Positions 1 through 64,000 of a stretch of 64,000 nt of DNA are shown piece after piece. Made by a program: the position numbers and the translations under genes. Positions within the stretch are counted from its first letter, which is position 1, and every line of letters starts with the position of its first letter. The DNA is from Arctopsyche grandis (lineage: Eukaryota > Arthropoda > Insecta > Trichoptera > Hydropsychidae). The stretch covers positions 12,994,501 through 13,058,500 of the forward strand of contig NC_135367.1 in NCBI RefSeq assembly GCF_051622035.1, read 5' to 3'. The notes under the pieces are model-generated. The model did no database searches and was not told the DNA's origin. It was given only the letters and a program-made list of their open reading frames with translations.

Positions 1-3000
1 AGAGTTGCTCAAAACAAAGAAGAATTGAAGTGTACTAGAGAGACCTCCATCTACATAGTAGTGGATGGCGAATGACTGAATAATGATGATGATGACATAT
101 GTATGTATAATACTTCACCATACTAAGTAGGTCGATCAAAATCTTTGTTCATCGTTGTACATATTTCACAAAAGTCGCTACTCATTTTACTACAGAATAG
201 CAGTTTAATATAACAGATATATTTTCTGTGAAAATGTTATTAATAAAAACTCTTCAATATCTCTCAATCGCTGAATTCTCCATTAATGCAATTCGTAGAG
301 GGAAAGATATTCTTGAATGGTTCGTCATAGTTGATTGCGTGGAGGGAACAAGAGAACGGAGAAGATTCTCAATCTACTTCTTTCATTAATGAAGGGTCAA
401 ACAGTAACAGAAAAACTATCAAGTACATGTAATGGGGATATTATCAAATTTCTTTGTCGTAGAGACCACTGCCTATGATGTTTGTAAAATCCATTTTTGA
501 AATCATATTATTTTGAGCCTTCGAAAAATCTACCGGTAGATTGTCCGATAAATAACTGCATATATGGACTCTCCACTCCTTAAGAGAGCATCCGAAAACT
601 TTGATAGTTCCAATTTTTACTTTAGCTAATTGCCCCGTTCAAAGTTCGCAATATGCACCGACCTTTAGCAACACAATTAGGCATATCGTACTAGTAATGA
701 TTGTGTGCGTATCCTGACTCTGAGGACGAGATCCTCATTGACACCCACAGTGAATCAAGTCGCAATGTGAACACGGACACCATTAGGACAGTCAATTTCA
801 TTAACTGACACAATAATTTATTTAAACCACTTACGAGCTCTCGAGTCGAGGCGACCGCATTGTCCTATGTACATATGTACATCTCTGTTGCTCTTTAGTG
901 CTAAAAGACAATTAAATCACACCGGTAAAAAAAAATATGAAAAAAATCTCAATGAGTATACTCTATATAACACGGATCTGTAGCATTGTTTTAGGTGTTA
1001 AAAAATCGTGGTGCTTAAAACGATTGCGACACATATCATAGTACGTATCAATGTATTTTTATTGATATTATGTATATGTCTTTATCGATTTGTCGTTATT
1101 GAGAGCGTGCACGAGCGCATAGTTAGCACAATAGCGATGCCAGTAAATAGATTTTAATGATCGAATATGGCACACGATTATTGAGTGCCACAAGGGCCGG
1201 ATTCAATTGTAAAATTATTCGATTTTTACGAATATCATTCGTGCGATTACATCCGTGCAGTATTATGCCGACCTTATATATGTATATTTTGTATTTAAGG
1301 TATGCTACATAATTTTAAAATATAGGTATATACATATATAGTATTTACATTTTAATCTTCATTTTATAATTTAAACGTTGAATTATTTTTACAATACTTT
1401 TTTGGGTAAGATAATATATTATCTTAAAACTTATGTACTTTATAATATAAGCGGCCTGGTGCACACATTCGTGCATAAAAATATCACTTACTCCGAACTT
1501 ACATATGTATGTCTCTTCTTATTTCATATCAACTGCCCAATATGGTGGCGTTGAAGAGATTTACGAAAACAAAATGACAAATAAAATAATACATCAGCGC
1601 CTAAGATTTATGTGTGATATTACAATAAAATTGGTATATGTCTGAATAAACTTTTTATATATGTACATATATTACATAGATGTATGTATGTATGTATATG
1701 ATTAAATTATGGACAAAGAAATCCCTCCGCTCTTTTTTTCATATCCACGCACTTATTGTTTTATTTAAAAAGGTTGCTTATGATTTAAAAAAAAAACTTG
1801 AAATGTGTATATAAAAATTTTATTCCTAAAAAGATTCATAGGAATTGTATTATAAATATTACGTTGAATGTGCTATAGTAAAATTAACATTAAATAGCTG
1901 TATTTTACTATAAATTATTATAATGTATTAGTAAATTAAAAATGTACATATATGAGAAAGTGTTAAAGATTGTAATATAAAGTTTATATTATATAGTGTA
2001 AAAAAGTAACTGTTATAATTATAACCGTTCAAAAATTTAGCCTGTGAGCTGCGTAGGGGGTTGCAGAAGCGCACATCGGATAGCTAGCTGTCATCACGTC
2101 GATCTAACAGTTGATTCTGATAAAATTTCAATGATTTCATCAATGCTTAAACCCCTCGAGCGTTATGTCGAAAATATCTGTTTACTTTAATGAGAGCTAA
2201 CCTCCGTGTGTAGTAGATAATGCATAAAAGCGGTCGAAAGAGTGGAAGTGGTTCAAAGTCAGCTCACAAATACTATGCCTTGAATATACAGTCATTTAAA
2301 CTTACATTTAACTTTATACAAAAATATTCATTATAATTAAGGGCAAAACTATCAACTTTTGCTTATTAGCATATTATTTTCTACTTTTAATAAAAATTTT
2401 ACCGCAAATTAAAATTAAATATTTAGAAATTTGCTAAACAATGTCTGACGTTTTAGTCAATTTAACATATGTATATACTGGGCGCACCACACCTTATTAA
2501 ATACAAAATTAAAATTAAGTTCCAATCCGTCCCTACAAGTGAGTATCTGGCGTCGGATCGCTCGCTGTGGCGTTTCGTCAGCGCGACAGACGTAGGGCTC
2601 AATAAACAAATGATAACCGAATAAATTGGACCTTAACTAAATCGTAATGTCTCCATCAAATATAAATGTCAAACCATTTATTGCGCACACCCGCATCACA
2701 ATGAGCCGAATTGACCCCGTGCGCGCCATTGCGATGTGACTTCCCAAAAAATATGCGCATGCCGCACTCAATTTAGCTTTGCAATACCGTTTCGATGAAT
2801 CAACCCTGTATACTGATGTGCAATCTTAAATCTGTAACTAAATCTTATTCTAAAACAGATTGATTGTAGGCAATGAAATTACTCATTAGTAAACGTAAAA
2901 AATACCTTCAACTACAAATTACGTAGAAACTGTTTTCATTAGTTTCTATTTTTTTTTATTTACAAGGTTTGTATTAGTTTCACCAAATATATGTTATATC

Positions 3001-3345
3001 TTCCTAAACTCTTCCGATCGTTTTGAAACTTTGCCATTTTGCGAGGTTTGACCCCGATAGTGAAAAATAATCGTCATGAACATGTTTAAAAATTCAAAAA
3101 TTGTGGACAGTGACAGCTAACCCATTGTCAAGAGCCAGTAGCCTTGTTGGTTTGACTTTCCGCCCTCCACTCATTTGTCAGATTTTAATTGTTTAATCTC
3201 CTATAACTTTATCTTTTTCACACTATATCTATGTGTCTTATAAAATTTGGATTATAGGCTCTCATTATCTCTCATATATTTTTACTTCACTAATAGATTA
3301 TTGTTATTGAAAATAACGGGATTTTTGCATATCTCCATACATATG
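1..3345. other. AT-rich intergenic DNA with GC-richer islands
   Basis: No protein gene is recognisable. The DNA is AT-rich with scattered TATGTATG-type runs. Three stretches are visibly richer in G+C and CpG: about 640-910, 2040-2280 and 2520-2790. The last contains several CG-bearing words and TTTATTGCGC, a homeodomain-type AT core beside CG. These islands have no long reading frame and no terminal repeats, so they resemble non-coding regulatory DNA more than mobile elements; that is inference from composition only. Confidence 0.4.
1451..1610 (+). repeat. Dispersed repeat shared with 8231-8385
   Basis: The start (GCGGCCTGGT) and an inner stretch (CAATATGGTGGC, then a CATCAGCGC-like word) recur in the same order and orientation at 8231-8385. 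The better copy there reads as a short protein-like stretch with His-x-Thr-Ala-Gln-Tyr-Gly-Gly, which faintly recalls the zinc-binding part of retroelement integrases. It is a broken fossil and the family is not established. Confidence 0.4.
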
Positions 3346-3349
3346 TGTC

Positions 3350-4215
3350 TACAGCCGTGGTCAAACGTATTTAGATCACTTGTAAAAATTTAAATTTCAA
3401 ACGATATTTTTGCACAATAATAATGGCGGAGGATCCATTTACTTACATTGATGACTAAAATGAGCAATATGGCAAAGTATAAAAACGATCGGATAAGTGG
3501 CAAATTTTTTCCTGAATTGTAATCGTAAGTGAAACGTAAAGGAGGTACATATGTAAAAAATTGTTTTATCCAAAAATACTCGGGTATTTGAAACAGCCAC
3601 TATCTGCATCGCATCTTACTAGCATTTTATATATTGTTCCTTCCTTGTTAATTTTACGCGAATCAGTGTTTCGAGATTTGAAATGGTTTGATCGCGTTGT
3701 TTTTATTGTTCCGATTTTTTTTTTTTACTATTTTGGTTTTTTTTAACTAAAGTGCATTTTATTTTATTGAAAAATGCCAAAAACACGGGAATCAAGTGAA
3801 GGGAAAAGGGCTCAGATCATTTTATTACATTTTCAAGGGTAGGAATAGATAAAAATTTCCAAACAAATTATATTACCACCATGTTCAAACAACATTTAAA
3901 GGATTATAAATTGCAGTGCTATAAAAAATTGATCAAATGAGGGAAGAATATGGAAAAGAACACTGTGTCAAGATTTCATTTTAACGACCATGTATTTCAA
4001 AATACCAAAAACTAAACTTTTGAACTAGCTAGAGAAGTGGAAAGGGAATAAAATAATGAAACTCTTTTCATTATAACAAACTAATAAGTTCTTGGAGGTT
4101 TGACTTAAATTCCATTGAAAAAGTCTCCCAAAAATTGTGGAAGTCCGGCTTGTTAGAATACCATGAAATTATAACAAATTCGATTTAATAATAGCATTAA
4201 AAACTACATATTTTC
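3350..4215 (+). pseudogene. Worn Tc1/mariner-type transposon relic
   Basis: The left end CAGCCGTGGTCAAACG resembles a Tc1-type terminal repeat. At about 3773 the plus strand reads MPKTRESSEGKRAQI, close to the usual start of Tc1 transposases. Near 4100 it reads DLNSIEKV, matching the SPDLNPIE catalytic-domain motif, followed by the expected KLWK. Between these points the frame is not continuous, so this is a dead copy. No matching right terminal repeat was found. An unrelated repeat (3421-3555) sits between the left end and the coding remnant. Confidence 0.65.
3421..3555 (+). repeat. Dispersed repeat, inverted copy at 56.3 kb
   Basis: The stretch containing ATGAGCAATATGGCAAAGTA, GATCGGATAAG and AATTGTAATCGTAAGTGAAA is found as its reverse complement at about 56,290-56,425, where it interrupts a SINE. 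A weaker relative lies at 2995-3060. It has no coding content. Its position inside a SINE at the second site indicates a mobile sequence. Confidence 0.6.
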
Positions 4216-7140
4216 ATATCGGACCAACAAGCATGTTTATTTATTTAATAGAAAACAGCATATATGCATTATTTAATTTAATTTATCAATTATTTATTTT
4301 TAAATTCCGATAAAATACATAAATATTCTAGACACATTCACAAAATTAATATTTTCTACCAATTTTTAAATATATGTAAATTCTTAATAGGTAGTTTTAA
4401 TAGTATAAGATCTTAAGTGAAAAATATAAAGCACATTTTATGTGACATTTTAATTAAAAAAAATTATATATAGCACATTTTTGAAAAATTATAGAAAACA
4501 CATTCGAATGAATGATTTAGAATAAAATAAATATCTGGCAAATTTCATTACACATTTCATAGAGATGAGTCGAGCTCTATTTCAACGAATTAGTAGCAAA
4601 AAATTAAACACATTAAATCATGCGCCTCACCCATACGTCCCACATTCAGCCGCTTCCCAGCTTTTTCCACGAGTGTGAAAATCATCGGCGCCCGTGGCCC
4701 TTCTAAAACTGTGGCGCGCGAAATTGAATTAACACACACTGAAATGATATAACACGTATCGGTGGCGTTCGAGTGGACCTCTCGAGCCGTTTAAAACAAT
4801 TCGACTCAATTGCAACATGGCGTGCTTGATTTAATCACGCCACAGTGGCTGCCCGACACCATCATTATCACCATTGTCGTCATGATCGTCGCAGATCGCC
4901 GTAGACGCAAATCTGTCGATCATACCGAGTGTATCCAATAACCGAATACCGATAACGCGATTCAAACCACAACGGACAATCGAATGATTCCGGTCGGGCC
5001 TCAGTTTGGAAGCCTAGCGTTATCCTAAAACCAATATCGAATATTGAATCGATCTAACCGGTACTGCTATACGTGCAAAATCAGCATTGGAATATCCCAG
5101 CAGATTTTAGGCAATTGGTATATTGAAAATAGATACTTATGTACGGGTATTTGTATGTATCATATACCTACGGATTCTGGTTCTGAAAGAGACTAAACTT
5201 TTTAATTGATATGTTTGTGTACAAAATGATTAATGAGAAGTTCGGGTTATCAATGAATTATAATGTTTGTGTTTATAGAACACAAAGGTATTCATACAGA
5301 TTAAATTGGTCGGCATAAATCATACGGAATATTAAATTAATAATTCGACACTAAAAATCTGCAAAAAAAAGTCAGTTTCAAAAATTGAACTACAGCTGAT
5401 ATGAATGATTTTTTAAGTTCTTATTTCTTATTTTAAAAATTGAAATTATACTAATATTAGTTCTATTATATTATCCTATTTCATTTTAGAACACGACATT
5501 AAAATTAAATGTAGGTAATATTGATAATTCAATTTATCATGACCAAGTTGGAATGTTTAATAAGCAAGTTTTGATAATTTGAAGTAGCAAAGTTATTAAT
5601 GTGATTCGAACGATTTTTCCGAAAATAAACCAAATATGAACAGGAAACTAATTTCATTCGGAAAAATGTAATTAATGGAGGAAAATTAAGAGTGAGAACC
5701 TGAAAAGAGATCCGTAACTCGATGTTGCTAAAAGCTTTTAGTCCGCATTCTATTAAGTTAGCCGAAATTCGAATTACGCAAAATCTTGTTTATGACGAAA
5801 GCATATTTTTACCTAATAATAAAACATTGTACAAAAATAATTTGATTTGCCATAACAAGAATATTGAATTAAAATTCACAAATTTGTGTTTATCAAAAAC
5901 TGCAGTGGTACATAATTACTATAATATTACGATTGCACACAATCTATTCGATATGAATGAATGAAATCACACAACAGTTAAACTAACTAGCTCAAATTAT
6001 CATCATTTATCGTTAACACTATTAACGTTATATAATTAATTTTGCGATAAAACCATTTACTGATTACAATGTCGTTGTTATAATTTTAAAATAGCGAGAT
6101 ATATTCCGGATGTGTTTCTGATAAAATTAAAAATCTACCCACTCGAAAAGAGAAAACAATTATATGAAACATTCAAACGGAAAATCTACATAGTACATAC
6201 AAAATACAGTTATATATGTATGTATATATTGAAATAAAAATAACAACATAATGACAAAATACTTTTTTTATGTACATACACATGTACACACTTAATGATT
6301 AATAAAAAAATCTGTTTATAGATACATACAATTACAATTTATTTTAAAAAAATCACATCCGTTATTATGAACATTCCGAATTATTTAAAAATTTTAAATG
6401 AGTTGATTTTTACAAGCTCTTTATATTGATATGTTATTTATAATAAAATTTCAACGGCTTTTATTTATCCAAATTTTAATCGGCTTAAAATAGTCATTCT
6501 CAATTTTTTTTCTATTCTTTTAATACATTCATATGTATTTTAATCTTAAAATAATGATTCTATTTTTTTTTTTCATTTTTATGATCTACAATATTTATTT
6601 GTAGTGATTCTCGCTATTATTCCTATCGTCTGGAATAAAAATTATTCTAATAATTATTTTAGTGAAACTCTAACTTTTAAAAAATATATGTTTAATTCAA
6701 TTTAAAATAATTGAAATATTTTTAAAATAAAACGGGAATTTATCCGACGGTTAAAATACCACTCAACCCATCTTAAAAATTCATTCAAAAATTTTACAAG
6801 AGAAACCGCAGGCACTACAAAACAGGAATGAATAAATTTATTTACCTTGTTCCCGTCGGAAAATATGATGACAGCCGTGTTCGGCGGGATATCCCGCCTT
6901 TCTTCTTACACGAAAGAAAAATTCAAAGACGCCGTGCGTACAAAAAATAAATAAACTTCGCCGAAATGATCACATCAATTTTATATACGAACACTTTGTA
7001 AATAAAATTTTAAAAAAGTCCCAAAACGGATATTATTGTAACTACAATTTTATTTATTTATTGAAAAAACATAAAATAATCATATCGAAAATCGAGTCAA
7101 CGAGATGAAAATCCACAAAGGTGGATTGAATTGATAGAGT
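4216..7140. other. Gene-free AT-rich DNA with one GC island
   Basis: No gene is supported. A clear GC-richer island spans about 4620-5060 and includes GTGGCGCGCGAAATTG and many CG dinucleotides, without a reading frame; it may be regulatory. A short frame at 5722-5964 has no family resemblance and sits in AT-rich DNA, so it is not called. A smaller CG-rich patch lies at 6850-6950. Confidence 0.4.
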
Positions 7141-7900
7141 TGACCGGCACGCGTCGATCAGGCACGCGTGTCAGACGAGAGTGTGTGTCACGCGTGTTGC
7201 GCCCGCGGCGGTTATCATAACACTAATTTCCTTACGTCCTTAGCGCGAGTTTATAAAATAACAAACACGCGGATGGGAGAGAGAGCAAAGGACCAAGTCA
7301 CATTATTACCCGCGCATTACGGCCAGTGGCTGTCAAAGTGTGGGCTCGGGGAGCCAGACACCCGCCACCCCTCGCGCGCGCATCTCTACTGACCGTTTTA
7401 GGGGCGGGCGTATGTATGCTATTGCACCACATAGTAACATAATGCACGTGCATTCATTGTTTAAATATTGTTGTATGCTTGACACGCTGTGCGAGTGCCA
7501 GGCATTGCCCAGTTTTTATATTTTTATCATCCGATTTTCATAACTACGGGTTTTCATCGAAAACTTCTTCTATGTATATAAACTATTGTTGCGTAGGGGT
7601 GGGTGGAGGATCCACGCACTGCCAGTGCTCCGTCCAGAATGCCTTCATATGGCCTAAGTACCTGCTTATAAAGGGCAGGTCGCTCACTGCATCTTCCTCG
7701 ACGCGTTTGTTTACCTATTGTTATAGTCACGTACTAGATATGCAGTCCCACGGTCTCGGCATACAGTCCCACGCTTTCGCGGTGTCAGTTCTGAGAACTC
7801 TAGCGGGAAGTGACCGAATGCCATTATCGACCACTAAGTCAATTCGGGGGTCTCCATTATTAGCCGACAGCACTTACGCCTGGAGATAATCCTCGAAAAC
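7141..7900. promoter_or_regulatory. CpG-rich block, possible promoter or enhancer
   Basis: The stretch is rich in CG (ACGCGTGTTGCGCCCGCGGC near 7191) and stands out against AT-rich flanks. Several short overlapping frames arise from the composition, none with a recognisable domain. No gene was found on either side that it clearly serves. It could be the promoter and untranslated first exon of a gene leaving the window, or an enhancer. Confidence 0.3.
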
Positions 7901-7963
7901 CAATTATAACGGCGGCTCCTTTTAGCATATGCTACACTATTTTATCAATCAAATAACGTTACA

Positions 7964-8212
7964 TCTAATATATAATTTCGAAAGAGACTTTGTATGTAAC
8001 TACATATATAAAGTTTAATGTATGTAAGGTTCGGTTGGGAGCATCGAAAACAAATCAAAGTTTCTATGACGACGATATCCATATCGTTGAATATAATTTT
8101 TTTTTCGATTCAAATAAATTTAATAAAAAACAAATGAATGTTTACTATTAGATTAGCTATGTTTAAGCTGTTTATATTACAAATACCGAGCGAAGTCGGG
8201 TAAAACCACTTG
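7964..8212 (+). mobile_element. Non-autonomous Helitron-like element, copy A
   Basis: The element starts TCTAATATATAATTTCGAAA after an A and ends in a small hairpin (CCGAgcgaagTCGG) followed by GGTAAAACCACTTG before a T. The same ends and interior occur at 41,921-42,113 and, inverted, at 16,557-16,903. A TC start, a 3' hairpin and a CTRR end inserted between A and T are Helitron hallmarks; this copy's last four bases are CTTG, a one-base departure. There is no coding capacity. Confidence 0.65.
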
Positions 8213-8230
8213 TAAATAATATATGTAACT

Positions 8231-8385
8231 AGCGGCCTGGTCCACATATTTGTGCACTTGATAAAAGTTCTCTTGAAAAAGTATTATTTCATTTACATAA
8301 ACATCAAACTGCTCAATATGGTGGCATTGAAGATAATTACAAAAACAAAAGAACAAATGAAATAATTCGTCAGCGCATGAATTAT
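8231..8385 (+). repeat. Dispersed repeat, better copy of 1451-1610
   Basis: This is the second copy of the repeat described at 1451. It lies just after a Helitron-like element. It holds a short fragment that reads like worn mobile-element coding sequence. Class unresolved; it is a fossil. Confidence 0.35.
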
Positions 8386-10984
8386 TTTGATATTTCTAAA
8401 ACGATTATTAATTTATCTAAAAAAAATGTGATTGTTGAGACAGTTCCATACAAAAACTTGCTCATTTTCCATTGTTTCCGCTCCAAAAGGCAAACGAGAA
8501 CCCACTTCAGTGAAATCATTTTTAATTTTTAAAAGCTTTTTCCAAGAATCCACATGGCAAATAGTAGTGATTTTATCTTACGAAAGCTCATTTTATTAAT
8601 TCCATTCGTCGTATTAAATGTAACAAACAAAAATATGAACACATAGAAACTAAATTGGTGATTTAATAATTGTGAAAAAAATTTGTATTGGATATATTAA
8701 TGAAGACTTTTTTCCAAGAGAAAAATACGCTAGTGTCTATTTTGGGGCTAAAATACGCCGTTGAGACTTTCTTAGAAAATAAGGCAGTGGATTTAATGAG
8801 CTTAAAGAATTTTTAGTCATTCAATTTTTTATTTTAATCTGTCTCCACTGGAACAGCAAATTTGTACAATTATTATTTTTAGTAATTGTATTTATAGATT
8901 TTTAAAATAAATTACATTTTAATAAATTTCCAATTAGATACTAATTAGAATAGGATTTTATTTTCGAAAAATGAATTAACTTCATTATACACTAATAGGT
9001 GTATTCAGATTGAAACTGGACCATTATCGACATATTAGTTAAATACCCAAAATTAGGTTTTAAAGATGAAAAAATTTCATAATAAATATTTATTCACAAT
9101 AAATGTTTCAGTAAAAATGTTACATATATATGTACAAGAAAGTTGATAAATATAAAATCTAATAATATATATGGATGTATCATACATATATCAAAAGTTT
9201 ACAATAAAAAAGGTGCGCGGTCAAAAATGTTCAGAGCCGTACAAATCGGCCTCTGTGACACCTCATAGGACGAACGCAATGAAGGGATTAAGTTCAATGC
9301 GATGAACATTCAAAAATAGCCCCTATTACACGCTTATATACAACCGCATTTCGCTCATCACAACTCCGCTCCCACACCAGACAACGAACGGCGACTACGA
9401 CACTGAATAGACAATTTTTAAAAAGTCACAAGAGACACTACTTTCCAACAAACAAAAACAATCTTTACTACACATACGAATAAGCGATACTATAGCGCGC
9501 GCAAAAATCAACTTTTTATTTCTCTTTCAGAATGCACCGTCCAAACGATACAACCATATTCACCCCTGAGCGCTAATGGCTCTTACGGTAATGTGAAATA
9601 AAGATCATTTTCGCTTCTTGTCCGGCCATACTCGGTTCCCACCGCTAAATTCAATAGAAACTGTGCAATCACGAAATCGTTCGCGGCCGATGGGAGTTCG
9701 GAGTGTTCTTGCTATTTCTTTCTCTACTCGTCCGTTCACGGTGTGCTAGAATGAGATGTAGGATGTGTGCATAGTGCATTCACGGATTGCGCTCGTCTTT
9801 GCAACCGCAAAGCGAGGATCTTTTACAAATCTTATTTGGAAAACGGGCTAAAAACGTGACGTGTGTTTGTACCCGTAAAATAGACAAACCTCTACTTGTA
9901 ACTTAACGCTATTTTATCCAGTATAAATATTATTTGTTTTTTTTTTTTTAAGTTTATTCATTTGTTTTGATGTTTTAAACCTGTGCTCTAACTATAGACA
10001 TGTAAATTTTATTGATAAAATTTTAAGCATGGGTTAAATAAGGGTCGATTAGTCAGCGTTTTATTTGAGCTTTAAACAAATTTTAGAATCTTAGAATTTA
10101 CATAGATAGAGAGATATAATTAATTTAAGTTTGTGCAAACACTTGAAATGTAATTTTTTTAAATATTTAAATAGAAATTAAACAAAAACCCTCTTTTTAT
10201 TTTGTATCATTTTTAATGTATGATGTTCATCCATTATCCTCAATATCTAAGGCCTCCTCGAGGATATGTAACGCCCTTAGGCCATTTTAGTTTTCAGTTC
10301 CCCATATATGTAATAAAATGGTCTATTTTTAATCTTTTTACTGCCCATTTTATTTTTTTCAACACCTTATCATAAATGAAATGTATGTATGAACTAAAAG
10401 AACCAGAATTTTATGATGGGTATTTTTTTTATGTAAATTCACATTAAAAGCCCTATCAACTATGATAGTACGAACAACTATAATGAAAAGGATATGAAAT
10501 GAAAAAAAAAAAACAAATTAATTATTTCGGAAAAATGCCTAAAAATGATGTGCACTTAACCAAGGTCTACTTAGTCAGCCTTGAAAATATTTTCTGTTTT
10601 AAATTTTTGACTTATGGTATGATATTTTGAATAATGAAGTAACAAATGATTATTTTACTATCATAAAATTTTACCTAATATCGAACGAATATATTCTATT
10701 CAGAATTTATCAAATTATATGGATATACATTTTTTTTACAATTCGATTGATATTTTGAATTTCAAAACATAAATTCACAAATTATATAGGGATAATATTT
10801 TTGGCACGGCTGTAATATAGATTACACGACAAATGTCAAAACGACATTTAATGTCAAATTAACATTTGATATTAAAATAAAATTTGACGTTTCAGTGAAA
10901 TCATAACCAATTACATTTTCACTGGGTAATCATAATATCTTTTTCATAATTTCACTGGGTAATCATAGCAGCAAACTATTTATT
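8386..10984. other. Gene-free DNA with a CpG-rich island
   Basis: 8386-9224 and 9891-10,984 are AT-rich with no supported gene. About 9225-9890 is a GC-richer, CG-containing island (for example TTCGCGGCCGATGGGAGTTC near 9680). It has no long frame. It contains a splice-acceptor-like TTTCTCTTTCAG near 9530, which could mark an untranslated exon but has no partner that I can identify. A short direct repeat (TTTCACTGGGTAATCATA) occurs twice at about 10,917 and 10,950. Confidence 0.35.
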
Positions 10985-11625
10985 AAAGGGTTAGGTTACG
11001 CTAGGTTAAGTTAGGGTTGGCCCTATTCATATAAGATTAGATTGTTAGGGTCATTATCTATTTTTTTCAAATTTTACTTTTGTAACTGGCAACCCATTTG
11101 ACGTTTGATTTGCCGGGCGAAAGCCAATTCTGTCGTGCGAGCCATTTTAGAGATGTTAATTTGACATTATATATCATTTAGGTTAGGTTAAGTTAGGGTT
11201 GGCCCTATTCATATAAGATTAAGTTGTTAGGGTCAGTATTTATTTTTGTTACTGGCAACCCATTTGAAAACCGAATCTGTCGTGCGAGCTAATTTGCATG
11301 ATCTATTGGCATTCTTTTTATAAATGGTACCCAATTATATATGTAAAATAATAAAATTTGATTAATAATAATAAAATTATAAAATAATAAAATTAATTTG
11401 AAATTATATGTCATTTAGGTTAGGTTAAGTTAGGGTTGACCCTATTCATAAAATATCAGGTTGTTAGGGTCAGTATTTATTTTTGTCAAATTTTATTTTT
11501 GTTCCTGGCAACCCATTTGAAAACCGAATCTGTCGTGCGAGCTATTTTGCATGAGCTATTGACATTCTTTTTATAAATGGTACCCAATTATATATGTATG
11601 TAAAATAATAAAATTTGATATAAAA
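10985..11625 (+). repeat. Three-unit tandem repeat with telomere-like motif
   Basis: Three units of roughly 185-240 bases follow one another. Each begins with a GGTTAGGTTAAGTTAGGG-like stretch, then CCCTATTCAT, a T-rich tract, GGCAACCCATTTGA and TCTGTCGTGCGAGC. Units two and three also share a tail with GGTACCCAATTATATATG. The opening motif is an imperfect run of the insect telomere repeat TTAGG. The units differ by substitutions and small gaps, so the array is not recent. Confidence 0.75.
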
Positions 11626-13723
11626 AATCAATTAAAAAAATTAAACTTAATCAAATAAAATTTAAATTAAATAAAGCAAATTTTAATATAAAAATATATA
11701 CCTATTTAATTTATTTTATTTTGTTTTATATATATTTGATAAGGTTAGGTTAAGCTGCATTTAAATTTTTAAATAATTATTAATTTGTATGTACTTATTG
11801 TTAAATAATATTTTTTTTCCTATACAAATATACATTTCTAAAGATTAATTCAACTTTAAAATAATTTAATAACTTATATTTTGTTATCGTATTAGTGGTG
11901 AACGCTACTAGCGAAAATGTACGGATACTAGTAGTGTCTCAGTTGCGTCTTGAAGCGAAACAGCTAGGGGCGGAGCCAGTGGGCGGGCTCAAACGATCAT
12001 TCATCTTCCAGAAGGTTTCCGTATCCGTCTACAGTAGTATCTTCTCGTTTTCTTCACTTTGTTACCCCCTTCGTGTTTTCCGCTGACAGAAAATCACAAT
12101 TTTCCTTCATTGAATACATTTTCACCGAATGGGAAAAATAAAGCTCCACTTGGAAAAAAATATATCAATCCCATTTCCCATAAGAAAAATCATACACATA
12201 CATTTTTTTTATAATAATTATTACAAATTGATCTTTTATGTTTATGTAGGTATATTATTTACAAATTAAATACGTTTGTTCTTTGGCGGATCAGCATCCC
12301 TAAGGTAGTGAATAAATATCGTTAAGCTATTTGGAGTCTATCTGCCCCCTACGAAGAAAGGTTCCGCTGGAGCGCCAATCAGCGCCAAACTAATCTAATA
12401 AAGAAACACTTGGGGGAGAAAAGGTTGAATCGTCTCGCACACAACATCTTTCCAAGTTTTCAATACTCGGATATCTACGTACGTACACATACCCACTGCT
12501 TGAGTTTCATTCGTGCAAATATGTACGTAAATAAACATAATGCGAAACGTACACAACGATTGAAACCCGCACGAGAAACTTTATAATGCGAAAATTCAAT
12601 GTATAAACATACATTTTATCGTAATATAAGTACCTACATACATACACAGTCGAACTGTTTTTGCAGATTTCATAGAGATGTGTGAGAAAGGAATCAAAAT
12701 TTTGCATTATGCAATTAGGTTTGACGCCAAAGTCAATTTTTATTTTCATAAAATTAATGATCGCAGACTGCATGCCTTCACTTTGGAATTATCACATCTT
12801 AATATGATAAACTTAAAAGCATAAACAATGGTTTAATTATATGTTTAAGTAAAATACAGTCGAATTTCTTTAATATGAATACGACTATGGCGAGGAATAA
12901 GTCACTATCGATTTGTATCGGGAAACAAATATTCAAAAATTTTGTGGAACTAACATGTGTGAAACACCTTTGCTAGCGAAAATTTATCACCAAAACTTTT
13001 AACAATTGTAAATACTTTTTTAAGCTTTATTCCAATTATGCTGTGTACAATAATATTTAAATAAGATAACACTATAAATACTAAGAAAAATAATGTGTAA
13101 ATTAAATAGACAATGATAACTGAATCAGTAGCTACATATTACAATATACATAAGATGTATTATTTATTTATTTACTACAATTAAATCATAGTGACGTTAC
13201 AAATATACATATGTATATACTCCAGGGCCTCACTATGGCAAAGCTTAAATCTATTTAAAACAAAAACAATTAAAAGACACAAACATAAAAATAAAATATA
13301 AACAAAAATAAAGCTTGAAAGTAATGTTAAGTAAAGAATTTACGATTTCAAATTAAAAAATCTCTCAACCAGATCAGCATATTTTAAATTGAACAAATCC
13401 AAGTTACCAGTAATCTGATTGAGGAGCTTGATGCCCCTTGCAATAAGCGAAGATACCATCAAATTGGTACGTGCCCTAGGAGAAGATAACAAACTGCGGC
13501 ATACATTACGAACAATTAAAAGCATTTAAACATTAAATCACCAAAGACGGTCTACTTAAATAAAATCATCGACACTATAGAATTATGAAATTTTTAGAAA
13601 TTGCTTTAAACCGCTATCATTTTAAAATAAAACACTAAATGAGGCCTAGTTCACTTTTGATTAAATAAAACTGCACTTCAAATTTAATCTACACAGGAAT
13701 TACATGTATTAAAAAATCATATA
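11626..13723. other. Gene-free AT-rich DNA
   Basis: No gene is supported. About 11,890-12,080 and 12,270-12,440 are somewhat richer in G+C and unique within the window. At 12,856 a CAGTCGAATTTCTTTAATAT stretch recalls a pogo-type terminal repeat but no partner end was seen. Confidence 0.35.
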
Positions 13724-13866
13724 AACCAGTGGTCAGCGTATAATGCTAACAACTGAGAGTTCGTGAGTTCGTGCCTTGATCCAGTGTTGCTGGCAAGACC
13801 TTGGATAGATGTGACTCCAGGTCGATCCTATCAGATTGTGATTTCATTTTCGAAAACGATTCTTAC
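13724..13866 (+). mobile_element. tRNA-derived SINE, partial copy 1
   Basis: This resembles the head of the SINE family seen more fully at 14,739 and 57,976: CCAGTGGTCAGCGTA (A-box region), a worn B-box GAGTTCGTGCC, then GCAAGACCTTGG and CTCCAGGTCGATC. The 3' body is lost soon after. Confidence 0.6.
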
Positions 13867-14102
13867 CAAATTTCATTTCTCATTTCAAATTTTATAAATT
13901 TATATACTACATATGTATGTATGTACAAAGTTGTCTGTGTAACTATGTATGTATATTTAATGTATGTGTATATCATATGTATGTACATATGTACTAATAC
14001 CGGGTTACAAATGTACGCGAGAAAATAAGGTCACGTCTCTGACGAGATTAAGCCGATAGAAAAGCAAAGGAAATAAAAGTGGATAAAAAGGGCATACTTA
14101 GA

Positions 14103-14103
<1 letters not shown>

Positions 14104-14130
<27 letters not shown>
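14104..14130 (+). repeat. (TG)n microsatellite
   Basis: A run of TG dinucleotides of about 27 bases. Confidence 0.95.
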
Positions 14131-14133
<3 letters not shown>

Positions 14134-14738
14134 TGAAGCGAATCAGCCGGTCGAACAATTGGGTATTTCGCAGAGTTAGATCGAATTTGGGCAAGTGGTA
14201 ACCCTCGACGGGGGCCCCGAGTCCAGACCCCAGACCCCAGAGCCCAGAGAGCCCAGACCGATAACGACGTTAGCCGAACACCGTACATAATTGGAGCCAG
14301 CCCTGCAAATTGGTTTAGCCAACTCTCGGCTTGTCTGCCGCAACTGCCGCTTCCGCCGGACGTGGCACCCCTGAACATCAACACCAACCCTGCTAAATAC
14401 CAAACGTTTTCCTATCACACAACTACCCTTACACTCTTTTGTATTATTTTTATATTCAAAATATTATCGACACCCAGAAGAAAGAAAGAGTATAACAGCG
14501 GCTCAGCTTCCTTAGGGTGAAATCACACAGCGTGGGATGTGGGACGTGGGTTTTTTTTAGATAGTTGTAAACATATAGAAAAAATATGGCGTTCGTGGTA
14601 CCATACCCGGTACCGTCTTTTCAAAACAAAACATTTGAGCATCTATGACGCGGGTTATGCGATGCATGTGGGTGGGTCTTTTGTCGAAGTCCCAGTTTGG
14701 TTGAAGTCCTCAGAAAGATTTCCAAACCAAACCAGCAG

Positions 14739-15050
14739 AATAGACTAGTGGTTAGCGTATGTAGTGCTTTGAACAAAGTGGTCACGGGTTCAAATCCCAC
14801 TGGTTTTGGCTGGCCAGACCAGACCAGACCAGACTCCAGGTCGATCGTTTCCTATCAGAGTTTGCCAATTTATCTGATTTTCATTGAAACGGTTCCAACA
14901 AATTGGCAACCTAACCCATTTTCTCGCAAATCTCGAGTTTTCAGCAATCTCGAATTTCGCTGAATTGTTTAAAATGCTGCAAATTTACATATTCAACCAT
15001 AGATGCCCCTGTAGGTGTTGATTGATATTTATTTACTTTGTATAATACTA
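14739..15050 (+). mobile_element. tRNA-derived SINE, copy 2
   Basis: The head has ACTAGTGGTTAGCGTA (A-box) and GGTCACGGGTTCAAATCCC (B-box), then a short CCAGA repeat, CTCCAGGTCGATCGTTTC, and the family body GTTTGCCAATTTATCTGATT followed by TTCATTGAAACGGTTCC. It then runs to CATAGATGCCCCTGTAGGTG. The same blocks in the same order are present at 56,158, 57,976 and 61,130. It is a Pol III-type short element without coding capacity. Confidence 0.8.
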
Positions 15051-15501
15051 ATAATAATTGTATCAAATGTACAATGTTTCTAGCCAGAAAGGCGCATTGG
15101 GGCTAACTGTTAGGAATTCTTGGTATAAATTTAAAATAAAAATTAGTATTAATACATGTATGTATGTATTTTAAAGAAAAAAATGAGTCGGATCTGTTAA
15201 GCGGTTTCGGAGATAATTGAATCCAAAAACTTAAAATAAAGTGGACATCTACATAATTATAAGGGGAGGTACCACCACTGGTCAACTAAAAAGTAAAAAA
15301 AAAGCTAATGTAGAATCGATTAACATTATAGTAACTGATACTAAGTTTTAGTTCGATAGAACTAACGGTGTTCAAAAAATTACACATATAATAGCACACA
15401 TATTTTTTTCTAGATCATGAAACCATGATCAGTGATCGATTCTGAGTTCAAATCAGTCAAAGTCTCGGGTTTTAATTTCCGCATGATTACTTCATCTATT
15501 G

Positions 15502-15530
15502 TTACTACATACATACATACATACATACAT
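15502..15530 (+). repeat. (ACAT)n microsatellite
   Basis: A run of ACAT/CATA tetranucleotides, one of the longer examples of a motif scattered through the whole window. Confidence 0.85.
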
Positions 15531-15621
15531 AGATAGAGTAAAAAAGTTATTATTAAACATAAGGAAATCATTTTTATATTTTATTTATATTAATCATCGT
15601 TTTATATTGTACTAATATTTA

Positions 15622-15896
15622 CCACAGCGTAGTGCACTGGTAGAGCTATCATACCAGTAGAGATGGTCGTGGGTTCAAGTCCCGGCCAAATACGCTGTTG
15701 GCGAGATCTTGTGCCTATTAAAAAAAAAACACTGATCGACCTTCTCCTGTAAGAATTTTCCGATTTGTGTAGTTTAATTGTTGTGACAGATCCAATAAAT
15801 CGGTATCCTCCCACTCAGTTTCAAGTTATTAGCATCTTGAATTTGTTGAATCTTGTAAAATGCTACTCACAAAATGTATTTCTCGCAAATTTGCTG
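15622..15896 (+). mobile_element. tRNA-derived SINE, divergent copy 3
   Basis: It has a tRNA-like head (AGTGCACTGGTAGAGCTATC and the B-box GGGTTCAAGTCCC) and then a body only loosely like the other copies (GATCGACCTTC, TCCAATAAATCGGTATCCTC, TCTCGCAAATTTGCTG). It may be a distinct subfamily. Confidence 0.65.
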
Positions 15897-15966
15897 TATA
15901 ATAATAAAAATTTTAAATAAAATTAATTAAATTTCTAAGTTAATTTTGGTCGATTTAGACACTTAA

Positions 15967-16094
15967 GAGAAACGTACATGCTATCCCTTCTACAGCCTCT
16001 CGACCAATAGCATTTCGTATAAGCAATAGAACATTGTACGTACGAAATGCTATTGGTTGAGATGGGGTGAAAGGGACAGCATGTACGTTTTACC
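15967..16094. mobile_element. Small palindromic MITE
   Basis: The two halves are near reverse complements: AAACGTACATGCT...ACCAATAGCATTTCGTA on the left and TACGAAATGCTATTGGT...AGCATGTACGTTTT on the right. Flanking TAA on both sides would fit a PIF/Harbinger-type target duplication, but three bases is weak evidence. Confidence 0.7.
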
Positions 16095-16556
16095 TAATTA
16101 TCTTCCTACAGCGGATGGACTAGAATACACTAGTAGCTAAATACATACTTAAAGTACATCCTCCGTGCTATAACTTTTTGCCAAAAGATATTAAATGTTA
16201 CCAAAGCCCAAAATATACACGTAGATACATAAATTTATGTATTTAATCAAATTGTCATCCCCATGAACATTCGCCCATGTTAAGGATGCACTTCTTGATT
16301 AGTTACGCGGCCATGTTGATCACGTCAGGCCCGAAATCCAGAAAATTCCATCACCGGAAAGGGAAAGGAAAAAGTCGAGACGGTGGGAAACTTATCGCCG
16401 AGGGCTAAAGAGAATTATTTGATTATGAACTCGTAAGGGCAGCGCCAGCGCTTGGTTACTCAATTTAGTCCCTCTCATTCACACTTACCTGCATGTTTTG
16501 AAAATCCGATTTATGTTCTCTTTCTAATAATAAATAAACTTTTTGCTTATAATTTA
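16095..16556. other. Gene-free DNA
   Basis: Unique, moderately GC-rich from about 16,260 to 16,470. A short plus-strand stretch near 16,310 (RGHVDHVRPE) faintly recalls the 3' end of LINE reverse-transcriptase frames, but it is too short to call. Confidence 0.3.
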
Positions 16557-16903
16557 CTAGTGGTTTTACCCGCCTTCGCACGGAATTTAAAAAAAAAACC
16601 GCTTAAACATGGCCAATCTAGTAGTTAACATTAATTTGTTTTTTTATTCCGGAACTGAAAAGGGAATCTGGATTCGGAACTGTAAAAGAAATCCGGATCC
16701 GGAACTGTAAAATAAATCCGGATCCGGAACTGAGAAAGGAATCCGGATCCAGAACTGAAAAATGAATCAAAATCAAAAACGGAATCGAAATCGATATCAA
16801 TATCGTCGTCGTAGAAAATTAGATTTTTCCGATGACGTCACGGATTCTACCAACCAAAATTTACATGCATACAAAGTCTCTTTCCAAATTATATATTAAG
16901 AGA
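16557..16903 (-). mobile_element. Helitron-like element, copy C, with internal repeats
   Basis: On the minus strand it starts TCTCTTAATATATAATTT, continues GGAAAGAGACTTTGTATG, and ends GCGGGTAAAACCACTAG before a T, which matches the ends of copies A and B. The interior differs: it holds about five units built on the word ATCCGGATCCGGAACTG with A-rich spacers (about 16,655-16,770 on the plus strand). Internal minisatellites are common in non-autonomous Helitrons. Confidence 0.65.
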
Positions 16904-18457
16904 TGTAGGATTAAGTTTTCAAACCCAGAAAAGTGAACATAAGTTATAACATTTCGGTGCATCGAGAAATAAACATGTTTTAATGAAAGTCCATCGATCA
17001 CCTGTACATATTTTATGAATTTCATTTTAAATTTGATAATTAAATTAAATTTCATAAATACTTGATGATATAACCACCAGAATAACCTGGGGCTGTTGAG
17101 TTTCAGAACTCTAATATATACTAAAATACTTATGAATTATATATTGAATATGTTTTAGAGAATTTCACCGCACGCCACATTTACACCCCTCATTGAAATC
17201 CGATTAAAAATAAAACATACGTTTTAAAAGGCATTTTAAATAAAGTGCCTTTTCTAATTTGTACAAAGCGATCCCTTACGTCGCATTTGAAACAAAAATC
17301 GGGAAAACTTGTTTCGAAGCATGTCCTTTTATTGTATTTTCTTACGGGAGATGACTCCGATATTGCATTGGAGGAGAAGTCGAGAGTGGCTGATTCAATT
17401 TTGAATTATCAATCGAAGATCAAAGGCACCTTCTCTTCACTAATGCAACGAATATTCAATTGAACTCTTGCACAAAAGGTAGCCGAGGTAGATAGTAAAG
17501 GTTCGATCGCACGAATACATTACGAAAATTCTCATAGTTTGCTTCCGGATTAAAAATACCTCCTCAATTTTTTTGTAAATTTAATAACATTTTCAGATAA
17601 TGTGTTGAAAAAAATTTAATGCATGTATATTACATCTATCACACGTGAATAAAACAAACACATCCCTCTGTCTCTATCTCCGTGTTCCTCGCTATATTCA
17701 AAATCCAAACGTTGTATCGAATAAATAAATGATGAAGCGCTCAGGATGTCACAGCTCCATATATAAATGTCATTTGGAGTCACTTCAAAGATATCAGACT
17801 CCTTGGATTCTGTTACCCCAATTTTATATTTATCACTTTCTGCGTATATTTTGTCAAATTTGAATACATCACAATGGGGTATCGTTCACGCTAACGATTC
17901 ACACAACATATGTATGTATGTATGTATGTGAAAATATGTGATATTTATCTTATACACATATGTAAGCTTATATTTGTGCATACGAAATTTTAATGTAGTT
18001 AATCTTATCAAAGTGGGTTTTTTCATTATTTTGGTACAGTTATACAATAATAAATAGCTTTTCCTTGATTGTATTTTATCATTTTATGCAGCTTCCGGCT
18101 CCATATCTTATCACACGTTCACTTCATTAGCTACAAATTAATTTATCCAATTGAAATGTGTACGTATATGATCAAAAAAATATTATACGATTTTTTAAAT
18201 GATAAAGTGACATCTATATGTAAATAAAATCAGCAGGTAAATTTATTTTGAGACAGACTTAAATATGTATCTATAGATGTCACTATAAACATCTAGTTTA
18301 ATTTATTTACGTTTGCTTTAAAATAAATAACGAAAGGCGAAAGCAGTATAAAATTATGTTTTTGAAATAAAATATTGTTAATAAAATAAAATTACAATCA
18401 TAATTAAAAATATGTTAAACACTTTAAGTAGAAACATATCAACAATATGGGACAAGA
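16904..18457. other. Gene-free AT-rich DNA
   Basis: A frame at 17,245-17,463 has no family resemblance. Nothing else is supported except scattered TATG microsatellites (17,905-17,930). Confidence 0.35.
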
Positions 18458-18531
18458 GGCGCCGTGGCTTAGTTGGTTAAAGCGCCTGTCTAGTAAACAG
18501 GAGATCGCGAGTTCGAATCTCGCCGGGGCCT
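18458..18531 (+). tRNA. tRNA-Thr (anticodon AGT)
   Basis: A 74-base cloverleaf folds by eye. The D stem is GCTT/AAGC, the anticodon stem CCTGT/ACAGG with loop CTAGTAA giving anticodon AGT at 18,492-18,494, and the T stem GCGAG/CTCGC with loop TTCGAAT. The acceptor stem pairs except for one G-G mismatch at the fourth pair. The A-box (TGGCTTAGTTGG) and B-box (GTTCGAATC) are both present. No intron and no encoded CCA are seen, as expected. The mismatch leaves some chance that it is a mildly decayed copy. Confidence 0.9.
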
Positions 18532-19206
18532 TGTCGAATTTGATCCGACATACATTTTTGGTTTTTTGCCATTTGATATCAAATCAATAACTAATACTGC
18601 TAAAAGATCTCAGGAAGTATATATATTTAACTACTCCAATCAGAAATAAAATATTCATTTTAAACAATTATCGAATACATATAGAACTAAATGGTATATA
18701 TCACGCACATGACCCATTAACAAATTGCGAATAATTATTATTTATTTTTTCAACGTCAAAACAATCAAATTTTCTAAACTTTCATGTAAATCGTAAAATA
18801 TCAATCAATTTGTCCAACGTATTGGGAATTAGATAGGGCGCATTTATGGTCGACATTTCACAAGCGTAAAGCCGGGGGCTGAAAGTGAATTGCATTGCGA
18901 ATACCCCAGTGGCTTTGCAATATCGAAATCATCAACTAGTATGACTTGACGACAATGATTAATTGATTAGCAAAGGTGTGGAGGCGCGTGGCATGACGTC
19001 ACACGCAAGACGCTTTCGCCCTAGCCGAGAAACGTCAACGTGACGTGTAGCCGCAGCCGGATGTCCCGCCGAAAAGTCCTCGGTGCTTAAACGCATCATT
19101 CACGACCAGAATCTGAAAAATATTTTTTCCTAAACAGAAGTCAATTATATATTACTAGTAGCTTGTGTGCACATGACTACGGTATAAATGGGAATGTTCC
19201 GCGTTT
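18532..19206. promoter_or_regulatory. Non-coding DNA with a GC island and a CRE palindrome
   Basis: 18,532-18,780 is plain AT-rich DNA. From about 18,830 to 19,100 it is unique and CG-rich, with the palindromic CRE word TGACGTCA at about 18,995 and a second GTGACGTGT near 19,040. There is no reading frame. It resembles an enhancer-type island; function is inferred from composition only. Confidence 0.3.
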
Positions 19207-19210
19207 TTCC

Positions 19211-19274
19211 GGAGATGTTCCGTGATCGAGATTTTAGTGACGTGTGCCAGAACGCTTTTTGTGGAATAATCCGC
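19211..19274 (+). mobile_element. Right half of the GGAATAATC MITE family
   Basis: GATGTTCCGTGATCGAGATT, TTAGTGACGTGTG and CTTTTTGTGGAATAATC match the right half of the full-length elements at 40,825 and 47,549. The left half is missing. Confidence 0.65.
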
Positions 19275-19332
19275 AGAAAATTTTCTAAGGGGGGGCAAAA
19301 TATTTTTAGTAATGTTTTAATGTAGTTTTAAT

Positions 19333-20210
19333 TTACTGTAGCGTATTTGTATGGCGAACGAACGGACAGTCTTCTCGCATAGCTTGTTCAGACAAATTGA
19401 TCAAATCATTCTGCGTTCGGTGTGATGTGTAACGTGCATTTCCAGCAGTTGTATCAAAATGGTTTTTTAAAATACTGTCTCTTTCCTCAATTCGATACGC
19501 ATAAAGTTGTTTCTTTCTGTTTTCCATGCATACATTTCCTTTGGTGCTATCTTTCCCACGAACTGCCAAATCATTTGTTCCGCAAAATAAGATTGTTGAA
19601 ATAATAGGATACAGTTTATTTCTGTTTTCTTCAATAGTTCGTTTTACAGAATTATCTATGTGACAAATAATATCCTTATTTGGATTTCTAATGGTTGACG
19701 CGAAGTGTTCAGCATCTTGTTGAGACCCACGATGCCGTGCTGAGCTGGTATGGTTTCTGGCACATTCATTAAAATCTTTGTACTTTGTACAAGGAGTAGT
19801 AATGAAGGCACCTTGAATTCCTCTTTGAACTGGTTGCGGAAATAAAACACAGAAAATGCAAAAAGCACCTTTTAACCTAGGTGAATATGATAACCATGGA
19901 GTATACTGGGTTAGCCAAGATTCCCGGAAACAACGTTTTCCACTTCCTGACATGTCGCCTTCAAAATCATATGACGGGTGAGGCTTGTATGGATCAGTTA
20001 GCAAACGATACTTAAGCTTAAGATCGATAGGAATCTTCGTAGTAGATTTTACATAGAGTCCAATATCATAGGTTAACCTAGTATCTCCACTTTCAAGCTT
20101 GTCAGGGTCTGATTCTGGTGATAGCGTTGCTGCTGCAGATGAACAAGCAACAGCATCCGTTTTTCGTTTTTTACAGACAGGAGTTAACGTGTCTCCACAC
20201 TTTCTTTATG
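19333..20210 (-). pseudogene. hAT-type transposase fragment (TTF-type finger end)
   Basis: The minus strand encodes about 220-290 residues that recall the N-terminal part of the ZMYM1/THAP12-like hAT transposases: a Ser/Asp-rich leader, a KYRLLTDPYKPHPSYDF stretch, a TTF-type zinc-finger region (RCFRESWLTQYTPWLSYSP followed by GAFCIFCVLF), then the EHFASTIRNPNKDI region. The frame ends near 19,333, well short of the usual 600-plus residues, so the catalytic and dimerisation parts are gone. No terminal repeats were identified. It is a deleted DNA-transposon copy. Confidence 0.7.
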
Positions 20211-20979
20211 CTAACACGAAGTGATTTAAAATAAAAGTAACATTATTTGACTATTTTCAATCAATCCAGGGGGGCCCATGTCCGTTTACCATATAAAAAC
20301 ATTGGAATGTGCCATTCTTGAAATAAAGTGGCAAATTTATATTATTATAATTTTGCCTGTTGTGCTTTCATTTATTTTCTGTAGATACATTGGTTTTCGA
20401 CTAACACTAAAAGAAAATTAAAAGAGGAGCTTTCGAATACTTGGGAGAGGTGGAATAGCCAATGGATTCAAGAGGTTTGTTAATTTGATACTACAAAATG
20501 CAAAAAGCAAAAGCTCAAAATGGAGAAGAAAAAAAAAAGAATAAACCGAAAAAAGAAGATTGTATTTTTTTAAAAATAAGATTATTAGAAGTTACTAATT
20601 CATTCGATCGACTATTCCAAATATTTACCCATATATAAGTAAAGAACGATTCTCTGATCATTCCGAATAGTAATTGGATTATTACGCACATTGCGATCGT
20701 CCAAAAGACAATTTTTGCCATGAAAATTGCGAGTACAGAATATTTGGCACTAGAATTCTCCTTAATATGATAGTTATCGTTAGTATTATGGGGGATGAAT
20801 GAATGAGACGACTGGCATGTTAATGCACGTGTTTTATTTATGACAGCTGAAGGCAGAGTGAGTAGCGGCTCTCCGAACCCAGCCGAGTTGGTCCCCACTC
20901 GCAGGAAGGCAACCAAACTCGACCATGTCGTATAAGCGAGCCGCCACAATATGATGGAAATTTCGGCAGCCAGATGTTC

Positions 20980-21349
20980 AGTTCGGTGATTACTAGTCAA
21001 ATGTGAACCGGTCACAGGACAACCGGTCGCTCTAGATCGGTCACACGTGATCACCCGTCACACTCTAAAATCGGTCAACCAGTTTTCTCGTGACTGGTTT
21101 ACATTTGACTACTAGCAGTAGCGGCTCGTGAGATTTCATAGTGGGGGGGCTGCAGAGATTATTCAGGCTGTAGCAGCTCGTTAACCAAACCATTGATCGA
21201 ATGAAAACAAAAAAGCTTGAATATGTACTATACTGGTAGGTCTACAGCCCCACAGCCGATGTGGACGGCAAAAATAGCATGCATTTGTACTGTATTGGGA
21301 GGCTGCAGCCCCGCAGCCCATATGCACGAGCCGCCACTGACTAGTAGTT
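20980..21349. mobile_element. Foldback MITE, interrupted copy
   Basis: GTTCGGTGATTACTAGTCAA, ACCGGTCACAGGACAACCGG and GATCGGTCACACGTGATCAC match the complete copy at 43,670-43,881. The right terminus is split by the MITE at 21,116. Confidence 0.75.
21116..21339. mobile_element. hAT-type MITE, CAGTGGCGGCTCGTG ends
   Basis: The terminal inverted repeats are CAGTAGCGGCTCGTG and its partner CACGAGCCGCCACTG. Flanks ACTACTAG and ACTAGTAG form an 8-base target duplication with one mismatch. A second copy lies at 23,254-23,452 with a perfect 8-base duplication. The interior is non-coding. Confidence 0.8.
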
Positions 21350-21639
21350 ATAGAGATTTTAGTGACTTTTGGTCGAGCGCTTTGTGGGCAACAATCACCG
21401 TACCATTCCGAACATGTAAACATCTTCTTGAAGTTGAATATTGAAAAAAAAATTCCCCCTTCTACTATTTAATAAATTAATCAAAGCACAGCTCTAAGCA
21501 GAGCTTCCGATATGAACAATGCATGTTTATTTCACACGCACGACAATTTAAAAGGGCGCTTCGCCGCCGATTGCCTGAATAAACAAAATTCGACACCCAA
21601 TTAGCGCTCCCATGCTAAACGATTCGTAACGAGCTATCA

Positions 21640-22015
21640 GCTGGAATCGTCAGCTAGTTTCGGCGCGCCATTAATGCAAGGGAGTAAATTTGCAACGGAT
21701 GCAATTTGATCGGGCGGTTTTGGCAACGGGGTGTTTCGCCGTTCCGCGTTCGGTACGTGGAGGTGTGTTGTGCGAGCGCGCGAGTGTCGTCTTCCGGTGC
21801 GAGTGGAGGGGGGTCCTTCCGCCCCGGCCGCCATCTTGGGCACACGTGAGCCGCCGCCGCCGCAGCCGCGACTCGCTCGCCGACCGACCGTTCGACTCCT
21901 CCATTCGTCGCGCGATCGTCGCCGCATCACTTCCACCGCACTTCCACCCCACTTCCACCACGCAGTGCTCGTCTCCAGCGCCTCCGCCCACACCTTCGCA
22001 TCTGCAGACCATCAG
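21640..22015 (+). promoter_or_regulatory. CpG island and likely untranslated first exon of eIF5A
   Basis: This is the strongest CpG block in the window. A good splice donor (CATCAG|GTGAGC) follows position 22,015, and the next strong acceptor on this strand that leads into a gene is at 25,027, directly before the eIF5A start codon. Pyrimidine-rich CTTCC words are frequent in it, as in many ribosome-associated genes. The transcription start cannot be placed exactly. A second CG-rich stretch (22,080-22,560) with a (CTCG)n microsatellite at about 22,119 may hold an alternative start. Confidence 0.55.
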
Positions 22016-22949
22016 GTGAGCCGCCGCCCCGCGCTTACATTACCACCTGCCGCACACCGCACACTCCATCTACCATCTGCCGACCCGCTCACCCACACAC
22101 ACACTCGTCTCGTTCTCTCTCGCTCGCTCGCTCGCTCGCTCTGTACCCGGTCTACTGGTTGCGATCATTTCAAATCGGCATCATCGTGTTGTTGTGTCGT
22201 GTCGGTCGAGCCCACGTGCGCCTTCGACTCCTCGCCTCTGCTTAAGGTTACACCCCCCCCCCTGCCGCCCCGCCCCCTCCCCCGCCATTTTGGACCTGTC
22301 AAAAAAAGTGGCGGCGTGTCGGGGATCTGTGCTGCGAGTGCCGGTCGCACATAACCTCAAAGCCGCTGCGTGTGTGTTTACTGTGACATGTGCGCGTCGA
22401 TCGTTCGATCTTTGATTTTGCGTGCAGACCGTCCATTTGCATTTCTGTTCAGTGTTGCGGATCTGGCCGTAGCCTGTCGTCCGTTGGGCGCGTCAACCAT
22501 TTTGTGTCTCGCTCTAGCGTGTGGCGTCAGACAGAGACGGCGCATCGGTGACTTCGCCGCGTGCAGTGTTGCCATATTTTAAAATTTGTCTTTTATTTTC
22601 GAGACTAATTTTCGTTTTTATTGTATTGCCATGTGTGCGCGCGGTCGGATTATGTAAATCTGCCCTTGTCGCATATATAAAGGTTCGTATACATAATACC
22701 AGAATCGTATGAATCAAATTTGATGAAAAAAAAATATTTCAAAGCGATATTCCTTTGAATATTTAGACCAATCGATGGAAAACGTCCTCTCACTAAAATT
22801 TGATTTTTTTCAGTTGGCGCACTTTTACTCGGATACTTTTTGGCACTACTCCTAATGAGCTTTACTTGAACGCTAACGTTCCAGAGCAGAAGAGATTTAA
22901 TACAATTAAAAATTTATTTTTTATATTCTGCCCCCACCTTCAGTTATTA

Positions 22950-23095
22950 CTAGAGGTCGGAATCTGAAGGGGCTGGAATCGTGCCGCCTATTGTTCCATT
23001 GTTGTAAATCCTTTGTAAAAAAGGTTCCACAAACCTTTAACAATGCATTTACAATCTTTGAACAATAAACAGCCCCTTCAGATTCCGGGCTCTAG
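22950..23095. mobile_element. Short MITE with CTAGAGGTCGGAATC ends
   Basis: Left end CTAGAGGTCGGAATCTGAAG and right end CTTCAGATTCCGGGCTCTAG are inverted repeats. TTATTA flanks both sides (22,944-22,949 and 23,096-23,101). The interior also pairs partly with itself. Confidence 0.75.
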
Positions 23096-23253
23096 TTATT
23101 ACAATACTCATGTGCTTTTTATATTTTATACTAGCATTGTTGCTGAGTCAATCGCCAGAATTCAGAATTGAGATGAAAATCTCTGATTTCATCATATACA
23201 CTTAAGCAATGCTACAAAAGTATATATATATATACACACATATGGGTAAACCC

Positions 23254-23452
23254 CGGTGGCGGCTCGTCTATATGAGCTGCAGCCCTCTCAGTATAGTAAA
23301 TATGCATGATATTTTTGTCGTTTATATATATGGGCTGCGGGGTTGCAACCCTACTAATTTAGTACATATACATGCTATTTTTGTTTGCATTTGATCACCG
23401 ATTTAACCAACGAGCTACTACAGCCCTCGGGAATCCTCACGAGCCGCCACTG
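23254..23452. mobile_element. hAT-type MITE with perfect 8-base duplication
   Basis: The ends are CGGTGGCGGCTCGTC and CACGAGCCGCCACTG, and GTAAACCC is duplicated exactly on both sides (23,246-23,253 and 23,453-23,460). Same family as 21,116-21,339. The 8-base duplication places it with the hAT superfamily. Confidence 0.85.
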
Positions 23453-25085
23453 GTAAACCCCAAAAACAGTGTCGCCTGGAATTTACTTACAAAACTATCA
23501 TTTGGATCCACAAAGTTGTCTTGGTGTATCACAAACGATTGCATTTGTACTCTTTCGTGGATGCAAGCGAAACGGAAGCTGAAACATCAATTCGGCACAA
23601 ATTGCGGATCGTAGTTGCAAGAATTTGTTTTTAGAAACTCATTTCGCACCTCCACCAATTAGTCTGGAGTATTTTTGACGGTAATCGCAGAGAATTACAC
23701 AATATAGGTACCATGTTGAAACTTACATCAAATGCCAGGCGACGCTATTATTGGTGTATACCTACATATGTATGTATATAAGAACTTCAAAAGTTCTGGT
23801 CAGAACCGATGTGCTTATGAACTTGACCCTTTTAAAAGTCTTCCGAGTGCTAAGCATGCTGTCTGAACGTCTTAATATTTTCACTCATGCAATTCTGCTA
23901 GGCAAATATTTTTATAAATGGCTCTTACTTACAAATATTTCTTATTTATACATATTTTAATATAATTTTTGTTATTATAAGCCAGGAAGGCGCTTCAGTT
24001 AGGTTAGGTCAGGCCTTCCTAGTTTGATTTTTAATAAAATACGATTAATAGACTATATAAACCAGAGTTGGTATATATAGCCTGTTTTATTTGTTAAAAT
24101 TCGTTACCATGTTTATTACCGGATTCGTTATCATGTTGATAATCAAAAATCACAATTTAACCATAAATGATGTTTTCATTTATATATTCTTTGCATTCAA
24201 AGGGTATATGCTATTGTGTAATACCTACTTCTTTGTCTCTACTGATGATACTTTCAAACATGCGAAGAAAACGCAGTGCCCCTCGCCCATATTCATAGTA
24301 CATAGTCCCTAAAATCACCCCCTGGAGTGTTTTCGGTGTTTTTTTATCCTTACTCATCCTTGCTTGACAGTGATCGATAACGGTGAATCCCATATTTGAA
24401 GAAATGAAGGAGAAACTTGTCGGTTGCATATGGATATGCATATGCATGCTGCTTCCCAAACATATTCATTCTGCACATGCACACCGGGAAGTCAAGGACA
24501 CATGACATCCCATACCATTCAGTGTGCTTTCCCCCTTACTGTATTTAATGGTTTCTAGTGCCTAATCTGTTAACACACATCGGCAATTATGTTTGCAATG
24601 ATAATTTTATTCTATTCGGCATTTCGCCTGTCTAAAGTACAACCCAGATATATGATCATGTTAACTCCAAAGGCACTCTTTCGACTTCGAAGAAATCGAA
24701 ACTTTTTATAAGCTATAGAAAATGTTGCAGGTTGAACATTGATTTGATTTTATTGAATTATATAAATCAATGCTACAGTTTGATAGTCACTTCCATAATC
24801 TAGTTGAGAATTTATTTAGTGTAGATTTTATGTACTTATCTATATATCCAGCTAGCCTAAGTTATTTAAGCATTTATAATGTGTAGAACATTGATATCTG
24901 ATAAGTATAATCAATCACACATGTAATGCAGCATATGTATATACAATTCGCTCTAGTGTCTTTTACGTACTGTAATAATTGTGTTTTCTGTTTAGTTGTA
25001 CTGATGGTTTTGCATTTTCTTTTTCAGGTCTAAGAGAGTGCGGCTCTATTTAGTTTAAACACAATTCACATTTACATCTAGCAAA

Positions 25086-25884
25086 ATGACTGACATGGAA
25101 GATACTCATTTCGAGACCGGAGATTCCGGTGCCTCGGCAACCTTTCCCATGCAGTGCAGTGCACTGCGCAAGAACGGTTTTGTGATGCTCAAGGGACGTC
25201 CTTGCAAGATTGTTGAAATGTCGACATCTAAAACTGGAAAACACGGACACGCCAAAGTTCACATGGTCGGGATCGATATATTCAATGGAAAGAAGTAAGT
25301 ACAATTAATGATTTTTATTTATATTATATTATATGCTGTACATGCGAACCTTGAGTCACTAATCTGAACTGTTATGATTGTTGGATCGGTGCTAAAGGTC
25401 ATTCGTAGATTATTCGTTGTCATTTCAAACCCTGGGTGATGTTTTTAATATGTCTCCAAATGGAATTAAGGATTGACATACATTTTATTTTTGATTTTGT
25501 CAGTATGTATTTTTATTTTGTTTTGTCTTTGTCAAGATACGAAGATATATGCCCTTCTACACACAATATGGACGTGCCACATGTTAAACGCGAAGACTAC
25601 CAGTTGACAGACATAGACGATGGTTATTTGACTCTCATGGCCGACAATGGTGACTTACGTGAAGATCTGAAGTTGCCCGATGGGGAACTCGGCACACAGC
25701 TGCGTTCTGACTTCGACGTCGGCAAGGAATTACTCGTAAGCCTCGTGACATTGCAGTGTATGATAATTGCAGAGTTGAATTTGTATTGATTTTTATTTTT
25801 TCGTATTTGCAGTGCACCGTTCTGAAGTCTTGCGGTGAGGAGTGTGTGATCGCCATCAAAGCGAACACCGCTCTTGATAAATAA
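25086..25884 (+). CDS. eIF5A: Eukaryotic translation initiation factor 5A
   Basis: Three coding exons: 25,086-25,294, 25,537-25,735 and 25,813-25,884, giving 480 bases and a 159-residue protein, the usual length. Junctions are GAA|GTAAGT, GTCAAG|A, CTC|GTAAGC and TTTGCAG|TGC, all in phase. eIF5A binds the ribosome and relieves stalling during elongation and termination, notably at proline runs. The hypusine loop is intact: in [12 protein letters not shown] the modified lysine is residue 52 (Lys50 in human numbering). The first half (to about residue 85) is the SH3-like domain and the rest the OB-fold domain, starting near [14 protein letters not shown]. The start is the first ATG after the acceptor at 25,027. 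The gene converges on the capping-protein gene to its right. Family and structure are certain. Confidence 0.97.
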
Positions 25885-26845
25885 GCTCAACCAATCCATC
25901 ACAGTTGCCCGCCCCCGGGGAGAGCCACACAAATACCAACAACACTTTCATTATTATAATGATATAAACTAAAAACAAAAACAAAAAAAACACAACTTAT
26001 GGACTGGTCTTTTATAAAAAGAAATTGTATAAATATTGACAAAGAAGATGGAAGTATTTGTGTGCGGATGTGAGATTGAGGCCACTGAAGTGTCTTCGTA
26101 TCATTCTGTAAATGTCATCTCTCATTGCCTCTAGACGAGGGATGCTAACAACATAAATTTTATAACAAAACCATAATCAAGGTTTTTTGGGGATAATATC
26201 ATATATTTAGCGGACAGAGAGATTTAACACAATTTTTTTACTTTTTTAAGTGGTGAATTTTTTAAGCAGTAAAGGAACTTAAATCATAGATTAGTTAGCT
26301 AAGCTAATAATTGCATTTGCAAACATTTGATAAAATCGTGCTTATACAAAATGTATGTATTTCGTATGAAACATGTATGTTGATAGATAAGGGTGGTGCG
26401 ATGGAAGATTTTTGTTTTTTTTTTCTTTATATTAAGTTTTGTCCACACGCGCGCCTAACAAATGCTGGAACATTGTATTTTATTATGCCCCAAAAAACCA
26501 CCCATATGTATTTAAACTGTGTGTATTTGTATGTGTATGTTTAATCAACCATGTATCAATTACACCTTTTCGTGTAAGTGGCGTGGGCTAAAATTAATCC
26601 AATATGTATTTTGAAAAGTGAATAATAACCAGACCATTGCTAATCGAGGCATCGCATCCTTCGAAACGTGTCGACTTCGTCGATGCTTAATTTTGCATAC
26701 ACATTTTTTGAACGGTTTGCTGCATCATCACTATTTGCCGATGACACATAATGGCACAAAAGTGTTTGTTGAATTGTCAGGATATATGAAGTGAAGATTA
26801 TTGAAGTTTATAATTAAAATAAATAAAATATAAAAAAAAATATAA
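25885..26845 (+). other. Likely eIF5A 3' untranslated region
   Basis: After the TAA at 25,882 no gene is seen. The first clear AATAAA cluster downstream is at about 26,815-26,830, so the mRNA may end shortly after. The exact cleavage site cannot be read from sequence. Confidence 0.4.
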
Positions 26846-29690
26846 AGCGTTACTATTTTATGGCTGACCTTTTTTTAAAAAAAGTTTTTTTAACTCTTAA
26901 TAATTATGCCTATACGTATATATATATACAATACATATATATATCTTACTCATTGTATTAATTTATTTTTCTCATGAACTTTCGATGTTATTAATTCTGT
27001 AGGTTTATTTATCCGGATCTGTTCTTTAATTTGCCTTTTTAAGTTTTTTCAAGCTATTTGTAATAAGCCTAACAATTTTTAGTATAATAAATCTATTGTG
27101 TATGTTCTGATACGATTGGGCAATAAATTCATTGGATGCTTCCTCTGATATATAATACATATATATATATAAATATACATCTATGTATGTATATCCATAT
27201 ATATTAGTATTATGCTTAACGATAGGCAAAAAAATAACAAATGCATATATATTTCGTGTAAAATTTCGTGTTGAACAATCATATTACTCGCATGCATATA
27301 TATACAATATATTTATAATAATACAGGCTTCAAATATTTTTCGGGACATCTTGTGTGGAATTGTCATTTTTATTATTTATATAAGGGACATAGTATTTCC
27401 AATGCCTCTAATACATATCTTGAACACTTAGATGTAATATTCAATATAAACCGGGTGTTTAGTTGATATATATATAATTTTTTTTGTATTGTGAAGACTG
27501 ACCGATTTTATATTTTAGTGGACGGGATGATTTAAGGCAATTTATTTTTTCCTACAGTTTTTATATGCATTTTTGGCTGTGCTCAAGTTTGTAAAAAAAC
27601 TGATCTGCATTGGCGTTGTCGGGATTGCTGCATTTATTAGTTTGGTGAATTTGGAAAGCGACACTAGTAGTCTTTTTTCCATTTTTCGCTCGTTTCGTTT
27701 TCGTCGGTAGTCTCTAGTTGTACGGTAACGGCCGAATGTGCGGGTTCGTGTATTTTTACAATATTGTATTACGAATAAATATCAGATCCACTGAGATGTC
27801 TCAAGAAATACATCCATGAATGAAAGGGATATATGTATATTTAGTTAGTTTATTATTAAAATCAAATTAAAAAGAAAATTGTTGTCATGCAATCAGATGT
27901 ACGAATACACACTGTATTCTTTTACCAATTTATATTTTATGTAAATTTGAATAAATCTTAAATTGTTCTAAACAATCCGCACACATTTATAGTAATATTT
28001 TTTTACATATATTTATACACACGATTCTCTCTATCTCTCCTTTGTTGATTTAGCAGTTTGATTGTTATGACGTTGATGAACGTTGTAAGCGTGCGTGTGT
28101 GGTAATATATATATTTTTTTTTTATTAATTCTATAGTCTGTTTATGGGAACGTACCATCTGAATAAATACAGACGTGAGAGGCCTGCAACTTATAAAAGT
28201 TTTCACTTACAAAACCTTTTCCGTTGACTCACTTCTTCCGTCTTTCCTTATTTTCCTATTCAATTACTACAATAACAATGCGGAACATTGAATGCAGTTT
28301 TTATACATTTGGCAGAAAGGACTGAGTTTGTGGAGCTAATAGCGAAATTAATATGGTTTGTAATAGCATAAGTACAAAATCCGTATGAAAGTAACTTGAC
28401 GTTTGCTATGAAGTGGTGGAAAGTTTTTTGATGTGCCAATTTGCTTTATGATCAACTGTAGATAAACACAAATGCTCCATAGTTTTGAGACATGTTATTT
28501 GTAGTCGGTACAAATTTAAAATATACTTCTACCTGTAAGTCAGATTTAGCCTGAAATTTCTGGAATAAAAATTGACGATTCAAACTTGAGTTCCAATTTC
28601 TTACTTCCGCTGGTGTTTGAGAACAAATCAAATTCTCAACGCACGAAGTATTTATTGTATCGCAGCAGTTTCTTACCTTTCCTTCATCTAATAGTCATTG
28701 CTTTCGATTCTCAACATGTTTCGGAAACATCTTAATCCTTTGCCCGCGAATGACTTGTATAGGAGTCACGCGTAAAATGCCAGTAACGAGAAAGGCATAA
28801 CTAGTGAGAAAGTAAAATACTTCTAGCGTAATTTACTACTTAAAATAATACTTCAGGTGTCAATTGACATTTGGTCATTTGAATATAACTTACAATATGT
28901 AGTTATGGTCAAAAATTCGCTAAAAAAAGTACCACGAAAGTTGCAATGGGCCAAGGTTTAAACATGAAGCATACTAAAAAAAAAATGTATTGATATAGTT
29001 AACGTCATCATTGATGTCCTCAGTTTCTCAAAACCACAGATAGAACCCAATCCTATACATTAACTGGATAATTGAATAATTATGGTTTCCTTGTGTACTC
29101 GTTACACTATTGGGATTCTTCATTAGTTCCACTGAATGATTGTTTCTGCAGTTCTTCGACTTGCTCGAGTTATTTCACTAGCAATTAATCTTATAGATGA
29201 TCAGATTATTCCAGATCAAATTCCAGAAATAAAATAATATCTGTGATTTGTTGAAAAAAAATCATTTTTTCATTAAATATTCATGAGATAATAATGGAAA
29301 ATGAAAGTCTCAATTAAGTTATATTTGTATTTGAATAATAATTGTCTATGCGCCATAATAGATCACTTATTTAAATTACCTATGTTTATTATATATATTT
29401 ATAATTTTTTAATTTTGCACTGCTCCTATTTTTTTTAAAAATATCAAACATTAAATGGACATAATTAGACGACAATTAACTAATACTGTTTAGTGGTTAC
29501 GAAATATAAAAATATTTATTTTATATATACGTACATATTATATAATAAAAAAAATCTTAAAAATACTGATGGAAATTGTGCTGTGAGAATGTTTAATCCA
29601 ATGCAAAACTTTCATTCAGTAAATCCACACAAATAACGACGCTAGTGTAAGCTTTTTTTTTAGCAATATTAGTTTTCACGCTTATGAATG
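26846..29690. other. Gene-free DNA between convergent genes
   Basis: AT-rich sequence with many TATATA and TATG runs. A more GC-rich unique stretch at 27,590-27,750 and another at 28,570-28,810 have no frame. No repeats with clear ends were identified. Confidence 0.4.
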
Positions 29691-29691
29691 T

Positions 29692-29697
29692 TTTATT
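29692..29697 (-). promoter_or_regulatory. Candidate poly(A) signal for the capping-protein gene
   Basis: AATAAA on the minus strand, about 480 bases after the stop codon. Other AT-rich candidates exist, so this is only plausible. Confidence 0.3.
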
Positions 29698-30173
29698 TTT
29701 TTATAAATATCATTAGAATGAATAAATGCACTGCACATAGCTCAAAAAAAAGGCTACTTTTTTTTTAATATGATTAGTCCTAACAAATAAACTACAACGA
29801 AATTAATTAAAAAAAAAAAGATTAAACAAACGAAGGTGCGATAATTCGACAATGAAATGAAAATGTTAGTCATGGTAATAATTATCAATTTGCGAGTACG
29901 CATTGTGAACGTTTATAATATTTTACGGGTACAGTCTAAATATGTCCATCTACAAATAACAACGCATTCAAATTTCGTCCATTCACGAGATCGATCGCAG
30001 TCCCATCGCCTCGACACCTCGATATTATATATTATGTATCAATAAGAAATCAAATCGAAATTAACTTGTGACCGGAATATTGCTATGGTGAGGTGTCGAA
30101 ACATGGGATCGATCGGTCACTTTCATCCGAGCAGCTATGTATATATGTATATAGGAGAGCAAGATTAGGGTTT

Positions 30174-33100
30174 TTATTCGGAAGGACGCCCGGCTTGACG
30201 GCGATGCAGAGCCGCAGCCAGATCTTGCTGCAAAGCGGCTTGTTTTTGTTGTTCCCCTAGAGACACCACCGAGCGCAAACCGTTGACGATATCTTTCGTC
30301 TTACCTAAAAGTAGAATAACATTTTAAACACTGCTATAATTGCATCGTAGACCGTACTATGAAAAGTTAAGAGATGTACCGAAATAAATTTCATTGAGCG
30401 TGTTTCTTATTTTGTTCTCCATGTCTTCGACCATACGACCTATATTGGCTATATGCGGACTTGCTTCACTCACCGCTGCGTCTTGCTCGGCCTGCAATAA
30501 TAAAAAAAAAACATCGATTATCGTCGTTATCTAATCGGTGAGTGTGCGGTTTCCGATTATAAATAGGGAATTTGATTAATTTCGTACATCGGATGTCGCA
30601 GTTCAAATAACTTAGAAAGGTCATGCGGCAGTTTGATATTTATATCAAGCACTAAAAACTTGATATCATACTGTAATTTAAATTTTTGTAGTTTGCATAT
30701 TTGAGGATTATACTTTTTATTATTATTTAGGGTACTTATTGGTTATATGGGCGCAACCGGGCATCAATTATACACTTACAATAACACAAACAAATATACG
30801 GCAGTTAAATTAATGGTCTCTTGGTTGTCGCTACCAGTTTTAGTATAGTGACAGTATGCAACCAGCGATTGACGTTACATCGAACAATATGCTGAATTTA
30901 GGTGACACCCTTTGACAAAAACAATGAGATTAATTTATTTAGGAAAGCCAGGGTTGGTTTTTACAGCGATTGCAATTTTTATCATTCATTATAGTGTAAA
31001 AGTGGTCAGTTTTTCGACTAAAAATTTTCAATTACTTATAATTGGAGCTATCAGACAGAAAATAAAACAATTTTACATATTACAGAAAATTATTTACTCT
31101 TATTCTTAGCGTGCCTACCAAATTCATGCAACTGCCGTGTATTTGTTTGTGTTCGTATACAGTCCCTGATCATAATATTACGCCACCTCGATTGAATCGC
31201 GTTCGCGCCCATTTGTAAATAATTCACAATAAGATATTTTGGGCTAGTTTTTTTTGTAAGCTCATCCTTATTTGCTACTCTATTCACCAACAAAAAAATA
31301 ATTTAACATTATCCTTCAAAATGTCTTCAAAAATAAAAGTGAAATGATAGAAATGAGTTTGCTCCTGAATTACGTAAAGCATATACGAGCGTTTCTGAGA
31401 AGATTTTTTATTATTTCGTTAACAACACCGTGATTTTTTCTTTTGCTACAGGTTTATTATATTTTTAGGGTAAGTTGGTGATTAATTTGTAAAAAAATTA
31501 CTTTCATTTATGTTTTAAATTGCTCGTGAGTCTTAAATAGATTATTTTTTAGATTAGTCGGAAAGCAATTCTTTTTAAAGAAAGAAATGCAAGTATTTAT
31601 AAAACTGGAATGTTTTATAAACATAAAATCGCGACAATAGAGGGTGTAAGTAATACGGCTGTTTGCAAAATAACGAGACATCTGGAACAAAGTGGCGATC
31701 CCACACTCAACAAGCGGGTTAACCCTTTGGCTGCTACGAGGTTTTTCAATGTCCAAGCGAAAAATGCTAACATTTGTAATTATTTTGAAAAAAAATAAAT
31801 ATAATATATTTTTTTACATACTTACTTCGCCGAACACTCGTAATTTTTATAATACTTTATATACATTTTTAAGAAGCAGTCATGGACTCGTGCTCTCTCT
31901 TTCTGTCTTGCTTTTACATGCGTGCGTGCGAAAGAGATACCTACATATATACACTAAATAAGTTTTGACAATTGTTTTCCGACGCTTTATTCTTTTCAAT
32001 AATCTATTTTTAGATATCGATGTATCCTTACAACATGCGATATATTCGAAACAGGTAGCGGTCTTTCTCTCTTTCTTTCTTGGTTTTAATTGTGTACGTG
32101 TGAGCGAGACACACAAGGATGCGAAGTTTCTAATAATCAAATAATTTTTCAACATGTATCATAAACATTTTGTATGCATTTCAGTTGCATTTGATTGATT
32201 GCATGAATTCGTGACGTCTCGTGACCTATATAATTGAAAGCGGATTTCTATTGTTTTTTGCCATTTATTTTAACTATGCAAAATGATATCGGACAGTGAA
32301 AGTGATGAAAGCGAAATAATAGCTCCTCGCCGAGGAACTCGACAAATCAGCAGCTCTACTGATTCTGAAAATGGATTTATCGACAATAATCAATTCCCAA
32401 GTAATAACTCCTTATATGACATTGACAATGAACCCGAAATTAACTTTGATGATGAACCCGAAATTGAAGAGCTTTTATTTAAAAAATTGATAAATATTTA
32501 TAAAGCTTGATTGAAAAATAAATATAAATACGTATATAAAAAAAATGTTTCGTGCCACTGATGCGCTGGTGGCTCAAAGAAAGTATTGAAATACGACAAT
32601 TAATGACGTCAACAACGATCGTCGTAGCAATCTTCGCCGATTTCAAAACAACGATTTATCGTTGTTGTAGCAGTCAAAGGGTTAAATGTGGCGAAAAAAA
32701 AAAAAATTAGCCCCCGTGAGGATCTAAGGATTGTCAAAATTGTTACTAGAAACTGCTTAATAACAAATAAAAGGATTCAACAGGAGCTGAAAGACGAAAA
32801 TGTGGAGATAGACGAGAGGATCCAGCGCTATCTCGCCGAGGCTAGATAGCGCTGGATCTCTCGAAAAGACGGCGCCTTGCAAAAAAGCCGATGCCAACCC
32901 AAAGAATGAGCAAATCGCGATTAAATTGGGCAAATAAACATTAAAACTTCACCCTAGAACATTGGAAAACGATAATTTGAATGTTACAAAATTATTGTCT
33001 TGTGTCTTAAATTTACAAAACCACTAAAATGTATGCATATTTCAAGGTGCATTGAAAGGTGAATCTTCCATTCAAAAGCAATGGAAACACACCAATTGGT

Positions 33101-36100
33101 TCGGAGATGAATTAGGCGAAAGCTATAATGACCGATGCCCACAAATTGAGACAAAACATTCCCTTTTGGGGTCTATAGCGTCGATGGTCCAGGTACCTGA
33201 GTGTGGGATCGCCACTTTGTTCCAGATGTCTCGTTATTTTGCAAACAGCCGTATTACTTACACCCTCTATTGTCGCGATTTTATGTTTATAAAACATTCC
33301 AGTTTTATTAATGCTATAAATACTTGCATTTCTTTCTTTAAAAAGAATTGCTTTCCGACTAATCTAAAAAATAATCTATTTAAGACTCACGAGCAATTTA
33401 AAACATAAATGAAAGTAAATTTTTTACAAATTAATCACCAACTTACCCTAAAAATATAATAAAGCTGTAGCAAAAGAAAAAATCACGGTGTTGTTAACGA
33501 AATAATAAAAAATCTTCTCAGAAACGCTCGTATATGCTTTACGTAATTCAGGAGCAAACTCATTTCTATCATTTCACTTTTATTTTTGAAGACATTTTGA
33601 AGGTTAATGTTGTATTATTTTTTGTTGGTGAATAGAGTAGCAAATAAGGATGAGCTTACAAAAAAAACTAGCCCAAAATATCTTATTGTGAATTATTTAT
33701 AACCGTTACAAATGGGCGCGAACGCGATTCAATCGGGGTGGCGTAATATTATGGTCAGGGACTGTAAGTGTGTATACTAATGCTTGGTTGCGCCCATATA
33801 ACCAACAAGTTATTGGTTGTGGCTATTTGCAGGTACTATATCTGCGAATTATTGGCTATTTGCAGGTACTATATCTGCGACAGGCGCAAAGCCTTCTGCG
33901 CATGCGCGTGAACTTATAATCCGATTATTATTTCTTACATTTAATGTATGCTAGACTTGTTTAAATCAATTTTAATCTTATATGTTTAATCAATCGTTTA
34001 TACTACGTCACTTTACGAGTTCGAATTAAAATCAAGAGGTTTAAAACAAAATTTTATCAGTAAACACGCTGACAGTGACAGTTCACGCGCATGCGCAGAA
34101 GGCTTTGCGCCTGTCGCAGATATAGTACCTGCAAATAGCCACAACCTTATTTATTTCTTGTGTGCAGAGCTGGCCCGCGAATTTTCGCGCTGTTCAATAT
34201 TATAAAATACAAAATAAAACTGCACAATATGGTACAAAAAGAAAGGCAATACAATATAAAAATACGCAAAGAATAAAAATAGAGATCTAACAAAATTTTG
34301 TAAATTCGTAAAATGAACTAAAAAAAAAAATGAAAATTACAAAAGTTTTTAACTTTCGGTAAAATGCTTTCTAAATATTATATATCACATCGTTAGTCCG
34401 ATATAAGGCGAAAGTATGACAGGTTTATGAGAATTTCTGTTTATTTATATTTCGTTCTTTGTTCATCAAAATATTTTAGACGCCCTTTCTTTTACAGCGC
34501 CTGTGTGTGCCAAACACTTCGCACACGAAACGAACCGGCTCTGCTTGTATTAATAGTACATAAACTTTCAAGTGTGTTGACCTTATACTATCCGAGTTCA
34601 TAATTGTTTGGGTTGCGGCATCATGAGTCAACATAAGGGTGTGACCTTTATCGCTAAATGATGACTACAAATTCATACTTATCAGATTTGCATACAATTT
34701 CAGACCCTAATCATACTTGAAATATCAAATACTTGAACTCTCTATTTGAATATTATTATTAGAAACGACATCAATTGGCCATTTGGATTTCAAAGTACGA
34801 AACATGTTAGTGAGAACCGTATATTTCCACAATGGTGCTTTTTTCCACTACATACAATGCGATTTACTTAGCTTTGAAGTGAGTGTTTAAATTTTATGGT
34901 CAACGGATAAGCTTGCCTGTCTCGTTAAACTACCGCCTAGATTCATAGTGCCGCTGGCTTCTTTGTGCGTCTGTAACCATAACATAGCCGTAGAAGTGAG
35001 TTTGTAGTGAGCACTGCGTCCAGAACTTTTCTCTTGTACTTCGACTACATGTATAGAATCCCAGCAACCTCTTATTTTTTGTGATCCATCACCCGCCTTT
35101 TTGATAAGAATTACGCCTACAAAAACAAAATTTTCGTATTATCTCCCGTTCGTTGATTACAAAATCACCATTCATATAGAAAATCTACCTGCAAATCCAT
35201 GATCCAAGTCCCATAAGTATACGGATGATACACCGCCTTCGAAATACATCTCTCTGTATTGGTCGAAGGCGTGGTTCGCATCGATCTCGAGCCGCCGTAG
35301 CTTTTCAGACGGCATTGAGCCGTCTTCGAGTGGAGGATCGTACGTGTTGGACCACGGCGAGCGGTACGAGTCGCCGTCTCTATTGTAGTCGCACAGTAAA
35401 TAATCTTTACCGTTGCTTTTGTCTTTGGCTATTTTCAACGGTTGATCGACCGATGAGAGCAAATCTTCGCAAAGACTCGGCACCAGATCGATGAGGTCGC
35501 ACAGGTTTTTCTCGATCTGCTGAGGAGGCAACCTCCTCATCAGATCGAGGGCACAGTCCATCTGCGCGTCCGTCTACAAAACAGAAAAACCATCACATTT
35601 CTGGATACAATTTTGAGTTCAATATATGTGTGTGTAGTGTATGTGTATTCCCAACTTGTAATAACAGCACTTACAGAACCAACAAGAATTAGAATATGAA
35701 ACCAAATATATATAAAAAAAAATCAATGATTTATTGATATAGGTCAAACTTTACCTATTCTGTCAACGAATATATCATTTATATACCAAGTTGGATGAAT
35801 CATGTCTCTATACATAGGACGATCAACAGACCGAGGCCAGTTATAAGTACATACATACATTTATATATAACCTAAATCAGGTGCGATGTATAAAAATACA
35901 TCTACTCCGTTCAGTATACAAAACTATTTTGATATTCTCATTAGAAAGTGCATACAGTTCGAAGCAAATGATTAATTCTTTTTGATTTTGACATTTTTTT
36001 TTGACGGATAGAATGAGTATGACGTGACCTACATAACTGAATCTGTGATATGTTGTGTAAAATACAAAAGGTTTGATTGATCTATAAGATGTAAATAAGA

Positions 36101-36748
36101 TACAAATTGGAAGAGAAAGATCTGATGATGAATTCATTGCAGTCTTTGAGCCTAAAAAATGAATGATGAAAAAATGCGATATTTTATAATTCTATACATA
36201 GAATTCATATTATAAGACTTGACGGATTTAGAAATATTTATTTTGAGTCATATATCAGCTCTTATTTTTGTATGTCGTACAAAATTAAAAGATTAATTTT
36301 ATTATATTTTAGAATAATACATGCCTGGCATAACGTGAAAATCTGAATATTTAAGCGATATTGTAAAGTTTGGCATTCAAATGTGAATTTGTACAAATCA
36401 AAACGCCAAATGTTTCCATTAAAAGAACTGACATCAAACTTTCATTCATCGAAAAAAAATTATATATGAAAGTGAATATGAGTAAAACACTAGCTTCTAT
36501 CGTAGAGTAGAAAGAGAGGGGTTTATAGGTGATGGGCGTGTGAGAGAGAGAGATAGCAATCGAGTGACATCACTGATAAGTGGTCGGCGTTGAGCTGTCA
36601 TTTGAAAATGAGTGTTTTGCACGGCTGACTCCGAGGCTCGGGGCGCCGGAGATGGGGGCGCACAAAAGGCGCTTCGTTGTATTTCAGTGTGATTTTCAGG
36701 ATCTCGGTGTGGGTTTGGTGTGTTTATTTGATATCGGCCACTCACCAT
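30174..36748 (-). CDS. cpb: F-actin-capping protein subunit beta (CapZ beta)
   Basis: Five coding exons on the minus strand: 36,748-36,746 (only the ATG), 35,573-35,189, 35,116-34,917, 30,491-30,380 and 30,304-30,174. They sum to 831 bases and 276 residues, the normal length. The protein pairs with the alpha subunit to cap actin barbed ends. Recognisable stretches are [106 protein letters not shown] and the C-terminal tentacle from [11 protein letters not shown]. Exon 1 ends ATG|GTGAGT; exon 2 begins TDAQMDCAL, so the start is split from the body as in other insects. The intron after LTRQ begins with GC, not GT (CAG|GCAAGC), and is 4.4 kb long, filled with nested transposons. Confidence 0.96.
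31160..33764 (+). mobile_element. Tc1-like transposon with 550-base inverted arms
   Basis: The ends CAGTCCCTGATCATAATATT and (inverted) CAGTCCCTGACCATAATATT are flanked by TA on both sides (31,158-31,159; 33,765-33,766). The left arm (31,160-31,709) is repeated inverted as the right arm (33,198-33,764), far longer than a normal terminal repeat; both arms include the start of the transposase with its helix-turn-helix ([20 protein letters not shown]). Between them are further transposase remnants ([20 protein letters not shown] and, near 32,885, a KKPMPT-type stretch) without a continuous frame, and a piggyBac-type insertion. Without that insertion the element is about 1.64 kb. It is non-autonomous. 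Confidence 0.85.
31723..32681 (+). mobile_element. piggyBac-type element nested in the Tc1 element
   Basis: CCCTTTGGCTGCTACGA at the left and its inverted partner TAGCAGTCAAAGGG at the right are bounded by TTAA on each side (31,719-31,722; 32,682-32,685), the piggyBac target. A frame at 32,283-32,510 ([20 protein letters not shown], then acidic) resembles the acidic N-terminus of piggyBac transposases; the catalytic part is deleted. It interrupts the Tc1 element and so is younger than it. Confidence 0.85.
33815..34146. mobile_element. Foldback MITE, GGTTGTGGCTATTTGC ends
   Basis: GGTTGTGGCTATTTGCAGGT at the left is matched inverted by ACCTGCAAATAGCCACAACC at the right, and the arms continue through ATATCTGCGACAGGCGCAAA and CTTCTGCGCATGCGCGTGAA. 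TTATT flanks both ends. The left arm carries an extra copy of a roughly 35-base unit ending GCGAATTATTG. A relative with the unit amplified lies at 41,701. It is in the third intron of the capping-protein gene. Confidence 0.75.
34147..34916 (-). other. Intron sequence of the capping-protein gene
   Basis: No gene or bounded repeat was seen between the foldback MITE and the exon ending at 34,917. Confidence 0.5.
35574..36745 (-). other. First intron of the capping-protein gene
   Basis: Runs from the GTGAGT donor after the ATG to the acceptor TTTTGTAG at 35,574. AT-rich, with a GC-richer end next to exon 1 (36,580-36,745). No other feature was recognised. Confidence 0.6.
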
Positions 36749-36860
36749 GTTTGCGGGGCGTGTGGAGCTCGAGCTGACAGCTTCCGGGCGGCGGCACGTG
36801 GCCTCAACACCGCAGTGCGTGGCCAGTACCTATACAATTCGCAATAACTATTTTTGAGCG
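36746..36860 (-). promoter_or_regulatory. Likely 5' UTR and promoter of the capping-protein gene
   Basis: The sequence upstream of the ATG on the minus strand is CG-rich (CGCCGCCCGGAAGCTG), holds an E-box CACGTG at about 36,796 and an ETS-like CCGGAAG. The transcription start is not defined. Confidence 0.4.
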
Positions 36861-38224
36861 TTTTCATTTTTTACGGTGCCATGTATGTGAAAAAAAGTAT
36901 TTATGAATTCAATCTGGAGTTTATATAATTTTAAAAGCGTAAAAAATGAGTAGGATGATCAAATAGGTTGTTAGCACTTTTATGCTAAATTAAAAAATAT
37001 ATTAAATTATCAAATTTTACTCAAGAGTGTAAAAACATAAATATTCTCAGGTGTATACCCGTTTTAATGTACTGAGTGATTTATTGACTCTAGAAGAAAA
37101 TTAATTGGCAAATAATAACTGACTGTCGCTAAATATGTATGTTTGTGACGGACGATCAACCAGTATGGGGAACCAATCACAGCCGAGTAATCGAGACGCC
37201 AGGGAGCGTGGTAGTGGGGGAGGGAAGGGGGGGGTGACGAGCGTCCTCGCATTTGTTCTTCGGCTGCGGCGGACGTGCCGGAGCGCGGCTCTGGGCGTCG
37301 GGGGCCCTGGGGATGAAGCCCCAGAGTGCTAGAGGCGTCAGGGGCGCGAAGCCCTCAGGGCACACACACACACATACATTCATTCATCATATCGAACGGG
37401 TTGGATTGCTAAGTTTATAATGTGTCACTTTTATTACTATTAATATTACGTGCGCATATAACTTTATTTTTATTCGTGTTTCAATTCCTTTTCGAAACCA
37501 CTCGTTGAAATCAACGGGCACAACACTAGTTTATAATAGTTCCAATTCTGATTTTAAAATGGACACATATGTAATATACATACGGTAAACGGTTTGTACA
37601 CGTTTGTAATGGCGGGTTTTTGTCGCAAATCGGTTAATGTCAAATGTGGACAAATTAGTGTTGTGAATAAAAGTACAAATGTAGTTTCACAAAAGGTTAT
37701 TATCCATTTTAATTTTTTAACTTACAGATGTGTGGTGTAATTAAGATAGATTTTTGCGTTCTATTGTGTAAATTTGTTACAGTAATATGGCAACTTAATA
37801 TTTGTACAAATACTTTTATTTCACAATGAGGTTTCCAATGAAAAATCTTTATGTATTTTCAAAATAAGAAACAAATATTTATAAAGCAAGCGTTCATTTT
37901 AAAGTAAGGTATTGTGAGTTGGTGATATGCAAGGATTGATTGATGATAAAATTATTGTTTAAAAAATGAAATTCACGATCATTGAGGCCATAATTTGAAA
38001 AATTAGATGTAGTTTGTGATCTCTAAATATCAATCCAGGCCTAATATATTAAAAAAGAATCATTGTACTCTGTGAGAATTGTAGTTAAAAGAAATGTTTA
38101 TACATATTTGTTTTATCAGTGTTTATATATTTTAGTATAAAAATGCAATTAATTTAATACGATAATAGTTTACTTACATAAATTTAAAATAAAAAAGTAA
38201 GATTTCAGAAAAATATATCAATAT
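36861..38224. other. Gene-free DNA with a GC-rich block and a Helitron-like end
   Basis: 37,160-37,370 is strikingly GC-rich (GGGGGCCCTGGGGATGAAGC and related palindrome-like words), with a short (CA)n run at its end. About 150 bases on, AACGGGCACAACACTAG ends at 37,529 before a T, the type of end seen in Helitron-like elements; no matching start was identified, so the element cannot be bounded. Confidence 0.35.
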
Positions 38225-38230
38225 TTTATT
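38225..38230 (-). promoter_or_regulatory. Poly(A) signal after the hAT-derived frame
   Basis: AATAAA on the minus strand about 70 bases past the stop codon of the frame ending at 38,301. Position and strand fit 3' processing of that transcript. Confidence 0.5.
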
Positions 38231-38300
38231 TGTGACAAAAATTACATAGAAAATAAATGATTAACAGGGAACTGAATTATATGTACATAATTATGAATAC

Positions 38301-40178
38301 TCATTCATGATTTAACTTCATAAAATAATACTTAAGGAATACCAATGCATCTAATGTATCATGTTTCATTGAATTTTGAATGTTTTTACAAAACTGATCA
38401 GCAACCGAAAATACACGCTCACTTGCCGTTGCCGTTGGTTGAATTGTTAACACGCAATTAAACAAATTGTCTAAATTTGGAGTGCGATTTCCAGTCAGTT
38501 CGAGTAGCTTAAAATCTTTGTCTAAATCCCATGTGTCACTACTTTGCACTTCCGGAACATTCATAACGGAGGATATACTCTTTTGCAGTTCTGAAATCAA
38601 ACTATCTGTTTTTGATACATCCATTTCCTTTGATGTCTGTGAGCTTTCAGCTACTTCTGTGATCTGTAAATCGTTTGAATTTTCGAAATCTCCAGGATAA
38701 AGTCTTTGTATAATAGTTTTTGCATATGATATAATAGAAGATTTCGACGCATATGTTTGAGTTGGGTTTAAAACCGTCTTTGGAACAGATGCGTTTTGAA
38801 GATATTTGATCAATGAAACTAAAGTTTTATTTCTTCGCTCCGATATTCTTTTAGTTAAAGCTTCATATATTTCGAAACTGAGAGAACTATCCTTCTTTTT
38901 TAGTTTGTCAAATAAAAAGTTAAATATTCCTTCCGCTGTTAAAATATTTGCATCAATTTTAGATAACTCCTTCACAGCAAGCTCGGTTGGTTTCAATATA
39001 TATAATATATTTTCTAAAATTGTGAAATCAATTTCATTGTACATGTTTTCACTACCGGTTTCAATGAGAGCTTTTCTTATACATTCTTTAATTTTTAAAA
39101 ACACTTCAATCATTGGTATTAAAGAATTCCACCGATTCTTACAATCTAATACAAGACGCATCTCATTTTTTTCTTGCTCCAACACGTATTTCTGTAAAAT
39201 GTAATTTCTTCTGTTGGAGTTTTTGAAGTAACATACGATTTGACGAACATTTTTGAGTACTTTATATAACTCTAAACGTGGATAATAATTTGAATTTACG
39301 TCTACATCAGAAATAAAACAGTCAAGATCTTCATCCGATTCATCATTATCACTGCTATCATTATCAAACAATTCCCGCTCATTTGAGGTAATTTTTTTGT
39401 AAAATACATCCATTATAGCCAAATGGATGGCGTTATTATAGCAAAGTTGACTTTCAATTCCAATTAAATGGCCGTATTTCTTCATAACTTCAGCACCATC
39501 ATGTGTGCACGAAATTATGTCTGTATTTAAATTAAGCCCGAATTCATTTAATTTATTTGTTATTAATTTTTTTAATGTGAAAGCATCACATGTATCTTTA
39601 ATAAATGTCAAACCCAACTTATGTTCAGTTTTTAAATTTTTTTTAGTATCATGTAAAGTTACATTTAAATATCGTCTATGGTTTAAATCTGTCCATTCAT
39701 CTACACTGATTGAAAAGCGACTTCCTGATTCTTTAAACTTCAAAAGTTCATCTCTAAGTTCTAGTTTCCTTTGGTTGTAAAATTCTAAAATCATCGTTTT
39801 AACAGTCAGTGGATTCTGTGGCATTTGATATCCTCTTTTATTGAAAAATTCTTTCAAAGCAGTTGAATTAACTATATCTTTAATCGAAAAACCATCATGA
39901 GCAACACATTTAGCTAAAAGTTCTGGTAGAGTTTCCGTTTTAACACAGTTTCGAATATTACTTGTAAGTTTCAAACATTTCACTGGGATTTGGTCTGTGT
40001 TTTCACTTTTTTTAGAATCTATTCCATGTTTCAATTTCAAATGATTAGCAAGTCCTGATGTGGAACCTCCCTTACATTTTATTTTTGACTTGCAAATTAC
40101 ACAATTAGCTACTTCACCAATTTCCTTTACGAAGAAGCTCCATACTCCAGATTTCTTTGAATTAATAAGTGGTGAAAA
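38301..40178 (-). CDS. hAT transposase-derived exon with BED finger, probably fused to ZAD
   Basis: An uninterrupted 625-residue frame counted from a strong acceptor (TGCATTTTTTCAG|TTT) at 40,179. Residues 11-51 form a BED zinc finger (GVWSFF, Cys26-x2-Cys29, His46-x4-His51). The RNase H-like core shows SVDEWTDLNHRRYLNVTLHD, SCTHDGAEVM and DCKNRWNSL. The C-terminus carries the hAT dimerisation block (TIQPTATASERVFSVADQFC then DALVFLKYYF). Length and order match full-length hAT transposases of the kind with a PNLDNLFN-type linker. The only in-frame ATG before the finger lies eight codons upstream, inside what looks like the acceptor's pyrimidine tract, so the start is probably supplied by splicing from the ZAD exons at 43,511-42,968, phase 0 to phase 0; that model gives 780 residues. 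No terminal repeats were found around it. Alternative: a plain, nearly intact hAT transposon. Confidence 0.85.
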   Translation of the reverse strand, partial: FSPLINSKKSGVWSFFVKEIGEVANCVICKSKIKCKGGSTSGLANHLKLKHGIDSKKSENTDQIPVKCLKLTSNIRNCVKTETLPELLAKCVAHDGFSIKDIVNSTALKEFFNKRGYQMPQNPLTVKTMILEFYNQRKLELRDELLKFKESGSRFSISVDEWTDLNHRRYLNVTLHDTKKNLKTEHKLGLTFIKDTCDAFTLKKLITNKLNEFGLNLNTDIISCTHDGAEVMKKYGHLIGIESQLCYNNAIHLAIMDVFYKKITSNERELFDNDSSDNDESDEDLDCFISDVDVNSNYYPRLELYKVLKNVRQIVCYFKNSNRRNYILQKYVLEQEKNEMRLVLDCKNRWNSLIPMIEVFLKIKECIRKALIETGSENMYNEIDFTILENILYILKPTELAVKELSKIDANILTAEGIFNFLFDKLKKKDSSLSFEIYEALTKRISERRNKTLVSLIKYLQNASVPKTVLNPTQTYASKSSIISYAKTIIQRLYPGDFENSNDLQITEVAESSQTSKEMDVSKTDSLISELQKSISSVMNVPEVQSSDTWDLDKDFKLLELTGNRTPNLDNLFNCVLTIQPTATASERVFSVADQFCKNIQNSMKHDTLDALVFLKYYFMKLNHE

Positions 40179-40824
40179 CTGAAAAAATGCACATACAGAC
40201 ATATAATGTAGATTATGAAAATAGCACTTACAATTATTAACCTATCTGTACATACACATATAAATCTAAGCGTTTATGTTTTTATGCTATGCAAATTTAC
40301 AATTTTCAACTTAGGACCATAAAATTTGGAATATTATCTCATAGTGCTCTAATTTTGACAGTGGAAGAGCTCATAAACAGGGTCCAAGGACCCCTATACC
40401 AAAACCTCTGAGCATAGCCGCTTTTATATATGTATGTAGTATATACATATATATTATATCTTGGTAAATTTTGTTTGGCAAAAATAAGTTTTTTATTTAT
40501 TGTTTATTCTTGATCACAATTATTTTTTTTGTCTAAAGAAACAGCCAACACAGTAATTGACCGGTTTTGGTTTTAGTCTTTTTTTTTTTGGGAATTTGGA
40601 TAAATTTTTTCCATATATTATAATTGCATCATTATGTCATAGGAATTATAACAATATGATGCACTTAGAAAATGGCTATATTTAGTTAAAAGCGTTAGGC
40701 ATTTTTCTATATATGTATGTACATATGTATAAAAGTAAATCTATATCCCGTTTTAAACTTCTCAGTCTGCAAGATATATAATTGTTGCTGATTACCCGAT
40801 ACACTCATATCTTATATATAAAAC

Positions 40825-41033
40825 GGTAAACGGATTATTCCGCAAAAAGTGATCTCGCGCACGACAATTGTTGCCACAAAAATCGCGGATACGAAATATC
40901 TGGCACTTGAGTTCACGTTAGTTATTTCAGGTTGATAGCTTTCGACCGATGGAGTTTTTGGGTGCCAGATGTTCCATATTAGAGATTTTAGTGACGTGCG
41001 CGAGACTGCTTTTTGCGGAATAATCACTGAACC
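40825..41033. mobile_element. MITE, GGATTATTCCGCAAAAAG family, full copy
   Basis: GGTAAACGGATTATTCCGCA and the inverted right end GGTTCAGTGATTATTCCGCA are terminal repeats; ATATAAAAC flanks both sides (40,816-40,824; 41,034-41,042). The interior is non-coding. Related full or partial copies lie at 19,211, 20,669, 47,549 and 48,480. An 8-9 base duplication fits hAT- or Mutator-type mobilisation. Confidence 0.8.
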
Positions 41034-41049
41034 ATATAAAACAAAGGCC

Positions 41050-41700
41050 GTTCATTGTGTGTATGTAATTCGTTACTGATTGGCTATCGTTAAATATTCA
41101 TGTTTTTCGATTCAAATAAATTTAATAAAAAAACAAATGAATGTTTACTAATAGATTGGCCATATTTAAATAATAGAATTATAAAAATTTATATAATACT
41201 TGATAGGGGTTAACTCCAGTGGACAATATTTGATGACTCTTTCCAAATAATCTTGAAATTTCTTCATCAGTGTTGATTGGACCCAATAGATCACATTTTC
41301 TCGCAAGCTGCTTTTCAAACAAAGAGAAATAAGGATAAGTATAATTTCGAGAATAATAATAATAAAATTATATTTAAAATATGTATAACTACCTAACCAT
41401 TTGATTAAATGAAATTTACTTTACAAATATATTGAACAGATTGTTTGCATAGTAACTAGTTTTAAAATGAAAATAAAATTATATCAAATAATCTTTATAT
41501 TAATGCGAAAATAAAGGAAGTGGCATGCAGAAATGAGCGGCAAGTAATAATCTTATCAGAGAAAATTAAGAAATTCTAGTGTTTTTACTCTCAATATATT
41601 TCATGGTGAACAGTAAAAGTCTGTTTATATTATCCTGTACTGCATGTCAACAATTTGGCACACCTGGTACAGTTTTGGTGACATGCACTGATATATAATA
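41050..41700. other. AT-rich DNA with a Helitron fragment
   Basis: 41,100-41,170 matches the inner part of the Helitron-like copies at 7964 and 41,921 (TCGATTCAAATAAATTTAAT). The remainder is unremarkable; about 41,612-41,700 resembles the left part of the MITE at 47,937 in worn form. Confidence 0.4.
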
Positions 41701-41920
41701 GGTTGTGGCTATTTGTTGATACAGTATCGACGAATTATTGATTATTTGTCAATATTTCATATGTACTCTACCTTCAAATAGTCAATAATTCGTAGATATA
41801 TAGTATCTACAAATAGTCAACAATTAGCAGATACTATATCTACAAATTGTCATTAATTCGTCGATACTGTATCTACAAATAGTCATTAATTCGTCGATAC
41901 TGTATCTACAAATAGCCACA
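41701..41920. repeat. Amplified relative of the GGTTGTGGCTATTTG foldback
   Basis: It begins GGTTGTGGCTATTTGTTGAT and ends in CTACAAATAGCCACA, inverted relative to each other. Between them a roughly 36-base unit (ATCTACAAATAGTCATTAAT, then TCGTCGATACTGT) is repeated several times. The right end is cut by the Helitron-like element starting at 41,921. Confidence 0.7.
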
Positions 41921-42113
41921 TCTAATATATAATTTCGAAAGAGACTTTGTATGTATGTATGTAAGTATTGTTGGTTGGGAATATGGCGACGATTCGATTT
42001 TTTTTCGATTCAAATAAATTTAACAAAAAATCAAATGAATATTTACTATCAGATTCGCCAAGTTTAAGCTGTTTATATTAAAAACACTGAGCGAAGCCGG
42101 GTAAAACAACTAG
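41921..42113 (+). mobile_element. Non-autonomous Helitron-like element, copy B
   Basis: A|TCTAATATATAATTTCGAAA at the start and GAGCGAAGCCGGGTAAAACA then ACTAG|T at the end. It meets the Helitron pattern exactly: TC start, hairpin near the 3' end, CTAG end, insertion between A and T, no target duplication. It inserted into the end of the preceding repeat. Confidence 0.75.
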
Positions 42114-42387
42114 TTCTAAATAATATGAAATTATCGTGTCAGTTACTGCCGTTTCAGATACGCCATGTAAACATTACGGAAGATACGAAGGTGTTCATAT
42201 AGAAGGTACTGAGGAATATTTTTCTTACTGTTGTTTACGTGCCAGTTTGAGATGTATTGGTATAAAATAACCTGTTCTGTTCGTCGTGGAATTAAATTAC
42301 ATCGAAATCCATCGAAGCTCTTTATACTCGATTTGGAATCTCTTTATCTCAAATGATGTATCCAAATCGAACTTACCGAATAATAAT

Positions 42388-42745
42388 AAAAATAATTATT
42401 ATTAGTTGGACAGCTAACAAGTAGTAATTACACTATTGAGACATACAAAATATGAAATTTATTTTGAAATGTTTCCTGCGAGCGTTTGTTTGTATCAAGT
42501 TTGACCTCTATTTAAGTAATGTATCAAAATCGAACATACCGAATAATAAAGATGATAACCAGCATTAAGCTGAGTTGGACAACTCTAGAGACAGATAAAA
42601 AGTTATGGGTGAATAATACATACATACATTCTTTGAATGTATCTTTTGATAGTTTGCTTGAATTTGAACCAAGGTTTTTGATAAAACATTTATATTTAAT
42701 GCGTCCAAATTTTCGAAGACTACGTATCATATAATATTCAAACAA
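42388..42745 (-). pseudogene. Remnants of a third ZAD-gene copy
   Basis: 42,388-42,490 matches the donor-side end of ZAD exon 2 plus the following intron of the copy at 46.8 kb (TAATTACACTATTGAGACAT, TTTATTTTGAAATGTT, GCGAGCGTTTGTTTGTAT). The splice donor is lost here (GA in place of GT). A second short repeat of the same neighbourhood (TGTATCAAAATCGAACATAC) follows at 42,519. It points to a longer ancestral ZAD array. Confidence 0.6.
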
Positions 42746-42967
42746 TTCAAAAATTTCTCCAATTTTAATTTGTCTTTTTTAAAACATCAACATTAATCAC
42801 ATTATTAATGATAATATCATAGCTCAATGAGGTACCGTTTGGCCACTGCTTTTTATTTATTTTGCTTGGAAAACATCTTTCTCTACTCGGAACCATGTGC
42901 ATACCCCATTATAAAGCAGTTACACTTTGGAGATATTCAAAGTACAAAATTTATTTTAAAATGTTAC

Positions 42968-43511
42968 CTGCGAGTATTTGTTTGTATTATCTTCATCGTG
43001 CGATGATAAATCACTGCTGCTTTGGTGTTTCCTCTTCAGACTGTGATGTGGATTACTCATTTCATTTGCGTCAATTTGTTTCGAAAAGTCTTTATCTGCA
43101 GTACTCGCCCGCCTTTTATCAATGACAGGTTTGATGTCTACATTTTCCTCCCAAACATAATCTTCCAATGTGATTTCTTCCATCTTGATTCGAGATTTGG
43201 AAGATCTTCGCCTTAGTATTTCGTCATTTTTAATGCAAGCTTTCTTAAAATTAGCAAACGATTCCAGTTGGGATTCGCACGACAGGCATATTGAATCTGG
43301 AAGCCCGTCACCTTGTTCTACCTGCCATGGAGAAAGAACTGTTTGGTATAATAATTTGTGAAATGTATAAGATAGAGGAACAGAGAGCGGATACACCGAC
43401 TTTGAGATGACAGCAGTTCCAGATGTGTCGTTCTATTGCTTGAGTATTATCGTAGATGGGGACATACGTTTCAAATGGTGCGGAAGATAGGCAGAGTCGG
43501 CACTCCGTCAT
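42968..43511 (-). CDS. ZAD zinc-finger 5' module, copy 1
   Basis: Two exons: 43,511-43,401 and 43,321-42,968, joined across a 79-base intron. They encode a full ZAD domain (MTECRLCLSSAPFETYVPIY...CCHLK|VEQGDGLPDSICLSCESQ then LESFANFKKACIKND), with both Cys-x2-Cys zinc pairs, followed by a charged linker ending NTNKYSQ. ZAD domains dimerise insect zinc-finger proteins. Exon 2 ends CAG|GTAACA in phase 0, so the protein must continue in a further exon; no C2H2 fingers exist in the window, and the next strong phase-0 acceptor leading into a long frame is that of the hAT exon at 40,178. The four-base repeat at the junction (GTCG/GTAG) makes the exact splice point ambiguous but not the protein. 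Compared with copy 2 there are about 23 changes in 155 residues and no length change. Confidence 0.85.
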
Positions 43512-43669
43512 GCTGACTTCAACTTCAATGTCTCGAGTACCGTTTTCCAATCATACTAAACTGTCACAACACAACACACAGGGTTGCCATCTAATTTATA
43601 ATGATACAAGTGATTTTGCACGATGCCTTAGTGTTGTGTCAACACTATGACAAAAACTTTGTACGAAAC

Positions 43670-43881
43670 GGTTCGGTGATTACTAGTCAAATGTGAACCG
43701 GTCACAGGACAAACGGTCGCTTTAGATCGGTCACACGTGATCACCCGTCACACTAAAACTAGTCACACCCTAAAATCGGTCAACCAGTTTTCTTGTGACC
43801 AGTTTTAGTGTGACGTGTGACCGATCTAGAGTGACCGGTTGTCCTGTGACCGGTTCACATATGACTAGTAGTCCGTTTACC
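43670..43881. mobile_element. Foldback MITE, full copy, upstream of ZAD copy 1
   Basis: The left arm GGTTCGGTGATTACTAGTCA...GATCGGTCACACG pairs with the right arm CGTGTGACCGATCTAG...GACTAGTAGTCCGTTTACC. TACGAAAC is duplicated on both sides (43,662-43,669; 43,882-43,889). It lies 159 bases upstream of the ZAD start codon. Non-coding. Confidence 0.85.
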
Positions 43882-43889
43882 TACGAAAC

Positions 43890-45338
43890 ATGTAAATAGG
43901 ATTTAAATATAGAAGGAAAGTTGATTCGAATTTATGTATAAATAAAAACATTTTCCCAATATTTGATATTATGTTTAGCCGAAATTAGTCTTGCATGGAT
44001 TATACAATAATAGTGATGTCATGCCGCGCCGTCGTCTTTATAAGGTCTGTATATATTATCCAGCATTGCACGTCAACCGCTCGGTACAGTATTGCACGGA
44101 AAAGACTAATTCTAATCATACTACGCAACAACGACAGATCCAGGGGGGAGGGAGAGAGGGGGCGATGGAAGGAAAGTGCCAGATATTTAAAAATATGTAT
44201 ATATTTTTGTTGGGTGGAAAGTAATTGAAAAGCAAAAAATTGTTGATGATTTTCTTTTATTCTATCCGGCCTTATCTAATCCTTTGGTGATCTAAGACCC
44301 CGCTCCGATAGAAAGAAATCTTTCTGCGTTAGAATCAGCATAATGCAAAATTATTAAGCTAATATCGTTTTTAAAAGCTTTTTTGAATAATCCGAAAAGG
44401 TTTATTTCTTATATTTTATGTAGAATAGCAATAGCTATTAACGATCATCCAACTCGAATCTGCTTCATGAGTTCACTATTAAAAATTAAAATGTAATTGT
44501 AGCAAGTTGCTGCTTAATATTTCACTATATTGAGATTTGCAGGATGTTCAAAACTTATGCCAATCAAAACGTAATACAGCGAGTTGTCGGTCAACGATCC
44601 ATCATATCAAAAGTTATCTGCAATACTACATATCGATGGCTTAGTGCACATATATTGTATGTCCATTTTTGATTTTTTTTGTAACGAATTTTAAGTTGGT
44701 AAATGCTGGAATAATTTAGGTTTTTCCTTTCAATATAATTTATGTGGTATACGTAAATTACCGTTAAAATTACATACATAGATATATTGTAATATTATTA
44801 CATACATACTTATTTTCATTCGACAAAATTTCTCGATAGTTCTCAATTCTAAAAACCAAAAATTCAATCTCAGGATTTCGATCAATTGTTAAATTTTAAC
44901 ATTTAAATTAGAAAATTTTCTACATACTATCTTTAGTTTCCGGATTTTAGAAACCAGCTCTACGAACCAAAATTATTTTAGTAACCGGCTTTATCTAGCC
45001 AATGCGAACCTATAGCAGCACATCACTGCACATACACATTAGTAGGTACGAATCTGTCCATATAGACCGTACTAAAGAATATTTTTCGTATTGCCATTCA
45101 CGTGCAGTTGGCGGCTTGAGTTGTACTAGTTTAGACGTACCTTAACTGCTCATCCCGGAGTTAAATTAGGTTTGCATTTTTTTACAAAATTAAAAATTAA
45201 AATATAATATAGTAAACACGTGTATATTTCTCTGAAATAATATAAAATTTTAAAATAAATAAGTACATAAATATGTATGAAAAATAATCATTAAAAAACA
45301 AAAAATTTAAAAATTCGATAACACATTCTAATATTTTA
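43890..45338. other. Upstream part of the ZAD duplication, then gene-free DNA
   Basis: 43,890-44,035 matches 47,760-47,895 (AATAAAAACATTTTCCCAAT, GCCGAAATTAG, GTCATGC.GCGCC), showing that the duplication extends beyond the ZAD exons. From 44,040 to 45,338 no gene is seen; 44,041-44,100 and 45,040-45,150 carry worn relatives of the MITE at 47,937. Confidence 0.55.
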
Positions 45339-45340
45339 TT
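45335..45340 (-). promoter_or_regulatory. Poly(A) signal overlapping the stop of the piggyBac-derived frame
   Basis: AATAAA on the minus strand overlaps the TAA stop codon at 45,341-45,339, so the 3' untranslated region would be only a few tens of bases. Confidence 0.5.
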
Positions 45341-46733
45341 ATATATTTTGTAGGTAGGTAAATCTATCGCAGTCAGGACAAGAAACTAGTCCAATCCTAT
45401 GAAGTAAGCACACAGCTTTTCCACAGGAATAACACATTAATCTAGTTCTTTTTTTAGCAGGCAACGGACAAAATCGGCATGATCCCCTACTCGGCGTTGA
45501 CTTAGACACAACTTTGGTTTCTGTTGATGTTAATACTACGGGTGATTTTGGCAGAACCTCTTCACAATATGCTAAAACTACATCAATCGCATATTGTTGC
45601 TTGACGTGATATGTTTGTCTGATAACTTTCCTTTTCAAAATATTAGGTTTCACCAATTCCAGACACAATTCTTTAATGAAAAGCTTCTGACGGTCTGCAC
45701 TACCTATTTTCCAATTTGGGTACCTGTTTATCCATAATAAGTAAGCATTTAGCGCTGCCATATCCAACAATTCCATAAACACTCGAAAAGGCCATCTCTT
45801 GGTCGCCTTTGCACAACAATACCTATTTTTGTCTAAATTCACAACTGCATGTTTTTTTCGCTTCATTTTGTACGCTTTATGTAAACTTGTAGTACCAGCG
45901 CCAGTGTGAATTTCTAAATTATTTATATACGACGTTGAAGAGTCGACTGCTGTCCAAATCAATATCCCATATCTGCCGCGCTCAGATTTTTCGAAAACTC
46001 GAAATGGACAATTGCCTCTATATGTCACCAAGTGTTTTTTCACGAGTATGTTGGAAGATTGAGTGTAATTTAGTATACAGGCGTCTCGAAATTTATCAAA
46101 AATTACTTTTATTGGTTCTAATTTGTTTGAAGACGCTTGAAATCGTTCCTGCCGTGTTTGTTTGTTGTCAAAACGTATGTAACTGTATATTTTGTAAAAT
46201 CTATCCCGAGACAATGCTGCCGAAAAAAATGGCCAGGCAAAGGGAGTTTCTTTTGTCCACATTTCAGAAATATTTATTTTTTGTGGCGTGATAATATTTT
46301 TGCCAGATGCCAGCATTAATCCAACGAATGCATATAATTCGTCTTCTGTAATTGCATCGATATTATTTTCCAATAATTGAATATTATTTATGTGCCGATT
46401 TGTCTCATCACATATCTCTTTCACAATTTCTTCATTTATGAATAAGGAAAACATTGATTTAATGTTAGTGCTGCTAACAATTTCATTTTCAAGTTTAGAA
46501 GTCTTGGTATCCCATTGTATTGAGGGAGCAGGTTGTTGCGAACTTCCATCTAATCTACATTTTGTTCCAATTACTGGATTATCTTCACTTTCACATAAAT
46601 CAAAATGTAAGTCTAGTTCTTCAACGAAATCTTCTGTGTCCGACGTATCATCTTTAATTTCAAATTTTGAATCACTATCATCATACTCATCTTCATAATC
46701 GGCTATCAATTTATTTTCAGCTATTTCTTTTTT
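45339..46733 (-). CDS. piggyBac transposase-derived exon, catalytically degenerate, probably fused to ZAD
   Basis: A 464-residue frame from the acceptor TTTTTATTTTAG|AAAAAA at 46,734 to 45,339. It has an acidic N-terminal stretch (DYEDEYDDSDS), then the piggyBac core: ELYAFVGLMLASGKN, PFFSAALSRDRFYKIYSYIR, YRGNCPFRVFEKSERGRYGI and a C-terminal cysteine-rich domain with CRFC, CYSC, C-x3-H and CPDC. Active piggyBac enzymes have Asp in a TVDEQL-type motif just before the RG-CPFR block; here it reads ILVKKHL, and the stretch expected to carry the second Asp, after the HTG motif, is missing, which makes the frame shorter than the usual 550-600 residues. So it cannot be an active transposase but keeps the DNA-binding tail. 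No in-frame ATG lies near its start; the first is well inside. Spliced to 47,390-47,280 and 47,199-46,846 it gives a continuous 619-residue ZAD-piggyBac protein. No TTAA-bounded ends were found. Confidence 0.85.
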   Translation of the reverse strand, partial: KKEIAENKLIADYEDEYDDSDSKFEIKDDTSDTEDFVEELDLHFDLCESEDNPVIGTKCRLDGSSQQPAPSIQWDTKTSKLENEIVSSTNIKSMFSLFINEEIVKEICDETNRHINNIQLLENNIDAITEDELYAFVGLMLASGKNIITPQKINISEMWTKETPFAWPFFSAALSRDRFYKIYSYIRFDNKQTRQERFQASSNKLEPIKVIFDKFRDACILNYTQSSNILVKKHLVTYRGNCPFRVFEKSERGRYGILIWTAVDSSTSYINNLEIHTGAGTTSLHKAYKMKRKKHAVVNLDKNRYCCAKATKRWPFRVFMELLDMAALNAYLLWINRYPNWKIGSADRQKLFIKELCLELVKPNILKRKVIRQTYHVKQQYAIDVVLAYCEEVLPKSPVVLTSTETKVVSKSTPSRGSCRFCPLPAKKRTRLMCYSCGKAVCLLHRIGLVSCPDCDRFTYLQNI

Positions 46734-46845
46734 CTAAAATAAAAATAAATTATTATTAAAAATGATTATTATTGTTTGGATAGCAAACAAGTAGTAATTA
46801 CACTATTGAGACATACAAAATATAAAATTTATTTTGAAATGTTAC

Positions 46846-47390
46846 CTGCGAACATTTGTTTGTATTTTCTTCATGATGCGATGAAAAATTGCTGCCGCTT
46901 TGGCGTTTCCTCTTTAGACTGTGATGTGGATTATTCATTTCATTTAAGTCAATTTGTTTCGAAAAGTCTTTATCTGCTGTACTTGGCTGCCTTTCATTAA
47001 TGACTGGTTTGATGTCTACATTTTCTTCCCAAACATAATCTTCCACTGTGATTTCTTCCATCTTGATTTGAGATTTTGAAAATCTTCGCCTCAGTATTTC
47101 GTCATTTTGAATGCAGGCTTTCTTAAAATTAGCAAACGATTCCAGGTGGGATTCGCACGACAGGCATATTGAATCTGGAAACCCATCACCTTGTTCTACC
47201 TGCCATGGAAAAATAACTGTTAGGTATAATAATTTGTGAAATGTATAAGATAGAGAAACAGAATAGCGGATACACCGACTTTGAGATGACAGCAGTTCCA
47301 GATGTGTCGTTCTATTGATTGAGTATTGTTGTAGATGGGGACATACGTTTCAAATGGCAGGGAAGATAGGCAAAGTCGGCACTCCATCAT
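46846..47390 (-). CDS. ZAD zinc-finger 5' module, copy 2
   Basis: Two exons, 47,390-47,280 and 47,199-46,846 (80-base intron), with the same lengths (111 and 354 bases) as copy 1. The ZAD domain is complete (MMECRLCLSSLPFETYVPIY...CCHLK|VEQGDGFPDSICLSCESH), followed by the same linker ending NTNKCSQ. The donor CAG|GTAACA is phase 0 and only 112 bases of intron separate it from the phase-0 acceptor of the piggyBac-derived exon at 46,733. ATG is chosen at 47,390; a second ATG follows immediately. Upstream in-frame codons start after a stop, so the ATG is well bounded. Confidence 0.88.
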
Positions 47391-47548
47391 GCTGAGTCCA
47401 ATTTCAAAGTTTAGAATACCCTTTTCCAATCATACTAAACTGTCACAACACAAGACACAGGGTTGCCATCTAATTTACAATGATACAAATGTTTTTGCAC
47501 AATGCCGTCGTGTTGTGTTAATACTATGACAAAAACTGTGTTCGAAAC

Positions 47549-47751
47549 AGTAATCGGATTATTCCACAAAAAGCGATATCGTGCAAGTCACTAATATATC
47601 GATTACGGAACATCTGGTACTCGAGTTCTTGTTAGTACAATATTTCGCGTGTTAAGCTTTCGATTGATGGAGTTTTGGGTGCCAGATGTTTCGTGATCGA
47701 GATTTTAGTGTCTTGCGTGAGACCGCTTTTTGCGGAATAATCATCGAACTG
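47549..47751. mobile_element. MITE, GGATTATTCC family, upstream of ZAD copy 2
   Basis: AGTAATCGGATTATTCCACA at the left and (inverted) CAGTTCGATGATTATTCCGC at the right; flanks TTCGAAAC and TACGAAAC are an 8-base duplication with one mismatch. It sits at the same distance from the ZAD start codon as the foldback MITE in copy 1. Confidence 0.8.
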
Positions 47752-47936
47752 TACGAAACATGCAAATGGGATGTAAATAAAATAGAAAAGAAAATTCGAA
47801 TTTATGCATAAATAAAAACATTTTTTCAATATTTGATGTTATAGCCGAAATTAGCCTTGGTTTGATATAATTAAAAGTTACGTCATGCGGCGCCACCCAC
47901 TTTATGTCCTCCACAAATATTAGTTGTAATGACTTA

Positions 47937-48155
47937 AGGTCTGTTCATACCTATCCAGCACGACCATTATCCTGCAGGTGTCATGCAAGTGCGGATAGTA
48001 TTCTTTGGTACATTATACGGACGTATTCATACTCCATTCGCGCATGCGCATTTACGCATTCGTGCGCGTCCATATAGAATGAATCAAAGAATACTATCCG
48101 CACTTGCATGATACCTGCAGGATACGGGTCGTGCTGGATAGATATGAACAGACCT
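47937..48155. mobile_element. PIF/Harbinger-like palindromic MITE
   Basis: AGGTCTGTTCATACCTATCC at the left pairs with GATAGATATGAACAGACCT at the right; the arms go on through CAGCACGACC, CTGCAGGTGTCATGCAAGTG and CGGATAGTATTCTTTG. TTA is repeated on both sides (47,934-47,936; 48,156-48,158), the TWA target of that superfamily. Confidence 0.8.
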
Positions 48156-48479
48156 TTATTCCTAATTAAGTTAGCATTTTTACTACCAGGAGATACATCA
48201 CCTCAAGTTAACTCAAGAACGACAGTGTCTTCGTTATGCTGCAGTTACACGAGGCCAATTGTTAAGATATTTCACTGAGTCAAATCAATATTGATGAAAG
48301 CCAATATATAGCCTTGTGTAAATGCAACATTATTGGTAGAGCATGGATTGTTTCCAATCCTCCTTATCATCATTCTTCTGTAGGTACTGGATCGCTTTCA
48401 GTCCTCCATCTGCAGTCACCATTCAAGAGCACTCCTGGTTCTCACCACCATTTTTAGCACAGCGAAGAAGTACTAATGA

Positions 48480-48557
48480 GAACTCGAGTGCCAGATGATC
48501 CGTGATCGAGATTTCAGTGAAGTGTGCGAGATCGTTTTTTGCGGAATAATCACCAAA
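48480..48557 (+). mobile_element. Right half of the GGAATAATC MITE family
   Basis: GAACTCGAGTGCCAGATGAT, CGTGATCGAGATT and TTTTTTGCGGAATAATCACC match the right half of the 40,825 element. No left half is present. Confidence 0.65.
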
Positions 48558-50024
48558 CATCAAAATCAAACAAGAAGTCAACATTACAACGAAACACTCG
48601 AATTTATGATCTTGTAAACCTGCCACAAAATTAAACGTAAAAACCTGTAAAATTTATTTGGTATCGTTCTTTGTGTTGCATTGAATTTTATCCCTCTTCA
48701 TATCCAATACCATGGTTCTGCTACCCAACATTTCTTTTTGATTTTAATTTCCCTGTTTTTAAAATATACCGTTATGCCATTTGTCAATTTTTGTTACTGG
48801 CAGCACTCGCAATAACAGTGCAGTTCGTCACCTGCGCTTGTGTCAAAACTAGTTTATTTCACCTTTTACTATCAATTACGCTGAAAAGTAAGGATTATTT
48901 AAATTAAAAATAAAACGCTTCTCTGTATATTTTATACACATTTATTTAGAAACCATAATTTCCATTGTAGTTGTAACAATTAGTTCGGATCTCTCAACTG
49001 TCATATAAGGTACTAATTGTAGGTGAATGTGATTCACCGCATACATATATTTTCCATCATCTTCCAAGGCCTCATGATGCATAGCTTTGAATTCCGACGT
49101 AATTTTATAATCCGTTGTTGAGGTATTCAATTCACGCTCTTTCATTATCTCTTCTTCCAGTCGACAGATAAGGGGTATTATTTACTTAACGATGGCTTCG
49201 TACTAACCTAATATGTAACTAAATGCTATTTTATAACATTTCGATAGTCAATATTACAATTCCTTGCTTTTTTTTTGCAATATATGTGTATTTGTTGTTT
49301 CACGATTATTTATTTTGTGCAATGAATCTGGCAACTGTGTGAAGTTAATATGTAGCTATGTATTGTATTTGTACTACGAATGTTTAAATTTCAAACTCTT
49401 CGCTGTCAGTATTTTGAACTAATGACTAAAGTGAACTTTGAAAATTTTTATATACCTACTAAATTTGCATCTTAAAAAATGTCTATATTTTTTAAAATTT
49501 AAATTAGTTTTTTCTTTTATATGAATTATGACGCAGTTTATACTCGTTAGTACAAAGGTTTGAAAATATTTAAAAGTATAGTCAAGTAGAACTCTGTATA
49601 GTAACAGACTTATGCTTGAATTTTGTTTAATTTAGTATCCGTGGTAATAAATGGCGGTTAGATAAATATAGTCTATCTATCTGTATACTAACTTATTTGT
49701 ACCTTATAAGTTTCCGCACCTTTAAAAGTAATCAGTGGAAAGATTTGCAGTGTTTGAGTGAGATATATTGACTCTGGTTGACAATTGTACAAAGTTTTGC
49801 TCCGTTGCAAACAGATTCATAATGTTTTTGAATGATTCGTTTGAACAATCGTATTCCATTTGAATATTACTATCATAAATTTTCAGTATCACAATTTAAA
49901 ACCCCTTCATGTGAAAGCCAAATAAATTAATCCATCTCAATATGTACATAGATTAATTAAAATCATACTGGATATGTGGGTATTTTCATATATGTCATTG
50001 ATTTCCTTATTATTTTGACTTCAG
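48558..50024. other. Gene-free DNA upstream of the first coding aPKC exon
   Basis: AT-rich, no bounded repeat and no supported gene. Any untranslated first exon of aPKC must lie here or further left, but no promoter-like CG block is seen. Confidence 0.4.
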
Positions 50025-50108
50025 ATCGACGGAGAGAGGGCTTTGAGACGACTTCTCAAACCACTGATGACTTTCAATCTGTAATTGCGATCGAATCATA
50101 CTTGATTT

Positions 50109-51487
50109 ATGCAACCATCTTCCAAAATGCCGACCCAACTTGTGAGTCAGGACAATACGACGAACGACATTCGGGTCAAGACGGCCTACAATGGGGACAT
50201 ACACATCACGTACATCCATCAGAACATTTCGCTTCAAAATTTATGCCAGGAGATGATAGCGATCTGTCGTTTTTCACCAGAACAGGTTCGATACTTACAT
50301 TACTCAATATATATAATATATACATCTAGTGTTTAATTTTTTATATATGTAATGTTCATATTTAATTTGATTATTGGAATTTTTAGATTCATACATAGAA
50401 ATTAAACCAGTAATTTACATATAAAAGTGGTGAAGTGCATGAAATTAAAATTTAATACAACCGAAAACATCACTGTTGACATTTTATAAACTATACATAT
50501 GTATGTTACAGTTCAAGTGTTCATTCTGGTTCGTTCATGAACGTGCTAGTTTGTTCATACACAAACTATTGGTTTTAATGCTAATAGTCGAAAGCTATCT
50601 TCAAATAGACTCCCACCAGGTGTCGCATGAAATTTGTAGATGTCAAAACTTTTGAGCTTTTAAAACCTTTGATATGTCAAAATTCCTAGTATTTAAAAGG
50701 GAAATACTATGGAAGTCACATTACAACTTTGTTATAATTCCTGTTTCCGCTAATATTAAAAATATTGCAACCCAGAGTAAGCATATGTATGTATGTATAT
50801 AAATATGTAAAGGATGGGACAAACGATTGAGAATATATATACTTATGCCTAATAGTTTGTGGATAATGAAACTAGTTCGTTTGTCAATTTGTTCTTTTGT
50901 GTACACTATAACTGGCCTGATTGGTTTGTGTATGAACAAACTAGTATATTCATGAATGAACGAAATCTACACTTGGACATATATATTTAAAACATACAAA
51001 AATAAGAAAATATTGTTTTTATATTATATTTTGTAATTGAAAAATTCTTATTGATACATTTTTGCATATACTTTGATAATTAAAGTTGATTTTAAACTTT
51101 TAATCCTCAGGACTTGTTGCCAGGTATAGCATTATGAATTGCTTTCAGATTTTGAAAGAGACTGATTTTTATGATTATTTAAATAAATTTGTTTGAAAAA
51201 GCTGTAAATTATTTAGCTTGATGAATGATTTATGGTTGTTAGTTATTCTCTTTATAAAAAAAAATTGCACGACAATTGATTACACGTGACTACTATTCTG
51301 AAACACTGCTTGTGTAAACATTATAAAATTGTCAGTCTATTGTATGATCTGTAATTAATATTACAGGTGTTTACTATGAAGTGGGTCGATGAAGAAGGGG
51401 ATCCTTGCACCATATCAACGCAGGTGGAGTTGGATGAAGCCATACGTCTATACGAGCTGAATCGTGACTCGGAGCTCACAATTCACG
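50109..51487 (+). CDS. aPKC: Atypical protein kinase C, N-terminal (PB1) exons, partial
   Basis: Two coding exons: 50,109-50,285 (exon from the acceptor at 50,024) and 51,367-51,487. They encode the PB1 domain: [20 protein letters not shown], then [31 protein letters not shown] and [20 protein letters not shown]. The basic Lys patch and the acidic OPCA motif (VDEEGDP with the Glu/Asp that follow) are both present; in the family this domain binds Par6 and p62 and controls cell polarity. Junctions are CAG|GTTCGA (a weak donor), TTACAG|GTG and CACG|GTATTT, the last leaving one base for a Val codon. Two in-frame ATGs are possible, 50,109 and 50,127; MPTQ at 50,127 looks more like other aPKC starts. 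The pseudosubstrate, C1 and kinase exons were not found before 64,000, so the gene is cut by a long intron or the window edge. Confidence 0.9.
50511..50981. mobile_element. MITE in the first coding intron of aPKC
   Basis: GTTCAAGTGTTCATTCTGGT and GCTAGTTTGTTCATACACAA at the left are matched inverted at the right by TTGTGTATGAACAAACTAGT and CTACACTTGGAC. The arms are about 60 bases and imperfect; the interior is AT-rich and non-coding. The target duplication is unclear. Confidence 0.65.
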
Positions 51488-54400
51488 GTATTTACTTATT
51501 AATCAACATGTAGTTGGGATGGTGAAATGTAATTGCTTTTATTTTTATATGTAATATGTACGTATATCTGTTTTTTATCGCTGCAATACCAGCATTGATG
51601 TTGCCAAACACGATTTTTTTTTCGACTGTTTTGTGAAAGAAAAATTGAATTGGTAGGTGGGAAGAATATCACTGTGGCAAATTTTCCATAGATTTTTTGA
51701 ACGACTGTGGAAGTCAGTAATAATTTATTTAGATTTAAATGCATTTAAATTCTATCAGTCGTCATACTACAATACTTTATCTGTTCTCTCTAACTCTATA
51801 TCAGTGATTCTCATGTGAAATTTTACCATAGCCGCATAATTGACATCGGTGATCCTATGAAAATTTCTGGTGGCCGCATTAAATTTTGCTTTTGTTGTAA
51901 TTAAAAATAATAAAGCTAAATTTTATTTCCTAAAATTAATAAGTTCATTTCTTAAATTTTTTTAGTACATATCTTATTTGAAAATAATGCAAATGGAAAT
52001 TCCTTAATACCTTTTTCTTCCAATGCAAAACGCATCGCTGCTTCTAAGTTTAATCTGTCTGGCTTCGAAGTGCACTGCACTAAATGATCTTTCACAGTTA
52101 ACTACATTTTAGGAAAAATCGACTATATTAAATTGACTCGATTCATGGTCAATGTATAACTTGGACCGAAAATTTTCAGCCGTGTTATTGTAAAAATGGT
52201 GTTTACTTACTCGGTAATGATTAATTTCCAATAAAGCATATTTAAAGTTGGCCCAACTAAATAAATTGAATATTGAAAACAATATTATTCTCATTTGTTC
52301 TATAAAATTTCCATTTATCATCATCTGAAAAGGGAATACAAAGAAAGAGATAAAAAATTGAATTCTTCAAACCTTTTATCAAGTTTCAGATTTAGAGATT
52401 GAAGACACTCTATTATTTTAAGTTTTAATTTTAACTTAGAAGTTGTGTTTGTAAGATATTCTAGGAAATCGCTAAAAGAAGATAAAATAGAAAAATTGTC
52501 AACGAATTTCATAATTTTACAAATTAAATTGTGAAATATTACTCTATATTACGTCGGTGGTCGCACATGAGAACCACTGCTCTATATAATACATGGTTTT
52601 GATCAGAGAAATGTAATATTAATAGAAGTGGCTTTAGGTGTTCTTTTGTTGTCAAGTGACATTCTGTCCACGGACAGATCTAAATAATTTTAGCATCAGT
52701 CGTATTTGACGCTTGGTGCTCGACGTATGTCCGATAAAAACTTCTCTGTTTGTTTATATTACTCGCAAGATGGGCAAGCATCGGTAAAAATTGCACAATA
52801 CATTCAAAAACACACAATAAACAACATGGGATACATTTTTATAAGTAAACTGATCCGATTGTATTCCGTGCGATGTAGCGTATTTATAGAGACGTACCGC
52901 GTAAAATTGACAACAATTATTCATTCGTAAGGGCCCCTCTATTCTTATTACATCTCTCTGGTTTTGATAGTATTATTTTATTTGTTTTGTCGTGAACGAT
53001 CATTTAAGTTTATGGTAAATGTTTATTTGAATTATTCAACCGAAAGTTATTGGTCTATTTTGGAAATTAGCAGTTTTTTGTCTTCATAGGTTGAGGAATA
53101 TGAAACGAGATGTGAGACGTCCATAAAATTTGAAGTCTGAACGATTTATCATTCGGTTGTCTCTTGTAGGTGGAGAAACCGCCTCATTTCCATCGACGCC
53201 CTCCTCCTCTCATCCTCGCAGGACCCTCGTCAAAAATAGAGAAAAAAAATAAATGCGATGAAAAAACTTTCCGCATCTCACAATCTGATGATCGATTGCG
53301 CAATGAACTGCCATTTTGTTGTATGTCCCCCCCCCCGTACTCTTTCGTATGTAGGTTGTGTAACTAGGGAGGGTTAATTCAACGTTCAAAATGTGTGAGC
53401 GTTTTTATCGTCGCCCACAGATGTTTCACTTTGGCTTCTTCGTTCTTTATTTATTTTTTCGTCCCCATCCGATGTTAGAAGACATTCGCGTTTTGCAGGG
53501 TTGGCTAAAACTTTGAAGTTTTTTTCGTTTGTGTTTAAATGATTATTCAGTTGGTTAAATTTATTTTTGTTATATCCACAGATTTGTTCAGTTAATTTTT
53601 GTCTTAAAAACATATTGTGATTGAAATGGAAACAACTGAAATAACACAGGAAGTATTATATCTTTATAAAAGGGATTTAGTTGTGTTATGGTAAATTTTT
53701 GCGATGATTCAGAAAAAGGAAAAATTAAGTGGAATGAGGAAGTTTAGTGATTTTACTTATACGTATATACATAAAGTGACCATTTTTATCAAATTCAGAT
53801 CCAAAACATTTTTCCCAAAAAAATATTTCTTCAATTACTAAAAAAGTTAACGAACATTAGAGAATCATGGACGCACATTTACATATAATAGTAAAATATC
53901 GATTTCAATGTTTATAAACAAGCCGATTCCTAGGGGGTCGTCGGCAAACGTTTAAAAGTTTCAACATTCAAATGTGTTTTATCATTGGACAACATTATTC
54001 ATCAAAGAAATAAGTCGTTTGGCAGGTGCATTTGTTCCTGGTAAACAGATACAATTTTCGACTAATTTTCCAGTAATTTTGTAGGAGACATCATTTTCAA
54101 TGAAGGCTTTGAATATTTAAATGCATTTATTAGATAAAAAAAGTTTACTAGTTTTATTTCACAATTTGCCAAGACAAACTTATTACGAATGGTCACCTTA
54201 GGTTCAGATTGCGTTAGTTCGGATTTTTATTATTGTTGAAAAAATAAATGAAAGAACTGATTCATAAAGATGTGTATGGAACTCTGTTCCACTGACTTGA
54301 AATATCTCGAGACTTCTTTTCTCGACTTTTACGATGTATCTCGTCTTGGAGTTTTTATATACATATACAGAACAAATATATGCAATGTTTTACATAGTGA

Positions 54401-56157
54401 AATACTCATTTTACGAGATCAGAATTAATTATTATAAATATATTATAAGAATTGATTTTTAAACGTTTTCAAAATATGTTAAAGGTGTGTTAATAGATTA
54501 AAAATGTATTCATACATTTTTACATCACAATATGTCTTGTATATTAAAGATATTACATACATCTATTCAAAAAAAGATTTTTGTTTGTCATATACAAACT
54601 GTCTGTTCAAGTAGACGAAAATTCGAGAAAACGAGTCTCGAGAAATAATAAGTCGGTGAAACGGAACGCATCGCTATGTATGAGAAAAGAGAGATAAATT
54701 TAAACAGAAATAAAAATAAGTAGAATGCTTTGTTTAATTTTATAGAGAAAGTGATACGTTAAGGCTTGTATAAATAATTCAAAGAAAATAAAAGAAAGGA
54801 TTAGAATAAATTGAACATTGAAAGAAAAGGCAAATAACAAAATAATACTATTATTTTTGTTTTAATTTCAATTGTACTTATTTTCAAAACCATGCATATT
54901 TTTATGCTCTGGGAAATAGTGGTAGAAACAAGTTGGTAGTTGAAATATTCAATTTAAATAATAGGATGCGTATTATATACGTTATTAATATGATAGATAA
55001 TTTTGTATGGTCTATTTTTGGAGGGCTAGCTCCATCCCTAGTCTTTTATTGTAGGCAATCGTGAAATTTAGCGGCAAGAATGATGCTAACATATGTGAAA
55101 TTTATTACATTCCGCGTGTGATAAATCAAAGGAGCGCGGGGACGCACACTCTCGATCCCCGTCCCAATTTTCGCGAAATGAGAAGAGAAAGACGAAAAAA
55201 TATACCGACGTGTGTATGTATTATATAATATGTATGTGTTGGCTTGAGAATAAAAGGGAAATAGTTCAGTTTTCGCGTTATGCCCGCTATAAATTCGAAT
55301 CGCAGCCACAACGAAAATAGGAAAATTCATAGGGAAGAAATACGCTTCCGGTCGCTTTCGCTTCTTGTTTCTCTCGCGAAATGAGGTTATATTAAATACA
55401 CATTATGTAAAGAAAATATCGTCGTAGCGCCAAAGCCTTACTTTGCCGTAATGAAAATCGCTTTTGAAAGCGTCAAAATACCCCCCTTTTCCCATCTCTA
55501 TCATCGTTTTCCTTCCTCGCTTTTTTCCGGTTCTACTTCCGGTCGCCTGCGGTTGTTTAATTTCATCGTTTCGACTTTCGCTCTCTTTAGAATGTACATA
55601 GTACCTGGGTGGTGCGCAGTTTAAAATTCCCGCTCTCTTCTCACTCTCTCTCCCTCTCTTTAATCGTCTTCTTCCTCTTCCTTCATTTACATATCCTTAC
55701 GATTTTCTTTTCGGGGAGTGGAAAGTAAAAACGATCGTGTTTTCCGATCGAAAGCCCTGTGGTTGGTTCTATTATGTTTTACAATGTTGATTTTTTAAAA
55801 AATGTGTGTACGTATATACATATGTACATATGCTCTTTTATATTATTTTATATATTTCATTTTTACCATTAGGTGTAATGAGAGGTTGCCCCAAAAATAT
55901 GGTCAAATTTGTACATAAATTCTAAATACATTTAAAAATGTATGTAGGTATATTTTACAATCAATAAATTTGGATTTGCGACGAATTTGCGAAATTTTCT
56001 CTGCACTCTCTCGACTCTCAAGCAATGGACTCTATCACCAAGGCTCCATATAATATAATTATTTGAACACCATTAATCATATTGAATGTATTGGTTTGTA
56101 AAATGCTTATTGTTACGTAGTAACCTTTTTCCAAAATTTTGATTTTTTCTTTCATAA
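51488..56157 (+). other. Probable aPKC intron sequence
   Basis: No further aPKC exon was recognised. 53,160-53,360 has an acceptor-like TCTCTTGTAG followed by a proline- and serine-rich frame with no resemblance to aPKC. 55,320-55,700 is pyrimidine-rich with ACTTCCGG words and could be an internal promoter. The remainder is AT-rich with no bounded repeat. Confidence 0.35.
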
Positions 56158-56293
56158 CCAGCAGCATGGACTAGTGGTTAACATATCTTGCTATGGTCAG
56201 TGTGGTTATGAGTTCGAGTCACACTGCTTGCTGCTGGCCAGACCTTGGTTTGTAACCAGGTCGGCCGTTTCTAATCAGAGTTTGCCAATTTTT

Positions 56294-56566
56294 ACATACC
56301 TCCTTTACGTTTCACTTACGATTACAATTCAGGAAAAAGTTTGTCTCTTATCCGATCGTTTTCATACTTTGCCATATTGCTCATTTTGGTCATCAATATA
56401 AGTAAATGGAGCCTCCCCCATTACGATAGAGAAAAAATATCGTATAAGAAGCATTTCAGGACCGAAGATTTTTAATCTCGGTGACAGTTGGTAGTCATTA
56501 ATTTTATACATAGATGGCGGTAGTAAAAAAAAATATTGGTGTTTTTATTTAAAATAATAATTTTTT
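56294..56566 (-). mobile_element. Insertion within the SINE, related to 3421-3555
   Basis: It interrupts the SINE between GCCAATTTTT and TTCTGATTTT. The left half is the reverse complement of the repeat at 3421-3555. Flanking T-runs hide any target duplication. Confidence 0.6.
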
Positions 56567-56789
56567 CTGATTTTCATTGAAACGATTACCAATTTACCAA
56601 TTTCTCTCGCGAAATCTTGAGTTTTTGTTATATCTCAGGATTCACCGGGTTCCTCTCCATAGATGTCTCTGTGGATGTTTATCGTATACATTCGTATTTT
56701 TGTATAAAAATGTTGATTAAACGTATTGTATGTCTGACCATAGATGTCATTTATGGTTTCGAATTATGTAATGCTTATGTATTAAAAAT

Positions 56790-57175
56790 CGGTCTCCGTG
56801 ACGAGCTAGAATGTTAAATTACAGAAAACACAAATATCGGAAGGCAAAGATCGAAAATCCAAAGATCTTAAGTCGAAAGATCAAAAAAAAGGGTGCATGG
56901 TAAACGGTACATACTCACGTACATACTTACTTACAACAGGAAAAAGAGGAACAGGCTTTTCCTCCCGTATTAATGTGCGCGCGCAGAATACGGGAGGAAA
57001 AGCCTGTTCCTCTTGTTCCTGTTGTATCCTGCTCGCGCAAATTAAGTGAGTATGTACCGTTTACCATGAACCCTTTTTTTTTGATCTGTCGACTTAAAAT
57101 CTTTAGATTTTCGATCTTTGCCTTCCGATATTTGTGTTTTCTGTAATTTAACATTCTGGCTCGTCACGTAGACCC
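56790..57175. mobile_element. Long palindromic foldback element with 9-base duplication
   Basis: GGTCTCCGTGACGAGCTAGA at the left and TCTGGCTCGTCACGTAGACC at the right open two arms of about 180-200 bases that pair almost throughout (for example AGGAAAAGCCTGTTCCTCTT on the right arm). The loop between the arms is short (about 56,978-56,992, GCGCGCG-containing). ATTAAAAAT is duplicated exactly on both sides (56,781-56,789; 57,176-57,184). Long arms with a 9-base duplication fit Mutator-type foldbacks. Confidence 0.85.
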
Positions 57176-57245
57176 ATTAAAAATATATATAATTTCTTGA
57201 TGTCTATGGTACACTCGTCGCATTGGAGCGATCTGTAATGACGAA

Positions 57246-57975
57246 GTGTACATTGATTGATCGATTAAAAAAATAAATATTGAGCTTTAAACCACACCTT
57301 TTTTATTTGAACGTTATACAGGCTATTTTATTATTATTTTACGCAAGGCTTTTAGCTTTAGCGATTGACGTTTCCTATGTAATAAAATAATACCAGTGTC
57401 AATACGCGCGTTCGATTCCTATCATTGCAGTGGGTCGTTTCGCCTAGCCCAAATCCTGAAGCGTATAAAATTAATGATTTTATAAATAAACCTACCTGTG
57501 CACAATATGATATAGATATGGAAGCACTCTATAGCCAGGATTTGGGTTTCATAACCGACCTTTATTAATGATGTAATCCCCTAGCATTAACTGTGCACGG
57601 CGAGGTCGAGGGGGTGGCCGCTCGGTGCGGTGCAAAACCACCGGAAATGCTATCTCCGAGTGAGAAAAGTACACTCCGGTCCAGAAGCGTCGACGTCGTT
57701 AAATTTTAATTGTGTAGCCTCGTTTTAAATATGAATGCGGCGGCGGCGGCGGCGACGCGTTCGCCGATTCAGATCGTTGCAAAATAATTCATGGATTTCT
57801 CGCGAATCAAATCGCCACACCTACCGCACTATGCAAGTTTCTATACAATACGTAGGCTTTGAATTATCAGCCGTTTTCAAATATTCTGCGCCGCTTTTCG
57901 CCAGATTTTGACACTATTTATGTTTTGTCTTTTGTGTGTGTGTACAATCGGAATATGATTCCACTTGCATTTATG
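57246..57975. other. Gene-free DNA with a CG-rich patch
   Basis: 57,590-57,790 is CG-rich and includes a (GCG)n run at about 57,736. A 19-codon frame across it (from ATG at 57,731) encodes a short alanine run and is not called. The patch may be regulatory. Confidence 0.35.
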
Positions 57976-58395
57976 TAACCAGCGGCGTGGACTATTATAG
58001 GTTAGCATATTATGTTATCGAGCAGAGTGGTCACGGGTTCGAGTCCCACTAGAGTCCCGTTGCTGGCCAGACCTTAGTTTGTGACTCCAGATCAATCGTT
58101 TCTTATTAGAGTTTGCCAATTTTTCTGATTTTCATTGAAACGATTCCTGTAAAATTGGCATCTCCTTCCCCATCTTCTCTATATTCAGCGTCTTGAGGTT
58201 CGCCAATTTGACTATAAAAATGCCGCAAAAATGTCTCCATAGATATCGCTGTGGATGTGTGTATGAATTCGCATCGTACAAAATGCTTATGTACATACAT
58301 ATATTGATTGACTGTATTGTGTCTGTATTAGTGCACTCGTCGCTTTGGAGCGGTCATCAAATCAGCGAGTGTTCATGTTCTATGAAATGAATAAA
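57976..58395 (+). mobile_element. tRNA-derived SINE, most complete copy (copy 5)
   Basis: Head ACCAGCGGCGTGGACTATTA, B-box GGTCACGGGTTCGAGTCCC, body GTTTGCCAATTTTTCTGATT and TTCATTGAAACGATTCC, tail TCGCTGTGGATGTGTGTATG and GTGCACTCGTCGCTTTGGAG. All blocks of the family are present in order without interruption. Confidence 0.8.
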
Positions 58396-58483
58396 TCCGG
58401 GCTAAATGTTTTAATCGGTTAAATTCTTAAAGTGAAATTGTCCGAGCCAATCTTGTACATTAATATAAACGTATCATCATAAT

Positions 58484-58700
58484 CTTCATTTAACATCTAC
58501 AACTGGATGAAGGCCTCTCCAACTCGCATAGAGCCGGACCACACCGGGTGACTTTGTTGCGCGACCGGATCAAATGTATGCAGTCGTATGGTGATTGCCT
58601 GGTCATGGTGATTTTCTTGCTTTAGTGACACAAACTCTCTATATGTATAGCGTTGTATTAAGTGGTGCCACACCCGCTGATTAGTTGCCGGTGACTAGTT
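58484..58700 (+). repeat. Fragment of a widespread insect repeat
   Basis: CATCATAATCTTCATTTAAC then GGATGAAGGCCTCTCC is a worn form of the CATCATCATC...TGGACATAGGCCTCCCC motif found at the ends of many insect LINE/SINE repeats. Boundaries are uncertain. Confidence 0.4.
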
Positions 58701-60011
58701 ATTTGTCGCTTTTAGTGACTACTTTTCATCTACCCATCTCTTTGTTTTGTTATCTAATGTAATGCTATCAGGCATGCAAAAGCCATTATACCTCAATTTA
58801 GTCTTATCCGTGTTAATTTTTAATCATACTTTCCCCGTACAGCTGGGGCAGTCTTTTAGCACGAGCTATTTAGACTATAATATCAATCTATTATGTATGA
58901 ACGATTTTAATTTCATCGATCGATTTGGACATGAATAACTTTTATTGTGTTCTTTTTACGATGCAAATATTAACTTATGGTAATTAATAAAATGCGTCAG
59001 TTATTTTTTTCATTTTTGCAGATATGAAGACTTTTGTTATTGTATTTCAGTGTTCGGTAGTTTCTTGCGATATTACACTATTGGCAAAATTTTCAACCCG
59101 CTTCTTTTATGTTGTCCGTTTACAGTCGAAATTTTGCAACTTTGATACGCGGTGTACCGCTAAAACGCGGACTGATAAGGTTTTATTGGCACTTATTATA
59201 ACTTATTACTGGATAACGAGTTTGTGTCTTTTAAATTTTCCATTAACTTGGACACTTTTCCGGCACATTTGAAGCCGTTACTCAAGATTCAAAAGTGACG
59301 ATTAGATTTGTATCCATTTGATTTTTTAAAAATATTTTAATTAATATTTTACTTCAAAGGGTCGCGCAAAATTCTATAATAAGAGTATTTTTAAAACAAA
59401 ATTACTATTAGGATTTCTAGAATACGAGATTAAAATAATCCTGCCCTTTGATGTTACGAATTTTGAGAATATAGTCGTCTGTTGGCAAGGGCTTTTATTA
59501 TTTTTTATACCGACACTAAGATTTTTTTATTGAAACCCATTTAGAATATGTGCGCACATCTGAGCATTTTTCGATAGAAGTTTTATTTTTTATTCGCATA
59601 TAGTACATACATTTTTCATTTTATTCGAAAGGTCAACAGTCTGGGGACGCGGATATATAATATATGGGTCGCTTTTTTTCAACACCCCAACCCTGTTTCA
59701 TATACTTTTATGCACATACATATGTACATACAACATCATATGAGCACGAGTGCGGGCCACGTAAAAGTGACCGTTACCGTATGACGTTCGTCTTTGGTAC
59801 CCAATCTTTTTTTTTATAGTCCAACATACGTTTTTACAGTCGGGAAAACAATCCTGTATGGAAATTTTGCAATTTTGCTGTTTTTTTCGTACATTTCCAC
59901 GTACTTTGCCTAATCGGGGTTGAGCTTTGTTGAACTACTTCCTACGATGCTGTAAGTCTTGTACACTTCTGTTATAATTATTTGGTATAAAACGTACTTT
60001 CTTTATGTACA
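58701..60011. other. Gene-free AT-rich DNA
   Basis: No gene or bounded repeat was seen. A frame at 59,024-59,272 has no family resemblance. Confidence 0.4.
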
Positions 60012-60013
60012 TA

Positions 60014-60923
60014 CAGTCCCTTACCAGAATATTACGCCACCCCTCTCGAGATGCGTTTGGGTAAATTTGTCACGGTCGTAAATAACTCATTATGGGAACT
60101 TTTGGCCTCATTTTTTTTGTGATCTTATCCTTAAATGCAACTCTATTCACTAGCAAAAAATATCGGTGGATTATCCCTCAAAAGGTCTTCAAAAACAAAA
60201 GAAAGATGTTTGAAATCGGTTTGCGTCTGAATTTTGTTCAATATTGACGTGCGTTTCCGTTAAAATCATTCATTATTTTGTGAAAAGCACTGTGTTTTTT
60301 TCTCTTTTACTGCAACTTTATCATATTTCTAAGTTGGTATATAATATCTCGAAATTTTACTTTGTTTTAAGATTTAAATTGCGTGTAAAACTTTTATTGG
60401 ATTTTTTTAGATGGGTAGAAAATCAGATCTTTCTAAAGAAAAAATTGCAAGCATTACATCATTATTAAATACAGGAAAGTTTTCTAAAAACAAAATCGCG
60501 ACAATGGAGGGTGTTAGTAGGGCGTCTATTAGAAAAATAAAACAAAATCTGGAGACTGATTGCGACCTCACACTCAGTCGGCGAGCTAATAGTGGTACTA
60601 AAAAAAAATTTGGCCCTCGTGTGGATCGAAAAATCGCCAGGCTTGTTTCCAAGAATCGATTTAATACAAAAAAAAATATTGAACAACAATTAAAGGACGA
60701 AAACGTGAAATATCTACGTCAACAGTACGACGTCGTTTGGGATAATCTTTTGACCTTTTGAGGGATAATCCACCGATATTTTTTGCTAGTGAATAGAGTT
60801 GCATTTAAGGATAAGATCACAAAAAAATGAGGCCAAAAGTTCCCATAATGAGTTATTTACGACGTGACAAATTTACCCAAACGCATCTCGAGAGGGGTGG
60901 CGTAATATTCTGGTCAGGGACTG
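60014..60923 (+). mobile_element. Deleted Tc1-like element, transposase N-terminus only
   Basis: CAGTCCCTTACCAGAATATT and the inverted right end CAGTCCCTGACCAGAATATT are bounded by TA on both sides. The terminal repeats are about 180 bases. A frame at 60,411-60,761 (MGRKSDLSKEKIASITSLLN, KNKIATMEGVSRASIRKIKQ) encodes the paired-type DNA-binding half of the transposase, about 100 residues, then runs into the right repeat; the DDE catalytic part is deleted. It is the same family as the element at 31,160. A truncated DNA-binding product could compete with active transposase, but expression is unknown. Confidence 0.85.
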
Positions 60924-61129
60924 TATATTACACAAATTCATCCTTAATGATTTTTTTGTTTGGTGGTTGTTTCCGGTATAAAACTTTAAGCTCAAATAAT
61001 TTTCCTGAAAATTTAAGTGCTTAATTATTTGTTAATATGACAACGAAATCAAAGATTTTTCTTCGATTTACGACATGTTCCAAAGATTTATATAATTGTT
61101 GAATAACATTTTCATAGTATTTGCAGTAA
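60924..61129. other. Short gene-free spacer
   Basis: AT-rich; nothing seen. Confidence 0.4.
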
Positions 61130-61345
61130 AAGTCAGCAGTATATCTCGGTGGTTACGTCAATGCTAACCACTGAGAGGTTCCCGGGTTCGTTCAAGACCT
61201 GGGTTGATCTCGATTGAAAATAATTTATTCGGAAGTATTTCTGTAGTACTGCTTGACTTGGATATTTGTCGGATCATTTTCTATCAGAGTTGGCCAATTT
61301 ATCTGATTTCATTGTTGAAACGGTTTCTCGTCAAATTGGCGAAAC
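61130..61345 (+). mobile_element. tRNA-derived SINE, partial copy 6
   Basis: A head-like stretch (ATATCTCGGTGGTTACGTCA, worn B-box GGGTTCGTTCAAG) and the family body TATCAGAGTTGGCCAATTTA, CTGATTTCATTG, GAAACGGTTTC. The tail is missing. Confidence 0.6.
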
Positions 61346-62150
61346 CGTTTTTCCCATTATGTCATCACTATTTGAATATGATTTAAAATTTCTAAGCTAT
61401 TATTTAAAATTTTGTTCTTAAATTCATATCCACCATTTGATTGTCTTTTTCTCTCCCCATAAATAAGTGGAAAAGCATTTTTAATTTGTAATTAATCTAA
61501 CGACTGGTCGACTTAGTAATTGGTGACGCTTTCAATTGACACGTTATCTTCCGCTTTTTTTTTCATTAGATGGCAATTAAATTCATTGAATTTTCTTTTT
61601 TTTATTTTCTTGATTCACCAAAAGGTAACGGAAATCTACTGGACATACTTAAAATGCTAGATTACAACATAAGATCAAAAGATATTTAAATACATACATA
61701 TGTAGCATATTTGTTTTTGGTATAACGGTAAAAGACACCTGGGTGAGAAGTATGACGAATATCGCAAATATTGTGTAGTAAAGCTATGGATATGGCAATG
61801 AGTGGGATTAGAATATTGGAAACTACTCAAATGGTTTCTGAGAGAATTCAGAATCGACATAGACATCGTTGTCTACAAGTGCATTGTATTTTTAGCTAAA
61901 TGTGAGTAGTTGTATGAACAAATATACATAGATCGGAATACATACTTACATACCAGATATGGTTGTTGGAGAAGTCTTTGTGCTGTAGAATTGATGCATG
62001 ATAGGATATATGTGTGTATAATATTTTAAAATAATTTACCAAGACGATTCAAAAGTTCATTCATATAAATCGATTCACTGAATATATGCATGTATAATAA
62101 GGCATGGGTGACGCCTAGCACTAGCACAAAATTAAACTGCATATACACAC
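61346..62150. other. Gene-free AT-rich DNA
   Basis: No supported gene or bounded repeat. Confidence 0.4.
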
Positions 62151-62159
62151 ATGTACAGA

Positions 62160-62640
62160 CATAAAGCGTTAATATTCGACAGTCGTAGGACGTCAGACGT
62201 CGCGTCGGAAAATTAGTGGTAATCAAAATAACAACGCGTCTTTTTGATTAGTCGACTGGTGCAAACGTACCCACGCGGTCGCCATCTCGGTCGTATCCTC
62301 GCACTGTTTCGGCCAAATAAGAAAGAAAAAGGAAAAAGCGCAAAAAAAAGCAATAACAAAATAAAGAATCGCGTCCGTATAAGTGCGTATTGCGTATTTG
62401 GCTGGCTCTCCGCTCGGTACTACTCGTTCGTCCCACGCTATCGATTAAAGTCGCCCGTGTACGTTTTGCCCGTGCGAAAAGTGTGCTAAATTGTGTATCG
62501 ATATGTGGTCATCCGCATCCACGTCTGCCGTGGATGCTGTGTTCACCTGTCGCGGTGATATCGATTTCGATGCGTGTGATTCATGAAGTGCAGTGATGAT
62601 GTTTTTGTTTGTACATACGTACATAAATGCCGTACTTTTG
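62160..62640 (+). promoter_or_regulatory. CpG-rich block, possible promoter and first exon
   Basis: From GACGTCAGACGTCGCGTCGG at about 62,186 to about 62,590 the sequence is CG-rich and unlike its AT-rich flanks, without a recognised protein. It could be an alternative promoter and untranslated exon of aPKC, in whose presumed intron it lies, or the start of another gene. Orientation is a guess. Confidence 0.35.
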
Positions 62641-63136
62641 TTCAGACTTTTGAATAGTCATCGACGGTAGAGAGAAATCTGGTGTTTTATCATCGTATTG
62701 TATTTAGTTTTGAGGTCTCGTTGGTTAGTGACCTCTGATTCATTCATATCGGCGATTTTCAATATTTCTACACGTTTGCGTAAGCGCACCTACGAACGAT
62801 GTGAATTCTGATATCTCTTTCAAATAATCAAACTCAATAATGAGTTTTTTCGTTGTACGTAATAATAATACGATTCTTTGTCGCTTTATACCAGAGGCTC
62901 TCAATCGGCAGTCGATGAACCTCTGGGCGTTCTGTGGGTAGATTTTGAAAGGTTCGTGAACTCGGATGGGAAAAATATTTTTTTTTTTTTATTATCTTCA
63001 CATTAAAATTTTATTATTATTATTATATTATTTTATTTCTGCGTAAAAAAATAATAGCACTTTTATAGTGATTATTAAGAATCACTTTCTAGCATTATTT
63101 TTATCAATTAGTAGTTCTTGAAATACGGTTTCAGAA
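62641..63136. other. Gene-free DNA
   Basis: AT-rich with a poly(T) run near 62,978. No feature supported. Confidence 0.4.
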
Positions 63137-63572
63137 TCTATACATGTATATAAAAATCAATGTTTGTCTGTCTGTCTGTTACGTATGCGTTCCTATACCA
63201 TTCAACTTATTGCGATGAAACTTACATGAGTTATTGCGATGGTTTCTGTAAAAAAAATCGCCCAAAAACGGGAACGGGAATGGGAAAATAGGAATAAGTG
63301 GCATTGCAACGCAATAATTTCAAATGTGTTCGCGTCACCACCTGCGTTGTTAGGGTAAAATAAGCAGACAATTGAATAATTTCAAATGTGTTCGCCGCCT
63401 GCGTTTTTCCTAAATATCATTATAATTATCATTATCAGTATCGTTTAATTTGATTATTAAGTATTAATTTGAAACTGAAACATTCACTTATCGAAACACA
63501 TCAAGAGACGGGAACGGGAACGAGAATTGAATATGTTATTGTGGCATTGCAACGCATGCCGGGTTCAGCTAG
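63137..63572 (+). mobile_element. Non-autonomous Helitron-like (HINE-type) element
   Basis: Starts A|TCTATACATGTATATAAAA, runs through ATCAATGTTTGTCTGTCTGT and ATTGCGATGAAACTTA, and ends TGCAACGCATGCCGGGTTCA then GCTAG|T. This opening and the CGGG...CAGCTAGT ending are typical of non-autonomous Helitron/Helentron elements in insects. It has an internal repeat (GTGGCATTGCAACGCA twice; TTCAAATGTGTTCGC twice). No coding capacity. Confidence 0.7.
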
Positions 63573-64000
63573 TACAATATAAAAAGTCGTTTTAAGGTCT
63601 AATTAATAAATCTAATACATGTACATATGTACAAGCATAAATTTATTAGATTTTATCGTAGTATATTGCTTTAATCTTATGGTATGCGTATTTTAAAAGG
63701 TTTTTAAATCGGACTTGGGCTTTTTCAATCGCATTTTTGAATACGATAAGCGTTAAGTCACACCCTATACAATCAGAATATTATCTATGCATAGTAAATT
63801 TTATAATTAAACAAGACGAAAGTGTACGTTCATGAAATTTTTGTCGCAATGTTTAATCGTGTTAGCACATTCGAGCGCACTACGTACAATGTTTGTTCGT
63901 TTTGTATTTACAGAGAGATACACGTATGCGTGTACAAAGGGAAAATGCCTTTTTTTGAAAAAAATGTACAACTCACATGTTGTTTGAAATTATGAATCGA
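63573..64000. other. Gene-free DNA at the window edge
   Basis: AT-rich; nothing recognised. Confidence 0.4.

What the first reader, a model, noticed from the sequence alone, without database searches (positions are those of the whole stretch)
45339..47390. ZAD-piggyBac fusion gene with an intact spliced frame
Seen: exons 47,390-47,280, 47,199-46,846 and 46,733-45,339 join through consensus splice sites in phase 0 to give one 619-residue frame: a complete ZAD domain, an acidic linker, then a piggyBac-derived protein. The piggyBac exon has no start codon of its own near its beginning and is preceded at once by a stop inside the acceptor, so it needs the ZAD exons. Known: transposase capture by KRAB exons has produced vertebrate transcription factors; ZAD is the insect counterpart of such dimerising modules. 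Inferred: a domesticated regulator combining ZAD dimerisation with a piggyBac DNA-binding tail. I do not know of a described ZAD-piggyBac gene.
Basis: partly seen in the sequence, partly recalled or inferred. Interest (0 to 1): 0.88.

Follow-up and report, generated by a model that had tools for sequence, protein, structure and literature searches.

The report
ZAD domain fused to dead piggyBac
An arthropod gene model joins a regulatory-protein module (ZAD) to the remains of a jumping-gene enzyme that has lost its cutting site but kept its zinc-binding tail, which looks like a former transposon turned into a possible gene regulator, although its expression has not been shown.

Summary
Three minus-strand exons (47390-47280, 47199-46846, 46733-45339) join in phase 0 into a 619-residue frame: ZAD (Pfam zf-AD, 3e-10), an acidic stretch, then a piggyBac protein (DDE_Tnp_1_7, 9e-36). 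The piggyBac exon follows an in-frame TAG and has no ATG for 93 codons.

New here: against solved piggyBac, two catalytic aspartates are substituted and the third lies in a 126-residue stretch represented by 13 unaligned residues. The Cys/His pattern of the C-terminal zinc domain remains. No TTAA-flanked terminal repeats were found. A tandem ZAD copy (B, 43511-42968) keeps its frame (dN/dS 0.38) but lacks the piggyBac exon. B's donor is in phase with the acceptor of a 625-residue hAT frame.

Most likely a host-transposase fusion gene encoding a dimerising DNA-binding protein that cannot transpose. It would work like PGBD1 or CSB-PGBD3, with ZAD in place of KRAB/SCAN. No transcript, orthologue or genome copy number could be tested, so a decaying fusion or a mobile ZAD-carrying unit is not excluded. 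New variant of a known kind.

The parts
47280..47390 (-). Exon 1 of copy A: start codon and first half of ZAD (Cys4, Cys7)
46846..47199 (-). Exon 2 of copy A: rest of ZAD (Cys49, Cys52) and linker; phase-0 donor
45339..46733 (-). Exon 3 of copy A: acidic stretch, piggyBac-derived part with catalytic residues lost, C-terminal zinc domain, stop codon
43401..43511 (-). Exon 1 of ZAD copy B
42968..43321 (-). Exon 2 of ZAD copy B, same donor, not followed by a piggyBac exon
42381..42495 (-). Fragment C: end of exon 2 and start of intron 2, 90% like 46865-46751; donor reads GA
38301..40178 (-). hAT frame, 625 codons plus stop, behind an acceptor in phase with copy B's donor; possible but unproven partner of copy B

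Best explanation
A three-exon host gene in which ZAD exons are spliced to a captured piggyBac transposase exon. Shown by sequence: one open 619-codon frame, an intact ZAD, an acidic stretch, loss of the aligned catalytic aspartates, and a kept Cys/His pattern in the zinc domain. Inferred: the ZAD dimerises the protein and helps bring it into the nucleus. The zinc domain, with what remains of the transposase's DNA-binding region, takes it to old piggyBac ends or sites like them, and the dimer there represses or insulates nearby DNA, or blocks a living transposase. It cannot cut DNA.
For: Both domains are above Pfam's cut-offs in one frame. Exon 3 has no ATG before residue 94 and follows a stop, so it needs an upstream exon to make the acidic stretch. 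In the alignment with Trichoplusia ni piggyBac (6x67), Asp268 falls on Lys, Asp447 on Val, and chain residues 319-444, which include Asp346, are represented by 13 residues outside the aligned blocks; that these three form the catalytic triad is recalled. The Cys/His pattern of the zinc domain is kept. No TTAA plus 13-base repeat pair with up to 4 mismatches was found among 22 x 11 TTAA sites. ZAD exons A against B: 25 nonsynonymous and 15 synonymous differences, dN 0.070, dS 0.185, omega 0.38, no indel or stop; had the 40 differences fallen at random on one lineage, 80% of runs would hold a stop. Nonsynonymous sites are less diverged than neighbouring noncoding sites (25 of 374 against 34 of 293, p = 0.028) and than synonymous sites (p = 0.006).
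Against: No transcript, orthologue or population data. The constraint is on ZAD exons only, and copy B shows it without any piggyBac exon, so the ZAD frame may be kept for another reason. With the number of differences fixed, the shortage of amino-acid changes is weak: 23 against 27.9 expected, 4.75% of 4000 runs as low; ZAD alone 7.65%, linker alone 21.8%. Intron 1 is as little diverged (5 of 79) as nonsynonymous sites. Constraint on exon 3 could not be measured. The exon-1 donor is weak. Alignment confidence around Asp447 is low (about 0.5). The net loss of about 113 residues would break the RNase H-like core, so the protein may not fold; the single-sequence AlphaFold model was useless (mean pLDDT 33).
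Confidence: 0.52

Rival explanations
1. A decaying fusion without function: a piggyBac copy landed beside or in a ZAD gene copy, gained a splice path by chance, and its frame has simply not yet been broken.
For: Under substitutions alone exon 3 stays free of stops with chance 0.52 at 1%, 0.17 at 3% and 0.06 at 5% divergence (400 runs each), so a recent relic can look intact. The neighbouring fragment C has lost its donor. The catalytic core is already broken. No measure of selection on exon 3.
Against: The catalytic lesions and the missing terminal repeats suggest an old piggyBac copy; at 10% divergence the frame would survive in 0.5% of runs. The large loss is in frame and the zinc-domain pattern is kept.
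Confidence: 0.25
2. The ZAD exons form a mobile or dispersed unit with piggyBac: a transposon that has taken up ZAD exons and exists in many copies.
For: Three partial copies of the ZAD segment lie within 5 kb, and the genome could not be searched for more.
Against: No TTAA and terminal repeats around the unit, a transposase without catalytic residues, copies in tandem in the same orientation, and no further ZAD or piggyBac copy elsewhere in the window by tblastn (one other match, E = 0.2).
Confidence: 0.1
3. Two separate things: a short ZAD-only gene that reads through intron 2 to a stop, or ends otherwise, and an unconnected piggyBac relic behind it.
For: Reading on past the exon-2 donor meets a stop after 16 codons in copy A and 3 in copy B. 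Copy B has ZAD exons and no piggyBac exon.
Against: A strong donor conserved in A and B and an acceptor in the same phase 112 nt on; the piggyBac frame has no ATG for 93 codons.
Confidence: 0.1

Closest known systems
PGBD1 (SCAN/KRAB-piggyBac gene of mammals)
   Same: Host N-terminal domains, a disordered stretch, then a piggyBac-derived part that no longer transposes (passages of PMC9499001)
   Different: ZAD instead of SCAN/KRAB; arthropod; here the middle of the catalytic core is missing
CSB-PGBD3 fusion of primates
   Same: Host 5' exons spliced to a piggyBac transposase frame; a catalytic aspartate mutated; the fusion binds piggyBac-derived MER85 elements (start of abstract, passages of PMC3459987)
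   Different: Host partner is the N-terminus of CSB, made by alternative splicing beside the full protein; no ZAD; 889 MER85 elements located, of which 363 bound, while no target is known here
KRAB-transposase fusions (transposase capture, Cosby et al. 2021)
   Same: A transcription-factor N-terminal module captures a transposase DNA-binding part (recalled)
   Different: Vertebrate and KRAB. The paper is not held; seen only as a citation in PMC8700633
ZAD-C2H2 zinc finger proteins
   Same: N-terminal ZAD with four cysteines; Drosophila ZAD-ZNF genes often sit beside relatives with shared exon structure (passages of PMC7655104)
   Different: The putative DNA-binding part is a piggyBac remnant; no C2H2 pattern found in the window

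Membership tests
ZAD domain (zf-AD) | Profile match over the whole domain above the curated cut-off | tested here: met
   40.5 bits against a cut-off of 28, positions 2-74 of 75
ZAD domain (zf-AD) | Four cysteines that hold one zinc | tested here: met
   Two CxxC pairs, Cys4/7 and Cys49/52, in the region aligned with chains 7pok (2.4e-4) and 7po9 (0.37, weak); zinc binding itself not tested
ZAD-ZNF proteins | C-terminal C2H2 fingers | tested here: not met
   No stop-free C-x2,4-C-x12-H-x3,5-H in six frames of the window
piggyBac superfamily | DDE_Tnp_1_7 match and relation to solved piggyBac | tested here: met
   124 bits in two stretches; 6x67 at 1e-28
piggyBac superfamily, active transposase | Catalytic aspartate triad | tested here: not met
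   D268 to K, D346 region absent, D447 to V in the phmmer alignment with 6x67; low alignment confidence at D447
piggyBac superfamily | C-terminal cysteine-rich zinc domain | tested here: met
   Seven Cys/His positions align with 6x67; the eighth, Cys610, lies past the alignment and is read from the sequence. The sequence match of this part alone is weak (0.021 to 5lme)
piggyBac mobile element | TTAA target duplication and terminal inverted repeats | tested here: not met
   No pair within 43000-48600; degenerate or distant repeats could be missed
Host-transposase fusion gene | Host exons spliced in frame to a transposase exon | tested here: inconclusive
   In-frame join with fair splice sites; no RNA evidence
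Host-transposase fusion gene | Fused frame under purifying selection | tested here: inconclusive
   ZAD exons: omega 0.38 between tandem copies; piggyBac exon: no relative to compare

The most novel reading that the evidence does not exclude
A tandem ZAD exon pair has captured transposases twice side by side: copy A a piggyBac frame and copy B a hAT frame. Both accept splicing in phase 0, which would make ZAD exons a repeatable donor of dimerising modules, as KRAB exons are in vertebrates.
Probability: 0.13. Interest if true: 0.78.

Novelty: new variant of a known kind. Interest (0 to 1): 0.52.

Why it matters
Transposase capture as a source of transcription factors is, as far as I recall, described mainly in vertebrates, with KRAB and SCAN as host modules. 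ZAD genes are the large insect class that has been compared with KRAB zinc finger genes (passages of PMC7655104). A selected ZAD-piggyBac gene would show the same route in arthropods. It would also give a clear prediction: binding to piggyBac-derived repeats of the same genome.

Tried and rejected
C2H2 finger exon as the true partner of the ZAD exons: no such pattern in six frames of the window. Other phase-0 partners: ten frames of 60 codons or more behind 117 acceptors. The nearest to copy A is exon 3. The others are copy B's exon 2, the hAT frame (two nested acceptors), short frames at 37328, 37306 and 36829, and an exon (three nested acceptors, 35573-35516) that looks like capping protein beta (that name is recalled).

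Origin of the piggyBac segment: whether it was inserted in copy A after duplication or lost from B and C is not settled. B and C share sequence where A has the piggyBac exon. DNA about 70% like A's 3' flank (45168-45033) follows C at 42299-42168. That is lower than the roughly 90% of the shared intron, so it may be a separate repeat. By eye no TTAA marks the junction clearly.

hAT terminal repeats with an 8-base duplication: 24 pairs passed a loose test; the ten printed are A+T-rich or simple sequence and none convinced me.

Structure: the single-sequence model failed, so no fold search was run and the second structure job was not used.

Papers that looked relevant and were not: PMC10798136 ('ZAD' hits shown were the author name Zadra) and PMC8576890 (ZAD only in its reference list).

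First dN/dS attempt was misaligned by one codon and is discarded; one search replaces it. The hAT rows used a wrong start and are discarded; one search replaces them.

Full report
What is there. On the minus strand, exons 47390-47280, 47199-46846 and 46733-45339 join in phase 0 and give 619 residues. Pfam places zf-AD at residues 4-75 and DDE_Tnp_1_7 at 248-446, both above their cut-offs. Residues 156-250 hold 26 Asp/Glu against 10 Lys/Arg. A long disordered N-terminus, mostly acidic in the insect enzyme, is described for piggyBac transposases, and the disordered stretch also for their domesticated relatives (PMC9499001, passages). So exon 3 seems to keep most of the transposase N-terminus but not its start codon: the first Met is residue 94, and the codon before the exon is TAG.

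Splice sites. Scores used generic consensus frequencies recalled from memory. The exon-2 donor and acceptor are strong, the exon-3 acceptor is fair (33rd of 475), and the exon-1 donor is weak. The first junction can be read at two positions with the same protein. Intron 1 is 80 nt in copy A and 79 nt in copy B.

State of the transposase. The alignment with solved Trichoplusia ni piggyBac (6x67, 1e-28) covers chain residues 134-318 and 445-590. Asp268 falls on Lys and Asp447 on Val, the latter with low alignment confidence; Asp450 is kept. The stretch between the two blocks, chain residues 319-444, which holds Asp346, is represented by 13 residues. That 268, 346 and 447 are the catalytic triad is recalled. 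The cysteine-rich domain aligns with 5lme and 6x67 with its Cys and His pattern kept, though the match of this part alone is weak (E 0.021 and 0.054); an eighth position, Cys610, lies past the alignment. In piggyBac this domain binds transposon ends, while the corresponding domain of PiggyMac does not bind DNA (PMC8086355, passages). DNA binding is therefore likely here, not certain. No terminal repeats with TTAA were found.

The neighbourhood. A 754-base stretch (47551-46798) is 90% identical to 43672-42920. This copy B has both ZAD exons, no stop or indel, and the same exon-2 donor. Over 155 codons dN is 0.070 and dS 0.185. Nonsynonymous change is below noncoding change (25/374 against 34/293, p = 0.028) and below synonymous change (p = 0.006). 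The noncoding total is 20/161 in the 5' flank, 9/53 in intron 2 and 5/79 in intron 1, so intron 1 by itself is no more diverged than nonsynonymous sites. A simulation with a fixed number of differences is less clear: 23 amino-acid differences against 27.9 expected, with 4.75% of 4000 runs as low. The ZAD part alone (7.65% of runs as low) and the linker alone (21.8%) do not reach 5%. A third fragment, C, holds the end of exon 2 and part of intron 2, and its donor is GA. Neither B nor C is followed by a piggyBac exon: tblastn of the fusion finds that part only once in the window, apart from one match at E = 0.2. Downstream of B lies a hAT frame with zf-BED and the hAT dimerisation region and matches to Hermes. 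It begins in phase 0 behind a fair acceptor (19th of 475), so a ZAD-hAT product is possible. The frame also has an ATG of its own eight codons upstream of that acceptor, so it may equally be a separate transposon gene.

How it most likely works. ZAD domains of several Drosophila proteins dimerise, and three tested ones are needed for nuclear localisation (PMC5081699, passages). The fused protein would therefore be a nuclear dimer carrying two copies of a piggyBac zinc domain, without the power to cut. CSB-PGBD3 gives the working precedent: a spliced host-piggyBac fusion with a mutated catalytic aspartate that binds dispersed piggyBac-derived elements (PMC3459987, start of abstract and passages). 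Target sites, the regulatory outcome and expression are inferred here.

What could not be tested. The window's genome is not held. Scans of viral contigs (25 pattern matches, none confirmed) and genome contigs (73 matches, none confirmed) found no relative, as expected for an animal gene in viral and prokaryote collections. Exon 3 therefore has no comparison for selection. Under substitutions alone it would stay free of stops with chance 0.52 at 1%, 0.17 at 3%, 0.06 at 5% and 0.005 at 10% divergence. A recent relic is thus not excluded. The species is unknown; 'arthropod' is inferred from the ZAD.

Literature. Ten searches of the held library showed no described ZAD-piggyBac or ZAD-transposase fusion gene among the listed titles and abstract starts; most lists were capped (for example 25 of 229 papers). 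'ZAD domain' with 'transposase' and 'fusion' gave 0 papers. 'ZAD' with 'transposase' and 'zinc finger-associated' gave 3, of which I opened one; there the related case is a THAP domain, which shares features with the P-element transposase DNA-binding domain, in two Drosophila ZAD-ZNF proteins (PMC9810180, passages). The other two were not opened. The paper on vertebrate transposase capture is not held.

Verdict. It is a new variant of host-transposase fusion rather than a new kind.

Noticed in passing
38301-40178 (-): Open 625-codon hAT frame with zf-BED and hAT dimerisation region and a phase-0 acceptor, no convincing terminal repeats. By eye a His of the usual CxxH-type motif is Asn (motif recalled).
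   Followed up: partly
47742-47557, 41025-40833, 48551-48470, 19213-19273: Related palindromic MITE-like repeats, with ends GATTATTCCGC by eye; one ends 167 bases upstream of the ZAD-piggyBac start codon.
   Followed up: no
43873-43678 and 20981-21100: A second palindromic repeat family, lying upstream of ZAD copy B where copy A has the first family.
   Followed up: no
35573-35172 (-) and 25059-25789 (+): Exons that read like F-actin capping protein beta and eIF5A (names recalled, not searched), which could anchor a synteny search.
   Followed up: no
19333-20205 (-): Open 290-codon frame that by eye resembles a TTF-type/hAT-like transposase relic; no Pfam match at E up to 1.
   Followed up: partly
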